A DNA stretch of 64,000 nt from Natronogracilivirga saccharolytica (lineage in GTDB: Bacteria > Bacteroidota > Rhodothermia > Balneolales > Natronogracilivirgulaceae): the NCBI RefSeq assembly GCF_017921895.1, contig NZ_JAFIDN010000001.1:1-64000 (forward strand). Direction: 5' to 3'. The translations under genes and the position numbers were made by a program. Positions within the stretch are counted from its first letter, which is position 1. The number at the start of each line of letters is the position of its first letter. Under the pieces are notes generated by a model. It had not been told where the DNA came from. It did not search any database and saw nothing but the letters and a program-made list of their open reading frames with translations. Below, in pieces: positions 1 to 64,000 of this stretch.

Positions 1-114
1 GTTCTGGGTATATCACTTTTAGATAAAACACCCGTTGATGAGTTGCTTAAAAACGTGAACTATCAAGTTGTCAAAGAACCGAATTACAACCAATTGTCCC
101 TTAACTTATTTTAA
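1..114 (+). CDS. IS4-family transposase, C-terminal end (partial)
   Basis: An open frame enters from the left edge and stops at 112-114, giving 37 residues. The peptide contains SLLDKTPVDELL and ends in NYNQLSLNLF. As I recall the family, this is how the DUF4372-containing IS4-like transposases of Bacteroidota end. The catalytic DDE core would lie outside the window, so nothing can be said about activity. It cannot belong to the next gene, which starts 60 bases later in another frame. The assignment rests on a short C-terminal signature only. Confidence 0.65.
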   Translation, partial: VLGISLLDKTPVDELLKNVNYQVVKEPNYNQLSLNLF

Positions 115-135
115 GTGGACAGCAATGATCTTAAA
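1..135 (+). mobile_element. Right end of an IS4-like insertion sequence (partial)
   Basis: The transposase stop codon is followed directly by TTAAGTGGACAGCAATGATC. A GGACAGCA-like stretch just after the stop fits the short terminal repeat zone of this type of element. The left end is outside the window, so neither the inverted repeat nor a target duplication can be confirmed. The outer boundary at about 135 is a guess. Confidence 0.4.
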
Positions 136-173
136 TACCAACACATTCCACCCCAAAAAAAGATCCGGGAATA

Positions 174-716
174 ATGAGCGATAACATTTCTCAACAATTT
201 ACAGGTGATTACTGGTATAAGAAGCTTAAACTGAAACCGCATCCCGAAGGCGGGTACTATCGCGAGGTCTATCGCTCTTCTGAGCTCGTTAAAGCCGAAC
301 ATCTTCCCGAGCGTTTCAAAGGTGCCCGCACCTTCAGTACTGCCATTTATTTCATGCTCACCATTGGAGAGCGCTCCCGGGTTCATCGGATAAAGTCTGA
401 CGAAGTGTGGCATTTTTACCGCGGCCTTCCCCTGGTCATACACATGTTCGGCTCCAACGGCTCTTATAATGCTGTCCGGCTGGGAAGCAATCCAGAAAGA
501 GGTGAACGGTACCAGTACATGGTACCTGCCGGAACCTGGTTCGGGGTAACAGTCGATGAAAGCGAAACGGGATCAGATGAAACCGTCCGGGAAGATTATT
601 CTCTGGCAGGATGTACCGTTGCACCCGGATTTGATTTCGAGGATTTTGAAATGGCAGGAGACCAGATACTTTCGGCATATCCGGGTTATCAGGATGTGCT
701 TCGACGGCTTCTGTAG
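174..716 (+). CDS. Cupin family protein, DUF985 (Cupin_5)
   Basis: The 180-residue protein is a full-length member of the DUF985 cupin family. It shows HPEGGYYREVYRS near residue 23, SRVHRIKSDEVWHFYRG in the middle and GCTVAPGFDFEDFEM near the end, all typical of the family. These make a single jelly-roll barrel; the His and Glu residues of the middle motif lie where cupins bind metal or sugar-like ligands. There is no signal peptide, so it should be cytoplasmic. The physiological reaction is not established for the family. The stop is 7 bases before the lipid kinase start, so the two are probably co-transcribed. Confidence 0.92.
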   Translation: MSDNISQQFTGDYWYKKLKLKPHPEGGYYREVYRSSELVKAEHLPERFKGARTFSTAIYFMLTIGERSRVHRIKSDEVWHFYRGLPLVIHMFGSNGSYNAVRLGSNPERGERYQYMVPAGTWFGVTVDESETGSDETVREDYSLAGCTVAPGFDFEDFEMAGDQILSAYPGYQDVLRRLL

Positions 717-723
717 GTATATC

Positions 724-1839
724 ATGTTTTGGTACTATTTAACCCGCCAAGCCAGAAAAGCCATATCTCACTCGTCCTCCATATCTGTCATACTGCGTCC
801 CGAACCGGTACTGAAGTCCGGTCTTTTCATTCGCCTTAAAAGGAGAACATACTCACAATACAGGATCCGGAAACTGCTCAAAGACTTCGAACCCGCATGC
901 ACTATGCTGTTCCCGGATTCACTGCAGAAAGTGCGGGAAATGACAATGGAGGCAGCAGGAAAATCCCGGGTAATTATTGTTGCAGGGGGTGACGGAACAA
1001 TCAGTACCGCGGCCTGCTCCATTGCCGGAAGCAGCACTCTTTTGGGTATCATTCCGGCGGGTAGCGGAAATGACATTGCACGCAGCCTGAAAATACCCTG
1101 TAATAAAAAAAAAGCGGCTGGACTGCTGAGACAGTTCCTTGGTAAAGGTAACAGCAGGCAAACCGGGCATCCGGACAATGCAGATATCAGCCGTATCGCC
1201 GGCGGCTCAGCCGGACCAGCACGTCACGGCAAGGATTTTCATTCCCGGATTCGTGATATTTTTGCAGGCAACGTATCTTATTGGCCGGAAAAAAGCCCAA
1301 AATCATTCAATCAGCAAGACCCTGAACAGAAAGCTCAGTGCCGCTTTATCAATACGCTTGGGATTGGTTACGACGGGCACGTAGCCGGGCTGGCAAATCG
1401 CATCAGATTTCCTGCAGGACGTTTTAAGTACATGGCCGGCATACTTATTTCCATATTCAGATGGAGGGGCGTTCAAATGAAGGTGTCCCTCGGCGAGGAA
1501 GTCATAACTGAGCGATTATTGATGACTACCATTGCCAACGGCCCTTTTGAAGGGGGTGGAATACAAATTGCCCCCGGAGCTGATCCTTCCGGCCGGAATT
1601 ATACGGTGATCATGATCAGAGATGTACGAAAATGTAAGCGGATATGGCTGCTGCTCCGGATTATGATTTATGGGGCAGACAATCATCCGGATATCATTAT
1701 CCGCAGGAGCTGTAATGTCCGGATTCAGACATCTGATCCGGTACCGTTTCACGCCGACGGCGAGGTTTTCAAGGACCTGACTTCGGATGTTCATGCTGTA
1801 AAAGATGGAAAAAGTGTCAGAATAATCACCCCGCTATAA
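724..1839 (+). CDS. Diacylglycerol kinase / YegS-type lipid kinase family protein
   Basis: A 371-residue protein of the DAGK catalytic family. The ATP-binding GGDGT is at residues 88-92, followed by GIIPAGSGNDIARS. The FIN-GIGYDG motif lies near 208-218 and GPFEGGGIQIAPGA further on. The family phosphorylates membrane lipids such as diacylglycerol or sphingoid bases; the substrate here is unknown. I chose the ATG at 724 because an in-frame ATG at 556 would lie deep inside the DUF985 gene. Between the GSGNDIA block and FIN there are about 50 residues rich in Gly, Arg, Ser and Asn (roughly 141-205) that homologues usually lack. The frame is intact across them. Confidence 0.9.
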   Translation: MFWYYLTRQARKAISHSSSISVILRPEPVLKSGLFIRLKRRTYSQYRIRKLLKDFEPACTMLFPDSLQKVREMTMEAAGKSRVIIVAGGDGTISTAACSIAGSSTLLGIIPAGSGNDIARSLKIPCNKKKAAGLLRQFLGKGNSRQTGHPDNADISRIAGGSAGPARHGKDFHSRIRDIFAGNVSYWPEKSPKSFNQQDPEQKAQCRFINTLGIGYDGHVAGLANRIRFPAGRFKYMAGILISIFRWRGVQMKVSLGEEVITERLLMTTIANGPFEGGGIQIAPGADPSGRNYTVIMIRDVRKCKRIWLLLRIMIYGADNHPDIIIRRSCNVRIQTSDPVPFHADGEVFKDLTSDVHAVKDGKSVRIITPL

Positions 1840-2022
1840 TACCTGTCCCGCCGGTGTACTGACAAACACATACGAATTATTATCATTGACTTAAAAGCAT
1901 GTATTTGTTTATTTGTACCTTATACCCCTACTGGGATAAATGGAGTTACTGACAGAGTCAGATTTTCCTGAATATGTTTCTGATTTTGAAACATACTAAT
2001 CAAATAAATGCAGGAGGAAAGT

Positions 2023-2508
2023 ATGTATACCAAAAAGAAATTGTTATTGACTGTCATGGTTCCGGCCTTTTTTATGATTGCTATTCATGCACATGAGCAG
2101 CATGACCAGGACGGGCATTTCATGCTTGTTCCTGATGAACTGGAATGGGAGCCTGTTGCATCGATGGGTGAAGGAGCCAAAATTGCCCATATAGAAGGTG
2201 ACTTGAGTGAAGAAGAGCCGTTCACGTTCCGGCTCAAAATGGAGCCCGGTTACAAAATCAAACCGCATATTCATCCGGAATACGAAAGGGTAACTGTTAT
2301 ATCCGGGACGCTGCACTTTGCTCACGGAAAAGAGTTCGATCGTGACAAAACGCGGAAATTACCTCAGGGAAGCCTAGCCATAATGCCACCGGGTGACCCC
2401 ATGTTCGGATATGTTGAAGAAGAAACGGTTATTCAGCTGCATGGCAACGGGCCATGGGGAATTGAATATATCGATGAAGCAGACGACCCCCGGATTGCTG
2501 GTCGATAG
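2023..2508 (+). CDS. Exported cupin domain protein
   Basis: A 161-residue secreted cupin. It starts with a signal peptide (MYTKKKLLL, a hydrophobic stretch, then AIHA before HEQHDQDGH). The cupin core has EPGYKIKPHIHPEYERVTVISG and ends with a second half containing IMPPGDPMFGY. His residues in the PHIHPEYE motif are likely metal ligands. An ATG at 2008 is in frame, but the Shine-Dalgarno AGGAGG at 2012-2017 lies inside that longer reading, at the right distance for the ATG at 2023. It is therefore the 2023 start that is used. The enzyme activity, if any, is unknown. The gene stands alone with a 183-base upstream gap. Confidence 0.85.
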   Translation: MYTKKKLLLTVMVPAFFMIAIHAHEQHDQDGHFMLVPDELEWEPVASMGEGAKIAHIEGDLSEEEPFTFRLKMEPGYKIKPHIHPEYERVTVISGTLHFAHGKEFDRDKTRKLPQGSLAIMPPGDPMFGYVEEETVIQLHGNGPWGIEYIDEADDPRIAGR

Positions 2509-2571
2509 GAGAATACGGCAGTCACACCCATTTTTGCACAAACGATTCTGCATTCGGCGAACGATATTCGG

Positions 2572-2639
2572 ATAATGGGCCTTATATTTACTGAAATCCT
2601 TGAAAGCAGAAAATTTTCAAACTAAACAAGGCCCATTAT
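2572..2639 (+). promoter_or_regulatory. 12-bp inverted repeat ending on the SDR start codon
   Basis: ATAATGGGCCTT at 2572-2583 is the exact reverse complement of AAGGCCCATTAT at 2628-2639, with 44 bases between them. The right arm covers the first two bases of the ATG at 2638. In a transcript starting upstream of 2572 the stem would bury the start codon and any ribosome site; on DNA it could be a repressor site. Function is inferred only. Confidence 0.5.
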
Positions 2640-3348
2640 GCATTTAAAAGGAAAAGTTGCCATTGTAACCGGAGCCAGCAGCGGTATCGGTGCCGAATTC
2701 GCTAAAGCACTGACATCAAAAGGGAGCCGTGTTTACGGTCTGGCCAGACGATCCGATAAGCTGTCTTCAATACAATCGCAGCTTGGAGATTTGTTCGTTC
2801 CTGTAACCCTTGATGTGAATGATCATCAGGGGGTGGAAAACTGGATCAAAGAAACATTTTCTGACAATCACCAGCCGGATATTCTGGTCAATAACGCAGG
2901 TCTGGGGCTTTTCGGAGCTGTGGATGAAATGCCACCGGAAGACTGGGATACCATGATCAATACGAACCTTACCTCTGTATTCAGGATCACCCGCCTCATT
3001 GTGCCATTCATGAAGAAAAAGGATGATGTTGCGCATATTGTCAACATCGCTTCAGTGGCCGGACTTATCGGCAACCCGAATTTATCCGGATACAACGCAT
3101 CCAAATTCGGTCTTCGCGGATTCAGTGAAGCCCTGATGAAAGAGCTCCGCAATGATAAAATCAAAGTAACCTGCATATATCCCGGATCTGTTGCCACAGA
3201 GTTTTTTGACGATCATGGGGGAACACATTCCAATATGTTGCAGGGCAAAGACGTTGCCAATACACTGATACATATTCTTGAAACACCCGACAACTTTCTG
3301 ATCGACGAAATCACGCTCAGGCCGCTCATCCCGAAACCATCGGGGTGA
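2638..3348 (+). CDS. Short-chain dehydrogenase/reductase
   Basis: A 236-residue classical SDR. The NAD(P)-binding TGASSGIG is at residues 11-18, NNAG follows strand 4, and the catalytic Ser/Tyr/Lys set is in NIASVAGL and GYNASKFGLRG. The PGSVATEFF segment after strand 6 is the usual substrate-loop start. The Arg residues in LARRSDKL after strand 2 hint at NADP preference. The substrate cannot be named; the closest functional groups are YdfG-like 3-hydroxy acid and ketoacyl reductases. It is cytoplasmic and not obviously in an operon. The start codon lies inside a long inverted repeat described separately. Confidence 0.92.
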   Translation: MHLKGKVAIVTGASSGIGAEFAKALTSKGSRVYGLARRSDKLSSIQSQLGDLFVPVTLDVNDHQGVENWIKETFSDNHQPDILVNNAGLGLFGAVDEMPPEDWDTMINTNLTSVFRITRLIVPFMKKKDDVAHIVNIASVAGLIGNPNLSGYNASKFGLRGFSEALMKELRNDKIKVTCIYPGSVATEFFDDHGGTHSNMLQGKDVANTLIHILETPDNFLIDEITLRPLIPKPSG

Positions 3349-3391
3349 CACCTGCAGCTGGTTTGATTTCTGCTGCACACGGTCTCACCGC

Positions 3392-3787
3392 ATGAAAAAC
3401 ATAATATTGTATACTATCCCCATTTTGATGCTTCTGCTGGTTTCAGGTGCGGGATGCGACCGGAGTGCCCCTGACAACCTCATCGATGAGGATACCTACG
3501 TCGATATACTTGTCGAAATGCACTTGCTGGCTTCATTAAAGGAGATCAAAGATGATCAGGAGGTCTTTGAAGAGGGGCAGAAAGCCGTCCTTGAACATTA
3601 CGGGATAGACCGTGACCAATTTCAAAATTCACATGAGTATTATCATCGTGACATGAAAGCACAGTCGCTCAGATACAGGGAGGTCAGAAGCCGGCTTGAT
3701 AAAGCAAGCAAGGAGATTACAGATCATCTCAACGAAGTCAGAAAATCCCGTGAAGCGGAAAGAAGCACACCGGAAGATTCCTTATGA
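3392..3787 (+). CDS. DUF4296-type lipoprotein
   Basis: A 131-residue lipoprotein. The signal peptide ends in the lipobox LVSGAGC, so the mature protein would start at Cys22 and be membrane-anchored. The rest is helical and charged, with LIDEDTYVDILVEMHLL near residue 32, which matches the DUF4296 family of small Bacteroidota lipoproteins. No function is known for the family. The C-terminal third (LDKASKEITDHLNEVRKS) could form a coiled coil. It ends 34 bases before the end of the convergent recQ gene. Confidence 0.8.
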   Translation: MKNIILYTIPILMLLLVSGAGCDRSAPDNLIDEDTYVDILVEMHLLASLKEIKDDQEVFEEGQKAVLEHYGIDRDQFQNSHEYYHRDMKAQSLRYREVRSRLDKASKEITDHLNEVRKSREAERSTPEDSL

Positions 3788-3793
3788 AAATAG

Positions 3794-3813
3794 CATGATG
3801 ACGTTTCATCATG
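3794..3813. terminator. Hairpin between convergent lipoprotein and recQ genes
   Basis: CATGATGA and TCATCATG form a perfect 8-bp stem around a CGTT loop. It lies in the 34 bases separating two converging genes. On the minus strand it is followed by CTATTTTC, which makes it a modest terminator for recQ; on the plus strand there is no T-run. Confidence 0.4.
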
Positions 3814-3821
3814 AGTAATCC

Positions 3822-5744
3822 TTATGATGAAATGGAATAGCTTTCCGTATCATCCTCAAGCTGTGTAATATGCTCTTCCCTCATCATGTGCGCCAGTACT
3901 TTTTTCAAATGAGACCGTTGCCATCTGGTTTTTTTCTGTAATACCTTAAACCCCATCGGCTCCTCACGAAGCAGCGATGCAACTTTTCTGATATCATCGT
4001 TTGTGACGTGATTTTCCCGGGTCTGCAAACAGTTGTCACAGTTTCCACATCTGAGAGGCACCTCTTTTTCACCAAAGTAAATGCGAATGTAGCGGCTGCG
4101 GCAGCTTTTTGTTTCCACAAATCCGGTCATGTAATCGAACTTTTTCAGCAGCCGGTTGCGGTGTGCCAGGATCTCTTTATCATTGTGAGGAAATCGTTGA
4201 TAACGAGCTTCAAGAATTCTGCCGACAGGTTCATTTCGAATTAGTTCATATTTGATAATCCCCTCTTTCTGAAGGATTTCAAGTCCGTTGGCAAGCATTT
4301 TTCCAGTGATCTGAAGATGATTGCGCAGATGCCGCTCTTCAATGTACACCATCCGGTTGTAAACGGCCGGTCCCATAATCCGGGACAGATTATCAATGAA
4401 TTCACGCTTTGCCGGCTTATCCATACGGGACAGTCTGTCCTGCAGGCCGTCCCGTGATGACAAAATCAGGATGCCTGCCTTGGGCTCCTCCGTCCTGGCC
4501 AGCTTTAAAACACCAAGCTGATCCATGATACGGATTCCCGACCACACCAGTCTTGGTGACAATCCGGAACGTTTACAAACCTGCTCAATATCAATTTTCC
4601 GGACATCATCCATTTCGGATCCGGCGGCAAGGTTCCAGTGATCACAAACGGCACTATAGGTCAGTGAAAGCTGATTCCGGTCGGGCCAGGAGTCTTTAAT
4701 TGCTTTTTTTGCCGACTGAAGGTCAGCCGGTCTGACCAGCAGAATCGGATAACTTTCCTTGCCATCCCTTCCTGCCCTGCCGGCCTCCTGGTAGTACGCT
4801 TCCATCGACTTTGAAATATCGTAATGGATTACAAACCTGCAATCGGGCTTGTCTATGCCCATCCCGAAAGCATTGGTAGCTGCAACCAGAGGCAATGTTC
4901 CGTCAATCCATCGATTCTGAATATCTTCCCGCTCCTGAGAGCCCAGCCCGGCATGATAAGGCTCACAATGCCATCCCTGACGGGTGAGCCAGTCAGAAAG
5001 ATGCTCGCATCCTGCCCGGGTTCCGGCATAAATCAGACCGCTGCCGGATGCTTTGGTCAAAATTTCCCTGAGTCTTCGTTTTTTTTGTTCTTCCCGGATG
5101 ACCCACCATTTGAGGTTAGGGCGGTTGAACCCCCTGGAGATAACCTCCGGGTTGTCCAGCTTCAATGCACCTATGATATCGGATCTGACCTCCGGAGTTG
5201 CTGTTGCTGTGAGTGCCAGCCAGCGGATATTATCGGCCACAGAAGCCATCATATCGGGTATTCTGCGGTACACAGGCCGGAAATCGTGCCCCCATTCAGA
5301 AATGCAATGAGCTTCATCTATGGCAATCATGGAAACAGTCAGATCCGGCATCATGTTTTGCCATAATGTTGTCTCGAGACGTTCCGGTGCGCAATACAGC
5401 AGTTTATACATTCCGTTGCGTGCATTGATCAGCCGCTGCTCTACTTCGCTGCCGGAGATGGTGCTGTTAATAAATGTTGCAGAAACGCCTTTTTTCTGCA
5501 GCTGAAAGACCTGGTCCTGCATCAGTGCCACAAGCGGTGATATAACAATGGTTATTCCGTCAAGCACGGTAGCAGGAACCTGGTAACAGAGCGACTTCCC
5601 TCCTCCTGTCGGGAAGAGTACCACCGTATTATTACCCGACAACACGGAACGCACGACCTCGTCCTGTCCGGGTCTGAAATCATCAAACCCCCAGTGCGAC
5701 TTCAGACTGGCTTTTGCTCTTAAAAACAGGTCATCGTTGTTCAT
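3822..5744 (-). CDS. recQ: RecQ-family ATP-dependent DNA helicase
   Basis: A 640-residue superfamily 2 helicase. The N-terminal half holds FPTGGGKSLCYQVPA (Walker A), IDEAHCISEWGHDFRP (DEAH box with the aromatic loop typical of RecQ), then the helicase C-domain with YYQEAGRAGRDG. The zinc module has Cys in SCRSRYIRIYF and RCGNCDNC. After it comes a winged-helix-like tail. No HRDC domain is visible, so it is a RecQ of the short kind. It unwinds DNA 3' to 5' in recombination and fork repair. It is transcribed alone and divergent from nothing nearby; sdhB ends 198 bases upstream. Confidence 0.95.
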   Translation of the reverse strand: MNNDDLFLRAKASLKSHWGFDDFRPGQDEVVRSVLSGNNTVVLFPTGGGKSLCYQVPATVLDGITIVISPLVALMQDQVFQLQKKGVSATFINSTISGSEVEQRLINARNGMYKLLYCAPERLETTLWQNMMPDLTVSMIAIDEAHCISEWGHDFRPVYRRIPDMMASVADNIRWLALTATATPEVRSDIIGALKLDNPEVISRGFNRPNLKWWVIREEQKKRRLREILTKASGSGLIYAGTRAGCEHLSDWLTRQGWHCEPYHAGLGSQEREDIQNRWIDGTLPLVAATNAFGMGIDKPDCRFVIHYDISKSMEAYYQEAGRAGRDGKESYPILLVRPADLQSAKKAIKDSWPDRNQLSLTYSAVCDHWNLAAGSEMDDVRKIDIEQVCKRSGLSPRLVWSGIRIMDQLGVLKLARTEEPKAGILILSSRDGLQDRLSRMDKPAKREFIDNLSRIMGPAVYNRMVYIEERHLRNHLQITGKMLANGLEILQKEGIIKYELIRNEPVGRILEARYQRFPHNDKEILAHRNRLLKKFDYMTGFVETKSCRSRYIRIYFGEKEVPLRCGNCDNCLQTRENHVTNDDIRKVASLLREEPMGFKVLQKKTRWQRSHLKKVLAHMMREEHITQLEDDTESYSISS

Positions 5745-5851
5745 GGTACTTCCGGGAGTATGAAAATCAGGACATAAGCTTTTGATCAGAATAGCATAGG
5801 GAAATGTGCTGTAAAAAGTAACCCTGTTCCGGCTGACAAAAAACAGCCTGT

Positions 5852-5890
5852 AACAAAAAACGCAACATACCCTGAAGATATGCTGCGTTT
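5852..5890 (-). terminator. Rho-independent terminator of sdhCAB
   Basis: Read on the minus strand, AAACGCAGCATA (5890 to 5879) pairs with TATGTTGCGTTT (5869 to 5858) with one G-T wobble, and TTTTTT follows. It starts 53 bases after the sdhB stop. Confidence 0.8.
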
Positions 5891-5942
5891 GTATTCGCTG
5901 ATCTGTGCTGTCTTTACACCTGAAACCTGTCAGGCCAACAAA

Positions 5943-6704
5943 TTACTCAATCTCGCTCAAAGCCTTTACGTATTCACGCCGCATTTCGGCAATAGCTGTT
6001 ATCGAGATCTCAGCCGGACAAACGGCTTCGCACTCGGCAAAGTTTGAGCAGTCTCCGAAGCCTTCCTCAGCCATTTTGTCGACCATCTTAACCACGCGTT
6101 TTTTACGTTCCGGATGGCCCTGAGGCAGATGAGCCAGCTGGGCGATTTTGGCGCCGGTAAACAGTGAAGCCGAAGAATTGGGACAGGCGGCCACACAGGC
6201 TCCGCATCCGATGCATGCTGCATAATCAAACGCCAAGTCAGCATCAAACTTATTGATCGGCAACGCATTGGCGTCGGCAGGTGCCCCGGTATTCACGGAA
6301 ATATATCCTCCCGCAGACATGATGCGGTCGAAAGCTTCCCGGTCCACAACGAGGTCCTTGATCATCGGAAATGCCTTGGCGCGCCATGGCTCCACTACTA
6401 TCGTATCGCCGTCTTTGTACTTCCTCATATGGAGCTGGCAAACTGCAGTTCCGGGCATGGGACCGTGTGCCATTCCATTGAGCACGAGATTACAGGATCC
6501 GCAAATGCCTTCGCGGCAGTCATGGTCAAACTCAATGGGCTCCTCACCTTCATTCATCAGGCGTTCATTGAGCCAGTCGAGCATTTCCAGAAATGACATG
6601 TCCGGATTGACATCATCCACCGTATAATCCACCAGTTTGCCCGGAGAGTTGCGGTCTTTTTGTCTCCAGATCTTCAGGTGAATGGTCATGATTTGATCAC
6701 TCAT
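5943..6704 (-). CDS. sdhB: Succinate dehydrogenase/fumarate reductase iron-sulfur subunit
   Basis: The 253-residue electron-transfer subunit of complex II. The N-terminal half carries the [2Fe-2S] ligands in CREGICGSCNLVLNG. The C-terminal half carries CIGCGACVAACPNSS and CSNFAECEAVCPAEIS for the [4Fe-4S] and [3Fe-4S] clusters. It passes electrons from the flavin of SdhA to menaquinone at SdhC. It is the last gene of sdhC-sdhA-sdhB, with a 56-base gap after sdhA and a good terminator downstream. Confidence 0.97.
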   Translation of the reverse strand: MSDQIMTIHLKIWRQKDRNSPGKLVDYTVDDVNPDMSFLEMLDWLNERLMNEGEEPIEFDHDCREGICGSCNLVLNGMAHGPMPGTAVCQLHMRKYKDGDTIVVEPWRAKAFPMIKDLVVDREAFDRIMSAGGYISVNTGAPADANALPINKFDADLAFDYAACIGCGACVAACPNSSASLFTGAKIAQLAHLPQGHPERKKRVVKMVDKMAEEGFGDCSNFAECEAVCPAEISITAIAEMRREYVKALSEIE

Positions 6705-6760
6705 TATTTATTCCTCTAAAGCTTGGGTTTAAAAAATTTCTCATTCAGACGGTCAGGGGG

Positions 6761-8695
6761 TTATTTGTAGCTTCGCTGGGTGGGCGTGACAAACTCAAAC
6801 TCGAGCTCTTCCTTATGTTTTACAGGCTCTTTGTCATCACCTTTGTATTCCCAGCTGGATACATGACTGAAGTTTTCATCATCACGTACCGCCTCACCAT
6901 CATCGGTCTGATGCTCTTCGCGGAAATGCCCGCCACAGGACTCTTCCCTGTCCAGTGCATCACGTGCCATCAGCTCACCAAGTTCCATAAAGTCGGCTAC
7001 ACGCAGGGCATATTCCAGATATTTGTTGTATGTGGTGCTCTCACCCGGAATATTGACATCCTTCCAGAACTCTTCCCGCAGTTCGGCTATGCGCTTGATA
7101 GCTTTTTCCAGATTCTCCTTGTTGCGTGACATACCGACATTGTCCCACATCAGATCACCCAGCTCGCGGTGGAAATCCAGTACCGTCTTTTTGCCTTTTA
7201 CATTCAGCAGCTTGTTAATCCGGTCTCTGGTCTCTTTTTCCGCTTTGTCAAATGATTCATGCTCGGTGGTTACTTTATCGGCATGCAGGTTTTCAGCCAG
7301 ATAATCACCCAGAGTATTGGGTATGACATAGTAGCCGTCGGCAAGTCCCTGCATCAATGCGCTGGCTCCCAGTCGGTTGCCGCCGTGGTCAGCAAAGTTT
7401 GCCTCACCAAGCACATAAAGTCCGGGTACGGTCGATGACAGATTGTAATCCACCCAGAGTCCGCCCATCGTAAAGTGAACGGCGGGATAGATACGCATCG
7501 GTACTTCATACGGGTTTTCACCGGTAATTTTTTCATACATGGCAAACAGGTTGCCATATTTAGCCTTAATGGTTTCCTCACCAAAGTTATTGATGGCATC
7601 CTTGAAGTCCATATAGACCGCAAGACCGGTTTTGCCGACGCCCCTGCCTTCGTCACATACATACTTGGCATTTCGTGAAGCTACGTCCCTTGGAACCAGG
7701 TTGCCAAAGCTCGGATATCTGCGCTCCAGGAAATAGTCCCTTTCATCTTCGGGGATGTCGTTGGGGTGGCGTTTGTCGTTTTTCTTTTTGGATACCCAGA
7801 CACGTCCGTCATTTCTGAGGCTTTCACTCATCAGGGTAAGCTTGGACTGATACTTGCCGGATACCGGGATACAGGTCGGATGAATCTGGGTGAAGCTGGG
7901 ATTGCCAAACTGAGCCCCGCGCTTGTAACATCTCCAGATAGCCGTCGCATTGGAGTTTTTGGCATTGGTGGACAGATAGAAAACATTGCCGTAACCTCCG
8001 CTGCACATCAGTACGGCATCACCGGCATAGCGTTCGATTTCACCCGTAGTGAGGTTTCGCACGATAATGCCCTTGGCTTTATCATCTACTTTTACCAGGT
8101 CAAGCATTTCGCGGCGGGAAAGCATTTCTACCTTGCCGGTGCTGACCTGCCTCATCATGGCCGAATAGGCACCAAGCAGAAGCTGCTGTCCGGTTTGGCC
8201 CCGGGCATAAAATGTTCGGCTGACCTGAGCTCCGCCGAAAGAGCGGTTGTCAAGCAGTCCGCCATACTCCCGTGCGAACGGGACGCCCTGTGCCACGCAC
8301 TGATCGATGATGTCATTGCTGACCTGGGCAAGACGGTATACATTCGCCTCACGGGAGCGGTAATCCCCGCCCTTTATGGTGTCGTGAAACAACCGCCAGA
8401 TGGTATCACCATCGTTGGGATAATTTTTGGCTGCGTTGATCCCGCCCTGAGCAGCGATACTGTGCGCACGCCGCGGTGAATCCTGGATGCAGAATACTTT
8501 TACATTGTATCCCAGTTCGGCCAGCGATGCGGCAGCCGATGCACCGGCGAGTCCGGTTCCGACAACAAGGACCGTAAACTTTCGCTTGTTCGCAGGGTTG
8601 ACAAGTTTGAGACTGTTAATATGATTGTCCCATTTGTCCTGCAGACTTCCTTCAGGGACTTTTGAATTCAATATTCCGTTATTTTTTGCAGTCAT
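6761..8695 (-). CDS. sdhA: Succinate dehydrogenase/fumarate reductase flavoprotein subunit
   Basis: The 644-residue FAD subunit of complex II. It has the dinucleotide fold [20 protein letters not shown] near residue 44, [14 protein letters not shown] at the FAD-attachment His region, active-site segments [11 protein letters not shown] and QIHPTCIP, and [21 protein letters not shown] near the C-terminal third. The length and the sequence style match the b558-type enzymes of Bacteroidota and Bacillus, not the four-subunit proteobacterial type. It oxidises succinate to fumarate on the cytoplasmic face. It follows sdhC by 15 bases. Confidence 0.97.
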
Positions 8696-8710
8696 AATAG
8701 CTAACTCCGA

Positions 8711-9388
8711 TTAAACCAATCCAAAATAAATACTGACAGGGAGACCGATGAACCCGATTGCAATGATTACAGCAAGCACAAGGGCCACACTGTAGATTAT
8801 CGGGTTGGTGTTACGTGACATCCAGCCGAGAGACTGAAATGCACTCCAGACACCGTGGCGCAAATGCATGCCCAGAAGGATCATGATCGCTACGTAGTAC
8901 ACGGTATAAAGCGGTTGTGCGAAAACTTCTGTTAGACGTTCGTGCACGTTATGCATCTCCACTCCGCCATGTTCGATATAGGAAAAGTCATGGAAGGCGA
9001 AGGTGTTCAGGTGTGTGATTACAAAAAGCAACAAAAGCACACCGGTGATAATCATGGAACGGGAGCTCCAGTTCTGCTTGCTGGCACCTCCGCGGCTTGC
9101 ATAAACCTGATATCCCTCCGGACGCGCCCGGCGCTTTTCCAGCCAGATAGAAATTCCCAGCCAGGCATGGTACAGGAAGAACGCCAGCAGGCCGAGCCGC
9201 ACAATCCAGAGAATCGGCCCCATCTGATGAAGGGTGTGGGAATAGGTGTTAATTGCTTCGGGTCCCGCAAAATAGGCAAGGTTACCCAGCAAGTGGACTA
9301 TAATGAACAGAACCAGACCGATACCGGTAACTCCTGTTGCAATCTTTCTGCCCACTTGAGACGTAAGGAAGGTGGCTGCTTTCGACAT
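8711..9388 (-). CDS. sdhC: Succinate dehydrogenase cytochrome b558 subunit
   Basis: The 225-residue membrane anchor of complex II. Five hydrophobic spans are visible (about 14-38, 60-82, 103-122, 158-178 and 197-220). His residues in VHLLGNLAYF, HAWLGISIW, VITHLNTF and GMHLRHGVWSAF are the usual haem b ligands of the single-polypeptide di-haem b558 class. This class reduces menaquinone. It is the first gene of the operon, so the promoter should lie in the 9389-9760 interval. Confidence 0.95.
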   Translation of the reverse strand: MSKAATFLTSQVGRKIATGVTGIGLVLFIIVHLLGNLAYFAGPEAINTYSHTLHQMGPILWIVRLGLLAFFLYHAWLGISIWLEKRRARPEGYQVYASRGGASKQNWSSRSMIITGVLLLLFVITHLNTFAFHDFSYIEHGGVEMHNVHERLTEVFAQPLYTVYYVAIMILLGMHLRHGVWSAFQSLGWMSRNTNPIIYSVALVLAVIIAIGFIGLPVSIYFGLV

Positions 9389-9760
9389 AGATATAAATAC
9401 TTGTTTTTCGCAGTAATTATGATTTAAAAATTCGGGCTTAATATAAAGTATTTGTCATTATTTTTCGCCGGACAGCAGACCGGCACAGTCTATTTATAAT
9501 AACTCTACATTAGCACCGCCAGGACACCTGGGTATGTGATATAACACGTAAAAAGTAATCAAGAAGTATGAATATTCTGCGAATTATTTCTGGTTATTTG
9601 TCTGAAATACATCCAACAAAATGCTCATCAAGGGCTTACTGAACATATTTTGATCAGATATTTTGTATACTTGGGCACCCGGCTTTCTGCACTGTTTACC
9701 GGCAAGGCATCCGGACACAGAAATGACAAACAAAAATTTTCAATCTCCAACTCTCTGTTT
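9389..9760. promoter_or_regulatory. Divergent intergenic region sdhC / hexose-phosphate mutase
   Basis: A 372-base AT-rich gap between two genes that start away from each other, so it should carry both promoters. I see no tRNA, long palindrome or clear -35/-10 pair. An open frame with a TTG start at 9650 extends the downstream gene, but the added residues are not like the family. Confidence 0.4.
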
Positions 9761-11107
9761 ATGTCCCTGATGGTATCCATTTCCGGAATCCGCGGAATTT
9801 TCGGAAGTGATCTGACTCCTCAAAACCTGACTCTCTTCGCTTCGGCATTTGGCACCTGGCTGAACGGCGGAACCGTTGTTGTCGGACGCGACAGCAGGGT
9901 CACCGGCGAGTTGTGTGAGCGCATTGTGACCGCTTCACTGCAGGCTACCGGATGCAATGTAGTAAATCTGGGAATCGTGCCCACTCCCACGGTTGCCATG
10001 GGCGTACTGCAGCAAAAAGCTTCCGGCGGCATCATTATTTCGGCAAGCCACAACCCCGCTGAATGGAACGCACTGAAACTTCTTAACGGAAAAAGCGAAT
10101 TTCTGGATGAAAAACAAGGCAGCGAAGTAATCCGCATCGCACGAAACCACAGCATCCGCTATCGCGATTACACCGGAACCGGCAAAGTCTGGTGCAATGA
10201 AACCATTCTTGAGGCTCACATCGACGCCATACTCGGGCTGCCATATATCGACAAGGAACAGATTGCAAAAGCACGGTTCAAGGTCGCCGTGGATGCCGTG
10301 AACGGTGCGGGTTCGGAGGCCATCCCGCGGCTTCTGGAGCGGCTCGGCGTCGAACAGGTCCACTGCATGAATTGTGTACCGGACGGCCGCTTTCCCCACG
10401 ATCCCGAACCGCTGCCCGAACATCTTGGAGAAATCTGCGGGCTGATTAAAAACGGCAGCTATGACATTGGCTTTGTAACCGATCCGGATGCTGACAGACT
10501 TTCCATAGTTGATGAAAACGGTGAGCTGCTGGGTGAAGAATACACACAGGCCATTGCCTTTGACTTCATGCTTGGTAAGAAACCCGGACCTGTAGCAACA
10601 AACCTGTCGTCATCCAGAATTGTTGATGACATAGCAGCAAAATACGGGCAGGAGTGCCATCGTTCACCCGTCGGCGAAATCAATGTGGTCAAAGAGATGC
10701 AGCGGACCGGTGCTGTCATTGGCGGAGAGGGCAACGGCGGGGTAATTAACCCGGATCTGCATTACGGGCGGGATGCACTTGCGGGCATTGCGATGATGCT
10801 TCAGCATATGGCTGAAACCCGCAAACCAGCCTCGCTGATCCGGTCGGAAATGCCTGATTACGTCATTACCAAAACCAAAATATTGCTGCAGGATCTGGAT
10901 GCTGATGATGTTCTGGCAAGAGTTGCAGAACACTATTCCGCGGAAAAACTGAACACACTCGACGGCGTGAAAATCGACTTCCCGGATGGATGGGTTCACT
11001 TGAGAAAATCCAACACAGAGCCCATTATCCGGATTTACTCCGAAGCAGGAAACCGTGAAAAGGCAGAAGAACTGGCTGCTGATATTCAAAAAATTATCGG
11101 AAACTGA
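9761..11107 (+). CDS. glmM: Phosphohexomutase (phosphoglucosamine mutase-like)
   Basis: An alpha-D-phosphohexomutase of 448 residues. It starts with MSLMVSISGIRGIFG, the usual start of the Bacteroidota enzymes, and this decides the start at 9761 (9770 is an equal alternative). The phosphoserine loop is ASHNPAEWN with Ser96. The magnesium loop is DPDADRLSIVD, the sugar loop GEGNGGVI, and the phosphate-binding loop RKSNTEPIIRIYSEA. Such enzymes convert glucosamine-6-phosphate to glucosamine-1-phosphate for cell-wall precursors, but phosphomannomutase or phosphoglucomutase activity cannot be excluded from sequence. It is followed by yicC after 48 bases. Confidence 0.9.
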   Translation: MSLMVSISGIRGIFGSDLTPQNLTLFASAFGTWLNGGTVVVGRDSRVTGELCERIVTASLQATGCNVVNLGIVPTPTVAMGVLQQKASGGIIISASHNPAEWNALKLLNGKSEFLDEKQGSEVIRIARNHSIRYRDYTGTGKVWCNETILEAHIDAILGLPYIDKEQIAKARFKVAVDAVNGAGSEAIPRLLERLGVEQVHCMNCVPDGRFPHDPEPLPEHLGEICGLIKNGSYDIGFVTDPDADRLSIVDENGELLGEEYTQAIAFDFMLGKKPGPVATNLSSSRIVDDIAAKYGQECHRSPVGEINVVKEMQRTGAVIGGEGNGGVINPDLHYGRDALAGIAMMLQHMAETRKPASLIRSEMPDYVITKTKILLQDLDADDVLARVAEHYSAEKLNTLDGVKIDFPDGWVHLRKSNTEPIIRIYSEAGNREKAEELAADIQKIIGN

Positions 11108-11155
11108 TTATTTTTGGCGTCGCAGCCATAAGTAACCCTACAATACCATTTTATC

Positions 11156-12037
11156 ATGCTTGAATCCATGACCGGATATGGCCGGGGAGAACACACCTCC
11201 GGCAGCATTCGTGTTACCACAGAAATCAGGTCAGTCAACAACCGCTACTGTGAAGTAACGCCAAAACTTCCGCCACAGCTGCAGCCCTTTGAACAGCAAA
11301 TCAAAGATATTGTCCAGAAAGGAATTTCACGCGGCAAAATCAGCATGACAATAGACATTGAGTACCACGCCGACGATACCGACCCGGTTCCTGTAAGAGA
11401 AGATATCCTCAAGACACGTTTGAAAACTCTTGAAAAAATAAAATCAGTTGCCGGAATCAGTGAACCGGTAACACTTGATCACCTGCTCGTTTTCGATGAA
11501 TTGTTTGATGTATCAGCAAAAGATTCCGAACTGATGCAGAAACAGTACCAGGTTGCTGAAAAAGCAGTGAAGCAAGCCGTCGAAGAGCTGGTGCAAATGC
11601 GGCGCAGCGAAGGGAAAAACCTTCAGAAAGACCTTGAAGAACGTATCGAGATGCTGAAAACACATTGCAAAGACGTCTCGGCAAACGAAAAAAGCCGCAT
11701 CGAAGAAGCCAGGAAAAAAATGTCGGAACGCCTCACCCAGCTGCTTGATGACAGCCGGGTTGATGAAGATCGCATAGAGCAGGAAATTGCCATTCTGGCT
11801 GACCGGCTGGACATATCCGAGGAGCTGGTACGGATGGATTCACATATTACATATTTTGGCGAATCTCTGCAAAGCACTGCCTCGCAGGGAAAAAAACTTA
11901 ATTTCATACTGCAGGAAATGCATCGTGAGATCAATACCATCGGGTCAAAAGCACATAGCCCGGAAATTTCCAGGTCGGTTGTGGAAATGAAAGAAATAGT
12001 TGAAAACATCAGGGAACAAATTCAGAATATCGCGTGA
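11156..12037 (+). CDS. yicC: YicC/YloC family endoribonuclease
   Basis: A 293-residue full-length YicC-like protein. The N-terminal MLESMTGYGRGE and EIRSVNNRYCEV and the C-terminal QEMHREINTIGSKA are the conserved blocks, with a long coiled-coil middle (about 150-230). E. coli YicC is an RNA endonuclease affecting small RNA turnover; the role here is by homology. Its last codon overlaps the GTG start of gmk, an arrangement common in bacteria, so the two are translationally coupled. Confidence 0.95.
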   Translation: MLESMTGYGRGEHTSGSIRVTTEIRSVNNRYCEVTPKLPPQLQPFEQQIKDIVQKGISRGKISMTIDIEYHADDTDPVPVREDILKTRLKTLEKIKSVAGISEPVTLDHLLVFDELFDVSAKDSELMQKQYQVAEKAVKQAVEELVQMRRSEGKNLQKDLEERIEMLKTHCKDVSANEKSRIEEARKKMSERLTQLLDDSRVDEDRIEQEIAILADRLDISEELVRMDSHITYFGESLQSTASQGKKLNFILQEMHREINTIGSKAHSPEISRSVVEMKEIVENIREQIQNIA

Positions 12038-12675
12038 CGGAAAACAAAACATCATCCGGAAGCAAGAATCCGGAACCTTCAGAAACTGACCAGGTCAAAA
12101 GAGGAAAGATCATTATTCTCGTAGCCCCCAGCGGTGCCGGCAAAACCACCCTTGCCCGCCGGTTGCTTAACGACTTTCCCGATATGAAGTTTTCCGTGTC
12201 CGCCACAACACGTCCGCCCCGGTCACACGAAGTTCACGGCAAGGATTATTTTTTCATTTCACCTGAGGAATTTGATGCCGCAGTAAAAAGAAATGAGTTT
12301 CTGGAGTGGGAGGAGTTTTATGGCGGCAGGCGTTACGGTTCGCTGATCAGCAAAGTTGAAAAAGAGCTGAAAAAAGGATATTTTATTTTGTTCGACATCG
12401 AAGTAAAAGGAGCGATGAATATCAAGTCGCAATACGGAGATGAAGCCCTGGCCGTTTTCATCAAGCCACCGTCCGACGAAGTACTGATTGAACGACTTAA
12501 AAATCGTGGAACGGAGAGTGATGAGACCCTGCAGCTTCGCCTTGACCGTGCGAGAATGGAGTTGACATATGCCGACAAGTTCGACCATGTAATAGTCAAC
12601 GACGATCTCGAACGCTGTTACAAAGAACTCCATTCGCTTGTACACTCCTTTATGAATCAATCAAAAACCCACTGA
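12034..12675 (+). CDS. gmk: Guanylate kinase
   Basis: A 213-residue nucleoside monophosphate kinase that makes GDP from GMP. The P-loop APSGAGKTT is at residues 31-39, FSVSATTRPPRSHEVHGKDY holds the GMP-binding residues, and EFYGGRRYGSL follows. The start is GTG inside the yicC stop (GTGA). This adds about 22 polar residues ahead of KRGKIIILVAPSG, so a later start is possible, but no ATG is available there. rpoZ follows after 11 bases. Confidence 0.95.
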   Translation: MTENKTSSGSKNPEPSETDQVKRGKIIILVAPSGAGKTTLARRLLNDFPDMKFSVSATTRPPRSHEVHGKDYFFISPEEFDAAVKRNEFLEWEEFYGGRRYGSLISKVEKELKKGYFILFDIEVKGAMNIKSQYGDEALAVFIKPPSDEVLIERLKNRGTESDETLQLRLDRARMELTYADKFDHVIVNDDLERCYKELHSLVHSFMNQSKTH

Positions 12676-12686
12676 TAGCAAATCAT

Positions 12687-12989
12687 ATGGCAGTCAAGTC
12701 CCTGGATCTTGAAAAGATTCAAAGCACTACAGGAAATATATACGAAGGTATTGTCATCCTCTCTAAGCGTGCCCGTCAGATCGCAGCCCAGGAGAAAATG
12801 GAGCTTGACGAAAAGCTCAAGTACTTTGAAGGATTTGAGGAGGAAGAGGAGTACACCTTCAACGAAGAGCAGGAACGCATTACCAAGGAATACGAAGCAC
12901 GCCCCCACCCTACCCAGCGTGCCGTAAACGAATTGATTGAAGAGAAGATCTACTACCGCGGCACCGAAAACGACGAAGAGAACTCCTGA
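12687..12989 (+). CDS. rpoZ: RNA polymerase omega subunit
   Basis: A 100-residue protein with YEGIVILSKRARQIAAQEK at residues 18-36, the omega motif that binds the beta-prime C-terminus. The acidic middle (GFEEEEEYTFNEEQE) and the tail HPTQRAVNELIEEKIYYR are the pattern seen in Bacteroidota omega. It sits between gmk and coaBC, the common place for rpoZ. It helps assemble RNA polymerase. Confidence 0.92.
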   Translation: MAVKSLDLEKIQSTTGNIYEGIVILSKRARQIAAQEKMELDEKLKYFEGFEEEEEYTFNEEQERITKEYEARPHPTQRAVNELIEEKIYYRGTENDEENS

Positions 12990-12994
12990 ATGTC

Positions 12995-14221
12995 ATGATA
13001 AGCGGCAAAAATATCGTCATCGGTGTAACCGGTGGCATTGCCGCCTATAAAGCGGTTTATCTGGTACGCGAACTGCAGGAAGCCGGTGCGGAAGTACGCG
13101 TGACCATGACTGCGGCTGCTGCCCGGTTTGTCGGCGGAGACACTTTTGCCGCCATTACACGGCACGACGTGCCCGTACACATCTTTCCTGAAGACCCTTC
13201 ACAAATAAGCGAGAACTGGACACGCCACATTCACTGGGCGGAATGGGCCGATATGCTGGTGATTGCGCCATGCACCGCCAACAGTCTTGCCAAAATTGTA
13301 CACGGCTTTTCGGATTCCATGCTTACGGCTACCGTCCTGGCCGCCCGCTGCCCCATACTCATTTGTCCGACCATGGACGGTGAAATGTACCGGTCACCCG
13401 CTACACGTTCCAATCTGGAAAAGGCCGGTGACATGGGTTTTCATCTGCTTGAACCCGATTCCGGTTATCTTGCCAGCGGCATGCAGGGCATCGGCAGGCT
13501 GCCGGAACCGGACCGCATTATCGGCCGCATGGAAGAAATTTTATCGGACCACATCACCGAACCCTCCCGTTTTCTTGAAGGCAAGCATGTACTGGTCACC
13601 TGCGGCGCCACCCGCGAACACCTCGATCCGGTCCGTTTTCTCTCCAACCCCTCGACGGGAAAAATGGGGCTTGCCATGGCCGCCGCCGCCCGGTCCTGCG
13701 GAGCACGTGTCACATTGCTGCATGCCGGGTCCGTCGATACCGGGGGTGTGGACGCAACAATAACCAGGCACGCCTTCAGCTCTACCGATGAATTGTTCAG
13801 GCAGGTCAAAGCCCATGCCGATGCCGATATTGTCATTATGACGGCGGCCGTTTCCGACTTCCGGCCTGCCCAAAAACACGAGCACAAAGTCAGCAAGGAC
13901 AGTGCCGAACTCAGTATCACTCTTGAACGCACGCCGGATATCCTGCAATGGCTTGGAGAAAACCGGAAGAAAGGGCAGATACTGATTGGGTTTGCCATGG
14001 AAACGCGTGATCTGGTGCCCAGGTCACGGGAAAAACGCATCCGGAAAAAAGCCGACTGGATTGTTGGAAATGATCTCACCATGGACGGTTCCGGCTTTGC
14101 CGTCGATACCAATAATGTCGTTCTGGTGGGAGAGCACATGGAAAAGTCTCTTAGCGGCAGCAAAAAAAGTGTCGCACGCCAGCTTTTACAGCAAATATTT
14201 GAATCACAAGTCACCGGATGA
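12995..14221 (+). CDS. coaBC: Bifunctional phosphopantothenoylcysteine decarboxylase / phosphopantothenate-cysteine ligase
   Basis: A 408-residue CoaBC. The flavin-dependent decarboxylase domain (about 1-180) begins with VIGVTGGIAAYKA, has the active His in HIHWAEWAD, the PCTANSLAKI loop and PTMDGEMYRSPAT. The Asp in PTMD replaces Asn of the textbook motif, which I recall as normal in Bacteroidota. The ligase domain (about 188-408) has GATREHLDPVRFLSN and STGKMG. Together they turn phosphopantothenate and cysteine into phosphopantetheine for coenzyme A. The gene follows rpoZ by 5 bases. panB at 17051-17878 acts earlier in the same pathway. Confidence 0.97.
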   Translation: MISGKNIVIGVTGGIAAYKAVYLVRELQEAGAEVRVTMTAAAARFVGGDTFAAITRHDVPVHIFPEDPSQISENWTRHIHWAEWADMLVIAPCTANSLAKIVHGFSDSMLTATVLAARCPILICPTMDGEMYRSPATRSNLEKAGDMGFHLLEPDSGYLASGMQGIGRLPEPDRIIGRMEEILSDHITEPSRFLEGKHVLVTCGATREHLDPVRFLSNPSTGKMGLAMAAAARSCGARVTLLHAGSVDTGGVDATITRHAFSSTDELFRQVKAHADADIVIMTAAVSDFRPAQKHEHKVSKDSAELSITLERTPDILQWLGENRKKGQILIGFAMETRDLVPRSREKRIRKKADWIVGNDLTMDGSGFAVDTNNVVLVGEHMEKSLSGSKKSVARQLLQQIFESQVTG

Positions 14222-14302
14222 CAGTAATCCGGCCTCATCAATCAACAACAAAACCTGCAGCTGCATAGGCACATCAGCGGATAATCTGCGGACAAAAGGG
14301 TA

Positions 14303-15352
14303 ATGAACTTTTCATCGTTCACGGTATTGAAAAGAAAAAAACTGCTGATCTGGCTGCTGAGCGGCTCGTGCCTTGCCGCCCTTGCTATTCTTTTGTTCTA
14401 CCCCGGTGAGTCGCCGCAACGGCTGCGGTCACTGGCGCAGGCCGACTCATTAATCGTGCAGGAGCTGGCTTTGTTCAATGTCAGTTCCGGCCGGGTACGT
14501 ACCACAGAGTACCCTGTGACCGACGATTTCACAAGAAAGCACTATTCTGTTGATCTGCCTGTGCAGGTTTCCGCGACACACTACCATGCAGAACTCCGGA
14601 AACAGCTGCAACCGCTGCGAATTGAGACCATCGGATATGCCGATGTACCGGACGGAGAGCTTACGCTGCAACTGGTCTATCAGGACAAGATCATCAGAAC
14701 GCTGACACTTCGAACGGATCAGGAGTACATTCGTGTCCCGCATCCTGCCGGACTGATGGTTTATTTTGATCAGCGGCCACGATCCTCTCAGCTTGATAAG
14801 CTGCGCAGGCTGGATATCCCCGTGGGTATTGTCCTGCGGTCTTCATCGCGCCGGTCGTTGTCGCGATGGGCGGCATCCCTGTCAGAAACCGCATCGCCGG
14901 TATGGATCTGGAAGAATGATTCGGGAAGGACGTTCGAGCCTGTGTCATTTGATGACAGCGGGCTGGAGCGCACGCTTGAAGCCGTTTCTTTACGGCACGG
15001 GGATGTGAGGCTGCTGGCATTTGGTCATAATGGGCAGGGAGCGTGGCGGGCGGATGCGCCGGACGGGCAGGATGGCACGGATGGAGGTGCGGGGCTTGAT
15101 GGTGCTGAGAGGGAGAATCTGGAGAGGGTCCGGGAGTTGGGTGTAGGGGTGACATTTGCGGATGACATGGAGATAGTGAGTACGGATGACCGGTTTGAGT
15201 TTGACCGCAGGATGCTTGCTTTTTCCCGCCTTGCGCGCAAGGCGGGCGGGCCGGGCATGCTGGTGCGGGGTACGGACAGGTCGCTTGAGTGGCTGGAGGA
15301 GTGGGTGCCTCGCATTCAGCGGGGTGGTGTTGTTTTTGTTTCACATGACTGA
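14303..15352 (+). CDS. Membrane-anchored protein, possibly a degenerate YibQ-like divergent polysaccharide deacetylase
   Basis: A 349-residue protein with one N-terminal span (about 13-30, LLIWLLSGSCLAALAILLF) and a large outside domain. I do not recognise it firmly. The order GLMVYFDQ, then DIPVGIVLRSSSRR, then RMLAFSRLARKAGGPGM, then SLEWLEEWVPRIQRGGVVFVSHD resembles the divergent polysaccharide deacetylase (YibQ/DUF610) fold. The usual Asp-Asp and HxPMEP catalytic segments are missing, so it would be inactive or a different protein. Codon use changes sharply after about 14990: 15001-15180 has 87 G and 24 C. A 22-bp perfect palindrome lies at 15225-15246. The gene starts 81 bases after coaBC. 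Confidence 0.6.
   Translation: MNFSSFTVLKRKKLLIWLLSGSCLAALAILLFYPGESPQRLRSLAQADSLIVQELALFNVSSGRVRTTEYPVTDDFTRKHYSVDLPVQVSATHYHAELRKQLQPLRIETIGYADVPDGELTLQLVYQDKIIRTLTLRTDQEYIRVPHPAGLMVYFDQRPRSSQLDKLRRLDIPVGIVLRSSSRRSLSRWAASLSETASPVWIWKNDSGRTFEPVSFDDSGLERTLEAVSLRHGDVRLLAFGHNGQGAWRADAPDGQDGTDGGAGLDGAERENLERVRELGVGVTFADDMEIVSTDDRFEFDRRMLAFSRLARKAGGPGMLVRGTDRSLEWLEEWVPRIQRGGVVFVSHD
15225..15246. repeat. 22-bp perfect palindrome inside the 14303 gene
   Basis: The arms CCCGCCTTGCG and CGCAAGGCGGG are exact reverse complements with no spacer. It encodes part of SRLARKAGG. It is GC-rich in a patch that is otherwise poor in C on this strand, which makes it stand out. Confidence 0.7.
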
Positions 15353-15464
15353 CCGGTATCCGTTTTTTCTGCAAATCGCCGGCTGTGCTGAACTGCTGTT
15401 GTGCTTCGGCTGTGCTTTATTGCTGACAAATTAATTAATCAACAAAACACGGTAAATCGCAAGG

Positions 15465-16283
15465 ATGGTCAAAACATTACCCCAACCGGATGTGTATCCG
15501 GTCAGATATCCTGTTCTTCTCTGTCACGGATACGGTACCATTGCCGGGTTTGTCACACCTTCCCCGCTTCACCATGTGTGCATGCAGATGAGAAAGCACG
15601 GGGTCATGGCTTTTGCGCCAAACATCGTGCCGTATGCCCGAATTGAGGTCCGGTCAGCAGAGTGGCTGAAAATTCTGGGGCGGATAATGCTTGAAACATC
15701 GGCACCCAGGGTAAACATTATAGCCTACAGCATGGGCGGGCTTGACATTCGTCACATGGTGCATAAACACAATCTGGCTGATGTCGTTGCATCTGTCACA
15801 ACCATATGCACTCCTCACCGGGGTTCCTCGCTTGCGGAGACGGCACTGAATACTCCGAAAATCATACGCGATCAGTTATTAAATATCACCAATATGATGG
15901 GCAACAAAGTATATCCCGATATTCCGAGTGACGCTGACGGTGCCTTGCACCAACTCACCAGGAAGCATATCAACGAGTCTTTCAACAAGAAGATTACCGA
16001 TGTCCCCGGCATCCCCTATTTCTCCTTTTCGTCTGCCTGCGGGAAAGGGACCAGTCACAAAATCAACACTCCGCTCAGGTATTTCAACAATATTATCTAC
16101 GAAAATGAAGGTGTGAATGACGGGTTCGTAAGTAAAGAAAGTGCCGTTTACGGTGATCATATCCGCCCGACGTATCTGTCACATCTCGAACTCATCAAGC
16201 TGGGACTGATGCGCGAGCACAGAAAGGAGTGGCTGCACTTCTGGAGAGATGTTATGAACCTGCTGGTTGAAGCAAAACTGTAG
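15465..16283 (+). CDS. Lipase/esterase of the alpha/beta hydrolase fold
   Basis: A 272-residue hydrolase resembling triacylglycerol lipases and PGAP1-like esterases. VLLCHGYGTIAGF near residue 17 is the oxyanion-hole strand, AYSMGGLD near residue 89 holds the nucleophile Ser, NEGVNDGFV carries the probable acid Asp, and the His in LSHLELIK closes the triad. TICTPHRGSS after the nucleophile helix is typical of bacterial lipases. There is no signal peptide, so it is probably cytoplasmic and acts on small esters or membrane lipids. It converges with surE with a single base between the two coding regions. Confidence 0.88.
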   Translation: MVKTLPQPDVYPVRYPVLLCHGYGTIAGFVTPSPLHHVCMQMRKHGVMAFAPNIVPYARIEVRSAEWLKILGRIMLETSAPRVNIIAYSMGGLDIRHMVHKHNLADVVASVTTICTPHRGSSLAETALNTPKIIRDQLLNITNMMGNKVYPDIPSDADGALHQLTRKHINESFNKKITDVPGIPYFSFSSACGKGTSHKINTPLRYFNNIIYENEGVNDGFVSKESAVYGDHIRPTYLSHLELIKLGLMREHRKEWLHFWRDVMNLLVEAKL

Positions 16284-16284
16284 C

Positions 16285-17058
16285 TTATTCCAGTTCACTT
16301 CCCTGTTTGCCGTAAAACGAGTGGGCGGTCAGATCGTACTGTATCGGTGTGATGGTGCCAAACCCTTTTTTTAGCAGGTTGAGATCCAGATCTTCGCCTT
16401 TGTCAAGTATCTCCAGTCTTCCTGTTATCCAGAAATAGGGTTTATTATGCGGGTCAACGCGGCCTTCAAATTCTTCAACATACCTGCTGTTGGCCTGCTT
16501 GGCCCAGCGGAGACCTTTCAGCGGACCTCCGGGTGCATTCACATTCAGTGTGACGCCTGCAGGAAGTCCGTTTTGCAGGACATAGCGGACAGCCCGGCGC
16601 GCCGCCTCCTGGGCTCCGCTCAGATCAGCCGATTCACTGAATTCCATGCAGCTGACGGCAATCGCCGGATAACCAAGAATCGTTGCTTCGGTTGCAGCAC
16701 TGACGGTTCCCGAGTAAATGATATTAATCCCCGCATTGGAACCATGGTTGATACCACTGAGTACCAGGTCTGGTTTTTTCTGCATAAGTTTGTCATGGCC
16801 CAGTTTCACGCAGTCTGCAGGCGTTCCGTTCACAGCCTGTCCCTCCATCCTGGAGTTTATCTGAAATGACGTAACCCTGAGCGGATCGGATACGGTGATT
16901 GCATGACCTACCGCACTTTGCTGGCGGTCAGGTGCAATGATATCAACCTGTCCGAACTCCGCAGCTACTTCGGCCAGAGCACGTATTCCGGGTGCAAAAA
17001 TTCCGTCGTCGTTGCATACAAGGATGCGCCTTTCGGCATCATATAAACTGTTACTCAT
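16285..17058 (-). CDS. surE: 5'/3'-nucleotidase SurE
   Basis: A 257-residue SurE phosphatase. NDDG at residues 16-19 gives the metal-binding Asp pair, and [18 protein letters not shown] and [11 protein letters not shown] supply the other active-site residues. It removes phosphate from nucleoside monophosphates and is tied to stress survival. Its ATG lies 8 bases inside the end of panB, so translation is coupled. Confidence 0.96.
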
Positions 17059-17878
17059 ACTGCTCTTTTGTGTCAGGGAACAATCCCTTTTTTACGTCTG
17101 ATTTGTATTTATGGAAGGCATCTGTCATTACCGTGTGCAGATCGGCATATCGCCGCAAAAACCTGGGTGAAAAATCCTTGTTAAGTCCAAGCATATCATG
17201 AGTCACCAGAACCTGTCCGTCACATGCATTTCCGGCACCTATCCCTATGGTGGGAACCGAAAGTTCAGCAGTAACCTGTTCGGCAAGCTTGTATGGAATT
17301 TTTTCCAGGACAACAGCAAAACAACCGGCTTCTTCAAGCTTCCTGGCATCATCGAGGAGCTGACGGGCCTCCTCCTCTTCCGTTGCCCTGACTTTGTATG
17401 TGCCGAATTTGTAGATGCTCTGAGGAGTAAGACCGAGATGGCCCATGACCGGTATACCGGCGTCAACAATTTTTTTAATGGTAGATGCGATGTATGCGCC
17501 ACCCTCAAGCTTGACAGCATGAGCGCCGGCTTCTTTCATCATGCGTCCGGCACTTTTCAGCGCACCCGTATCAGTAACCTGATAGCTCATAAAAGGCAGA
17601 TCGGCAACAACCAGAGAGCGTTCAGCTCCGCGAACCACACAAAGTGTGTGATAAATCATCTGATCAAGGGTAATTGGAAGTGTAGTTTCGTGTCCGGCCA
17701 TGACATTGCTGGCTGAGTCGCCGACCAGTATGATTTCGATACCGGCCTGATCAACAATCTTTGCCATGGTGTAGTCATATGCCGTTAACATGCTGATTTT
17801 CTCAGCACGGTGCTTCATTTCAACTACGGTTCTTGTGGTAATTCGGGATGCGGATGCTGATGGTGGTTGTGTACTCAT
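17051..17878 (-). CDS. panB: 3-methyl-2-oxobutanoate hydroxymethyltransferase
   Basis: A 275-residue ketopantoate hydroxymethyltransferase, first step of pantothenate synthesis. It shows [38 protein letters not shown], the KLEGG strand and [20 protein letters not shown], covering the metal and substrate sites. The usual length is 260-280. It overlaps fabZ upstream by 4 bases (ATGA) and surE downstream by 8, so fabZ-panB-surE is a tight operon. Its product feeds the CoaBC pathway. Confidence 0.97.
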
Positions 17879-18318
17879 AATTTATCTTTGGGCACAATAG
17901 CTGCGGTTGCCTCAATTTCACAAGCCATGTCACCGTCCACAGTTGCCTTTCCCCCCATGGTCAGGAAATTCCGGCGTGAGCTGACGAGCTCTACCTCCAG
18001 CCGCAACTGGTCACCGGGCACTACCGGTCTTCTGAACCGCGCATTTTTTATACCCGAAAAGACGATGATTACTTCATCCGGATTATCAATTTTGTTTTTT
18101 AGTGTCAGCAGACAGCCGGCCTGAGCCAGAGCTTCCACCTGCAGCACTCCCGGCATGACGGCTGCACCGGGAAAGTGACCATTAAAAAACTCTTCATTCG
18201 AAGTGACGTTTTTGATGGCTACGATATTTTTTTCTCCCAGCTCCAGTACGCGGTCTACCAGCAGGAACGGGTAACGATGCGGCAGCAGCGACTTGATTTC
18301 TTCAATTCTCATGTTCAT
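17875..18318 (-). CDS. fabZ: 3-hydroxyacyl-ACP dehydratase FabZ
   Basis: A hot-dog fold dehydratase of 147 residues. It starts [24 protein letters not shown]; either the ATG at 18318 or the one at 18312 fits the family, while the frame stays open to 18363 with an unconserved extension. [19 protein letters not shown] holds the catalytic His and Glu. It dehydrates 3-hydroxyacyl-ACP in fatty acid elongation. In many Bacteroidota fabZ is fused to lpxC; here it is free-standing and heads the fabZ-panB-surE operon. Confidence 0.93.
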
Positions 18319-18493
18319 CAATTTGTTGAGGAATGTGATCGGATAAAATACAGAACTTGTCACAAGGAAACCAATGCACCCTGCATTTCGGATACAATGT
18401 GTCCGGGATGCTGTCCCTGCTCAAAAAAACCGGCTGAAAATACCCTCATCACAAATCTGCATACCGGACAACACGGGAAACAACAGATGACAA

Positions 18494-19183
18494 TTACAAT
18501 ACTTTTCCGGAATAAATGTAGGCAATCCCCTGCATGAGCGGAATAAATTCAACGGACTGAAATCTTCCGTTTTTTTTCATCTCCGCTGCAAACTGTTCTC
18601 CTGCCGGAAATGCGGCACTGGTTTCAGGAAGATACTGGTATGCATCCTTGTTGCCGCTGATCCATGCTCCCAGTGAAGGAATAACATATTTACTGTGCAA
18701 CCGGAACGGATACTTCATCAAACCGTAGGGCTGACCAAACTCCAGCACCATTACTTTTCCACCCGGCCTGACCACCCGCGCCATTTCTGCCAGTGCAGTC
18801 TGGATATCATCAACATTGCGAATACCGAAGGCGATGCTGCTGATGTCGAACGAGTCGTCTTCGTACGGGAGGTCCATGGCGTCGGCGACTTCCCACCGGA
18901 TATCAACATTTTGTTTGCGGGCCTTTTCGGGGGCGGGGGAGAGCATTTCTGCACAAAAATCAGTTCCCACCACGGTGCCGCCGGATCCGACTGCCTTTTT
19001 GTATTCTATTGCCAGATCACCGGTGCCCGTCGCACAATCCAGTACATGCATTCCCTGTCTGGCCCCGGTGAACTTTACGGCTTTTTTCCGCCAGCTGTGA
19101 TGCACACCCAGTGATAATACCGAATTGAGCAGGTCATAGCGACCCGATATGGATGCAAACATCCGCCGAACTTCTTCACTCAT
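18494..19183 (-). CDS. menG: Demethylmenaquinone methyltransferase (MenG/UbiE)
   Basis: A 229-residue SAM-dependent methyltransferase. The start VRRMFASISGRYDLLNSVLS is the UbiE/MenG signature, VLDCATGTGDLAIEY binds SAM, and FGIRNVDDIQTALAEMARVVRPGG with LEFGQP follows. It makes menaquinone from demethylmenaquinone. The window has menaquinol-type respiratory enzymes and no ubiquinone genes, so MenG is the sensible role. It starts 6 bases after the stop of the upstream membrane protein gene. Confidence 0.95.
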   Translation of the reverse strand: MSEEVRRMFASISGRYDLLNSVLSLGVHHSWRKKAVKFTGARQGMHVLDCATGTGDLAIEYKKAVGSGGTVVGTDFCAEMLSPAPEKARKQNVDIRWEVADAMDLPYEDDSFDISSIAFGIRNVDDIQTALAEMARVVRPGGKVMVLEFGQPYGLMKYPFRLHSKYVIPSLGAWISGNKDAYQYLPETSAAFPAGEQFAAEMKKNGRFQSVEFIPLMQGIAYIYSGKVL

Positions 19184-19189
19184 GCTGTC

Positions 19190-19843
19190 TTATTTCCTGT
19201 TTTTAAATTTTCTTGCTACCTCTTTTTGCTGCTCGATCAGTGACAGTATCTCCTTTTCCATGGCACCGACCTCTTTTACGGGTACATCCTCTTTAATTGC
19301 ATATTTGAGTATGATCATCTTTAATACCCGGTCATTGAGCAGCAGCGTTCCCTCAAACAATTTTCCGTGAAGCCATTCCACAAGGTAGCGAATCCACCCG
19401 AATTTCAGGAAACAGAACATGATAATACCGAAAACCACGGATTCGTATTGCCCGGTAATTCCCATCCAGCTTAAAACCAGTATGGAAATCAATACCACCA
19501 GAATCTCTTTGTCAAGTAACCATAGAATATTGGTCAGTGTCAGACTCACCAGACTGCTTTTATTTATATGCCAGATTGGAACAAAGAAAAGTGTGAGTAC
19601 AACTGCAGGCAACAGCCCCTGGTAGTACAGCAATGTCATGAATAATACAATACCAATATTATCTGCACTTCTGATCCAGATTTCGGCTTTTTTTACCATT
19701 TTTTCGAGTGTATGCTTTTCCAGCAAGCCGGGGGCATAGCTCCGGAGGGCCTTCGAGGTAATATGAAACCAGTTGCCTGCAGAAGTGAAAATTCCGCGGG
19801 GCGTTTCTATAAAATGGCTGTCTGGGTGCCTTGATACACTCAT
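19190..19843 (-). CDS. Uncharacterised multi-span membrane protein
   Basis: A 217-residue protein I do not recognise. After about 60 polar N-terminal residues there are four hydrophobic stretches (about 63-88, 92-110, 112-130 and 133-152). A charged C-terminal helix with VKEVGAMEKEILSLIEQQKEV follows, likely a coiled coil on the cytoplasmic side. No catalytic motif is visible. It is directly upstream of menG with a 6-base gap, which suggests co-expression. A link to quinone or membrane-lipid biology would be inference only. Confidence 0.75.
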   Translation of the reverse strand: MSVSRHPDSHFIETPRGIFTSAGNWFHITSKALRSYAPGLLEKHTLEKMVKKAEIWIRSADNIGIVLFMTLLYYQGLLPAVVLTLFFVPIWHINKSSLVSLTLTNILWLLDKEILVVLISILVLSWMGITGQYESVVFGIIMFCFLKFGWIRYLVEWLHGKLFEGTLLLNDRVLKMIILKYAIKEDVPVKEVGAMEKEILSLIEQQKEVARKFKNRK

Positions 19844-19909
19844 TTGGAAATATGAATCTGAATCTGCATTAGGATATATCCGGCGTATAAATTATTGCTA
19901 TCCGAGGTA

Positions 19910-19939
19910 ATCACCAAACAGGAGATCACCAAACAGGAG
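19910..19939. repeat. Two tandem copies of a 15-bp repeat
   Basis: ATCACCAAACAGGAG occurs twice in direct succession (19910-19924 and 19925-19939), with ATCAC starting a third copy. It lies in the 142-base gap upstream of the minus-strand membrane protein and downstream of comF. Confidence 0.8.
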
Positions 19940-19985
19940 ATCACTATTGTCTCAACGCCATTAACGACGGCATAGAATAAATCTT

Positions 19986-20684
19986 TTATGCCCTTGCAAC
20001 CGTAGCAAGTCCAATGTGATCACATAAAGGTCTGACAACTCCGGCTAATTCAAGCATGGTAGCACCGGTTGTGATGACATCATCGATGATAAGAACCCTG
20101 CCGGACTGAAACACTTCAGGTTTGGCAAGCTGAAATGCTCCTGCTATGTTATTTTTTCTTGATGCAGAACTTAGCCCCGTCTGAGTCCGGGTATTCTTTA
20201 TGCGTTTTATTGCCGACTGGTCAACTATTTCAGCTCCGGTTGCTTTAGATATTCCTTCCGCTATCATGGCTGATTGATTATAGCCTCTTTTCCTCTGGCG
20301 TGACGGATGAAGCGGTACCGGCAAAAGCAGCACTTCCTCATCGAGGTCAAAAAACGGATTTTTCCTCAGCTTGAGGCTTAATTTTCGTCCCAGGACCCTG
20401 CCAAGTTCAGACACCCCACTGTATTTCAGATGATGCAGGACATCCTGCAGGTATCCACCCTTGTCAAACTCCCAAAGTGAGTCCTGCATAGTAATCCAGT
20501 CCGGTATGATTAACCCGTCACAAGACTCCCTGTACTCTTCATTTGCTGGTTCAAAAGCATAATCGAGACAGTATGTGCAAATATGGCTGTTATCATGAAA
20601 CAACCTGTCTCCGCACACAAGACAACTTACCGGGTACAGTAAATCGAATATATCGGACCCCAGAGTTTTAAAATATCCAATCAA
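19986..20684 (-). CDS. comF: ComF family phosphoribosyltransferase-like protein
   Basis: A 232-residue ComF-type protein. The N-terminus has a four-Cys zinc finger (CLVCGDRLF and CTYCLDY), the middle RGYNQSAMIAEG, and the C-terminal phosphoribosyltransferase loop VLIIDDVITTGATMLE. In naturally transformable bacteria ComF helps handle incoming single-stranded DNA; elsewhere its role is less clear. It stands alone here, with about 260 bases of gene-free DNA upstream. Confidence 0.93.
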   Translation of the reverse strand: MIGYFKTLGSDIFDLLYPVSCLVCGDRLFHDNSHICTYCLDYAFEPANEEYRESCDGLIIPDWITMQDSLWEFDKGGYLQDVLHHLKYSGVSELGRVLGRKLSLKLRKNPFFDLDEEVLLLPVPLHPSRQRKRGYNQSAMIAEGISKATGAEIVDQSAIKRIKNTRTQTGLSSASRKNNIAGAFQLAKPEVFQSGRVLIIDDVITTGATMLELAGVVRPLCDHIGLATVARA

Positions 20685-20943
20685 TTCAGCACACTCCGTT
20701 TTTTTTCTCAGTTTTCATACCTTTCGGTAATTAGAGTTGAATTATCTGCGTTCCTTACAACACGGCGAATATTTCTTATATTCAGACAGATCATATACTG
20801 TTGCAGCATGAACACATTCCGGGTAATATGCCGGATTTCATGACACACAGAAGGATCCAGTGGTTTATGGGGCAATGAAACAAATCTTCTGCCGACATTT
20901 TTTATCAGCCTTTATGCAAAATCAATAATTCCAGGTAACCCAA

Positions 20944-24521
<3,578 letters not shown>

Positions 24522-24613
24522 GAAAGTCAACGGATTTGTTATTTTATGCTCCGGGAGCGGATCCAGAAATATTCCATGTTAACCATTGATCAGAATACCC
24601 AAAGAGGTTATCG

Positions 24614-24967
24614 ATGAAGTTTGAAATTCAGACCGAAGACAATTATTCCATAATGACCCTGAAATCGGAGCGGCTTGACAGCAAGGTGGCTCCGGAACTC
24701 AAAAGCCAGTTCATCGTTCTGGCCAATACCAGTGACTCCGGTCACCTTATTCTGGATTTGAGTGCTATCAGTTTTGCTGATTCAAGTGGCCTGGGGGCAT
24801 TGCTGCTTGCACAAAGACTCTACCGGGATCTTGACCGCAATCTTGTATTATGCAATGTTCCTGAGCGTATAAAGAGCCTGCTGAGCATTTCCCAGCTCGA
24901 CAACGCATTTACCATTGCCGCTGATACCGATGAAGGCATTACTCTTGCCTCTGAGATGGAAGAGTAA
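24614..24967 (+). CDS. STAS-domain anti-sigma factor antagonist-like protein
   Basis: A 117-residue single STAS domain. The phosphorylation loop is DLSAISFADSSGLGALL, where the first Ser of SSGLG is the usual target of a partner-switching kinase. VLCNVPERIKSLLSISQL is the conserved second helix. Such proteins release sigma factors or control other regulators. No RsbW-type kinase, sigma factor or phosphatase gene is nearby, so the partner is encoded elsewhere. Confidence 0.92.
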   Translation: MKFEIQTEDNYSIMTLKSERLDSKVAPELKSQFIVLANTSDSGHLILDLSAISFADSSGLGALLLAQRLYRDLDRNLVLCNVPERIKSLLSISQLDNAFTIAADTDEGITLASEMEE

Positions 24968-25027
24968 CACTTTGTACCCTCTTCGACCGGCAGCGCCGGG
25001 GCATCATAAACATAATTTTTGCATTAC

Positions 25028-26467
25028 ATGGGACTTTCATTAATTGACCTGCTGGTCATCATTCTGTATTTATTGCTTTGTGTTGTAATTGGAATCAAGG
25101 CTGGAGGACGGCCTGCCGATTCCACCTCTTACTTTAAAACGGACGGCAATGTTCCCTGGTGGGCAGTTTCACTTTCCATTGTTGCCACCGAAACAAGCAT
25201 GCTCACGGTCATATCGATCCCGGCCGTTGCCTATCTCGGAAGTTTTGTATTCCTTCAGATTGTATTCGGTTACATACTGGGCCGCATAATCATCGCCTGG
25301 CTCATACTCCCGTCCTACTTCAAAGGAGAGCAGAAAACAGCATACACGTTTTTCAAGGAGCGCTTCGGCCCCAATTTTCAAAGACTAATCTCGATCGTAT
25401 TTCTTGTTACCCGCCTGCTTGCTGACGGTGTCCGCCTTTTTGCCGCAGCCATTCCCATAAAAGTGATCACAGGGCTGGATTATCCCATTTCCATCTCCAT
25501 CATTGCCGCCCTGACACTGGCTTACACATATTACGGCGGACTGAAATCTGTCATCTGGATCGATGTCCTTCAGCTTGCCGTCTATACCTTTGGCGGTGCC
25601 TTTGTGATATGGTTTGCCGGTACACAACTTGTCGACCCGCTGATTCCCATGCTTACAGAAGCAGATAAAATGCAGGTCATTACCCTTCCGCATTCGTTCA
25701 CCGAAATATTCACCACTCCATACAATATTATTGGTGCCGTGCTGGGAGGAATGTTCCTGTCGATGGCGTCACACGGTGTCGATCACCTGATGGTCCAGCG
25801 GCTCCTGGCATGCGGACAGTTGAAAAAAGCCAGGATTGCCATCGTATCCAGTGGTTTTCTCGTGCTTGTTCAGTTTGTTCTTTTCCTGATTGTCGGGATG
25901 ACCATTTACGGCTACTATCAGGGGTTGTCCATCAGTGAACTTGGACTTACCCAGGCCGACGAGGTGCTTTTGAAATTCATCAATGAAGAAGTCCCGGTAG
26001 GTATTGCCGGACTGCTTATTGCAGGTCTGTTCGCCGCGGCAATGAGTACTCTGAGCAGTTCGCTTTCGGCCTTGTCCTCTTCTACCCTGTTTGACGTATT
26101 CCCGAAACTGTCCGAGCTTCCGAATTCGATGATCATATCCCGCGGATTCACGCTGATGTGGACCGGTGTTTTCATACTGTTTGCCATTTCTTTTTCCGAT
26201 ACCGAAAACCCGGTTGTTGAACTTGGACTGGCTATTGCCGGATTCACTTACGGAGGCCTTCTGGGAGCATTTTTCACTGGCCGGTTTACATCCATTCACC
26301 GAATCAGTGCTACCATAGCTCTGATGGTATGCGTATTTTCAATGGCGGCTATCATATTTTTAGGGAATATTGCATATCCATGGTATACTTTGATTGGCGT
26401 AAGTATTTTCTTCACTGTAGCTGCAATTGCCGACGGTATTCGCCGGCTGGTTTCCGCTGATGGGTGA
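25028..26467 (+). CDS. Sodium:solute symporter (SSS family)
   Basis: A 479-residue transporter with about 13 hydrophobic spans, beginning MGLSLIDLLVIILYLLLC. The family signature includes TETSMLTVISIPAVAYLG near the first unwound helix, RLLADGVRLFAAA, and GLFAAAMSTLSSSLSALSSS in the sodium-site helix. A TTG nine bases upstream is open, but the ATG at 25028 is the better start. The cargo is not certain; the closest relatives take up sugars, sialic acid or other organic anions with sodium. It lies between the STAS gene and the 7TM-HD gene and is transcribed with them. Confidence 0.9.
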   Translation: MGLSLIDLLVIILYLLLCVVIGIKAGGRPADSTSYFKTDGNVPWWAVSLSIVATETSMLTVISIPAVAYLGSFVFLQIVFGYILGRIIIAWLILPSYFKGEQKTAYTFFKERFGPNFQRLISIVFLVTRLLADGVRLFAAAIPIKVITGLDYPISISIIAALTLAYTYYGGLKSVIWIDVLQLAVYTFGGAFVIWFAGTQLVDPLIPMLTEADKMQVITLPHSFTEIFTTPYNIIGAVLGGMFLSMASHGVDHLMVQRLLACGQLKKARIAIVSSGFLVLVQFVLFLIVGMTIYGYYQGLSISELGLTQADEVLLKFINEEVPVGIAGLLIAGLFAAAMSTLSSSLSALSSSTLFDVFPKLSELPNSMIISRGFTLMWTGVFILFAISFSDTENPVVELGLAIAGFTYGGLLGAFFTGRFTSIHRISATIALMVCVFSMAAIIFLGNIAYPWYTLIGVSIFFTVAAIADGIRRLVSADG

Positions 26468-26497
26468 TTCTCTCAAGACATTTTTCCTCCTGTTGCT

Positions 26498-28870
26498 ATG
26501 GGATTTTTAGACAAACTGGGGCTGCAGCGCAAAAAAAAGGCTTTTGTTCCTTTCACTGTTGAAAAACAGAAAAAGGACAAGGTTCCCGGGCTCTTCAGCA
26601 AGAACAACGTATTCAAGTTTTTGCTGAGCATCGGTTTTCTGGCGCTGGTAATCGGACTCTATCCCAAATCAACCTTTCATGAAACGGCATATAACATAGG
26701 TGACCCCTGGCGGGATGATGATCTGACCGCACCGTTCACCTTTAGTCTGATAAAAGACGATGCCGAGATTCGTGAAGAAATCCGGGAAATCCAGCAGTAT
26801 ACGCCTCCCATTTTCAAGGTCGATCACAATGCCGAATCAGGCGCTTTTAATCGCCTTGATGAATTATTCCGGGAAATGCTGCCGGTGCTGCAGGCCTACT
26901 CAGACTGGCAGGAATCCAGAGCGATGGAGTCGGCCCAGGCCCGGGATGACAGCCTGTACTTCTCACGCCTTCGAAACAGGTCCGAAATCAACCTGGAAAC
27001 AAATGACTGGGAGCCCCTTCTTGAGCATTATCACGAACTGACGGAAAGCCCCGGCGATACTCCCGCATTCCACGAGCAGATACAAAACAAACTGGCTGAT
27101 CTGCTGCGCGAACTTTACTCGGACGGGGTCATCGATATCCCGAAAGATGACATCCAGACAGACGAAATCACGGTACGTGATCTGCGGGAACGCACCGAGC
27201 GGACTGTTTCCCTGGATCTGATCCGCACCGTGAATGATGCCCGGAATTTTGCAGAAACCCGTCTGGCGCGCAGGTTTGACGGAGAAGTTGTTCAGTCGGT
27301 ATTGCTGTTGTTCGACGGTATTGCAGAACCCAATTTAAGGTTCAGTGAAGAGGATACAGAAGAACAGGTTCAGGAAAAAATTGAGGCCATCTCCCCAACC
27401 AAAGGAGCTGTATCCGCCGGGCAGGTCATAATCAGGCGCGGAGACATCATTACACCCGAACGGCACAACATGCTGCAAAGCCTTGCGCGGGCACGTGCGG
27501 AAAGAGCAAGTGATATTGAGCTGTGGAAACAGTATTTCGGCGAGTCACTGCTGGTGCTGGCCGTATTCCTGATTTTCTTTTTCTATATATATCTGTACCG
27601 GCGCAAAATTTTTGATGAAAACCCGATGCTGCTTCTGGTTTTTCTGACTATTGCCCTGGTCTATACCATCGGCGCTTTTGTTGCCCGCGTTGATGAACTT
27701 TCACCTTATGTCGTGCCCTTTGCAATAGCACCTATACTGCTTACCATCATTTTCGATTCAAGGGTCGGACTGATGGCTACTACCATGGTGGCCATGCTGG
27801 CAGGTTTGATGTTTGGAAGCAGTTTCGAGTTTGTAGTGGCCACCATTACGGCCTGCAGCATCGGAGTCTATTCCGTCCGTGATATCAAAGACCGCAGCCA
27901 GTTCTATCTGACTACCCCGGCTCTCATCTTTTTCTCCTATGCCCTGGTATTGCTTGGTTTCACACTCACAAAAGTTGGCGGATGGAGCATATATGCGGAT
28001 AATCTGCTCTTTCTTGCCGGAAATGCCGTCGGTATCTGGCTGGCCTACCCGCTTATTCTGCTGGTCGAAAAGACGTTCCGTATCACTACGGACGTAACGC
28101 TTCTGGAACTAAGTGATACAAACCGCCCTATCCTCAAACAACTTATGCTGGAAGCTCCCGGCACTTTTCACCACAGCCTCCAGGTAGCCAATCTCTCAGA
28201 AGCAGCAGCCACCGGCATCGGGGCAAATTCACTGCTCTGCCGTGTAGGCGCGTTGTACCATGACATCGGAAAACTTGAAAAACCACAGTATTTCGTCGAA
28301 AATCAACGCTCAGGGAATGTACATGATAAACTGAAACCCAGGATGAGTGCACTGATCATAAAAAATCATGTGGATGCCGGTGTTAAAATGGCCAAAGAAA
28401 TCGAGCTTCCCGAAACGATCATCAAATTCATACGCACCCATCACGGCACGTCACTGATCCGGTTCTTTTACGAAAAAGCCATGAATGAGTCCGGCAATGA
28501 TCAGGAAATTCAGGAAGAAGATTTCCGCTATGATGGACCGATACCCGATTCCAAAGAAACCGGTATCATCCTGCTGGCTGACGGAGTCGAAGCAGCCTCG
28601 CGATCCATGTCAGACCATTCCTTCCAAAAGCTCGAAAACCTGGTCAACCGAATGGTTGATGACAGGCTCTCCGAAGGCCAGCTCAACAATTGCGCACTTA
28701 CTCTGAAAGACCTGAAAATTATTAAAGATATTTTCATACGTATCCTTCAGGGCATGTATCATGGCCGGGTGAAATACCCTGACAAACAGGAGGAGGCCGC
28801 TTCCGGCCAGACCGGAGAGAAGAGTGCTGATGATTCAGCCGGTAAATCAAAAAGTAACCGGGCTGAGTAA
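26498..28870 (+). CDS. 7TM-HD membrane phosphodiesterase (PgpH-like)
   Basis: A 790-residue receptor-like protein. There is one N-terminal span (about 37-56), a large outside 7TMR-HDED region (about 57-335), seven spans (about 345-545) and a cytoplasmic HD domain. The HD residues are HHSLQVANLSE starting at 558, YHDIGKLEKP near 586 and IRTHHGTSLIRFFY. In Listeria the homologue PgpH degrades cyclic-di-AMP, so the same is likely here. The lysine-rich tail (KSKSNRAE) is variable. xerD follows after 29 bases. Confidence 0.93.
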   Translation: MGFLDKLGLQRKKKAFVPFTVEKQKKDKVPGLFSKNNVFKFLLSIGFLALVIGLYPKSTFHETAYNIGDPWRDDDLTAPFTFSLIKDDAEIREEIREIQQYTPPIFKVDHNAESGAFNRLDELFREMLPVLQAYSDWQESRAMESAQARDDSLYFSRLRNRSEINLETNDWEPLLEHYHELTESPGDTPAFHEQIQNKLADLLRELYSDGVIDIPKDDIQTDEITVRDLRERTERTVSLDLIRTVNDARNFAETRLARRFDGEVVQSVLLLFDGIAEPNLRFSEEDTEEQVQEKIEAISPTKGAVSAGQVIIRRGDIITPERHNMLQSLARARAERASDIELWKQYFGESLLVLAVFLIFFFYIYLYRRKIFDENPMLLLVFLTIALVYTIGAFVARVDELSPYVVPFAIAPILLTIIFDSRVGLMATTMVAMLAGLMFGSSFEFVVATITACSIGVYSVRDIKDRSQFYLTTPALIFFSYALVLLGFTLTKVGGWSIYADNLLFLAGNAVGIWLAYPLILLVEKTFRITTDVTLLELSDTNRPILKQLMLEAPGTFHHSLQVANLSEAAATGIGANSLLCRVGALYHDIGKLEKPQYFVENQRSGNVHDKLKPRMSALIIKNHVDAGVKMAKEIELPETIIKFIRTHHGTSLIRFFYEKAMNESGNDQEIQEEDFRYDGPIPDSKETGIILLADGVEAASRSMSDHSFQKLENLVNRMVDDRLSEGQLNNCALTLKDLKIIKDIFIRILQGMYHGRVKYPDKQEEAASGQTGEKSADDSAGKSKSNRAE

Positions 28871-28899
28871 ACCGGGCTTGTGCCTGCATATCCAGACAA

Positions 28900-29805
28900 A
28901 TGACGTATTTTAAAAAACAGAGAGAACAGTATCTTTACTTTCTTAAACTTGAAAAAGGACTGGCTGAAAACTCCCTGCAGTCATATGACAATGACCTGCG
29001 GCGCTATCTGACCTTTATCGGACGCGATATCGGAATCGGCGACCTCTCAGGTGTAACTCTCGGTCACATTGAGACATATTTACTGGAGTTGCGTTCCATG
29101 CAGCTTTCGGTCAGCACCCTTTCCAGAAATATTTCATCCATCCGTGGTTTTCACCAGTTTGCCGTTGTTGAGCAATGGTGTCCGGCAAATCCCGCCGAAC
29201 TGATTGAGTTGCCGAGAAAAGGCAGAAAGCTGCCGGATGTACTTGATCAGCATGAAGTTGCTGCTGTGATTGAGGCTCCCGACCGCCGTGACCGGCTGGG
29301 ATTAAGAGATGCAGCTGTTCTGGAATTGATGTATGCAACCGGGCTCCGGGCGTCGGAAACCATTGAACTGCAAACCGATCAACTCATTAATGAACTCCAG
29401 CTTGTCAAAGTAATCGGAAAAGGTAACAAAGAGCGGCTTGTCCCCGTTGGTGAAAAAGCTCTTGAAGCCATAAGTGATTATCTTCGCAATGCACGCCCGT
29501 TTCTGATGAAAAATCCCGATACAGCAAAAAACCGCCTGTTTTTGAGCTACAGAGGGAAGCCGTTGTCCCGTATGAGCCTGTGGCATATCGTAACGGGTGC
29601 CGCAAAAGAAGCCGGCATAACCAAATCCATACATCCGCACACGCTGCGTCATTCATTTGCGACTCATTTGCTTGAGGGCGGTGCGGATCTCAGGGCAGTA
29701 CAGGAAATGCTGGGCCATGTCTCCATCCTGACTACCGAGATTTACACGCACATAGACCGTTCGTTTCTCGAAGAAGTGCACCGCACGTATCATCCGAGAG
29801 CATAA
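28900..29805 (+). CDS. xerD: Tyrosine recombinase XerD
   Basis: A 301-residue site-specific recombinase. The N-terminal SAM-like core-binding domain covers about 5-95. The catalytic set is complete: Arg150 in ATGLRASE, Lys174 in VIGKGNKER, His247 and Arg250 in HTLRHSFATH, His273 in MLGHVS and the nucleophile Tyr282 in IYTHI. It resolves chromosome dimers at dif with FtsK. It could in principle be a paralogue, but the length and core-genome neighbours fit XerD. Confidence 0.95.
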   Translation: MTYFKKQREQYLYFLKLEKGLAENSLQSYDNDLRRYLTFIGRDIGIGDLSGVTLGHIETYLLELRSMQLSVSTLSRNISSIRGFHQFAVVEQWCPANPAELIELPRKGRKLPDVLDQHEVAAVIEAPDRRDRLGLRDAAVLELMYATGLRASETIELQTDQLINELQLVKVIGKGNKERLVPVGEKALEAISDYLRNARPFLMKNPDTAKNRLFLSYRGKPLSRMSLWHIVTGAAKEAGITKSIHPHTLRHSFATHLLEGGADLRAVQEMLGHVSILTTEIYTHIDRSFLEEVHRTYHPRA

Positions 29806-29849
29806 TAACGCAGAACATTTTAATTCCCACACTCAGCATATGTTACAGC

Positions 29850-30905
29850 ATGAATAACAAGAACCCGGAACTGCACATAGTTGAACCGATTCAGTGGAAG
29901 GAAGACCACATCCGCATTATCGATCAGACTTTTCTTCCCGGAAGGGAAATTTATCAGGATATTTTCGAAGTAGGAAAAGTGTGGGAGGCGATCCGTTCCC
30001 TGCGGGTACGCGGAGCTCCGGCCATAGGTATTGCAGCAGCCTACGGAGTTTACCTTGGAGCCAAAGATCTGCCGGAGATCGAAATAGTTGATCTTCACTC
30101 AGAGATTCAGCGAATCTGCGAATACCTGTCGTCGGCACGACCCACTGCTGTAAACCTGCAGTGGGCACTGGACCAGGCTCTTAGTCTGTCTGACAGCATG
30201 CAGGGAGAACCTGCGGAAAAAATCACATCCGCCCTGCTGGATCTGGCCAGGGACCTTCACGAAAATGACAAGCAAATCTGCGCTGATATTGGAATTGCCG
30301 GCCAGGAGCTTATTCCTGACAATGCCGCCATTATCACCCATTGCAATACGGGAAGTCTGGCAACCGGAAAGTACGGTACGGCACTTTCTGTCATATATCA
30401 TGCCCACCTGAAAGGTAAAAAAATTCACGTGTGGGTGGATGAAACCCGCCCTTTGCTGCAGGGAAGCAGACTTACCGCCTGGGAACTTGAGAAAACTGGA
30501 ATTGATTATCACATCATTGCAGATTCCATGGCCGGATGGGTCATGAAATCAAGCAAACCCGACCTTGTCATAGTGGGGACGGACCGTGTGGCGGCAAATG
30601 GTGATGTTGCCAATAAAATCGGCACATACAGTCTTGCTGTTCTGGCAAAGCATCACGGTATCCCTTTTTACGTAGCGGCACCGAAGTCATCCATCGACCT
30701 GAATACTCCGACAGGTGATGACATTCCCATTGAAGAACGCCAGGATGATGAGCTTCGAGTCATAGGCGATCAGGTTACCGCACCGGAAAAAGCTCCGGTG
30801 TATAATCCGGCCTTTGACATCACCCCGCACGAGCTTGTTGATGCTTTTATCACGGAAAAAGGGATAATCCGGCCGGACTATACCGCGAGCCTGAAACAGA
30901 TCTGA
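29850..30905 (+). CDS. mtnA: S-methyl-5-thioribose-1-phosphate isomerase
   Basis: A 351-residue enzyme of the methionine salvage pathway, which opens methylthioribose-1-phosphate to methylthioribulose-1-phosphate. It has RGAPAIGIAAAYGVYLGAK near 50, THCNTGSLATG near 162 with the catalytic Cys, VDETRPLLQGSRLTAWEL, and GTDRVAANGDVANKIGTY with the catalytic Asp. It belongs to the eIF2B-like fold. The rest of the pathway is not nearby. It converges with the next gene with only 4 bases between. Confidence 0.95.
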   Translation: MNNKNPELHIVEPIQWKEDHIRIIDQTFLPGREIYQDIFEVGKVWEAIRSLRVRGAPAIGIAAAYGVYLGAKDLPEIEIVDLHSEIQRICEYLSSARPTAVNLQWALDQALSLSDSMQGEPAEKITSALLDLARDLHENDKQICADIGIAGQELIPDNAAIITHCNTGSLATGKYGTALSVIYHAHLKGKKIHVWVDETRPLLQGSRLTAWELEKTGIDYHIIADSMAGWVMKSSKPDLVIVGTDRVAANGDVANKIGTYSLAVLAKHHGIPFYVAAPKSSIDLNTPTGDDIPIEERQDDELRVIGDQVTAPEKAPVYNPAFDITPHELVDAFITEKGIIRPDYTASLKQI

Positions 30906-30909
30906 GATA

Positions 30910-31581
30910 TCAGGCTTCAACCGGAGTCAGATCAGCAACAGCGCAAACAGAAAGGAACTCGTCATATCCTTTTCCTGCCCTGATGACAACCGGATCAGCA
31001 TCAGACATGTCCACAATGGTAGAAGGTTCATTTGACAGCTGCTGCTCATTGTCAACAATCAGATCAATCTGCTTTTCAAATCGTCTGAATAGCTCCTTTC
31101 GGCTTGTAGTTCCGTTCCCATGACCGTCTTCATAATCGGGATGGCGGGCGGTGGTGGCTATAAGCGGGTCTCCAAGTTCATCCACAAGTTTCTGGCAAAT
31201 CGGATAGTCCGGCACGCGGAACCCGATCGTTTGGCGCCTGGGATTGAGCAGCAATTTCGGTACTTCCTTGGTGGCCGGCAAAACGAAAGTATATGGCCCC
31301 GGAATCAGTTTTTTTATCACTTTGAACTGATTGTCACCAAGTTTGGCAAATTTTGATATTCCGGTGAGTGAATCGCATATAAGAGTCAGCAGATGATCAT
31401 TTTTCAGCTGACGGATCTGCCTGATGCGTTCAATCCCCTTTTTGTTCGAATAAAGGCAGGCCAGGGCGTATTGTGTATCCGTCGGCAGCAACAGTATATC
31501 ATCATTCTTAATGTGATCGGCTATGGAGTAAATGCGTTTTTGGTGTGGTGTTACCGGATGAAGTTTGATCTTTTCTGCCAT
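30910..31581 (-). CDS. YrdC/Sua5-domain protein, YciO-like
   Basis: A 223-residue protein of the threonylcarbamoyladenylate synthase fold. LLPTDTQYALACL, KLIPGPYTFVLPAT, QTIGFRVPDYPICQKL and EPSTIVDMSDADPVVIRAGKG match the YciO subfamily. YrdC and Sua5 make the precursor for t6A in tRNA, but YciO proteins are mainly of unsettled function. It is therefore not certain that this is the t6A enzyme of the cell. It is transcribed alone. Confidence 0.88.
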   Translation of the reverse strand: MAEKIKLHPVTPHQKRIYSIADHIKNDDILLLPTDTQYALACLYSNKKGIERIRQIRQLKNDHLLTLICDSLTGISKFAKLGDNQFKVIKKLIPGPYTFVLPATKEVPKLLLNPRRQTIGFRVPDYPICQKLVDELGDPLIATTARHPDYEDGHGNGTTSRKELFRRFEKQIDLIVDNEQQLSNEPSTIVDMSDADPVVIRAGKGYDEFLSVCAVADLTPVEA

Positions 31582-31755
31582 AATTACTCCCGATTGAGTG
31601 GTGGATATTAATCAGAAAATAAAGCGCTGTGCAAGGCATTTGTCAGCCAGTCGCCATTTACAAGATGCAGATTTTATTGCAAATTATCTATCTGACGTCA
31701 TTCATGATGAATCACTTTTCCCATAATACATCTGCGGTCAGGACTTGCGGTTGCA

Positions 31756-31803
31756 AAAAAAAAAAGCACGGCCTCCGGCATTATTATCCGGAAACCGCGC
31801 TGA
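31756..31803 (-). terminator. Rho-independent terminator of the phosphofructokinase gene
   Basis: On the minus strand GCGGTTTCCGG pairs with CCGGAGGCCGTGC (with G-T pairs and a small bulge) around an ATAATAATG loop, followed by 11 T. It begins about 46 bases after the stop codon of the gene that ends at 31849. Confidence 0.85.
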
Positions 31804-31848
31804 TCTGATACATCAAAAACGAGATGTCAAAAAAAGCTGATAAGCTTA

Positions 31849-33156
31849 TTAGAAACTTTCGGGAAAGTTATTCCTAATGCTTTTGCTCACTTCATCGGTT
31901 TCTACCTCGAACTCAGTGACATACTCAAATTTCGATTTGAAATCCGCGCCGCTGATACCGGCTGCATTACCAAGTTTTTCAAGCATCTCATCGTTTTTAA
32001 AGTCATTGCTTTCCAGGCGGATCATGTACTGCATGGCAATTGCAAATGACATGGCGGTGCGGTCAACCATTCTGATCTTGGTTTTACCGGTTTCCTTGTC
32101 CAGGATATCCTTGAAATACATCGGCACAAAGTGGCCGCCCTGGATGGATACCATGGCAGCAGTACCGCCTTTGACGATGAACTCAACAGCAGAAAACCCA
32201 AGATCCCTTGTGTATTCCATATCATACGGAATCGGATCGGCACAGCGCAATTCGTAACCGATGTTTTTCGATACAATAGTAGTTTTCTGGCTGAGTTCCT
32301 CGAGACGCTTCTTAACGGAGTTTTTTAGAATCTCTCCGAGGTCAAGCTCGGCAAAACGCAGATTGTCATGCTCGTCGCGCTCGAGTTCAGCCAGGCCTTC
32401 AAGCTCCTTGGTACTGAGACGTTCAACCAGACCTTCGGCAAGAATAACAACACCGTTATGCTGCCCCAGGGCTTTGCGTTTGAGAATGGACCCAACCAGA
32501 ATATCCGTCAGCTTGCCAAGCGGAATTTCTTCCTCTTTGAACTCCTCGGGTATCAGTGTGAGAGTGGCACTGGAAGCCTTGCCGATACCGAGAGCCAGGT
32601 GTCCTGCCTTGCGTCCCATGGAAACCACGAAGTACCAGCGGGAAGTGGTCCTTGCATCCTCCATCAGGTTTTTGACAATCTCAACACCGATATGTCGTGC
32701 TGTCTGGAAGCCGAATGTCGGAATTCCGTGCGGCAGATCAAGGTCGTTATCAATGGTTTTGGGAACATGAACGACACTGATCTTGCCATCAGCATGCTTC
32801 TCAAGTGTCATGGCACTGAATGCCGTATCATCACCGCCAATGGTCACCAGCTTGTCAACACCCAGCTTCAGGAGCGTGTTGATGGCAGTTTCGAGATCCT
32901 CTTTCTTTTTTGTGGGATTATCACGGGCAATTCCGATGAAAGAACCGCCGCGAAGATGGATCCTGCTTACCTTTTCAATAGTCAAATGCTCGATGTGAGA
33001 AGTATCGCCTCTCATGATCCACTTGAATCCGTCTTTCAGTCCGAGCACTTCATATCCATGCTGAATGGCCCTGATAGCTGCAGATCCGATAACACTGTTG
33101 ATTCCGGGAGCTGGTCCACCAGCCACAAGGATGGCTAAACGCTTTGGTTGAGACAT
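31849..33156 (-). CDS. 6-phosphofructokinase, probably pyrophosphate-dependent
   Basis: A 435-residue phosphofructokinase. LVAGGPAPGINSVIG is the phosphate-donor loop. Two residues point to pyrophosphate as donor: GGDDT at 107-111 (Asp110 where ATP enzymes have Gly) and PKTIDND at 132-138 (Lys133 where ATP enzymes have Gly). FGFQTARHIGVEIV and SMGRKAGHLALGIG complete the active site. The reaction would then be reversible between fructose-6-phosphate and fructose-1,6-bisphosphate. It is a single-gene unit with a strong terminator. Confidence 0.92.
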   Translation of the reverse strand: MSQPKRLAILVAGGPAPGINSVIGSAAIRAIQHGYEVLGLKDGFKWIMRGDTSHIEHLTIEKVSRIHLRGGSFIGIARDNPTKKKEDLETAINTLLKLGVDKLVTIGGDDTAFSAMTLEKHADGKISVVHVPKTIDNDLDLPHGIPTFGFQTARHIGVEIVKNLMEDARTTSRWYFVVSMGRKAGHLALGIGKASSATLTLIPEEFKEEEIPLGKLTDILVGSILKRKALGQHNGVVILAEGLVERLSTKELEGLAELERDEHDNLRFAELDLGEILKNSVKKRLEELSQKTTIVSKNIGYELRCADPIPYDMEYTRDLGFSAVEFIVKGGTAAMVSIQGGHFVPMYFKDILDKETGKTKIRMVDRTAMSFAIAMQYMIRLESNDFKNDEMLEKLGNAAGISGADFKSKFEYVTEFEVETDEVSKSIRNNFPESF

Positions 33157-33479
33157 AAGTTGTAATATTTTTGAGTGAAGGTTTCTGAGGCAGTCAGTCC
33201 GCTGCTGCCTGTTAAAAATGACGTTATATAACCGTTTATATTAACACCGGTAGTCATGCCTGATACCTGATAATCCCGGAGTCAGATTGTGCTGTCAAAC
33301 CAGAACAGGATTCGGCACGCATAACCAGGCACCGTATCAGGCTGAAAAATCATACTTCTGTTTCCGGCTCTAAAATAAGATTATCTTATGGCAAACGGTA
33401 GTGTTTTTTTTCTTGTTTTTGATTAAGAGCAGGCGATTTTTACAAGTATTCCACAATCATAAAACAAAAGAGGTGCGCA
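33157..33479. promoter_or_regulatory. Divergent intergenic region phosphofructokinase / UPF0173 hydrolase
   Basis: A 323-base gap between divergently starting genes. A 7-bp inverted repeat with one central base (ATAAGAT and ATCTTAT, 33375-33389) lies about 90 bases before the hydrolase start. AGAGGTG just before the ATG at 33480 is a plausible ribosome site. No RNA gene is seen. Confidence 0.4.
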
Positions 33480-34190
33480 ATGATTACAGCTCGATGGTTA
33501 GGTCATTCAACGTTTCTGTTTGGCACATCATCAGGAAAAAAAGTTCTTGTCGATCCTTTCCTCACAGACAATCCAAAGACACCTGATTCCTGGAAATCAC
33601 CCGATCAGATAGATTTCATACTGCTGACTCACGGACACATGGATCATGCCGCCGATGCGATTCCGATAGCAAAAAAAACCGGCGCAAAGGTAGTTTCCAT
33701 CGTTGAGCTGTCGGCACTGCTGAAAGAGGATGGTTTGCCGGAAGAACAGGCAGTTGAAATGAACAAGGGGGGAACTGTTGACCTCGGCGCTTTCAAGGCA
33801 ACAATGACCAATGCCAATCATTCAAATTCCTGGAACGGCAAGTATGCCGGAGAACCCGCCGGATTCATTCTCCATTTTGGGAACTTCAAAATCTACCATG
33901 CCGGTGATACGAATATCATGCCCGATTTCAAAATGTACCGAAAGCTGTACCGCCCGGACATGGTTATTCTGCCCGTGGGTGACTATTACACTATGGGTCC
34001 GGCCGAAGCGGCCTATGCATGCAACATAATGGAACCCCGGTTTGCCATTCCCATGCACTATGGCACCATGCCAATACTCACGGGAACACCGGAAGAGTTT
34101 ATTTCCCTGGTAGAAAAATACGGTAACAAGAAAACGAAGATAATCGTACCTGAGCCCGGAAAGGAATTCATGGGTTCTCTTGATATCTGA
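33480..34190 (+). CDS. UPF0173 metal-dependent hydrolase (metallo-beta-lactamase fold)
   Basis: A 236-residue hydrolase beginning ITARWLGHSTFLF. The zinc motif is THGHMDH near residue 57, with further ligands in NANHSNSWNG, HAGDT and PMHYGTMP. The length and the last motif place it in UPF0173 (YtkL-like), a family without a settled substrate. It is cytoplasmic. The gene is a single unit closed by a clear terminator. Confidence 0.92.
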   Translation: MITARWLGHSTFLFGTSSGKKVLVDPFLTDNPKTPDSWKSPDQIDFILLTHGHMDHAADAIPIAKKTGAKVVSIVELSALLKEDGLPEEQAVEMNKGGTVDLGAFKATMTNANHSNSWNGKYAGEPAGFILHFGNFKIYHAGDTNIMPDFKMYRKLYRPDMVILPVGDYYTMGPAEAAYACNIMEPRFAIPMHYGTMPILTGTPEEFISLVEKYGNKKTKIIVPEPGKEFMGSLDI

Positions 34191-34200
34191 TTCGCCTTAT

Positions 34201-34231
34201 AAGCCCCCCTCTCTTCCGGGGGCTTTTTTTT
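34201..34231 (+). terminator. Rho-independent terminator of the UPF0173 gene
   Basis: AAGCCCCC (34201-34208) and GGGGGCTT (34218-34225) form a perfect stem with a 9-base loop, followed by a run of T. It starts 11 bases after the stop codon. Confidence 0.92.
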
Positions 34232-34258
34232 GCCTTCTTTATACCGCCGGAAGAATAA

Positions 34259-34708
34259 TTACTGCAGGTAATAGAGCTTGTCATAGCTCCCGGAGAATTC
34301 CATCATCAGGTAGACGATCACCCCGGTCACAGAAACGTACATCCAGACGGGCCAGGTCCAGCGGGCAATTTTTTTATGCCGCTCAAAATCTTTTCTGACA
34401 GCCCGGTACATCGTAAGCAGTATCATGGGCAGATTCACTATGGCCAGAATTATATGGCTGATCAGAATGGCAAAGTAGACCGGACGAATCCATCCCGTGC
34501 CATCGTAACCCACGGAGCCAACCTGGTAATGAAAAATGACATAGCTGATCAGGAAAAGAGCGGACATGATGAATGCAGACCACATCATTCTCATATGAGC
34601 CTGAATATTCCGTTTTTTTATGAATATGAAACCGGCAAAGAGAAAAATGGTTGCAATGGAATTCAGAACAGCATTAAGCTGCGGGAGGTCTGTAATGGTA
34701 ATAATCAT
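34259..34708 (-). CDS. DUF420 membrane protein, CtaM-like oxidase assembly factor
   Basis: A 149-residue protein with four hydrophobic spans (about 11-31, 45-64, 78-103 and 119-138). It has the family pattern: LNAVLNSIATIFL, AHMRMMWSAFIMSALFL, SYVIFHY, RPVYFAILISHIILAI and ARWTWPVWMYVSVTGVIVYL. Conserved His in AHMR, IFHY, ISHI and ERHKK might bind metal or haem. The Staphylococcus homologue CtaM is needed for a functional aa3 oxidase. Divergent placement next to the act-cox operon supports a role in oxidase maturation. Confidence 0.88.
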   Translation of the reverse strand: MIITITDLPQLNAVLNSIATIFLFAGFIFIKKRNIQAHMRMMWSAFIMSALFLISYVIFHYQVGSVGYDGTGWIRPVYFAILISHIILAIVNLPMILLTMYRAVRKDFERHKKIARWTWPVWMYVSVTGVIVYLMMEFSGSYDKLYYLQ

Positions 34709-35178
34709 GGAGCGCGTTTCGGTTGATCGTTATCGGGAGTATTGGGGATAAAGAAACTGACAGGATTGAATATCAGGGATTTAGAACAGCTGCAATTTAG
34801 AATAAGTTCAGCTAAATACCGATGCATATGTGAGTACTGATGTAACTGCAGAGGCCGGAACAGTTTACTCCCCTGCCTTTAAAACAGAAAAAAAAAACAA
34901 ATCTATTCCTGAACTCTTAAGATTATGTGAAATTTCATTTTTTTCTTTTTTTTAGCTTCCAATTTCAGCTATATTTATTGCCAATCAGTGATGTACGTTT
35001 CTGTTTTTCATCGGATATGGTGCGTATCCATACCTGCCGAGAACAAAGCAATTCGTGCAAAATTGGAATGAAGGTCAATGTAATATATATGACACCCACT
35101 GGTCCTGTCACCCGGCTTGCCTTGTCATTCCCGAACTGATTACAGGTATCCTTCTATTCAAATATAAATGCTGTATAT
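34709..35178. promoter_or_regulatory. Upstream region of the act-cox respiratory operon
   Basis: A 470-base gene-free stretch between the divergent DUF420 gene and actA. It holds A- and T-runs at about 34888-34899 and 34935-34955, and it must carry the promoter of the long operon. A 70-codon open frame at 34927-35139 is compositionally odd and has no family likeness, so I do not call it. No RNA structure with clear pairing was seen. Confidence 0.4.
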
Positions 35179-35826
35179 ATGGCGCAGATTTTTCCCGAAT
35201 GGGTCAACAATATTCCAAAGCGGATACATCTTGCTACGATTATCATAATCACGGGTATTATTTTTGGCTTCTGGTATTTCGGCTCCCCTGAATATCTGGA
35301 AGTAGGTTACGCACCGAATCAACCCATTCCATACAGTCATAAATTCCATGTTTCGGAACTCGGTCTGGATTGTCAGTACTGCCACGGATCTGCCTGGGAA
35401 TCGGCAGCTGCCGGAATCCCATCCACTGAAACATGTATGACTTGTCACGAATATGTAGCCACAGACAGCGAAAAACTGCAACCGTTATTTGACAGCTGGG
35501 AAAGCGGTGACCCAGTAGAGTGGATACGGGTAAATGATGTTCCTGATCACGCTTACTTTAACCACTCCATCCACGTGAACGCAGGTGTCGGCTGCGCCAC
35601 CTGCCACGGACGTGTTGACCGGATGGAAGTGGTCATGAAAACCGAATCCATGAGCATGGGGTGGTGTCTCGACTGCCACAACGACCCGGGGCCGAACCTG
35701 CGGCCTGTTGAAGAGGTAACCAATATGGCCTGGGAACCGCCTGACGATCACTATGAATTTGCCCAGATGATCATAGAGAAGCGCAATATTGACGCCTCCG
35801 TCTATTGCAACGCTTGTCACCGATAA
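35179..35826 (+). CDS. actA: Alternative complex III pentahaem cytochrome ActA
   Basis: A 215-residue multihaem cytochrome c. One N-terminal span (about 18-34) anchors it. Five CxxCH sites are visible: CQYCH, CMTCH, CATCH, CLDCH and CNACH, the last at the C-terminus. Five haems is the count in Rhodothermus ActA. It takes electrons from the iron-sulfur protein ActB and passes them on the periplasmic side. It is the first gene of the operon; no Shine-Dalgarno site is seen before the ATG. Confidence 0.95.
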   Translation: MAQIFPEWVNNIPKRIHLATIIIITGIIFGFWYFGSPEYLEVGYAPNQPIPYSHKFHVSELGLDCQYCHGSAWESAAAGIPSTETCMTCHEYVATDSEKLQPLFDSWESGDPVEWIRVNDVPDHAYFNHSIHVNAGVGCATCHGRVDRMEVVMKTESMSMGWCLDCHNDPGPNLRPVEEVTNMAWEPPDDHYEFAQMIIEKRNIDASVYCNACHR

Positions 35827-35861
35827 TCAATACTTCTACGATACCGAACGATTCTTAACAT

Positions 35862-38800
35862 ATGTCCAAAGAGCAACAACAAACGTACTGGCGAAGTCTC
35901 AACGAGTTGGCTCAAAATGAAGAGTACAGGAAATTTGCAGAACGAGAGTTTCCCGAAAATGCCACGGAACTGACCGACGGAGTTTCAAGAAGAAACTTCC
36001 TCCAGATCATGGGAGCATCTGTAGCTCTTGCCGGACTGGCATCCTGCCGCAAGCCGGTTCAAAAAATCATGCCCTATACCCGGCAGCCGGAGCATCTTGT
36101 TCCCGGAAAGCCGCTATTCTACGCAACTGCCGTTCCTTTCAAAGGCAATCTGACCGGGATCGTTGTTGAAACTCATGAGGGACGTCCCACAAAAATTGAA
36201 GGCAACGATCTGCATCCTGAAAGCAAAGGCCGGACCAACTCCCGCATGCAGGCCGCTATTCTGGATATGTATGACCAGGACCGGTCCAGAAAAATCCGGC
36301 AGGACGGATCTGACAGAAGCTGGGACGATTTTGTCTCTTTCTGCAATGACCATTTTTCCGACACCGACCGCAGCATTGCATTCATCTCTGAAGCCAGTTC
36401 GTCACCATCGCTGCTCAGACTGCGCGGGGAGGCACTGGACAAATTCCCGAATGCCCGGTGGGTCACCTTTGAACCCTACAATGATGAGTCCCTGTTAAGC
36501 GGGATACATAAAGCTTTCGGCCGGCGCCTGCGACCGTTGCATCATTTCGGTAAATCCAGGATTACGGTGTCGCTGAATGATGACTTCATGCTGGATAGTG
36601 ATAATGATATTGTCCATATCGGCGATTTTGCAAAAAGCAAAGCCATTCCTGAAGATCAGAACGGCAAACCGTCGAGACTTTATGTAGCAGAAAGCAATTA
36701 CTCCCTGACCGGATCAAATGCCGATCACAGACTGCGGATCAAATCATCCGAAATTCCACTTTTTGTTTTTGCACTGGCCGGCAAACTTGCTGACTCCCTG
36801 GATGACCTTGAGGCCTTTTCAGGATATGGTAATGAATTCAGTGATCACAGCTGGATCAGCGTACTTGCCGAGGAACTGCTTGCCCATCAGGGAAACAGCA
36901 TCCTGACCGCCGGATCCGAACATGATCCCGACGTACATGCCACTGTGGCCGCCATCAATTTCGCTTTGGGCAACACCGGTGAGACGATAGATTATCTCGA
37001 AGTTCCGCATCTTGAAGAAGATGATCAGAACGAACGCTTCAGCGAACTTGTCGGAGAAATGAACGCCGGCAACATCGACACAGTGATAATGGTGGGAGCC
37101 AATCCCGTATTTACGGCACCATCAGACCTCCGGTTCAACGATGCTCTGGAGCAGGTTCAGAACCGGCTTCACCTTTCCCTCCATTATGATGAAACTTCGC
37201 GCGCATCCGACTGGCATGTCAACCGCGCCCATTTCCTCGAAACCTGGGGCGACGGGTATTCCTGGAGCGGAGCACGATCGGTTATTCAGCCCTTGATACA
37301 GCCACTCTTCGATGGAAAAAGCGAAGTTGAGTTTCTGCATGCTGTTGTTCACGGAGAGGATGAGTCCGGACACAGCATTGTAAGAAAAACCTGGCAAGAA
37401 CAATTCTTTACGGATGCTTTTGAAAGCAACTGGAACAGGGTTCTTCACGACGGGCTGCAGCAAGACACCGGTTTCACCCCGGCCGATGTTTCACTGGATG
37501 CCAATTTCTCCGCCGAAGCCGCCGGGTTTCTTGCCATGCCGGCTGAAATACCCGCAAATGCAATTGAACTGGTCTTAAAACCTGACCCGAAACTGCATGA
37601 CGGCCGCTTTGCTAATAACGGATGGCTTCAGGAACTGCCGGATCCCATGACGAAAATCACATGGGACAATGTGGCTCTGATCTCTCCCAACACCGCTGAA
37701 CGCATCGGTGTGCCGCCCGAACGACGTTTCGGCGACCCGGAGCAGCAGGTTATCTCCATTACGGATGAAAATGGAAATCAGATTGAGATTGCGGCATGGG
37801 TCCTGCCCGGGCATGCTGACAACAGCATCACTGTTTACACCGGGTACGGACGCGAACAAATCGGAAGAGTGGCTGACCAAGTAGGAGTTAACACCTACTC
37901 TCTTCGCTCAAGTACATACCGGCTGTTTATTAAGGATGTGGATGTGTCGACTGTCGGACGAACCTATGAAATAGCCAGCACCCAGGATCATCACAGTCTG
38001 GAAGGCCGTCCGCACGTCAGGGAAGCAAGCATTGACTACTACCGCGAGAATCCCACCTTCGCCCAGGATGCCGTTTACACTCCGGGGATGAAAGAAGGCA
38101 GGGAACATGCCGTGCAATTGTTTTCCGACAAGGAGTTTCCCGATCACGAACCTCAGTGGGGAATGACCATCGACCTGAATTCCTGTGTCGGATGCGGTGT
38201 CTGTACCATTGCCTGCCAGGCCGAAAACAACATCCCGGTGATCGGCAAGCGGGAAGTCCGCCGGGGACGCGAAATGCACTGGATCCGGACAGACCGCTAT
38301 TTCAACGGTGATGACACCGACAATCCTAAAGTTGTACATCAGCCCGTGCCATGCATGCATTGTGACAATGCTCCCTGCGAACAGGTGTGCCCAGTCGCCG
38401 CTACTACGCACAGCGATGACGGGTTGAATCAGATGACGTATAACCGGTGCATCGGCACCCGGTACTGCTCAAACAACTGTCCCTACAAGGTGCGCAGGTT
38501 CAACTTTTTCAATTACTCCAAAGAGTATCTGACATCCGGTGATGATCCCGAGATCATTCAAATGGCAATGAATCCGGACGTTACGGTCCGGTTCCGCGGA
38601 GTGATGGAAAAATGCACGTACTGTGTGCAGCGAATCAGCAGAGCCAAAATCGATACCAAGAACGAAACGGGTGATTCGATCAAGCCGCCGGACGGAACCG
38701 TTGTGACTGCATGTCAGCAGGCCTGCCCTGCCAATGCAATCTCTTTCGGTGATATCAGTGACGATCAAAGCAAGGTCTCCATCGAAAAACGCAAAGACCG

Positions 38801-38894
38801 GAATTACATGATGCTTGAAGAGCTGAATGTTCGTGCCAGAACAACCTATCTGGCCAAAATCCGAAACCCAAACGATAATCAGGCTGTAACCTGA
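35862..38894 (+). CDS. actB: Alternative complex III molybdopterin-like/ferredoxin fusion ActB
   Basis: A 1010-residue fusion. A Tat motif SRRNFLQIMGAS at residues 42-53 is followed by ASC, a lipobox-like site at Cys62, so it is probably exported folded and lipid-anchored. A molybdopterin oxidoreductase-like domain without obvious cofactor residues runs to about 740. The ferredoxin domain begins at about 775 with CVGCGVCTIACQAEN, then CMHCDNAPCEQVCP, CIGTRYCSNNCP, CTYCVQR and CQQACP, giving four cluster sites. It is the large periplasmic subunit of the quinol:cytochrome c oxidoreductase. Confidence 0.96.
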   Translation: MSKEQQQTYWRSLNELAQNEEYRKFAEREFPENATELTDGVSRRNFLQIMGASVALAGLASCRKPVQKIMPYTRQPEHLVPGKPLFYATAVPFKGNLTGIVVETHEGRPTKIEGNDLHPESKGRTNSRMQAAILDMYDQDRSRKIRQDGSDRSWDDFVSFCNDHFSDTDRSIAFISEASSSPSLLRLRGEALDKFPNARWVTFEPYNDESLLSGIHKAFGRRLRPLHHFGKSRITVSLNDDFMLDSDNDIVHIGDFAKSKAIPEDQNGKPSRLYVAESNYSLTGSNADHRLRIKSSEIPLFVFALAGKLADSLDDLEAFSGYGNEFSDHSWISVLAEELLAHQGNSILTAGSEHDPDVHATVAAINFALGNTGETIDYLEVPHLEEDDQNERFSELVGEMNAGNIDTVIMVGANPVFTAPSDLRFNDALEQVQNRLHLSLHYDETSRASDWHVNRAHFLETWGDGYSWSGARSVIQPLIQPLFDGKSEVEFLHAVVHGEDESGHSIVRKTWQEQFFTDAFESNWNRVLHDGLQQDTGFTPADVSLDANFSAEAAGFLAMPAEIPANAIELVLKPDPKLHDGRFANNGWLQELPDPMTKITWDNVALISPNTAERIGVPPERRFGDPEQQVISITDENGNQIEIAAWVLPGHADNSITVYTGYGREQIGRVADQVGVNTYSLRSSTYRLFIKDVDVSTVGRTYEIASTQDHHSLEGRPHVREASIDYYRENPTFAQDAVYTPGMKEGREHAVQLFSDKEFPDHEPQWGMTIDLNSCVGCGVCTIACQAENNIPVIGKREVRRGREMHWIRTDRYFNGDDTDNPKVVHQPVPCMHCDNAPCEQVCPVAATTHSDDGLNQMTYNRCIGTRYCSNNCPYKVRRFNFFNYSKEYLTSGDDPEIIQMAMNPDVTVRFRGVMEKCTYCVQRISRAKIDTKNETGDSIKPPDGTVVTACQQACPANAISFGDISDDQSKVSIEKRKDRNYMMLEELNVRARTTYLAKIRNPNDNQAVT

Positions 38895-38938
38895 CAGCAA
38901 CAGCCATCTGCATTACGAAAACATAAGTATCTTTTTTC

Positions 38939-40336
38939 ATGAGTCAGAATACCGTTACTGTGCAGGATAACCAACTGGTGAAGGGCAATCACGATTTTGC
39001 CAGCATCACCAAACTGATCGCGGATATTCCCCAGGAGCGAACCCCGCTCTGGTGGTACATTGCTTTTGGTATCTCCAACATTGTCATGGCCGTCATGCTG
39101 GCCATGGTCATTTGGCTGATCTGGCAGGGTATTGGTGTCTGGGGGTTGCAGCAGCCTGTCGGCTGGGGATGGGATATCACCAACTTCGTATGGTGGGTTG
39201 GTATCGGACACGCCGGAACACTCATTTCTGCCATTCTTTTTCTTTTCCGGCAGGGATGGAGAACCGCCATCAACCGTTTCGCCGAAGCAATGACGATTTT
39301 TGCCGTGATGTGCGCCGGCCTTTTCCCGGCCATACACGTCGGCCGCATCTGGACCATCTACTGGATTTTCCCGCTGCCCAACTCAATGCAGCTCTGGCCC
39401 AATTTCAACAGTCCGCTCTTGTGGGATGTTTTTGCCGTATTCACGTACCTGACCGTTTCCACCCTTTTCTGGTATGTGGGACTGGTGCCGGACCTTGCGA
39501 CCATGCGTGACAGGGTCAAAGGCAAAATATCAAAATTTGTCTACGGAACGCTGGCTCTTGGCTGGACAGGCGGCAACCGGCAGTGGCAAAACTATGAAAA
39601 AGCGTACATGATTCTGGCCGGCCTGGCCACCCCGCTTGTACTTTCCGTGCATACGATTGTCTCTTTTGACTTTGCCGTCTCTGTCATCCCGGGATGGCAC
39701 ACCACCATTTTCCCGCCCTACTTTGTCGCCGGGGCCATATTTTCCGGCTTTGCCATGGTGCTTTCGCTGATGATCATTGCCCGCAAGCTTTACAGTCTCG
39801 AGGATATCATGACTGTGGATCACATCGAAAAGATGAATATCATTATACTGGTCACAGGCAACATGGTAGGCTTTGCTTATGCGATGGAGTTCTTTATCGC
39901 CTGGTACGGCGCCTTCGAATACGAAAAGTTTGCTTTCGTAAACCGGGCATTCGGCCCGTATGCCTGGGCTTACTGGACTATGATCATCTGCAATGTGGTC
40001 TCTCCCCAGTTTTTCTGGGTGAAAAAATTCCGGCGTAATATAACCCTGACCTTTATTCTGTCCATTGTCATAAATATCGGCATGTGGTTTGAACGGTTTG
40101 TGATCACCGTGACCTCGCTTGCCCAGGATTATCTTCCCTCTTCATGGGGATACTTTACACCGACATATGTAGATGTCCTGACCTATGTCGGTACATTCGG
40201 TATGTTCTTCACTTTCTTCCTTCTCTTCCTTCGCTTCCTGCCAATGGTTGCGATTTCCGAAGTCAAGGGCGTCATGCCTCAGGCTGATCCGGCCTACTAC
40301 AGATCCAACAATGGTAATGCTTCAAAATCAGATTAG
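38939..40336 (+). CDS. actC: Alternative complex III quinol-binding NrfD-like subunit ActC
   Basis: A 465-residue membrane protein of the NrfD/PsrC family with about ten spans. [35 protein letters not shown] and [20 protein letters not shown] are family blocks with charged and His residues placed in the membrane, which form the quinol site and a proposed proton path. It pairs with ActF in the membrane. actD starts 2 bases after its stop. Confidence 0.95.
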
Positions 40337-40338
40337 TT

Positions 40339-40881
40339 ATGAGTGCAAGTAAAAACCCTTTTGCTGTTCTGGCTGAGTTTAAGAATCCTGCTGATCTCAT
40401 GGATGCCGCCTCGGCAGTCAATAAAGCAGGGTACAAACATTTTGACACCTACAGCCCGTTTCCGATTCACGGGATGGACGATGCCATGGGACTCAAATCC
40501 TCCAAACTGGGATGGATTGTGCTGATTCATGGCATCATCGGTCTTGCGGGCGGCATAGCCCTTCAGGTCTGGTCCATGAATATTGCCTATCCCGTTCATA
40601 TCAGCGGAAAACCGTATCTGAATTTCCCCGCATTTGTTCCGGTAGCATTTGCACTGGTAATTCTGCTATCCTCTTTCGGTGCATTCATGGGGATGTTTTT
40701 CCTCAACAAGCTTCCTCGGCTGCATAACCCCCTGTTCAATTCAAACCACATTGAGCGGGCCAGTGATGACGGATTTTTCCTGTGCATCGAGGCCAGAGAT
40801 CCGATTTTTGCCGAAAAGAAGACCACTGAGTTCCTCGAAAAACTGGGTGCAACAAACACCGAAATCATTCCGGACTCCTGA
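40339..40881 (+). CDS. actD: Alternative complex III subunit ActD (DUF3341)
   Basis: A 180-residue DUF3341 protein. It has FDTYSPFPIHGMDDAMG near residue 35, two spans (about 58-80 and 94-116), and a C-terminal ferredoxin-like cytoplasmic part with SDDGFFLCIEARDP. These are the fixed features of ActD in complex III clusters. It is a structural subunit without cofactor. Confidence 0.95.
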   Translation: MSASKNPFAVLAEFKNPADLMDAASAVNKAGYKHFDTYSPFPIHGMDDAMGLKSSKLGWIVLIHGIIGLAGGIALQVWSMNIAYPVHISGKPYLNFPAFVPVAFALVILLSSFGAFMGMFFLNKLPRLHNPLFNSNHIERASDDGFFLCIEARDPIFAEKKTTEFLEKLGATNTEIIPDS

Positions 40882-40904
40882 CTTTTGCATTATCTCATCA
40901 TGCC

Positions 40905-41525
40905 ATGAAGAATATCTCGACCAATATATTATATCTGCTCTTTCTCACTGCTCTTTTGGGTGCCTGCCGGGGTCAACCCTCCGACAAGCCGCCGATTCAT
41001 ACACAGTACAACATGTACTGGCAGGAGCGGTTCAATACGCAGCAGGAAAATCCTTTTTTTGCTGACGGACGGTCAGCCCGCATGCCCGTCGAAGGAACCG
41101 TTGCCCGCGGTCTTTTAGAAGATGACCCTGCCTACTATCAGGGCATCAATGATGACGGCAGCTATGTCGATACAATGCCGGTTGATATAACCCGATCCTT
41201 TTTGATGCGCGGACAACACAAGTATGATGTTTACTGTGCGGTTTGCCATGGCGGTGTGGGAGACGGCGGGGGGCCGGTATCTGATTACGGCTACGTTGCA
41301 GCATCCCTGTTGTCCGACAATACACGGGACATGCCTGACGGTGAAATTTACAGTGCCATATACAACGGTGTCCGGACAATGAACTCCTACCGTCATCAGA
41401 TCAAAGTCGAAGACCGCTGGGCCATTGTCGCTTACGTTCGCGCCCTGCAATTAAGCCAGGACGCCGGAGAAGAAGAGCTAAGAGATCTTGGCATCGATCC
41501 CGCACAGTTTACCGAAAATGACTAA
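40905..41525 (+). CDS. actE: Alternative complex III monohaem cytochrome ActE
   Basis: A 206-residue lipoprotein cytochrome c. The signal peptide ends in the lipobox LLGAC. MPVEGTVARG near residue 64 is a block typical of ActE. One haem site, CAVCHGGVGDGGG, lies near residue 105, and the sixth ligand is probably the Met in GVRTMNSYRHQI. It carries electrons from ActA towards the oxidase. Confidence 0.95.
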   Translation: MKNISTNILYLLFLTALLGACRGQPSDKPPIHTQYNMYWQERFNTQQENPFFADGRSARMPVEGTVARGLLEDDPAYYQGINDDGSYVDTMPVDITRSFLMRGQHKYDVYCAVCHGGVGDGGGPVSDYGYVAASLLSDNTRDMPDGEIYSAIYNGVRTMNSYRHQIKVEDRWAIVAYVRALQLSQDAGEEELRDLGIDPAQFTEND

Positions 41526-41536
41526 TCGTTTAGAAC

Positions 41537-42733
41537 ATGAGTATGGATCATCAACAGACAACACTGACCGACCGCCTGACTTTTCCAGCAGAGAATCGCA
41601 TCAGCACCGGGTTTATCGCCGTTGGCGTACTTGGAGTTGCGCTTAGCCTCATCGGACTGGTTGTCAACACCGAGCAGTTTTTCTTCTCTTATCTCACAAG
41701 TTTTGCATTTATCGCCAGCCTTGTTCTTGGTGCTCTGTTCTTTGTCATGATCCAGCATGTCACCCGGTCAAGCTGGAGTGTTGTACTGAGACGTATCCCC
41801 GAAACCATGTCGCTTCAGTTGATATGGCTTGGCGTGCTTTTCCTGCCTGTCCTTTTCGGAATGCAGTTTCTGTATGAATGGAGCAGACCCGAGATGATCG
41901 CAACCGATGAACTGGTCCAATACAAAAGGCCTTACCTGAACATGCCCTTTTTTATCATCCGGAATGTCATCTATTTCTCTGTCTGGGCATATCTTGGCTA
42001 CAAACTATATAAAAATTCAGTCAGTATGGACAGATCAGCTGACCCGGAACTGGACAGAAAACAGCGGGTTCTGAGTGCACCCGGCCTGCTGCTTTTTGCT
42101 TTTACCGTTGCTTTTGCTTCTTTCGACTGGCTGATGTCGCTTGACCAGAACTGGTTCTCTACCATGTTTGGAGTCTACTATTTTGCTATGAGCTTCCAGG
42201 CCGTGCTTGCCGCAGTCCTGGTTGTGATTCTTTACCTTTTCAGCAAAGGCCTTTTGACCAATACGATCAACAAGTCACATATACAGGATCTCGGAGGCCT
42301 TTTATTCGGGTTTACCGTATTCTATGCTTACATTGCTTTCAGCCAGTTTCTGCTGATCTATTATGCCAATCTGCCCAAGGAAACACTTTGGTTTTACTAC
42401 CGTTTCGAAGGCAGCTGGATCGTGCTAGCCTGGCTGTTTCTTATCGGCCGCTTTGTTCTTCCTTTTGTGCTCCTGCTTGGAAAAAAAGCCAAAACGAACT
42501 ACAGACTGCTTATGGGAGTATCCGTATGGATACTTCTTCTCCAGTTCCTTGAGATGTTCTGGATAGTCATGCCGATTCTTCACGAAGGGGCTTTTTCCTT
42601 TCACTGGCTTGATATTACCCTTCTTCTCGCATTTTTCGGAATATCTGCCGGACTCTTTTTCAGGCAGTTTGCCAAACACAGCATGGTTCCCAAAAATGAC
42701 CCGCTGTTGATTGAATCACTTAACAAGCATTGA
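41537..42733 (+). CDS. actF: Alternative complex III membrane subunit ActF
   Basis: A 398-residue polytopic protein with about ten spans, the second membrane subunit related to ActC. FASFDWLMSLDQNWFSTMFGVYYFAMSF in the middle and FSQFLLIYYANLPKETLWF are the conserved blocks (only part of each is essential). It starts 11 bases after actE. It is needed for the membrane core and perhaps proton movement. Confidence 0.93.
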   Translation: MSMDHQQTTLTDRLTFPAENRISTGFIAVGVLGVALSLIGLVVNTEQFFFSYLTSFAFIASLVLGALFFVMIQHVTRSSWSVVLRRIPETMSLQLIWLGVLFLPVLFGMQFLYEWSRPEMIATDELVQYKRPYLNMPFFIIRNVIYFSVWAYLGYKLYKNSVSMDRSADPELDRKQRVLSAPGLLLFAFTVAFASFDWLMSLDQNWFSTMFGVYYFAMSFQAVLAAVLVVILYLFSKGLLTNTINKSHIQDLGGLLFGFTVFYAYIAFSQFLLIYYANLPKETLWFYYRFEGSWIVLAWLFLIGRFVLPFVLLLGKKAKTNYRLLMGVSVWILLLQFLEMFWIVMPILHEGAFSFHWLDITLLLAFFGISAGLFFRQFAKHSMVPKNDPLLIESLNKH

Positions 42734-42832
42734 TTTAAATCAATTTGCATGTAGTTTTTTTGGAATGAATACGTATCTTCATGCTGTTTATATTGACACC
42801 ATAAATAATGCGGCGCTCCGCGCTTTTATAAT

Positions 42833-43195
42833 ATGAATAACGAGTCGGATCCCGGAAATCAATATCAGAAAGATTTCGAAGACTCCATCCAGTATGGAGT
42901 TTCTTTTGACAATGTTAATCTACGTACTGTTTCCTTCTGGATTGTTCTCGGCATAATAATCGTCGCGATTATTTTGTACGGGGTGTACAACATGTATACA
43001 TATAATCAGTTTCTTTCAAGCCAGCAGGCTGCCATTGAAGCTGAGTTTCATGAACTTGAGGAAATGCGGGAGCGCGATCAGGAACGGCTGCACTCCGTTA
43101 GCATGGTCGATGAAGAAGAAGGCCGGTACCGCATCCCCATTGACAGTGCCATGACACTGATAGTCAGACAACATACCAATGATAACCAGGAGTGA
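42833..43195 (+). CDS. Single-span protein in the actG position
   Basis: A 120-residue protein: a polar N-terminus of about 40 residues, one hydrophobic span (about 35-56, VSFWIVLGIIIVAIILYGVY), then a charged helix likely to be a coiled coil (LEEMRERDQERLHS). It ends with the sequence RYRIPIDSAMTLIV. The IPIDxAM motif occurs, as I recall, in small proteins encoded next to caa3 oxidases in several phyla. By position it corresponds to the gene between actF and the oxidase genes in Rhodothermus-type clusters. A role as small subunit or supercomplex linker is inference. A 99-base gap precedes it. Confidence 0.7.
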   Translation: MNNESDPGNQYQKDFEDSIQYGVSFDNVNLRTVSFWIVLGIIIVAIILYGVYNMYTYNQFLSSQQAAIEAEFHELEEMRERDQERLHSVSMVDEEEGRYRIPIDSAMTLIVRQHTNDNQE

Positions 43196-43205
43196 AACTG
43201 CCGCT

Positions 43206-44090
43206 ATGTCTGCACTGGCAAACTACACAATCAAACGATCTCACAACCTGCAACCCCGACTGCTTTCAAGTCTGCATGTTTTTTCACTGCTGATCTTTGT
43301 GATACTGCTTACTCGGGCACAAATAACATCGGCCCAGGAACACGACGTTCCACCGGAAGAACTTGAAAATGTTGGTGTAACTGAAAAACTGGGTGAATTC
43401 GTCTCCGACGATATCACACTTACCAATCAGTACGGTGAGGAAGTGCAGCTCGCTGACTACCTTCATAATGACCGGCCCGTCATCCTTGCCATGGTTTACT
43501 ATGAATGCCCCATGCTCTGCAATCTGATCCTTCAGGGTTTGATGAAAGGACTCAGCGAGCTTTCCTGGCAGCCCGGAGACGAGTTTGATGTACTTGCCGT
43601 CAGTATAAGTCCCACAGAAACTCCCGAACTTGCCCGTGCAAACAAGGAAAACTATCTGGAACAACTCGGCAATCCGGATGCCGCCGACGGATTGCATTTC
43701 ATGACGGGATCAGAGGAAGAAGTGCGAAGACTGGGCGACCAGGTTGGATTTTACTACGAATGGAATGAGCAGACTCAGGAGTACATGCACGGATCTTCAC
43801 TCATTTTTCTTTCAGATGAAGGAAAAATATCCCGCTATCTGCACGGTATCGATTATCCGGAACTGATGCTGCGCAACGCGCTCTACGACGCCGCTGACGG
43901 ACGAATCGGCAGCCCGATGGACCGTGTGGTACTTTACTGCTTTCAGTATGATTCCCAGTCAGGATCCTATGTGCCGGTTGCCGTGAATATCATGAAAATC
44001 GGAGGAGTTATAACACTGGTACTGCTTGGCGGATTTCTTGGTTTTTTCTTCCTTCGGGAGCGAAAGTCCAGAACGGAATATGCAACGTAA
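43206..44090 (+). CDS. SCO1/SenC-type copper chaperone
   Basis: A 294-residue Sco protein for CuA-site assembly. The N-terminal signal or anchor covers about 24-40, the thioredoxin-like fold has CPMLC as its copper-binding CxxxC, and the third ligand is the His in YMHGSSLIFL. A C-terminal span (about 263-281, VITLVLLGGFLGFFFL) adds a second anchor. I chose the ATG at 43206: AGGAG at 43188-43192 lies 13 bases upstream, whereas an ATG at 43179 sits inside the preceding gene without such a site. It lies directly before the subunit II gene it serves. Confidence 0.93.
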   Translation: MSALANYTIKRSHNLQPRLLSSLHVFSLLIFVILLTRAQITSAQEHDVPPEELENVGVTEKLGEFVSDDITLTNQYGEEVQLADYLHNDRPVILAMVYYECPMLCNLILQGLMKGLSELSWQPGDEFDVLAVSISPTETPELARANKENYLEQLGNPDAADGLHFMTGSEEEVRRLGDQVGFYYEWNEQTQEYMHGSSLIFLSDEGKISRYLHGIDYPELMLRNALYDAADGRIGSPMDRVVLYCFQYDSQSGSYVPVAVNIMKIGGVITLVLLGGFLGFFFLRERKSRTEYAT

Positions 44091-44117
44091 TCAATCAGCT
44101 TCGATCAAAAAGATCAT

Positions 44118-45065
44118 ATGAACAGAATCATAGAATACATGCTTCCCCCGCAGCGCTCGACCGTAGCTGCTGAAGTGGACAGCCTGTTTAGCTTTATCAA
44201 CATAGCCGGATTTATTCTGTTTGCCGGAATCATGATTACCATCATCATCTTTGTAATCAAATACCGCAGAAAATCAGAAGATGATGTTACTCCGGTTATC
44301 ACGCATAACAGTATACTTGAAGTTACATGGACCGTCATCCCTATTTTCCTGATTCTGATTGTATTCAGCTGGGGGTTCCGGGGTTTTTTGACTTTGTCCA
44401 GCCCGCCCGCAAACGCGTATGAAATTAATGTCACTGCCGCATCATGGCTCTGGGAGTTTGAGTATCCAACTGGTGGTACCACAGTAAACGAAGTCTTTGT
44501 ACCGGTGGACAGACCGGTCAAGTTCATAATGCGGTCTGATGATGTCCTTCACTCCCTTTATGTGCCTGACTTCCGGATCAAGATGGACGTTCTTCCCAAC
44601 CGGTACACTACCACATGGTTTCAAGCCACCGAAACCGGTGAATCCGTATTGTACTGCTCGGAATATTGCGGCACCGGACATTCTGACATGCTTGCCACAG
44701 TTCATGTTCTGACTCAGGAAGATTTTGAAGAGTGGCTCGAAACGGGTCTGGAAGTCGATGAGGATATGCCCCTTGCCGAGCTTGGTGAGGCAACATATAC
44801 CAATGCCGGATGTAATGCTTGTCATTCGCTGGACGGAACGGATCGTGTGGGACCTTCATTAGCCGGCCTGTTTGGTACGGAACGCGAACTTGAAGACGGC
44901 TCGGTTGTGGAAGCTGATGAAGATTATATCAGAAGATCCATAGTTGAACCCCAGGCAGAGGTTACAGCAGGTTACCCGGCCAATATGCCCTCCTACCAGG
45001 GAAGGCTAAGTGACCGCCAGATAGACGGACTGATCGCATTCATCAAAGAACTGAAAGATGAGTAA
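44118..45065 (+). CDS. coxB: caa3 oxidase subunit II with fused cytochrome c
   Basis: A 315-residue subunit. Two spans (about 24-46 and 70-90) are followed by the cupredoxin domain with CuA ligands His145, Cys180, Glu182, Cys184, His188 and Met191. A cytochrome c domain comes after it with CNACH at 232-236 and the Met in NMPSYQG. The fused haem makes this a caa3-type enzyme that can accept electrons straight from ActE. The last 8 bases overlap the subunit I gene. Confidence 0.97.
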
Positions 45066-46779
45066 ACCTATGGCAGAACGCACTGCAAATACTCTTAAAA
45101 TCCGGGAGTTTCCGGTTGAAGAAAATCCGAAGCATACGTATCTCAATGCTGAGAAAGGTATTCTTTCGTGGCTTATTACTCTTGATCATAAGCGAATCGG
45201 TCTGCTCTACCTGGGATCCATAGCTTTCTTTTTCTTTGTTGGCGGGGTTCTTGCCCTTCTGCTCAGAACCGAACTGCTCACTCCGGCAGAAAGCATAATT
45301 GATGCGGATACCTACAATCAGATCTTTACCCTTCACGGGGCCATTATGATCTTTTTATTCATCATCCCTTCCATTCCGGCAGCCCTTGGGAATTTCTTCC
45401 TGCCTATGATGATCGGTGCCAAGGATGTTGCCTTCCCGAGGCTCAACCTTGCCAGCTACTGGATATATGTGATCGGTGCCGTTTTTGCCCTGTATTCGAT
45501 TATCAGTGGTGCTGTTGATACAGGATGGACTTTCTATACTCCCTACAGCACTCAAACGGATATGGCTGTGGTGTCCATGACAATGGCCATTTTCATACTG
45601 GGTTTCTCCTCCATTCTGACTGGTATCAACTTCATTGTTACGCTGCACAAGCTCAGAAGTCCGGGCCTGAGCTGGAGTAAAATGCCCCTGTTTCTCTGGT
45701 CGCTCTATGCAACGGCCATCATACAGATCCTTGCCACCCCTGTTCTTGCTATAACCGTTCTCCTGCTTGCTATGGAACGGATATTTGGTATCGGCATTTT
45801 TGATCCTACAATGGGCGGTGATCCCGTACTTTATCAGCATTTCTTCTGGTTCTACTCCCACCCCGCTGTATATATCATGATTGTGCCCGCTTTCGGTATC
45901 ATTTCCGAACTGATATCCACCTTTTCCCGCAAAACCATATTCGGATACTGGGCCATCGCGCTCTCCAGTCTTGCCATTGCATTTATCGGTTTTCTGGTCT
46001 GGGGGCATCATATGTTTGTTTCGGGTCAGTCTGAACTGTCATCAGTGGTCTTTTCTTTCCTGACCTTCTTCGTTGGCGTACCCACCGGAATCAAAATTTT
46101 CAACTGGGTGGCAACAATGTACAAAGGGTCTATTGACCTCAAGACTCCCATGCTTTATGCACTTGCCTTCCTTTTCCTGTTTACCATAGGCGGACTTACC
46201 GGAATCATGATCGGAGCATTGTCCGTCAACGTACACCTGCATGATACCTACTATATTGTGGCTCATTTTCATTATGTGATGATGGGAGGAACTGTAATTG
46301 CCCTGCTTGGAGGATTGCATTACTGGTGGCCCAAAATGACGGGCAGAATGTACAATGAATTCTGGGGAAAAATCACCTGCGGAATCATCTTCGTATCCTT
46401 CAATATGACCTTCCTGCCCCAATTCATTATGGGGAGCCAGGGTATGCCCCGCAGGTATTTCAATTATGTCGATCAGTTTCAGGGTTTGCATCAGTTCTCA
46501 ACCATCGGCTCCTACATTCTTGGCCTGGGCTTTGTCATCATGGCTGTGTACCTGGCCTGGTCATTGTTCAAAGGGCCCCGGGCCACTTCCAATCCATGGA
46601 AGTCACGGTCGCTGGAATGGATGGCATCGTCACCCCCGGCGCATCACAATTTTGAATACACACCCGTAATCCTTCATGGTCCGTATGACCACCACAAACC
46701 CATGCGTGAATTCCGCATGGGAGTTGCCAGGGAAGATGAAACACATGAGGAACAGGTGACTGCTGAAAAAACTCCGTGA
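45058..46779 (+). CDS. coxA: caa3 oxidase subunit I (A2-type haem-copper oxidase)
   Basis: A 573-residue catalytic subunit with 12 or more spans. Haem a ligands are His93 and His405, haem a3 is bound by His403, and CuB by His268, His317 and His318; Tyr272 is the cross-linked Tyr. The loop at 266-272 reads YSHPAVY, where most A-type oxidases have Glu in xHPEVY. A Tyr-Ser pair in place of Glu is the mark of A2-type enzymes such as those of Rhodothermus and Thermus. It reduces oxygen to water and pumps protons. Confidence 0.97.
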
Positions 46780-46867
46780 TGATAGCTAACGTAAACACGA
46801 CCGCCGAAGGTAATCTGTAACCAAAACCAGTCCGAACAATAACAGTCAGTATCAACTTGGAAAATGT

Positions 46868-47524
46868 ATGGGGAATCAGAGTATAGCGACTGAAAAAAAA
46901 TCGCATTTGCAGCATCATTTTGTGGATGAAGATCAACAGTTTGAATCATCCAAGCTGGGTATGTGGATATTTCTTGCTACGGAGATCCTGATGTTTGGCG
47001 GTCTGTTTGTCGCATACATCGTATACAGGTCATGGCATCCTGACCTTTTTTATCAGGCGGCTCATGAACTTGATGTTGCTCTGGGTGCAACAAACACCGT
47101 GGTGCTGATCGCAAGCAGCCTTACCATTGCCCTTGCCATCAGAGCGGTTCAGCTTGACAAGATCAAGGCATGCATCAACTATCTTGCCGCCACCATTGCA
47201 CTTGCCGCCACCTTTATGGTGATCAAGTATTTTGAATACATGGAGAAGTTTGAAAAAGGAATTTTCCCGGGTAGTGCATACTCATATGACGGGATCAGTC
47301 ATGAAATGGCTGTGAATTTTTTCAGCATTTATTACATGATGACCGGACTTCACGGAATTCACGTGGTTATTGGAATGGGACTGATCGGATGGATGATTAT
47401 CAAGGCTAAAAAGGGATCGGTTCACAGTGGCTACTACACCCCGGTAGAAAACACGGGCTTATTCTGGCACCTGGTTGATATCATCTGGATCTTTCTCTTT
47501 CCCCTTCTGTACCTCATCGAATGA
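46868..47524 (+). CDS. coxC: caa3 oxidase subunit III
   Basis: A 218-residue subunit with five spans, short form without the first two helices. KLGMWIFLATEILMFGGLF near residue 31, NTVVLIASSLTIALAI and TGLHGIHVVIGMGLIGW are the family blocks, and WHLVDIIWIFLFPLLYL ends it. It is next to subunit I with an 88-base gap. Confidence 0.95.
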   Translation: MGNQSIATEKKSHLQHHFVDEDQQFESSKLGMWIFLATEILMFGGLFVAYIVYRSWHPDLFYQAAHELDVALGATNTVVLIASSLTIALAIRAVQLDKIKACINYLAATIALAATFMVIKYFEYMEKFEKGIFPGSAYSYDGISHEMAVNFFSIYYMMTGLHGIHVVIGMGLIGWMIIKAKKGSVHSGYYTPVENTGLFWHLVDIIWIFLFPLLYLIE

Positions 47525-47614
47525 TTCCGTCTGCTATTCTTCAAAATTTTCCGGTTTGCATAAAATGATTAACAGTCAAACAGAAATGGCAAAACGAAAA
47601 GCAAATTCCTGATC

Positions 47615-47917
47615 ATGAGTACACACCACATTTCTACTTTAGCAACACTCATGAGTGTTGCAGCAGCTTTGCTCGTGCTGACATTCTTCACCGTGGCAGT
47701 AACCTGGTTCGACATTCCTGCACCATTTGATGTGATTGCTGCTATGGCAATTGCCATAGTCAAAGCAGCACTGGTTGCCATGTTTTTTATGAACCTTTAC
47801 TGGGACACCAGATTCAACTCCATCGTTCTTCTTCTGTCCGTTTTATTCCTGGTCATATTCATCAGCATAACATTGCTGGATACACTGTTCAGAGATGCCG
47901 GCCTGCCAATTTATTAA
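47615..47917 (+). CDS. caa3 oxidase subunit IV (CtaF/CyoD-like)
   Basis: A 100-residue protein with three hydrophobic spans (about 8-29, 36-58 and 66-88). MAIAIVKAALVAMFFMNLYWD is the conserved core of prokaryotic oxidase subunit IV. It is the last gene of the long act-cox operon. Confidence 0.9.
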   Translation: MSTHHISTLATLMSVAAALLVLTFFTVAVTWFDIPAPFDVIAAMAIAIVKAALVAMFFMNLYWDTRFNSIVLLLSVLFLVIFISITLLDTLFRDAGLPIY

Positions 47918-47931
47918 CAGACAAAGGTCCT

Positions 47932-47957
47932 GCCCGGGGTTGAATTCAGTATCGGGC
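47932..47957 (+). terminator. Weak hairpin after the oxidase operon
   Basis: GCCCG (47932-47936) pairs with CGGGC (47953-47957) around a 16-base loop, followed by TTTC. It is the only terminator-like structure between subunit IV and the convergent gene; the stem is short. Confidence 0.3.
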
Positions 47958-48004
47958 TTTCTGAAAACCAGCCGGCGGTGCCTTTGATGCACTTGTTGAA
48001 GTAA

Positions 48005-48922
48005 TCAGTTCGTCAGGCTGCTCTCAAAATCAGCCATTTCTTCGGGAAGCAGGGGATTTCTCAGTTGTATCACGGTTCGATCAGACAAATTCAACCGATC
48101 AATCAGCTCACCATTGTACTTCAGAAATATCTCATCCAGAGTACTTCTTTCAGCTAATATTTTCATCCCTTTTCTGATTCTCTCCGCCACCTCAGGCTCA
48201 TCCGGATTCACATAAAACAGCATCGGAAACGGATAGTAAATCAGGAGGTGGTCAACCATGACCAGGCCCTCTGTCTCTTCCTTTCTGTAATCGAATACGT
48301 TCTCAACCTCATTTGCGCCCAGCGCAGTGAAGTCAAACTCATGATTATGAAGACGTTCAAAAAGATCTTCATAGCTTCCCCCTTCAACCACGTTGTACCC
48401 GTTTTCTCTGAACAACCCGGCATCGGTCCATGTATAAGGGACGCCAAAACGCAGCTTTTGAAGCTCCTCCTCACTTTCAATATTTGCGAACAGCTCTGCT
48501 TCTTCTTCCCTGACAATCAGGACGCGGTAGCCCAGAATGCCCATCATCACAGATTTGTGCACCATAATCTTTCGTTCATGCTCAAACTTGGGATTGCCAG
48601 CTGTAGTCACAGTCAAATCATGCCCAAATTCTCTGAAAACCAGAGACTCGTCATCACCGTGAAGATCTTCGGCACACTCAATCAGCTCCCACTCACCGTA
48701 TTCATCATTTGTTACCCTGAGCACCTCCTTCAAAACCTCACGTTCGTAATCCCTTCTGACGGTGGTGCGATTCCCGCTCCAAAGATTTAGTTCTCGGCTT
48801 TGAACAGCTTTTTCAGACGTTTCCGGATTAATTCCTTTTCCTTCAGCAGGAATGGTGGTAAATCCCAAAATCATGAAGAGGGCTACTATCCACACATGCC
48901 TGAAATAAATAAATATTTTCAT
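48005..48922 (-). CDS. Exported family-3-like solute-binding protein
   Basis: A 305-residue protein with a signal peptide (about 1-28, ending PAEGKG). Its body looks like the bilobed amino-acid/polar-solute binding fold, with LRFGVPYTWTDAGLFRENGY and FDFTALGANEVENV as the second-lobe strands and HLLIYYPFPMLFYVNP in the return strand. No permease, ATPase or sensor domain is near. It may be a free-standing binding protein or a relic. It lies alone between the oxidase and glucan regions. Confidence 0.7.
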   Translation of the reverse strand: MKIFIYFRHVWIVALFMILGFTTIPAEGKGINPETSEKAVQSRELNLWSGNRTTVRRDYEREVLKEVLRVTNDEYGEWELIECAEDLHGDDESLVFREFGHDLTVTTAGNPKFEHERKIMVHKSVMMGILGYRVLIVREEEAELFANIESEEELQKLRFGVPYTWTDAGLFRENGYNVVEGGSYEDLFERLHNHEFDFTALGANEVENVFDYRKEETEGLVMVDHLLIYYPFPMLFYVNPDEPEVAERIRKGMKILAERSTLDEIFLKYNGELIDRLNLSDRTVIQLRNPLLPEEMADFESSLTN

Positions 48923-49396
48923 GATTTAATGCCTTTCTTGGCTAACCATCTGTAATTGTCTGCACGGGATCCTTTATTATTTAAGATTCACATAGCCTCT
49001 CTACCTGCAGAATACACTGATTGCAATTTATTTCAAAGCAAAATTTTCATTCCAGTGCAATTTAGTTACTCCCCAAAACCAATCAGAACAAATCATCAAA
49101 TTACATCAGGCATCCAAAAAATATCGATTTATTGCATATTTTATTCTATTTTATAGCATCCTCTGTGGCTGGCCACAGCAAACAAAAAGCGCAAAATTTT
49201 GCATCAGGCACTACACTGCACATTTAACGGACCATTCGGCAATAGTCACTCATATAATGCAACAAATGAACCGGGAACTGATGAAATATGAAATACGCCT
49301 CTCAGAGTGTATATTCCGGGAACAGCGCTTGACGACAGTTTCTCATTGCAGCTCATGTGACCAATGTGACCAATGTGACCAAAAAATATTAAACTC
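48923..49396. promoter_or_regulatory. Upstream region of the glucan-hydrolase gene
   Basis: A 474-base gene-free, AT-rich stretch between divergent genes. It holds: TATTGCATA at 49130-49138, the exact half-site of the palindrome upstream of the LacI gene; a 16-base inverted repeat with arms CTGTGGC and GCCACAG at 49165-49180; the perfect palindrome GCAAAATTTTGC at 49193-49204; and three direct repeats of ATGTGACCA at 49355-49381 just before the ATG. Protein binding is likely but unproved. Confidence 0.55.
49355..49381 (+). repeat. Three perfect 9-bp direct repeats before the glucan-hydrolase start
   Basis: ATGTGACCA occurs three times head to tail, ending 15 bases before the ATG at 49397. 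The position is that of a 5' leader or core promoter. Confidence 0.9.
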
Positions 49397-50713
49397 ATGA
49401 ATCTATTCTATTTGACCCGAATACTTACAATTGCAATCATATTTACATTTCTCACAACTGAGCCGGTATCAGGCGCAGGTTTATCACATCCGCCAGAACC
49501 CATACCGGTTACACTGGAACAGGATGAAGAAGGCAATTACAAAGTCGTTCGGGACGGAGAACCCTACTTCATAAAAGGAGCCGGCGGATCTTCGCGGCTT
49601 GATTTGCTGGTGGAATCAGGAGGAAACTCCATCCGGACCTGGAGTACATCTGATGCAGACAGCATCCTTGATGAAGCCCATAAACGGGGATTAACCGTAA
49701 TGCTTGGAATCTGGCTTGAACATGAACGGCATGGGTTTGACTACGATGATGAGGAATCAGTGGCACGTCAAAAAGAAGAAGTGCGTAAAAAAATATTGCG
49801 GTACAAGGACCATCCTGCCCTTCTTGCCTGGGGACTGGGAAACGAGGTGGATCTGATGTACACCAACACCAGGGTATGGCATGCCGTTGAGGATATCGCC
49901 CGGATGGTTAAAGAACTGGATCCAAATCATCTTGTCACCACTGTCACAGCCGGCATCGACAAGGAAAAGGCAGCATTGATCATGGAAAAAGTACCTTCAA
50001 TCGATTTTTTGAGCATTAATACGTATGGAGGACTCGATGATCTTCCGGAACGTATCCGGGAAATCGGCTGGGATGGTGCCTATGCAGTGACCGAATGGGG
50101 TCCCACCGGACACTGGGAAATTGATCAGACCGAATGGGAGGTTCCTGTTGAACAAACCAGTACAGAGAAATCGGAAGTCTACCGTTCACGATACCGGGAA
50201 GGTATTATGGCCGACCCTGAGCAGTGCATAGGATCCTACACTTTTCTCTGGGGGCAAAAACAGGAAACCACCCCCACATGGTACGGTCTTTTCCTTGAAA
50301 CCGGCGAAATAACCGAAGTGGTGGATGCCATGCACTATAATTGGACCGGTGAATGGCCTGAGGAACGTGCACCTTCTATACTTTCCTTTACAATCGAAGG
50401 CATGTCAGCGCACGATAATGTCTACCTTGCTCCCGGAGAAACGTATGAGGCAACTGTTGAGGGAACCCATCCGCATGATGCATCCTTTGAGATTAGCTGG
50501 GAGTTTTTGCCCGAAAGTACAGATATCGGAGCCGGAGGTGATCCGGAAGAACGGCCGGAGACGATTCACGGACTGATAAAAGAACAACATGGTAACACCA
50601 TTGTTTTTCAAGCTCCTGAAAAACAAGGCCCATACCGCCTTTTCACATATCTTGTCACTGAAGAAAACAGGGCGGCTGTCGCAAATATTCCTTTTTTTGT
50701 CGGAGACAAATGA
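49397..50713 (+). CDS. Secreted TIM-barrel glycoside hydrolase
   Basis: A 438-residue exported enzyme. After a signal peptide (about 1-26) comes a (beta/alpha)8 domain of the GH2/GH5 clan kind: FIKGAGGSSRLDLLVESGGNSIRTW, then Glu150 in AWGLGNEVD as the likely acid/base and Glu233 in AVTEWGP as the likely nucleophile. A beta-sandwich of about 110 residues ends the protein. The exact CAZy family is not clear to me. It has no sorting domain for type IX secretion, so it probably stays periplasmic. The symporter and LacI genes downstream suggest that it trims imported glucan fragments. Confidence 0.8.
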   Translation: MNLFYLTRILTIAIIFTFLTTEPVSGAGLSHPPEPIPVTLEQDEEGNYKVVRDGEPYFIKGAGGSSRLDLLVESGGNSIRTWSTSDADSILDEAHKRGLTVMLGIWLEHERHGFDYDDEESVARQKEEVRKKILRYKDHPALLAWGLGNEVDLMYTNTRVWHAVEDIARMVKELDPNHLVTTVTAGIDKEKAALIMEKVPSIDFLSINTYGGLDDLPERIREIGWDGAYAVTEWGPTGHWEIDQTEWEVPVEQTSTEKSEVYRSRYREGIMADPEQCIGSYTFLWGQKQETTPTWYGLFLETGEITEVVDAMHYNWTGEWPEERAPSILSFTIEGMSAHDNVYLAPGETYEATVEGTHPHDASFEISWEFLPESTDIGAGGDPEERPETIHGLIKEQHGNTIVFQAPEKQGPYRLFTYLVTEENRAAVANIPFFVGDK

Positions 50714-50914
50714 GCGGCAAAGGTCTGAAGCCATTCCAAATATATTTGTTTGGACAGGCATATTGAATATTTTATGTCTTCCTGACAGGCATTCATTGTA
50801 TGATTGCACTGCTGTACAGGTATGATCAACATTTATCAGTTACTTTAAGTGCTATTGGTTAATGTTTTCTTCGCAGAGTGACCATCATGGCAACTACAAA
50901 TCCGTGTATTATCC

Positions 50915-52543
50915 GTGGCTTCTCAAATAGGCATTCTTGATCTGATTATTGTACTTGCCTTTGTTGGCTATATTTGCTGGCGTGGATTCACTGCCTCCAG
51001 GAATCAGAAATCACCTGCGGACTTTTTTCTTGCCAGCAGATCCCTGACCTGGCCCCTTATCGGTATTTCTCTTTACGCATCGAACATGTCCAGCAGCAGT
51101 CTGATAGGACTGTCCAGCAGTGGCTATGAAAACGGGATCTACGTTTACAATTACGAGTGGATGGGGATCATCCTGCTGGTCATTTTTGCCATTTATTTTG
51201 TCCCACTCTACTTAAGGGCAAAACTGTATACCATGCCTGAGCTTCTGGAGAAGCGGTTTGATTTCAGGTCCCGTTATTATTTCTCAACCCTGAGCATACT
51301 GGTTAATATTGGCATTGACACTGCCGGAGCGCTTTACGCAGGAGGAATCCTCATTCAAATCTTGTTTCCCGTGGTGGATATGGGAACCGCTATTCTGATT
51401 ATTGCCATCTCTGCAGGGATGTACACCATTGCCGGCGGACTCAGAGCCGTTGTTTTCACTGATGTACTGCAAGGTATACTGCTTACTGTCGGTTCACTGA
51501 TACTTACCATAATTCTTTTTAACCATATCGGCTCATGGGAGGCCATTAAAGAAGCAGCTCATCCGGATTCATTTAACCTCATCAGAAGCCGGGACGATAA
51601 GGTGCTTCCCTGGCCGGCGCTGATTCTGGGATTACCCCTCTTGAGTTTTTATTTCTGGTGCACCAATCAGCACATAGTACAGCGTGTCCTGGGAGCGCGT
51701 TCCATAGATGACGGCCGAAAAGGAGCCATATTTGCAGGATTTCTTAAAGTTCCCGTGCTTTTTATCATGATTTTTCCCGGCATCATGGCCTTGTCCATTT
51801 ATCCTGAGCTTGACAATCCCAATATGGTGATGCCTCAGTTGATGCTGGATTTTCTTCCTGCCGGCATTCTCGGTTTGGTTCTTGCAGGATTTCTTGCCGC
51901 GTTGATGTCCAGCATCGATTCTGCACTGAACTCCGCTTCAACACTGCTTACAATGGATTTTTATAAAAAAATCCGGCCCAGGTCAGACCAAAAAGAACTG
52001 GTCCGGATTGGCAGGATTTTTACATTGCTGTTTGTTCTTATTGCCTCTTTATGGGCACCTTATATTGACCGTTTCCCGACATTGTGGGAATATTTGCAGG
52101 CGGCACTTTCCTACCTGATCCCGCCTGTTGTGGTTTGTTTCCTGTTCGGATTGTACTGGAAACGTGCCACACCTTTGGCAGCCTTCATGTCCCTGATTGT
52201 CGGCGGCTTATCCGCTTTAATTATCATGTTGCTTCATGCTCTGGCGCTGATACCTTACATTCATTTTCTGTATGTAGCTGCCATTCTGTTTGGCCTCAGT
52301 TCCCTGACCATGATTATTACAAGCCTGATTGACAAACATCCGGGATTAAGTGAAAGCTTTGCAGATCAGTTCCGTGCGCAGACCGAAGAAGAATCATCAC
52401 AGACTCCCAGTTCTGATGAAGAAAACAAAACCACAGACATCAAAACTGATACCAGCGTTTCAGGATCCGCTTACATGGATTATCGTTTTTATGCTGCTGT
52501 TCTGATGATACTGACTACAGGTGTTGTAATATGGTTCTGGTAA
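50915..52543 (+). CDS. SGLT-like sodium/sugar symporter
   Basis: A 542-residue SSS-family transporter with about 14 spans. ASNMSSSSLIGLSSSGYENG, TIAGGLRAVVFTDVLQG, FWCTNQHIVQRVLGAR and LAALMSSIDSALNSASTLLTMD are the SGLT blocks, the last holding the sodium-site Ser residues. The start is a GTG at 50915; an ATG at 50887 is in another frame. A polar loop (about 485-515) precedes the last span. It likely imports glucose or short glucosides freed by the hydrolases. It lies between hydrolase and LacI, 201 bases after the former. Confidence 0.92.
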   Translation: MASQIGILDLIIVLAFVGYICWRGFTASRNQKSPADFFLASRSLTWPLIGISLYASNMSSSSLIGLSSSGYENGIYVYNYEWMGIILLVIFAIYFVPLYLRAKLYTMPELLEKRFDFRSRYYFSTLSILVNIGIDTAGALYAGGILIQILFPVVDMGTAILIIAISAGMYTIAGGLRAVVFTDVLQGILLTVGSLILTIILFNHIGSWEAIKEAAHPDSFNLIRSRDDKVLPWPALILGLPLLSFYFWCTNQHIVQRVLGARSIDDGRKGAIFAGFLKVPVLFIMIFPGIMALSIYPELDNPNMVMPQLMLDFLPAGILGLVLAGFLAALMSSIDSALNSASTLLTMDFYKKIRPRSDQKELVRIGRIFTLLFVLIASLWAPYIDRFPTLWEYLQAALSYLIPPVVVCFLFGLYWKRATPLAAFMSLIVGGLSALIIMLLHALALIPYIHFLYVAAILFGLSSLTMIITSLIDKHPGLSESFADQFRAQTEEESSQTPSSDEENKTTDIKTDTSVSGSAYMDYRFYAAVLMILTTGVVIWFW

Positions 52544-52657
52544 TGTCCTTTGATTTTGAACAGAGCATTTTATTAAATCACGTGCGGGGATTAACCTTTT
52601 AAATTATTAACAATATTGTCACAAAATATACTTGATTCCATTGCAATTGAGTCTTAT

Positions 52658-52676
52658 TATGCAATAATATTGCATA
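52658..52676. promoter_or_regulatory. 19-bp palindrome, probable LacI-family operator
   Basis: TATGCAATA and TATTGCATA are perfect reverse complements around one central A. It lies 42 bases before the ATG of the LacI regulator. An ATTGCAAT octamer sits 11 bases further upstream. Symmetric sites of 16-20 bases are usual for LacI proteins; autoregulation is inferred. Confidence 0.6.
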
Positions 52677-52718
52677 GCATTTGAAATTTATTTCAGCCAG
52701 CCACACACAGAAGAATAA

Positions 52719-53738
52719 ATGAAAGTAACCTTAAAAGACATTGCCCGGGAAACGGGCTATTCCATATCAACAATCTCACGGGTTTTAAGCAATGTTGGCA
52801 AAATAAGTCCAAAAGCAAGGGATGAAATAATTCAGGCTGCCAAGAGATTAAACTATCCCGTATCGCGTATCGCAGGGCAAGATATTCCGGGGAAACAGCA
52901 GAATATTGCTTTGGTAACGGATTTTCATGAAGGCGAGTTTTATGCTTCCTACTATTACGGAATCGACAGAGCTGCTGCGGAAGAAAAGGTTCGTATTGCC
53001 TTGCTGAATGTAGCCGAGCCTCGCAAGAATATTAAGAAGTTCATGTCGGATCTTATTGCCGAAAAATATTTTGATGGAGCGATCATTTTCATACCGGAAT
53101 TGATCCGTCAGGATTATGAGGATCTTATGAAAATAATCCCGGACCATTTTCACGTGGTTTCCAATGCAATGATCGAAAATCCCTTGCTTGCAACCATCAC
53201 CTTTGACGGATACAGCGGCGGACACCAGGCTGCCAGACTTTTTCATGAAGCCGGTTATCAAAATGTTGGCATTGTTAAAGGCCCTGCAAGGAAAGCAGAA
53301 AGCAGGTTCCGGTACAACGGATTCAATGATTTCGTCTCAAGCGTTCCTGAGATGAATCTGGTCTGGGAATGCGACGGAAATTTTGAATTCAACTCCGGTG
53401 TCCAAAGCTTTTATGACCTGGTGGAGAGCGGAAATAAACCGGAAGCAATTTTTATTTGCAACGATTTGATGGCTTCCGCATTTATCGATACCGCGGTGGC
53501 CAATAATGTCCGTATCCCGGATGACATTGCCATTCTGGGCTACGATGATCTGCCCATGTGCCGGAATAATAACCCGACTATTTCCTCTGTCCGCACTGAT
53601 TTTAAACAATTGGGTACTGCCAGTATCCGGTCTTTAAAAAACCGGCATCCAAAAGAAGGTCAGCAGCATGGAGTTCTGAGCCTCATACCGGTATCAATTG
53701 TTGAAAGAGAATCTATTTCAACTAAAATTGAAGTGTGA
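52719..53738 (+). CDS. LacI-family transcriptional regulator
   Basis: A 339-residue repressor. The N-terminal helix-turn-helix is VTLKDIARETGYSISTISR, with the hinge near 45-60, followed by a periplasmic-binding-protein fold with IALVTDFHEGEFYASYYYGI, HQAARLFHEAGYQNVGIVKG, AIFICNDLMASAFID and DIAILGYDDLPM. It probably senses a sugar from glucan breakdown and controls the neighbouring hydrolase and symporter genes. The frame ends at 53738. Confidence 0.95.
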   Translation: MKVTLKDIARETGYSISTISRVLSNVGKISPKARDEIIQAAKRLNYPVSRIAGQDIPGKQQNIALVTDFHEGEFYASYYYGIDRAAAEEKVRIALLNVAEPRKNIKKFMSDLIAEKYFDGAIIFIPELIRQDYEDLMKIIPDHFHVVSNAMIENPLLATITFDGYSGGHQAARLFHEAGYQNVGIVKGPARKAESRFRYNGFNDFVSSVPEMNLVWECDGNFEFNSGVQSFYDLVESGNKPEAIFICNDLMASAFIDTAVANNVRIPDDIAILGYDDLPMCRNNNPTISSVRTDFKQLGTASIRSLKNRHPKEGQQHGVLSLIPVSIVERESISTKIEV

Positions 53739-53955
53739 GAAAATCCGAGAACTGCCGTTAGAACTGTTGTAACCTTTTTTTCCGGTACAGCTAGTAATAA
53801 TCTTTCTGTGATTAAGCAAGCTGCACATTTATACTGAATATAAATGCTGCTCATTTCAAGTTTGCCTCTCCCGTGCATAATCATTGCTGCCGATTGATTG
53901 GTGTACCCCGCCAGGAGGCAAAGAGGTAATATGGATGCGCCCTGCCGGGCGCACC

Positions 53956-53994
53956 AAAAAAATGGGGCGCAAGCAGTATTACCACTTACGCCCC
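53956..53994 (-). terminator. Rho-independent terminator of the 54026 gene
   Basis: On the minus strand GGGGCGTAAG (53994 to 53985) pairs with CTTGCGCCCC (53973 to 53964) with one wobble, followed by ATTTTTTT. It starts 31 bases after the stop codon. Confidence 0.88.
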
Positions 53995-54025
53995 GTACTC
54001 AATTGCCAAACTATAACAGGAGAGG

Positions 54026-54991
54026 TTATTTGACAAGTGTAAGGTTGCGAGTCAACACTTTATCTCCAACCTGGAGTCTGTAAATGTATACACCACTGCT
54101 GAGATTGGACGCATCAAACGTAACCGTGTGCTGACCGGCTGACATATGACCGTCTTCCAAAGTTGCAACCTGCTGACCAAGCATATTGTATACTTCCAGT
54201 GTAACTTGGGATGCTTCCGGCAACGCAAAATCAATTTGTGTTGTCGGGTTGAACGGGTTCGGATAGTTCTGGCTCAGTTGAAGTGTTTCAGGCTTTTCTG
54301 AACCAACCAGTTCGCTGCTGGTGTCGTCAACCTTCACCAGTTGGAAATCATCCAGGAAAAACGTATGGTCTGGTCCACCACCAGGTGTTAGCATTTCACC
54401 ATCTTCATCTACAAAGTCAACAAATAAAACAACTTTAAAATAGGGAGCTTCCTCAACTCCTAATTCTTCCAGGTTCCATTCCGCTTCTACCCATTCTTCG
54501 CTTACTCCTCCGGGTATGGGAATGTGCAAATCACCGGTATCAAAACCGTCACCCTCAAGCTTCACCGTAATTTGTACGTCTTCCCGCGGTGACCAGACTT
54601 TTGCTCTGAAGATATAGTCCTGCACCTCGCCTACTTCCATAGGTTCGTCAAGGTCATACCAGAATCCAGCCCATGGCTGTCCACCATCCGTTCTTTCATA
54701 TTGCAAAACATAATCAGACTCATTCACACCTGACTTGTCCGGGTTCTCAATTCTTTCCAGTGCGGCACCTTCAAAAGGCATAAATGTAACCTGCAGCGTG
54801 TCGTCCGCGTCCCGTTCGCCCCATGGGAAATCATCATCCATATTGAAAGTATACGGGAAAGTGATAAGGTGAAATTCTTCTTCTTCTTCCGGTGCTGGTA
54901 TCACCTGCGCACCTGCATTACTGAACATATACATCGGTATAAGCAACCCGATAAACAGGCACTTAAATAGAACAGTATTTATTTTACTCAT
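54026..54991 (-). CDS. Secreted single-module protein with type IX sorting domain
   Basis: A 321-residue exported protein: signal peptide 1-28, a beta-sandwich module at about 43-220, and a C-terminal sorting domain from about 240 starting QNYPNPFNPTT and ending RNLTLVK. The module shares ENPDKSGVNESDYV, WAGF, KVWSPREDVQITVK and the final FFLDDFQL strand with the modules of the 59530 and 61903 proteins. It has no catalytic domain, so glycan binding at the cell surface is the likely role. It is transcribed alone and has its own terminator. Confidence 0.82.
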   Translation of the reverse strand: MSKINTVLFKCLFIGLLIPMYMFSNAGAQVIPAPEEEEEFHLITFPYTFNMDDDFPWGERDADDTLQVTFMPFEGAALERIENPDKSGVNESDYVLQYERTDGGQPWAGFWYDLDEPMEVGEVQDYIFRAKVWSPREDVQITVKLEGDGFDTGDLHIPIPGGVSEEWVEAEWNLEELGVEEAPYFKVVLFVDFVDEDGEMLTPGGGPDHTFFLDDFQLVKVDDTSSELVGSEKPETLQLSQNYPNPFNPTTQIDFALPEASQVTLEVYNMLGQQVATLEDGHMSAGQHTVTFDASNLSSGVYIYRLQVGDKVLTRNLTLVK

Positions 54992-55497
54992 AGCAACCTC
55001 ATTATTTCATCAATTCAATGTTTTCGTTGGGTAGTTTGTCAAATGTGCTCACAACCATACTGGCATATTAGCATCATTCACTAATGAAGTGTACAAACGT
55101 TCAGCTTAAAAAGCAATTTTTTTTCTTAAAAAAACAACAAATTTTCACCTGTATTGCGTTTCTATATCAGCGGTAGAACACTGCTTTTCAAATACAGCAG
55201 GAATAAATCCTGGATTGCCTCAATTCCTCTTTAACCTATCATTTTTGTTGAATTTTACTGCCAGAAAAGAAATATCAACCAATGTAAATCACACTCCCTG
55301 TAACATACAACGGGAAAGACTCACATTTCTTTTTCAGAAGAAAATAGGGCAAATTTATTGCAAAAAGTTTTTATAATGAGCATATTTCCTTTCAAACAAA
55401 ACATAAGTTGCTTTTATAAAGCGTTAACTTATTTCTAGTAACTCTTTATAAAATAGAATCATAAAATAGAATCTCTCATTTAGCCAGACTCGACAGC
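54992..55497. promoter_or_regulatory. Divergent intergenic region of two secreted glucan genes
   Basis: A 506-base AT-rich stretch between the 54026 gene (minus) and the GH16 gene (plus), so both promoters lie here. TTATTGCAAA at about 55355 resembles half of the LacI palindrome in seven of nine positions. Otherwise I see only A/T-runs; no RNA gene or strong hairpin. Confidence 0.35.
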
Positions 55498-56619
55498 ATG
55501 AGCAATAATAAAACTTCTTCATCTCCACTTCTTGTGATCGTAGCATTGTTTTTTCTGACTCCCTTATCGTCATTAGCACAGGACTGGCAGTTGGTCTGGA
55601 CTGATGAATTTGAAACCCAGGATCTTGACACAACAAAATGGGAATACATGTACGGAACAGGTTCCATGTACGGTCTAAACAGATGGGGTAATTACGAAGA
55701 ACAGTATTACACCGACCGTGAAGAGAACATCTTTGTTGAAGATGGTAACCTTCATATTGTTGCCCGTGAGGAAAACCGTGGTGGGATGAATTATACCTCA
55801 GCTCGAATCCGGAGCAAGGGCAAGGCCGATTTTCGATATGGAAAGTTTGAAATCCGGGCAAAACTACCGGAGGGTCAAGGACTGTGGCCTGCCATCTGGA
55901 TGCTGCCAACAGAAGAAGTTTATGGTGAGTGGCCTCAAAGCGGAGAGATCGATATAATGGAACTGATTGGTCACGAACCTGATGTTGTTCATGGTACTGT
56001 TCATTACGGTCCTCCTTGGCCCGACAATCAAAGCAGAGGTCATTACTATACCCTGAGTGAGGGAAAGTTCAGTGATGATTTTCACGTTTTTACTATTGAG
56101 TGGATGCCGGATCGAATCACCTGGTACGTGGATGATAATTTCTTCACGTTTGTGACACCAAGCAATTTAGAACCCCATAACTGGCCATTTGATGAGAAAT
56201 TCCATCTCTTGTTGAATGTGGCGGTCGGCGGAATATGGCCTGGCAGCCCCGACGGAACAACCGAGTTTCCCCAGGAAATGATTGTTGATTGGATTCGTGT
56301 GTATCAGGATGCCGAGTTGACATCATCAGAAGCTGATGACCTGCAGGATATACCCTCACGTTTTGCATTGCACCAAAATCATCCTAATCCATTCAACCCG
56401 ACGACCAATATTTCGTTTGATCTTCCTGAAGCCGAACATGTGAATATCCGGGTCTATGATATGCTTGGACGTCAGGTAGCCGTAGCTGCTAATGACAATT
56501 TCCAGGCGGGTAATCACACCATTTCATTTGATGCAAGTTCTCTGAGTTCCGGCACCTACATTTACCGAATAGTTACCGACTCTTATCAGCAGTCACGCAC
56601 GATGCAGTTGATCAAGTAG
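55498..56619 (+). CDS. GH16 endo-beta-1,3-glucanase (laminarinase-like) with type IX sorting domain
   Basis: A 373-residue enzyme. Signal peptide 1-27, GH16 domain about 29-275, sorting domain from about 294 (NHPNPFNPTT, ending TMQLIK). The catalytic motif GEIDIMELIGH gives Glu150 (nucleophile), Asp152 and Glu155 (acid/base). The Met inserted in the ExDxxE form is that of laminarinases and related beta-1,3-glucanases. WDWIRVYQ-like VDWIRVYQDAE ends the fold. It is probably cell-surface-attached or released. It is more than 60 percent identical by eye to the GH16 part of the 59530 protein. Confidence 0.94.
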   Translation: MSNNKTSSSPLLVIVALFFLTPLSSLAQDWQLVWTDEFETQDLDTTKWEYMYGTGSMYGLNRWGNYEEQYYTDREENIFVEDGNLHIVAREENRGGMNYTSARIRSKGKADFRYGKFEIRAKLPEGQGLWPAIWMLPTEEVYGEWPQSGEIDIMELIGHEPDVVHGTVHYGPPWPDNQSRGHYYTLSEGKFSDDFHVFTIEWMPDRITWYVDDNFFTFVTPSNLEPHNWPFDEKFHLLLNVAVGGIWPGSPDGTTEFPQEMIVDWIRVYQDAELTSSEADDLQDIPSRFALHQNHPNPFNPTTNISFDLPEAEHVNIRVYDMLGRQVAVAANDNFQAGNHTISFDASSLSSGTYIYRIVTDSYQQSRTMQLIK

Positions 56620-56631
56620 TCAGTATCACTG

Positions 56632-56654
56632 ATAAAAGTCGATTCGACTTTTAT
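56632..56654 (+). terminator. Hairpin terminator after the GH16 gene
   Basis: ATAAAAGTCGA and TCGACTTTTAT form a perfect 11-bp inverted repeat around one base, 13 bases after the stop codon. The right arm supplies a TTTTAT tail. Confidence 0.7.
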
Positions 56655-56899
56655 TCCTTCTTGTGTAATGACTATACACCGTGTTGCCTTTGAACTGGCG
56701 ATTATAACATATAAAATGCCCATAACCGGGCATGTGACCGGACACACAAGTGCATAATTACATCTGGACATGGCATTTTGCTTAAGCGATTCACCGAGCA
56801 TTTGTCGATGTAAATCCAAAAAAATTATAAACAGATGTAATTAAAGCACCCTCATCAGCCACAGAAACTTCAGTAAATTCGCTTAAGAATACTATTATT

Positions 56900-59491
56900 A
56901 TGCGACTGCAAATTTTGCCTCTTTTACTTTTATCGGTATTCATTCCATTTAATAGCAAGGCTGAAACTCCTACGAATCCACCGGAGTTTTCACATCCTGC
57001 AGGCACCTATGAAAACCCTTTCGGACTTGAACTTTCCGCCCATGAGGATGCCACGGTTTATTACACTACAAACGGTGAAGTGCCAACGGAGACCTCCAAT
57101 GAATTCCAGCCCGGAGATCCCGTCCATATATCGGGATCGGTGATGGTGCGTGCCCGGGCCTTTCGTGAAGGTTATGATCCAAGCAAACCTGTAACCAAAG
57201 TGTTCACACAGCTACATCAGAATATCGCAGATTTCGATTCCAATTTACCGCTGGTTGTCGTCAATCAGTTCGATGACGTCATGCATCCGGAAGGTTTGCA
57301 CCGGAGTACCATCTATTTTTCCGTTATAGACCTCGATGATGATGGAAGAGCCCGGCTGCTGTCGGACGAACTCCACCTTCACAGTCGCTCAGAATCCAAC
57401 TACCGGGGTACAAGCTCACTCACCTTCCCCAAAAAACAATTCGGAGTGCGGCTGATCGATGAGCAGGATGAAAACCGGAACGAACCCATTCTGGGCCTGC
57501 CGTCTGAAAACAACTGGATCATGCATGCCCCCTGGGATGATCGTACCCTGATCCGTAATGCCGTTGCCTTTCAGCTGAGCAGCGACATGGGCCGTTATGC
57601 TCCCCGAACCCGTTTTGTAGAACTGTTTCTTCATGAAGGAGACGGGCCGGTAACAGAAGATCACTACCATGGTGTTTATATGCTTCTCGAACGGATCAAA
57701 TGGGACGACAACCGCGTCGACATCGAAAAAATCACCCCGGAGGACAATTCCGAACCGGAAATATCCGGCGGCTATATCATCAACTTTGACCGTGATATCC
57801 ATATCCGAAGCACCAGCAGAAATACAGGCTTTGCCCTGGTACGCCCGCAGGACTGGGATATCACTTCCCAGCAGCGCAGCTGGATCGAACAGTATCTCGG
57901 TGATCTGGAAAACGCCCTGTTTGGTGCTAACTTCCGGGATCCTGATGACGGCTATGCGGCGTATCTTGATCCCGAATCCTTCATAGATCACCATCTGATC
58001 ACCGAAACGCTCAAGGAAATGGACGGATATCGTCTGAGCACCTATCTGTATAAAGACCGCGGCGAACGTCTTGTTATGGGACCGGTCTGGGATTACAACC
58101 TCAGCCTGGGCAACTACACGACTACCGAGGGATGGAACGGACATGATCCGACCGGATGGTACTATACCCATGTTGACCCTGAAGATCAATATCTCAACGG
58201 CTGGTACACCCGGCTGTTCCAGGATCCTGATTTTGAAGAGCGCTACCGGGAGCGATGGTGGGAGCTGCGACAGGGAGCTTTTTCCTCTGATCACATTGTC
58301 AATATGATTCATGACTATGTCGACAAGCTTGATGAAGCCATAGACCGTAATTTTGAGCGATGGGACATCCTGGGTGATGATGTCTGGGAGTGGAGCCGCG
58401 ACGGGTTTGACACCTATGAAGAGGAAATTGACTACATGGTCAACTGGATTGAAACCCGGCTTGAATGGATCGACACCCAGATGGGAGAACCTCCGGCTGA
58501 CTTGTCCGATGAGACACAGCTGCGGTACTTCTGGTACTTTGGTGACAAAATGCTCAATAACACGCCTTTTGAAACTATCGATGCCTCATTTTCACTTGTG
58601 GACAATGCGCGTATCCGGTTTCATTCCGCTCTTGACGGATATCCGTTCCACGAAGACCACGACCTTTGGCGCAAGGCTTCCATGGAAAGGCGCAATCAAC
58701 CCACTGACATCAACTACCGGGAGAAAGGTAACGAAGGCAGACCATTCAACTGGAACGCCATGCGGGCTTTGCAGGTGCGCCAGCCATTCCGTGGGGATGC
58801 CGGTGAAAACACAATGATATTCGAACTCCCGACTACGGGAATGGATAGTCCCGTTTTCCGCTTTGCCGCCATGGATGAAGGAGCCGCCGAGGAACTGGTT
58901 ATAGATTATTCCGTTGCGGATCAGTCGGGACTGAATAAGACTGATTCTGATGCGGATTCGTCAAACCGGACAACCGGTGAACCTGAGTGGACGACAGAAG
59001 GAATCGGCGACGGCCGGTTCTCTTTGGGACAGGAGTATCAGGAATACAAAGTGGATTTCAGAGGCATCGAAAGTGTAACTGACAACCCCGACTTTAAAGT
59101 AAGAATCCGTTTTGACGGAGATATTATAGATGATGACCGGGGCAACCGGGTCACATTCAATAATTTCAGCTTTGAAGATGACGACAGCGAACCGGTTTCA
59201 GCCTCGTATGATGATGAGCAGAAACCCGGGACAGTCCGGCTTGAACAGAACTATCCCAATCCATTCAACTCTACAACAGTTATCCGGTATCATCTGCCGG
59301 AAAGCGGTAATGTCACACTTGATGTTTACGATGTTCTGGGGCAGCGGGTGAAGACTCTTGTTAACGAACAGCTTGCTGCCGGCAGTCATGAAGTCACACT
59401 GGATGCCGGCAGACTTTCCAGCGGCGTCTATCTGTACCGGCTTGAAGCTGGCTCCGGAAGCATTACAAAATCCATGCTTCTGGTAAAGTAA
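56900..59491 (+). CDS. Secreted CotH-kinase family protein with chitobiase-like and type IX sorting domains
   Basis: An 863-residue exported protein. Signal peptide 1-21; a chitobiase/hexosaminidase C-terminal-like domain at about 27-105 (ATVYYTTNGEVPT); the CotH kinase domain at about 110-535, with RGTSSLTFPKKQFGVRL, DRTLIRNAVAFQL, YHGVYMLLERIKWD, MDGYRLSTYLYKD and GPVWDYNLSLGN; a beta-rich region to about 770; and a sorting domain (QNYPNPFNSTT to KSMLLVK). CotH proteins phosphorylate proteins in spore coats and are found in secreted bacterial enzymes, but the target here is unknown. It lies between two GH16 genes. Confidence 0.9.
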   Translation: MRLQILPLLLLSVFIPFNSKAETPTNPPEFSHPAGTYENPFGLELSAHEDATVYYTTNGEVPTETSNEFQPGDPVHISGSVMVRARAFREGYDPSKPVTKVFTQLHQNIADFDSNLPLVVVNQFDDVMHPEGLHRSTIYFSVIDLDDDGRARLLSDELHLHSRSESNYRGTSSLTFPKKQFGVRLIDEQDENRNEPILGLPSENNWIMHAPWDDRTLIRNAVAFQLSSDMGRYAPRTRFVELFLHEGDGPVTEDHYHGVYMLLERIKWDDNRVDIEKITPEDNSEPEISGGYIINFDRDIHIRSTSRNTGFALVRPQDWDITSQQRSWIEQYLGDLENALFGANFRDPDDGYAAYLDPESFIDHHLITETLKEMDGYRLSTYLYKDRGERLVMGPVWDYNLSLGNYTTTEGWNGHDPTGWYYTHVDPEDQYLNGWYTRLFQDPDFEERYRERWWELRQGAFSSDHIVNMIHDYVDKLDEAIDRNFERWDILGDDVWEWSRDGFDTYEEEIDYMVNWIETRLEWIDTQMGEPPADLSDETQLRYFWYFGDKMLNNTPFETIDASFSLVDNARIRFHSALDGYPFHEDHDLWRKASMERRNQPTDINYREKGNEGRPFNWNAMRALQVRQPFRGDAGENTMIFELPTTGMDSPVFRFAAMDEGAAEELVIDYSVADQSGLNKTDSDADSSNRTTGEPEWTTEGIGDGRFSLGQEYQEYKVDFRGIESVTDNPDFKVRIRFDGDIIDDDRGNRVTFNNFSFEDDDSEPVSASYDDEQKPGTVRLEQNYPNPFNSTTVIRYHLPESGNVTLDVYDVLGQRVKTLVNEQLAAGSHEVTLDAGRLSSGVYLYRLEAGSGSITKSMLLVK

Positions 59492-59516
59492 GAACCGGCT
59501 TCAGACGATTATCAGA

Positions 59517-59550
59517 CAAATGATGCTGGTTATTTAACCAGCATCATTTG
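59517..59550. terminator. Long inverted repeat at the convergent ends of the CotH and GH16 genes
   Basis: Two perfect 16-bp arms (59517-59532, starting CAAATGATGCTGG, and 59535-59550) flank a TT centre. The right arm encodes the last codons (MMLV) of the minus-strand GH16 gene, whose stop is at 59530-59532. It can end transcription from both sides, though no long T-run follows. Confidence 0.6.
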
Positions 59551-61677
59551 ACGGGATTTCACATAATCTCCGGCACGAAGTCTGTAAATATAGGTTCCGC
59601 TGGACAGTTCCGTGGCATCGAATGTGACATTATGCTGCCCTGAAGGCAAATTTTCGTTCTTCAGTACAGTGACCTGCTGACCGAGCAGATTATAAACACT
59701 GAGTTTTGCATGGGCTGTCCCGGGTAGTGAAAAAGATATGGTAGTGGTTGGATTAAACGGATTGGGATAATTTTGGCCGAGCTCTACACCTTGCGGGGTG
59801 TCATCCTCAAAATCACCGGCTGAAGTTTCACGCTCTACGGCTGATACATCCAACTGATCAAAATACCAGGTATGGTTTTCACTACCATCACCGATCTGTC
59901 CGTCCTGTAAATCAAAAATGAGGGTAATCAGGTCCCATTCGGTATCAAATCCTGCACCACTCATATCCCAGGTCAATTCTTCCCACTCATTGCTGGTCGT
60001 GGTCGGCTCCGCCATTTCGAACTCCTCATCACCTGCCTGCTGTTCCATTTTCATCACTACAGGAGCACCTTCCCGGGGAGACCATACTTTCATGGATATG
60101 GTGTGGTTTTCGGGATCAAAAGTGAAGGAGTGATCAAGGTGCATGAAAGCCCCGCCCCAGAAGGCGCCGCCATCCTTGACCATTTTACCTACGCGCCCGC
60201 TGTCATTTACATCATCGGTAGCGGGATTTTCGACCACACTGGCCTGACCACCGTCAAACCCGAAGAAAGCAAGGTGCCAGGGGAAATCGGGATCTTCGAA
60301 ATCTAGCGGCAGTGAAACAGGCACAAGATCATCCGGAGACTCCGGTCCATCCGGAAGCTCATCATCGTCTTCTGCAGCGGTGATGGAAAGATTGTTGAAA
60401 TACCATGTGAAGTTGTCACTGCCATCTCCTGTTTGTCCTTCCATATCATCAAACACCAGGGAGATAACATCCCATGCCTCGTCATAACCGGCATCGCTCA
60501 TGTCCCACGTAAGCACTTCCCACTGATCGCTTGTTTCTGTAGATACTGTGGCTTCAAATGTGGCATTACCATTGGACTGGCCGGTACGGATGGTCACGGG
60601 CACATTTTCGCGTGGTGACCAGACCTTCATTGTGACCTGGTTGTTATTTTGATCAAAAGTAAACGGAGTTGTCAGCATAAATTCCGATCCGCCCAGATGC
60701 GAACCACCGTCCTTGACCATTTTACCTACCCGCTCGCTGTCATTCACATCATCGGGTGCGGGGTTATCCACAACGGAAAAGTTGCCGCCGTCGAAGTCTC
60801 TGAAGGCTTCGCTCCAGTTAACCGACTGGTCATCAAAATTGACCGGAAGTGTCACAAGTGTATCGGCATCGGCATCCTGATACACCCTGACATAATCGAC
60901 GATCATTTCCTGGGGAAACTGGGTAGTATGGTCCGGATATCCGGGCCAGTTACCTCCAACGGCGACATTCAGGATCATGTGGAATCTCTGGTCAAAGGGC
61001 GCTGGAAAATCGTGCCCCTGGGTGTACCAGTCATCCTGTGTCTGGTAATGCTCCCCGTCGACATACCAGCGCATTTCACCATGCTCCCATTCAAGGGTGA
61101 ATGTGTAAAAATCATCATGAAATGTGCCTTCGTCAAGCTGGTAATAATCACCGGTATGCACATTATCGGGCCATCCGCCCCCATAATGCAGGGTGCCATG
61201 AACTTTGTCGGGCTCATGACCGAGGTATTCCATAATGTCGATTTCGCCGCTGGCAGCCCATCCGCCATAGACATCATCGGTAGGCATCATCCATATGGCC
61301 GGCCATATCCCCTGTCCGACGGGCATTTTGGCACGAATTTCAAAACGTCCGTACCGCCAGTCACCCTTATTGATGGTTCGGATCCGGGCTGAGGTATAAT
61401 CCATTCCGCCATAATTTTCTTCGCGGGCGACAATGTGGAGTTTTCCGTCTTCAACAAAAATGTTCTTTTCCCGGTCGGTGTAGTATTGTGACTCATTGTT
61501 GCCCCATCCGGTGAGTCCTTCGGCTGCTCCGGTTCCATATTGATAAGACCACTTTGACTCGTCCAGTTCTTCACCGTCAAACTCATCGGACCAGACGAGT
61601 TCCCAGTTCTGGGCGTGGAGATTGCCGGAAATAAATCCTATTAGAAAAATGCATAAAAAAATCCTGAGAAATGACAT
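59530..61677 (-). CDS. GH16 glucanase with two binding-like modules and type IX sorting domain
   Basis: A 715-residue exported enzyme. Signal peptide 1-22; GH16 domain about 24-270 with GEIDIMEYLGHE, giving Glu145, Asp147 and Glu150; module 1 about 277-435; module 2 about 455-612; sorting domain from about 635 (QNYPNPFNPTT, ending RQMMLVK). Both modules share NPAxDDVNDS, RVGKMVKDGG, KVWSPRE and the final WYFxxL strand, and are about half identical by eye. The modules probably bind beta-glucan and raise the enzyme's grip on insoluble chains. It is transcribed in the same direction as the 61903 and susD genes but after its own gap. Confidence 0.93.
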   Translation of the reverse strand: MSFLRIFLCIFLIGFISGNLHAQNWELVWSDEFDGEELDESKWSYQYGTGAAEGLTGWGNNESQYYTDREKNIFVEDGKLHIVAREENYGGMDYTSARIRTINKGDWRYGRFEIRAKMPVGQGIWPAIWMMPTDDVYGGWAASGEIDIMEYLGHEPDKVHGTLHYGGGWPDNVHTGDYYQLDEGTFHDDFYTFTLEWEHGEMRWYVDGEHYQTQDDWYTQGHDFPAPFDQRFHMILNVAVGGNWPGYPDHTTQFPQEMIVDYVRVYQDADADTLVTLPVNFDDQSVNWSEAFRDFDGGNFSVVDNPAPDDVNDSERVGKMVKDGGSHLGGSEFMLTTPFTFDQNNNQVTMKVWSPRENVPVTIRTGQSNGNATFEATVSTETSDQWEVLTWDMSDAGYDEAWDVISLVFDDMEGQTGDGSDNFTWYFNNLSITAAEDDDELPDGPESPDDLVPVSLPLDFEDPDFPWHLAFFGFDGGQASVVENPATDDVNDSGRVGKMVKDGGAFWGGAFMHLDHSFTFDPENHTISMKVWSPREGAPVVMKMEQQAGDEEFEMAEPTTTSNEWEELTWDMSGAGFDTEWDLITLIFDLQDGQIGDGSENHTWYFDQLDVSAVERETSAGDFEDDTPQGVELGQNYPNPFNPTTTISFSLPGTAHAKLSVYNLLGQQVTVLKNENLPSGQHNVTFDATELSSGTYIYRLRAGDYVKSRQMMLVK

Positions 61678-61801
61678 GGTATGAAAAGTTTAGTAATACA
61701 GAGATTTTCGATTCTGTTTGCCGGAACACAGTCCATGCACAATGATTCAGAGATTTCTTTGAGCATCTCTAATGTGCTGTTGTATCAGTTCGCAGTCTAA
61801 T

Positions 61802-61842
61802 AAAAAAACAAGTGATACCGGCAGTGTCATTGCCGGTATCAC
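61802..61842 (-). terminator. Rho-independent terminator of the 61903 gene
   Basis: GTGATACCGGCA (61842 to 61831 on the minus strand) and TGCCGGTATCAC (61823 to 61812) form a perfect 12-bp stem with a 7-base loop, followed by TTGTTTTTTTA. It starts about 60 bases after the stop. Confidence 0.93.
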
Positions 61843-61902
61843 ATTTGCCATTGCTGTATGCTTAATCAGATAGCGCTTAATCGAGATGATTGTTAAACCA
61901 AA

Positions 61903-63390
61903 TTACTTCACAAACATCATCTTTTTTGTCTGTGAAAATGAGCCTGCCTGAAGGCGGTAAATGTACACGCCACTGGCGAGGTCATTGGCATCAAATGATG
62001 CGGTATATTGCCCGGGCTGGTGTGTGCCACTGGCGAGAACAGCGATACGCTGGCCCATCAGATTGAATACTTCAAGCGTAACCTCAGACTGCTCCGGGAC
62101 TTCATACCGGATTTGTGTCTCCGGATTGAACGGGTTCGGGTAATTCTGCTCGAGATTAAATGCCGCCGGTGTAAGGTCACCGGATTCATCAATGCTGGTA
62201 GGCTGATATTCTACGTTTACTTCCAGGTCATCAAAATACCAGGTTGAACTTTCGCCACCGTCTCCTACACCACTTTCCTGGAAATCGAAAATCAAGGTTA
62301 CCACATCCCATTCGGTTTCAAAACCGGCACCGGACATATCCCAGATCATCTCCTCCCATTCTTGACTTTTTGTGGTATTACCGACGACTTCATATTCGGC
62401 CTCGCCATCCTGCTGTTCAACTTTCATCAATATGGGAACATCTTCTCTGGGTGACCAGACTTTCATGGATATGGCAGGGGCATTTTCATCTATGGTAAAA
62501 CTTTCATCAATATGTGTGAATGCACCTGCCCAGAAAGGTCCGGCACCTTTAATCATTTTTCCTACCCAGTCACTGCTGTTGCGGTCTGACTGATCGGGAT
62601 TTTCCACGCGCTCGACAAATCCTCCTTCAAATCCAAAAAAGGCGAAATTCCAGTTGTAATCCTCATCTTCAAAATCAAGCGGCAGTGTTACAGGATGCAA
62701 ATCCTCCGGATTAGCAGGGCCTTCGGGTCTTTCGGCATCCGGGTCAGCTGCATTGACTTCAAGATTGTCGAAGTACCAGGTCCAGTCCTCGCCGCCATCT
62801 CCGTCCTGGCCTTCATCGAAGTCAAATATCATGGTAATCTGATCCCAGTCATGAAGTACATTGGCGCCGCTGTATTCCCATGTCAATGTTTCCCACTCTC
62901 CGCTGGTTGAAGTCACTGCAAAAGCATCAACCTCGTTTTCACCATCGAACTGCTCGACTTTCAAATTGATCCCGACATTACTGCGGGGTGACCAGACGTC
63001 CATACTGATGGTATAATTTTCATCATCAAAATAGAATGGTTCGTCTACAAGAAAGAATGCTCCTGCCCAGTAGATTACAGCATCCTTTACCATGCGTCCT
63101 ACATAGTCGCTGTCGTTATCTTCATCTTTGTGCGGATTTTCAATGACATCCACGTGGGCGCCTTCAAAGCCCAGAAATACATTATCCCAGTTGATATCCT
63201 GATCTTCGAAATCAAGAGGCAGTGATACGGGGGTCAGGTCCGGTTCGGGTTCATCATCAACGGTGTCGGCAATGACGACGCCATCCGGTCCTGCAGAATT
63301 TGATTCAGATACATTATTAGTGGTCTGTGCGAACAAACCTGATACGGGCAGTAAGGCTGCAATTATTACGGTAAAAATAAAACGATACAT
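61903..63390 (-). CDS. Secreted two-module protein with type IX sorting domain, probable surface glycan-binding protein
   Basis: A 495-residue exported protein without a catalytic domain. Signal peptide 1-22 (ending LFAQ), modules at about 56-212 and 235-391, sorting domain from about 413 (QNYPNPFNPET, ending KKMMFVK). Both modules have the PLDFED, ENP, WAGAF, VWSPR, KVEQ and TWYFDxLEV blocks of the GH16 modules. AGAGGA at 12 bases before the ATG at 63390 fixes the start; the frame is open to 63516 but that part runs through the susD terminator. Position directly after susD suggests the SGBP role that SusE/SusF-type proteins fill in other glycan loci. Confidence 0.88.
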   Translation of the reverse strand: MYRFIFTVIIAALLPVSGLFAQTTNNVSESNSAGPDGVVIADTVDDEPEPDLTPVSLPLDFEDQDINWDNVFLGFEGAHVDVIENPHKDEDNDSDYVGRMVKDAVIYWAGAFFLVDEPFYFDDENYTISMDVWSPRSNVGINLKVEQFDGENEVDAFAVTSTSGEWETLTWEYSGANVLHDWDQITMIFDFDEGQDGDGGEDWTWYFDNLEVNAADPDAERPEGPANPEDLHPVTLPLDFEDEDYNWNFAFFGFEGGFVERVENPDQSDRNSSDWVGKMIKGAGPFWAGAFTHIDESFTIDENAPAISMKVWSPREDVPILMKVEQQDGEAEYEVVGNTTKSQEWEEMIWDMSGAGFETEWDVVTLIFDFQESGVGDGGESSTWYFDDLEVNVEYQPTSIDESGDLTPAAFNLEQNYPNPFNPETQIRYEVPEQSEVTLEVFNLMGQRIAVLASGTHQPGQYTASFDANDLASGVYIYRLQAGSFSQTKKMMFVK

Positions 63391-63471
63391 TAGTAATCCT
63401 CTAAAAATAGTAATTTTTGTTGATGTATGAATAGTTTTGTCCGGGGAAAGATTGCATGCCTTCCGGTGAAC

Positions 63472-63519
63472 AAAAAAAGATCCCTGTGACCCCGGGAAAT
63501 ATTTCCCGGGGGTCACAGG
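63472..63519 (-). terminator. Strong hairpin terminator between susD and the 61903 gene
   Basis: Arms at 63483-63499 (CCTGTGACCCCGGGAAA) and 63502-63519 pair over 17 bases with one bulged G, and a TTTTTTT run follows on the minus strand. It starts 13 bases after the susD stop. Confidence 0.93.
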
Positions 63520-63532
63520 TTAGTCAATTGAA

Positions 63533-64000
63533 TCAGTAGCCGGGGTTCTGCTCAAGTGTTCGGTCCGAAAGGTTGATTTCGGATTGTGGAATCGGCAGCA
63601 AACCCAGCCGTTCGGTCCGAAATTCAATCCGGATGTCACCGTCGGCACGTGCATTAATTGTTTCCGCGGCGGTATCCAGACCCATCCTGAGAAGATCCCA
63701 GTACCTTTTTCCTTCACCGGCAAACTCCAGTCTTCTCTCTTCCATGATGTTCTCACGATTGACCGGAATTTGTTCGAAGTCATCGCCGTAAGCCCTCATT
63801 CTGACCTGATCGAAGTAGTTCTGGGCATCGGATGCTCCGAGTTCAGCGGCCATGAGAAGAACATCCGCAAAACGGATAACCGGACGGTTGTAAGGCCAGT
63901 TGAATTCTAGATTGACGGATGGGAGGTCAGCACGACGAGGATAAAACTTCTTGAACGCGAATCCACGCCATTGATGCATTCCGTCTGCGTCGTGATTTAC
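63533..64000 (-). CDS. SusD/RagB-family outer-membrane glycan-binding lipoprotein, C-terminal part
   Basis: The last 155 residues of a SusD-like protein; the gene continues past the right edge, where the frame is still open. NRPVIRFADVLLMAAELG is the SusD helix, DQVRMRAYG and ENIMEERRLEFAGEGKRYWDLLRMG are the hallmark C-terminal blocks, and RLGLLPIPQSEINLS with LEQNPGY ends the family fold. SusD caps a TonB-dependent porin (SusC) that imports oligosaccharides. SusC is expected just outside the window. This makes the 54026-64000 stretch part of a polysaccharide utilisation locus. Confidence 0.95.
   Translation of the reverse strand, partial: VNHDADGMHQWRGFAFKKFYPRRADLPSVNLEFNWPYNRPVIRFADVLLMAAELGASDAQNYFDQVRMRAYGDDFEQIPVNRENIMEERRLEFAGEGKRYWDLLRMGLDTAAETINARADGDIRIEFRTERLGLLPIPQSEINLSDRTLEQNPGY

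Follow-up and report, generated by a model that had tools for sequence, protein, structure and literature searches.

CotH proteins have now been met outside the cell in cellulosomes, in a pel operon and in SusCD loci, without a known task in these settings. The window (the whole stretch of 64,000 nucleotides of DNA that was analysed) contains a compact, conserved locus in which a CotH gene has a fixed partner, a GH16 gene just upstream, and this makes it a place to ask whether the target of CotH is the enzymes, the glycans or neither. The explanation that we favour, for which we consider the chances about even, is that a T9SS-exported accessory CotH kinase acts on a glucan-degrading surface layer.

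The CotH gene and its locus

The features of the locus and of the CotH protein are listed below, with the source of each assignment in parentheses.

49397..50713, + strand: Glyco_hydro_2_C-type TIM-barrel protein (Pfam)
50915..52543, + strand: sodium/solute symporter (Pfam, TIGR profiles)
52719..53738, + strand: LacI-family regulator (Pfam)
54026..54991, - strand: T9SS protein with one Pfam-less domain, labelled CBMlike1 here (Pfam scan)
55498..56619, + strand: laminarinase-like GH16 with T9SS tail, just upstream of CotH and codirectional with it (Pfam)
56631..56655, + strand: terminator-like hairpin just 3' of the upstream GH16 (such sites occur at chance number in the region)
56900..59491, + strand: CotH-domain protein, the main feature (ORF, Pfam, structure model)
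56900..56965, + strand: Sec signal peptide, residues about 1-22 (sequence judged by eye)
56996..57196, + strand: CHB_HEX_C_1 / Fn3_assoc (chitobiase-like) domain, residues 33-99 (Pfam, E 1.8e-12)
57242..58489, + strand: CotH kinase fold, residues 115-530 (match to 5jd9, Z 27.7, rmsd 2.9, 332 residues aligned)
58022..58024, + strand: Asp375 (counterpart in B. cereus CotH: the Asp of NFDGFV)
58091..58093, + strand: Asp398 of WDYN (counterpart in B. cereus CotH: WDYD)
58514..59188, + strand: CBM4/CBM22/MAM-like jelly-roll domain, residues 539-763 (predicted structure; missed by Pfam)
59252..59473, + strand: T9SS type A sorting domain, Por_Secre_tail, residues 785-858 (Pfam, E 5.9e-11)
59530..61677, - strand: second GH16 gene, convergent with CotH; its product has additional domains and a T9SS tail (Pfam)
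61903..63516, - strand: T9SS protein with two such Pfam-less domains, labelled CBMlike2 here (Pfam scan)
63533..64000, - strand: SusD, cut by the window end and whole in L011:1533-3077 (Pfam)

The CotH ORF encodes 863 amino acids, and its coordinates were confirmed exactly. The Pfam domain PF08757 covers residues 168-524 (E 3.1e-55), with 188.4 bits against a curated cut-off of 23.8 and with profile positions 3-322 of 322 represented, and TIGR04183 matches with 48.5 bits against a cut-off of 23. The initial annotation, which had described a CotH domain with a type IX export signal between two GH16 genes, thus agrees with the ORF, Pfam and TIGR04183 results. Both marks of a T9SS cargo, a signal peptide (by eye) and a type A C-terminal domain, are present, and we infer that the protein would be exported via Sec and the type IX system and then be held at the surface or released.

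Genes for SusC, GH3 and GH1 lie just beyond the window, past SusD, and the EIDIME motif is kept in both GH16 proteins of the window. The locus is a beta-glucan utilization locus (PUL), and since GH16, GH3, GH1 and SusCD occur together, its gene content points to laminarin as the probable substrate. By eye, a Pfam-less domain of about 150 residues is apparently common to the proteins at 61903-63516 and 54026-54991 and to the C-terminal part of that at 59530-61677; it is probably a glycan-binding module.

A LacI operator shared by CotH and the rest of the locus was sought, and none was found upstream of CotH. In the window, CotH and GH16b are each preceded by a palindrome centred on CCGG that was not found in relatives, and ATTGCA half-sites occur upstream of other locus genes, with none upstream of the window CotH. 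Promoter-like and terminator-like sites in the region were at chance number.

Recurrence of CotH in beta-glucan loci

Profile searches for CotH, GH16 and SusD covered 40 genomes, among them that of the window, and gave 189 CotH matches (sum of the table). The pair count used 152 CotH rows (150 listed of these 189, plus two own-genome rows), all 50 GH16 rows and 131 SusD rows, the weakest and unlisted SusD rows being left out. Only six of the 152 CotH rows, in six genomes, lie within 8 kb of GH16. Within this distance 11 CotH-GH16 pairs were observed against 1.03 expected under uniform placement, an expectation that ignores kinship and gene clustering.

In nine loci, counting that of the window, a CotH protein of the same subfamily has GH16 and/or SusD/SusC as neighbours. 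Locus L102 (genome G007) shows the window order without the symporter, that is LacI, GH2-like, CBM-like, GH16, CotH, GH16, CBM-like, SusD and SusC, and in a different family L103 and L104 present SusCD, GH16, CotH and GH16, a gene set found rearranged in L024/L105. The remaining arrangements are SusD-CotH (L022), GH16-CotH (L029 and L025) and SusC-SusD-CotH (L059). Contigs that carry two numbers, taken to be identical from their equal lengths and content, were counted once (L105=L024, L106=L029, L107=L022, L115=L023, L116=L026, L117=L030, L118=L028, L121=L027). In all six loci read for order, GH16 precedes CotH in the same direction, with gaps of 280 (window), 156 (L102), 110 (L103), 89 (L104), 25 (L105) and 9 bp (L106). 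Of the 11 contigs on which SusD lies close to GH16, five have CotH. Loci read without it are L108, which otherwise matches closely, and the further SusCD-GH16 loci L109, L110 and L111.

The tree of CotH proteins requires two label changes for the nine PUL-linked members, against 7.9 in shuffles, none of 500 of which was as low. A single group with full support unites seven of them with the window, and a group of ten rows holds all nine plus a copy that belongs to a CotH cluster and is not PUL-linked; the PUL-linked CotHs are nearly one clade. The identities of CotH and SusD are correlated (r 0.94; the 15 pairs come from six loci and are not independent). Profile A3 was built from seven PUL CotH proteins, whose top scores are thus by construction; among 128 genomes covering the order it found no further full-length member near these seven (next score 1453.9 against 1608.9 bits), and two contig-cut rows correspond, by place and length, to the L029 and L059 genes. 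The lack of a repeated link between CotH and glycan loci had been named beforehand as something that would refute the idea. The idea withstands this check, as the nine loci, the pair counts and the tree agree on such a link.

These data indicate that CotH is a conserved accessory of the beta-glucan PUL, and an optional one, as six of the 11 SusD-GH16 loci lack it. One alternative is that one of many T9SS CotH genes landed in a glucan locus by chance and was then co-inherited. It draws on the abundance of such genes (13 matches in the window's own genome, 189 in the 40 genomes together), on the minority that lies near GH16 and on the CotH-less loci. Against it, the position beside GH16/SusCD is held in both family f1 and family f4, f3 adds another GH16-CotH contig, and the PUL CotHs are nearly one clade under purifying selection. 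We regard such a chance origin as distinctly improbable, and it is highly probable that CotH truly belongs to the glucan locus in function. Its recurring pairing with the locus suggests that extracellular phosphorylation may aid sugar degradation.

Pairings of CotH with glycan genes were also seen outside this subfamily. In KSB1 (L100) the genes that come after a T9SS CotH are a symporter gene, a GH16-like one and a TonB-receptor-like one (neighbours assigned by phmmer score and by eye), apparently a separate case. Another sister CotH (L121) lies near a GH2 beta-galactosidase, and the one at L118:1327-8217 lies between two GH120 insertion-domain proteins. Around other sister CotHs the same kind of neighbourhood, not related to glycans, was seen repeatedly by eye: it has a transporter-like gene and in some cases a dihydrolipoamide-dehydrogenase-like gene.

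Predicted kinase fold and conserved residues

The AlphaFold2 model of the protein (mean pLDDT 88.3) ranked 5jd9 and 5jda, the B. cereus CotH kinase, at the top with Z of 27.7 and 27.1; the next structural match (Z 12.3) falls on another domain. The model covers 332 of the 358 residues of 5jd9, and on this basis the CotH protein is predicted to have the fold of the solved CotH kinase. When the protein itself was compared with solved structures by phmmer, no useful match emerged; profiles A1 and A2 do find 5jd9.

Both candidate catalytic Asp residues are kept in the profile alignment to 5jd9. Asp375 and Asp398 are separated by 23 residues, matching D228/D251 of B. subtilis CotH, of which we take D251 to be the second acidic residue. 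Excerpts of PMC7821199 describe the D228Q form of the B. subtilis protein as catalytically inactive. Two positions differ from the Bacillus enzymes: Ser380, five residues after the first Asp, replaces the catalytic-loop Asn of 5JD9, and the second Asp of the Bacillus WDYD is Asn400. The family motifs that had been described as seemingly kept lie at residues 214-220 (DRTLIRN), 375-380 (DGYRLS) and 394-405 (the third motif); the acidic catalytic residues are indeed kept.

Asp375, Ser380, Asp398, Asn400, Glu264 and Arg272 are invariant in 56 of 56 aligned relatives (alignment A1), the invariance of Asp398-Asn400 being inflated since MGPVWDYN was a search pattern for these relatives. Little or no variation is seen across phyla at Asp375, Glu264, Arg272 and Lys178. 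Among 12 aligned CotHs of the same genome, which were found by profile, the Asp398 position is kept in all and the first Asp is gone in two. The CotH domain is under strong purifying selection, with dN/dS of about 0.075 (0.070/0.928) and 0.047 (0.054/1.14) in two pairs.

The kinase explanation is favoured by the fold, the kept Asp residues, the GH16-CotH order, the pair excess, the clade, the correlation with SusD, the low dN/dS and the KSB1 case. It is weakened by the Ser380 and WDYN changes, the CotH-less loci, the missing shared operator and the few CotH rows near GH16; the want of an obvious ATP source outside the cell also counts against it. A kinase step is plausible from sequence and model, yet unproven, and we would put an active kinase at a little short of an even chance.

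The main rival is a dead kinase fold that serves as scaffold or adhesin, CotH binding surface proteins or substrate and the jelly roll binding glycan, with no phosphate moved. The Asn-to-Ser and Asp-to-Asn changes relative to Bacillus CotH, the missing external ATP and the presence of a jelly roll would all suit it. So would published views of cellulosomal CotH proteins, for which excerpts of PMC12484212 mention proposed structural or kinase roles; in excerpts of PMC8665504, CotH accounts for about one fifth of the dockerin proteins of five anaerobic fungi and is speculated to bind the plant cell wall. The near-invariance of Asp375, Glu264, Arg272 and Lys178 and the strong purifying selection are not obviously needed by a pure scaffold, and we consider the inactive protein unlikely.

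Accessory domains and proposed role

The chitobiase-like domain had been put forward as a special sugar binder. It is present in eight of nine other own-genome CotH proteins scanned (in the ninth, the ORF begins only within the CotH domain) and in six of six Planctomycetota/Acidobacteria relatives scanned. As the domain is frequent in CotH proteins regardless of what lies next to them, we rejected it as a specific sugar-binding signature, and since most CotH proteins scanned carry it, its hint of sugar binding is weak.

Residues 539-763 gave no Pfam match at E up to 1. In the whole model this region forms a jelly roll whose best match is CBM4-2 of a Rhodothermus xylanase (Z 12.3, 160 of 167 residues). 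Folded alone (mean pLDDT 84.8), it matches the meprin MAM domain (Z 12.1) and CBM4-2 (2y6j; Z 12.0, rmsd 3.3, 159 of 167 residues) in a tie, followed by CBM22, CBM29 and others; the fold shows no ligand. The jelly roll is also found in sister CotHs outside glucan loci (A4). From its predicted fold it is a possible glycan-binding domain and a better sugar-binding candidate than the chitobiase-like domain. The Ser/Thr-rich loop at residues 679-691 was considered as an autophosphorylation site and set aside, as it is largely an insert of the window protein and is absent or shorter in the six A3 orthologues.

A jelly roll of the CBM4/CBM22 kind would also suit a surface glycan kinase, in which CotH would phosphorylate glucan or oligosaccharides before uptake, and not protein. 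Secretory sugar kinases exist in animals (FAM20B, POMK), which counts for this possibility, as does the recurrent company of glycan genes, including GH120-type proteins (L118) and the S. intermedius pel genes (excerpts of PMC12345266). On the other side, the locus has no gene that we noticed as one for phospho-sugars, and Bacillus CotH acts on Ser-rich protein repeats according to PMC7821199; we find a glycan substrate very improbable.

In the protein kinase reading, CotH would be an optional Balneolales accessory protein of a laminarin-type beta-glucan locus. The jelly roll may act as a tether to glucan or partner proteins, and the atypical CotH-type kinase domain would most likely move phosphate from ATP to Ser/Thr of surface neighbours. 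Candidate acceptors are the glucanases, the CBM-like proteins or CotH itself, and phosphorylation would modulate how the glucan-degrading layer assembles or how stable it is.

Comparison with known CotH systems

A 2016 PNAS paper is said to deal with CotH kinases, and ATP hydrolysis was reportedly observed for a fungal cellulosomal CotH by Lillington in 2023. The Bacillus spore-coat kinase (PF08757; 5JD9/5JDA) shares the kinase fold and the two Asp with our protein, which differs in being T9SS-secreted, in its extra N- and C-terminal domains, in the Ser for the catalytic-loop Asn and in having no spore coat. The cellulosomal CotHs of clostridia and anaerobic fungi are, like our protein, extracellular and part of a glycan-degrading machine, but they are anchored by dockerin, whereas our protein has a T9SS tail and a SusCD-type locus. 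Among them, in excerpts of the sources, are CseP (Cthe_0044) of C. thermocellum, listed beside Cel9N (Cthe_0043) (PMC6083626), and CotH modules of Acetivibrio dockerin proteins (PMC3413522). Two relatives outside Balneolales also carry dockerin-like domains: the CotH of a Planctomycetota bin (L052:8900-12565) and, with a dockerin match just below the cut-off and a weak cohesin match, that of an Acidobacteria bin (L063:8321-14263).

The secreted CotH of Streptococcus intermedius (SIR_1594, pel operon) influences Pel according to excerpts of PMC12345266. It is likewise secreted and tied to a polysaccharide locus, one for exopolysaccharide synthesis and not degradation. In many Firmicutes contigs (L088-L101) the ORFs after CotH are about 700, 370 and 467 aa long, an arrangement similar to that described for this pel operon.

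Laminarin/beta-1,3-glucan PULs of Bacteroidota share SusCD, GH16, GH3 and CBM-like surface proteins with our locus, which differs in having CotH. In the literature on CotH with PULs, SusD/laminarin or T9SS, we found no report, among the matches listed, of CotH in SusCD loci or laminarin PULs. The initial annotation had called extracellular protein phosphorylation within a glycan-degrading system unusual; the case is less unusual than that, and since cellulosomal CotH is already known, our protein represents a familiar theme in a PUL/T9SS version. A broader view, which we hold to be rather doubtful, is that Balneolales run surface phosphorylation by a dedicated T9SS-exported CotH kinase within a SusCD-type beta-glucan locus, perhaps with ATP leaked with laminarin from lysed algae, and that the same principle may underlie cellulosomal CotH.

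Other CotH genes of the genome

Gene lists around the other CotHs of the genome (stretches of 12-20 kb) are mostly housekeeping, as judged by eye from protein starts, with few run against Pfam. By motif pattern, the profile-found CotHs are of two types: the YRG/RNA/DGYRLS/GPVWDYN pattern is common to the window protein and one close paralogue (C2:293447), and the remaining ones show IHGG, RDA or similar, and DxD. The CotH gene at L021:7429-12193 (contig C17) is split in two by two opposite-strand ORFs resembling a transposase pair, which is presumably ISAon1-like. The CotH gene at L014:8117-15733 (contig C15) is followed by three Asn/Gln-rich repeat ORFs that are, by eye, curlin-subunit-like.
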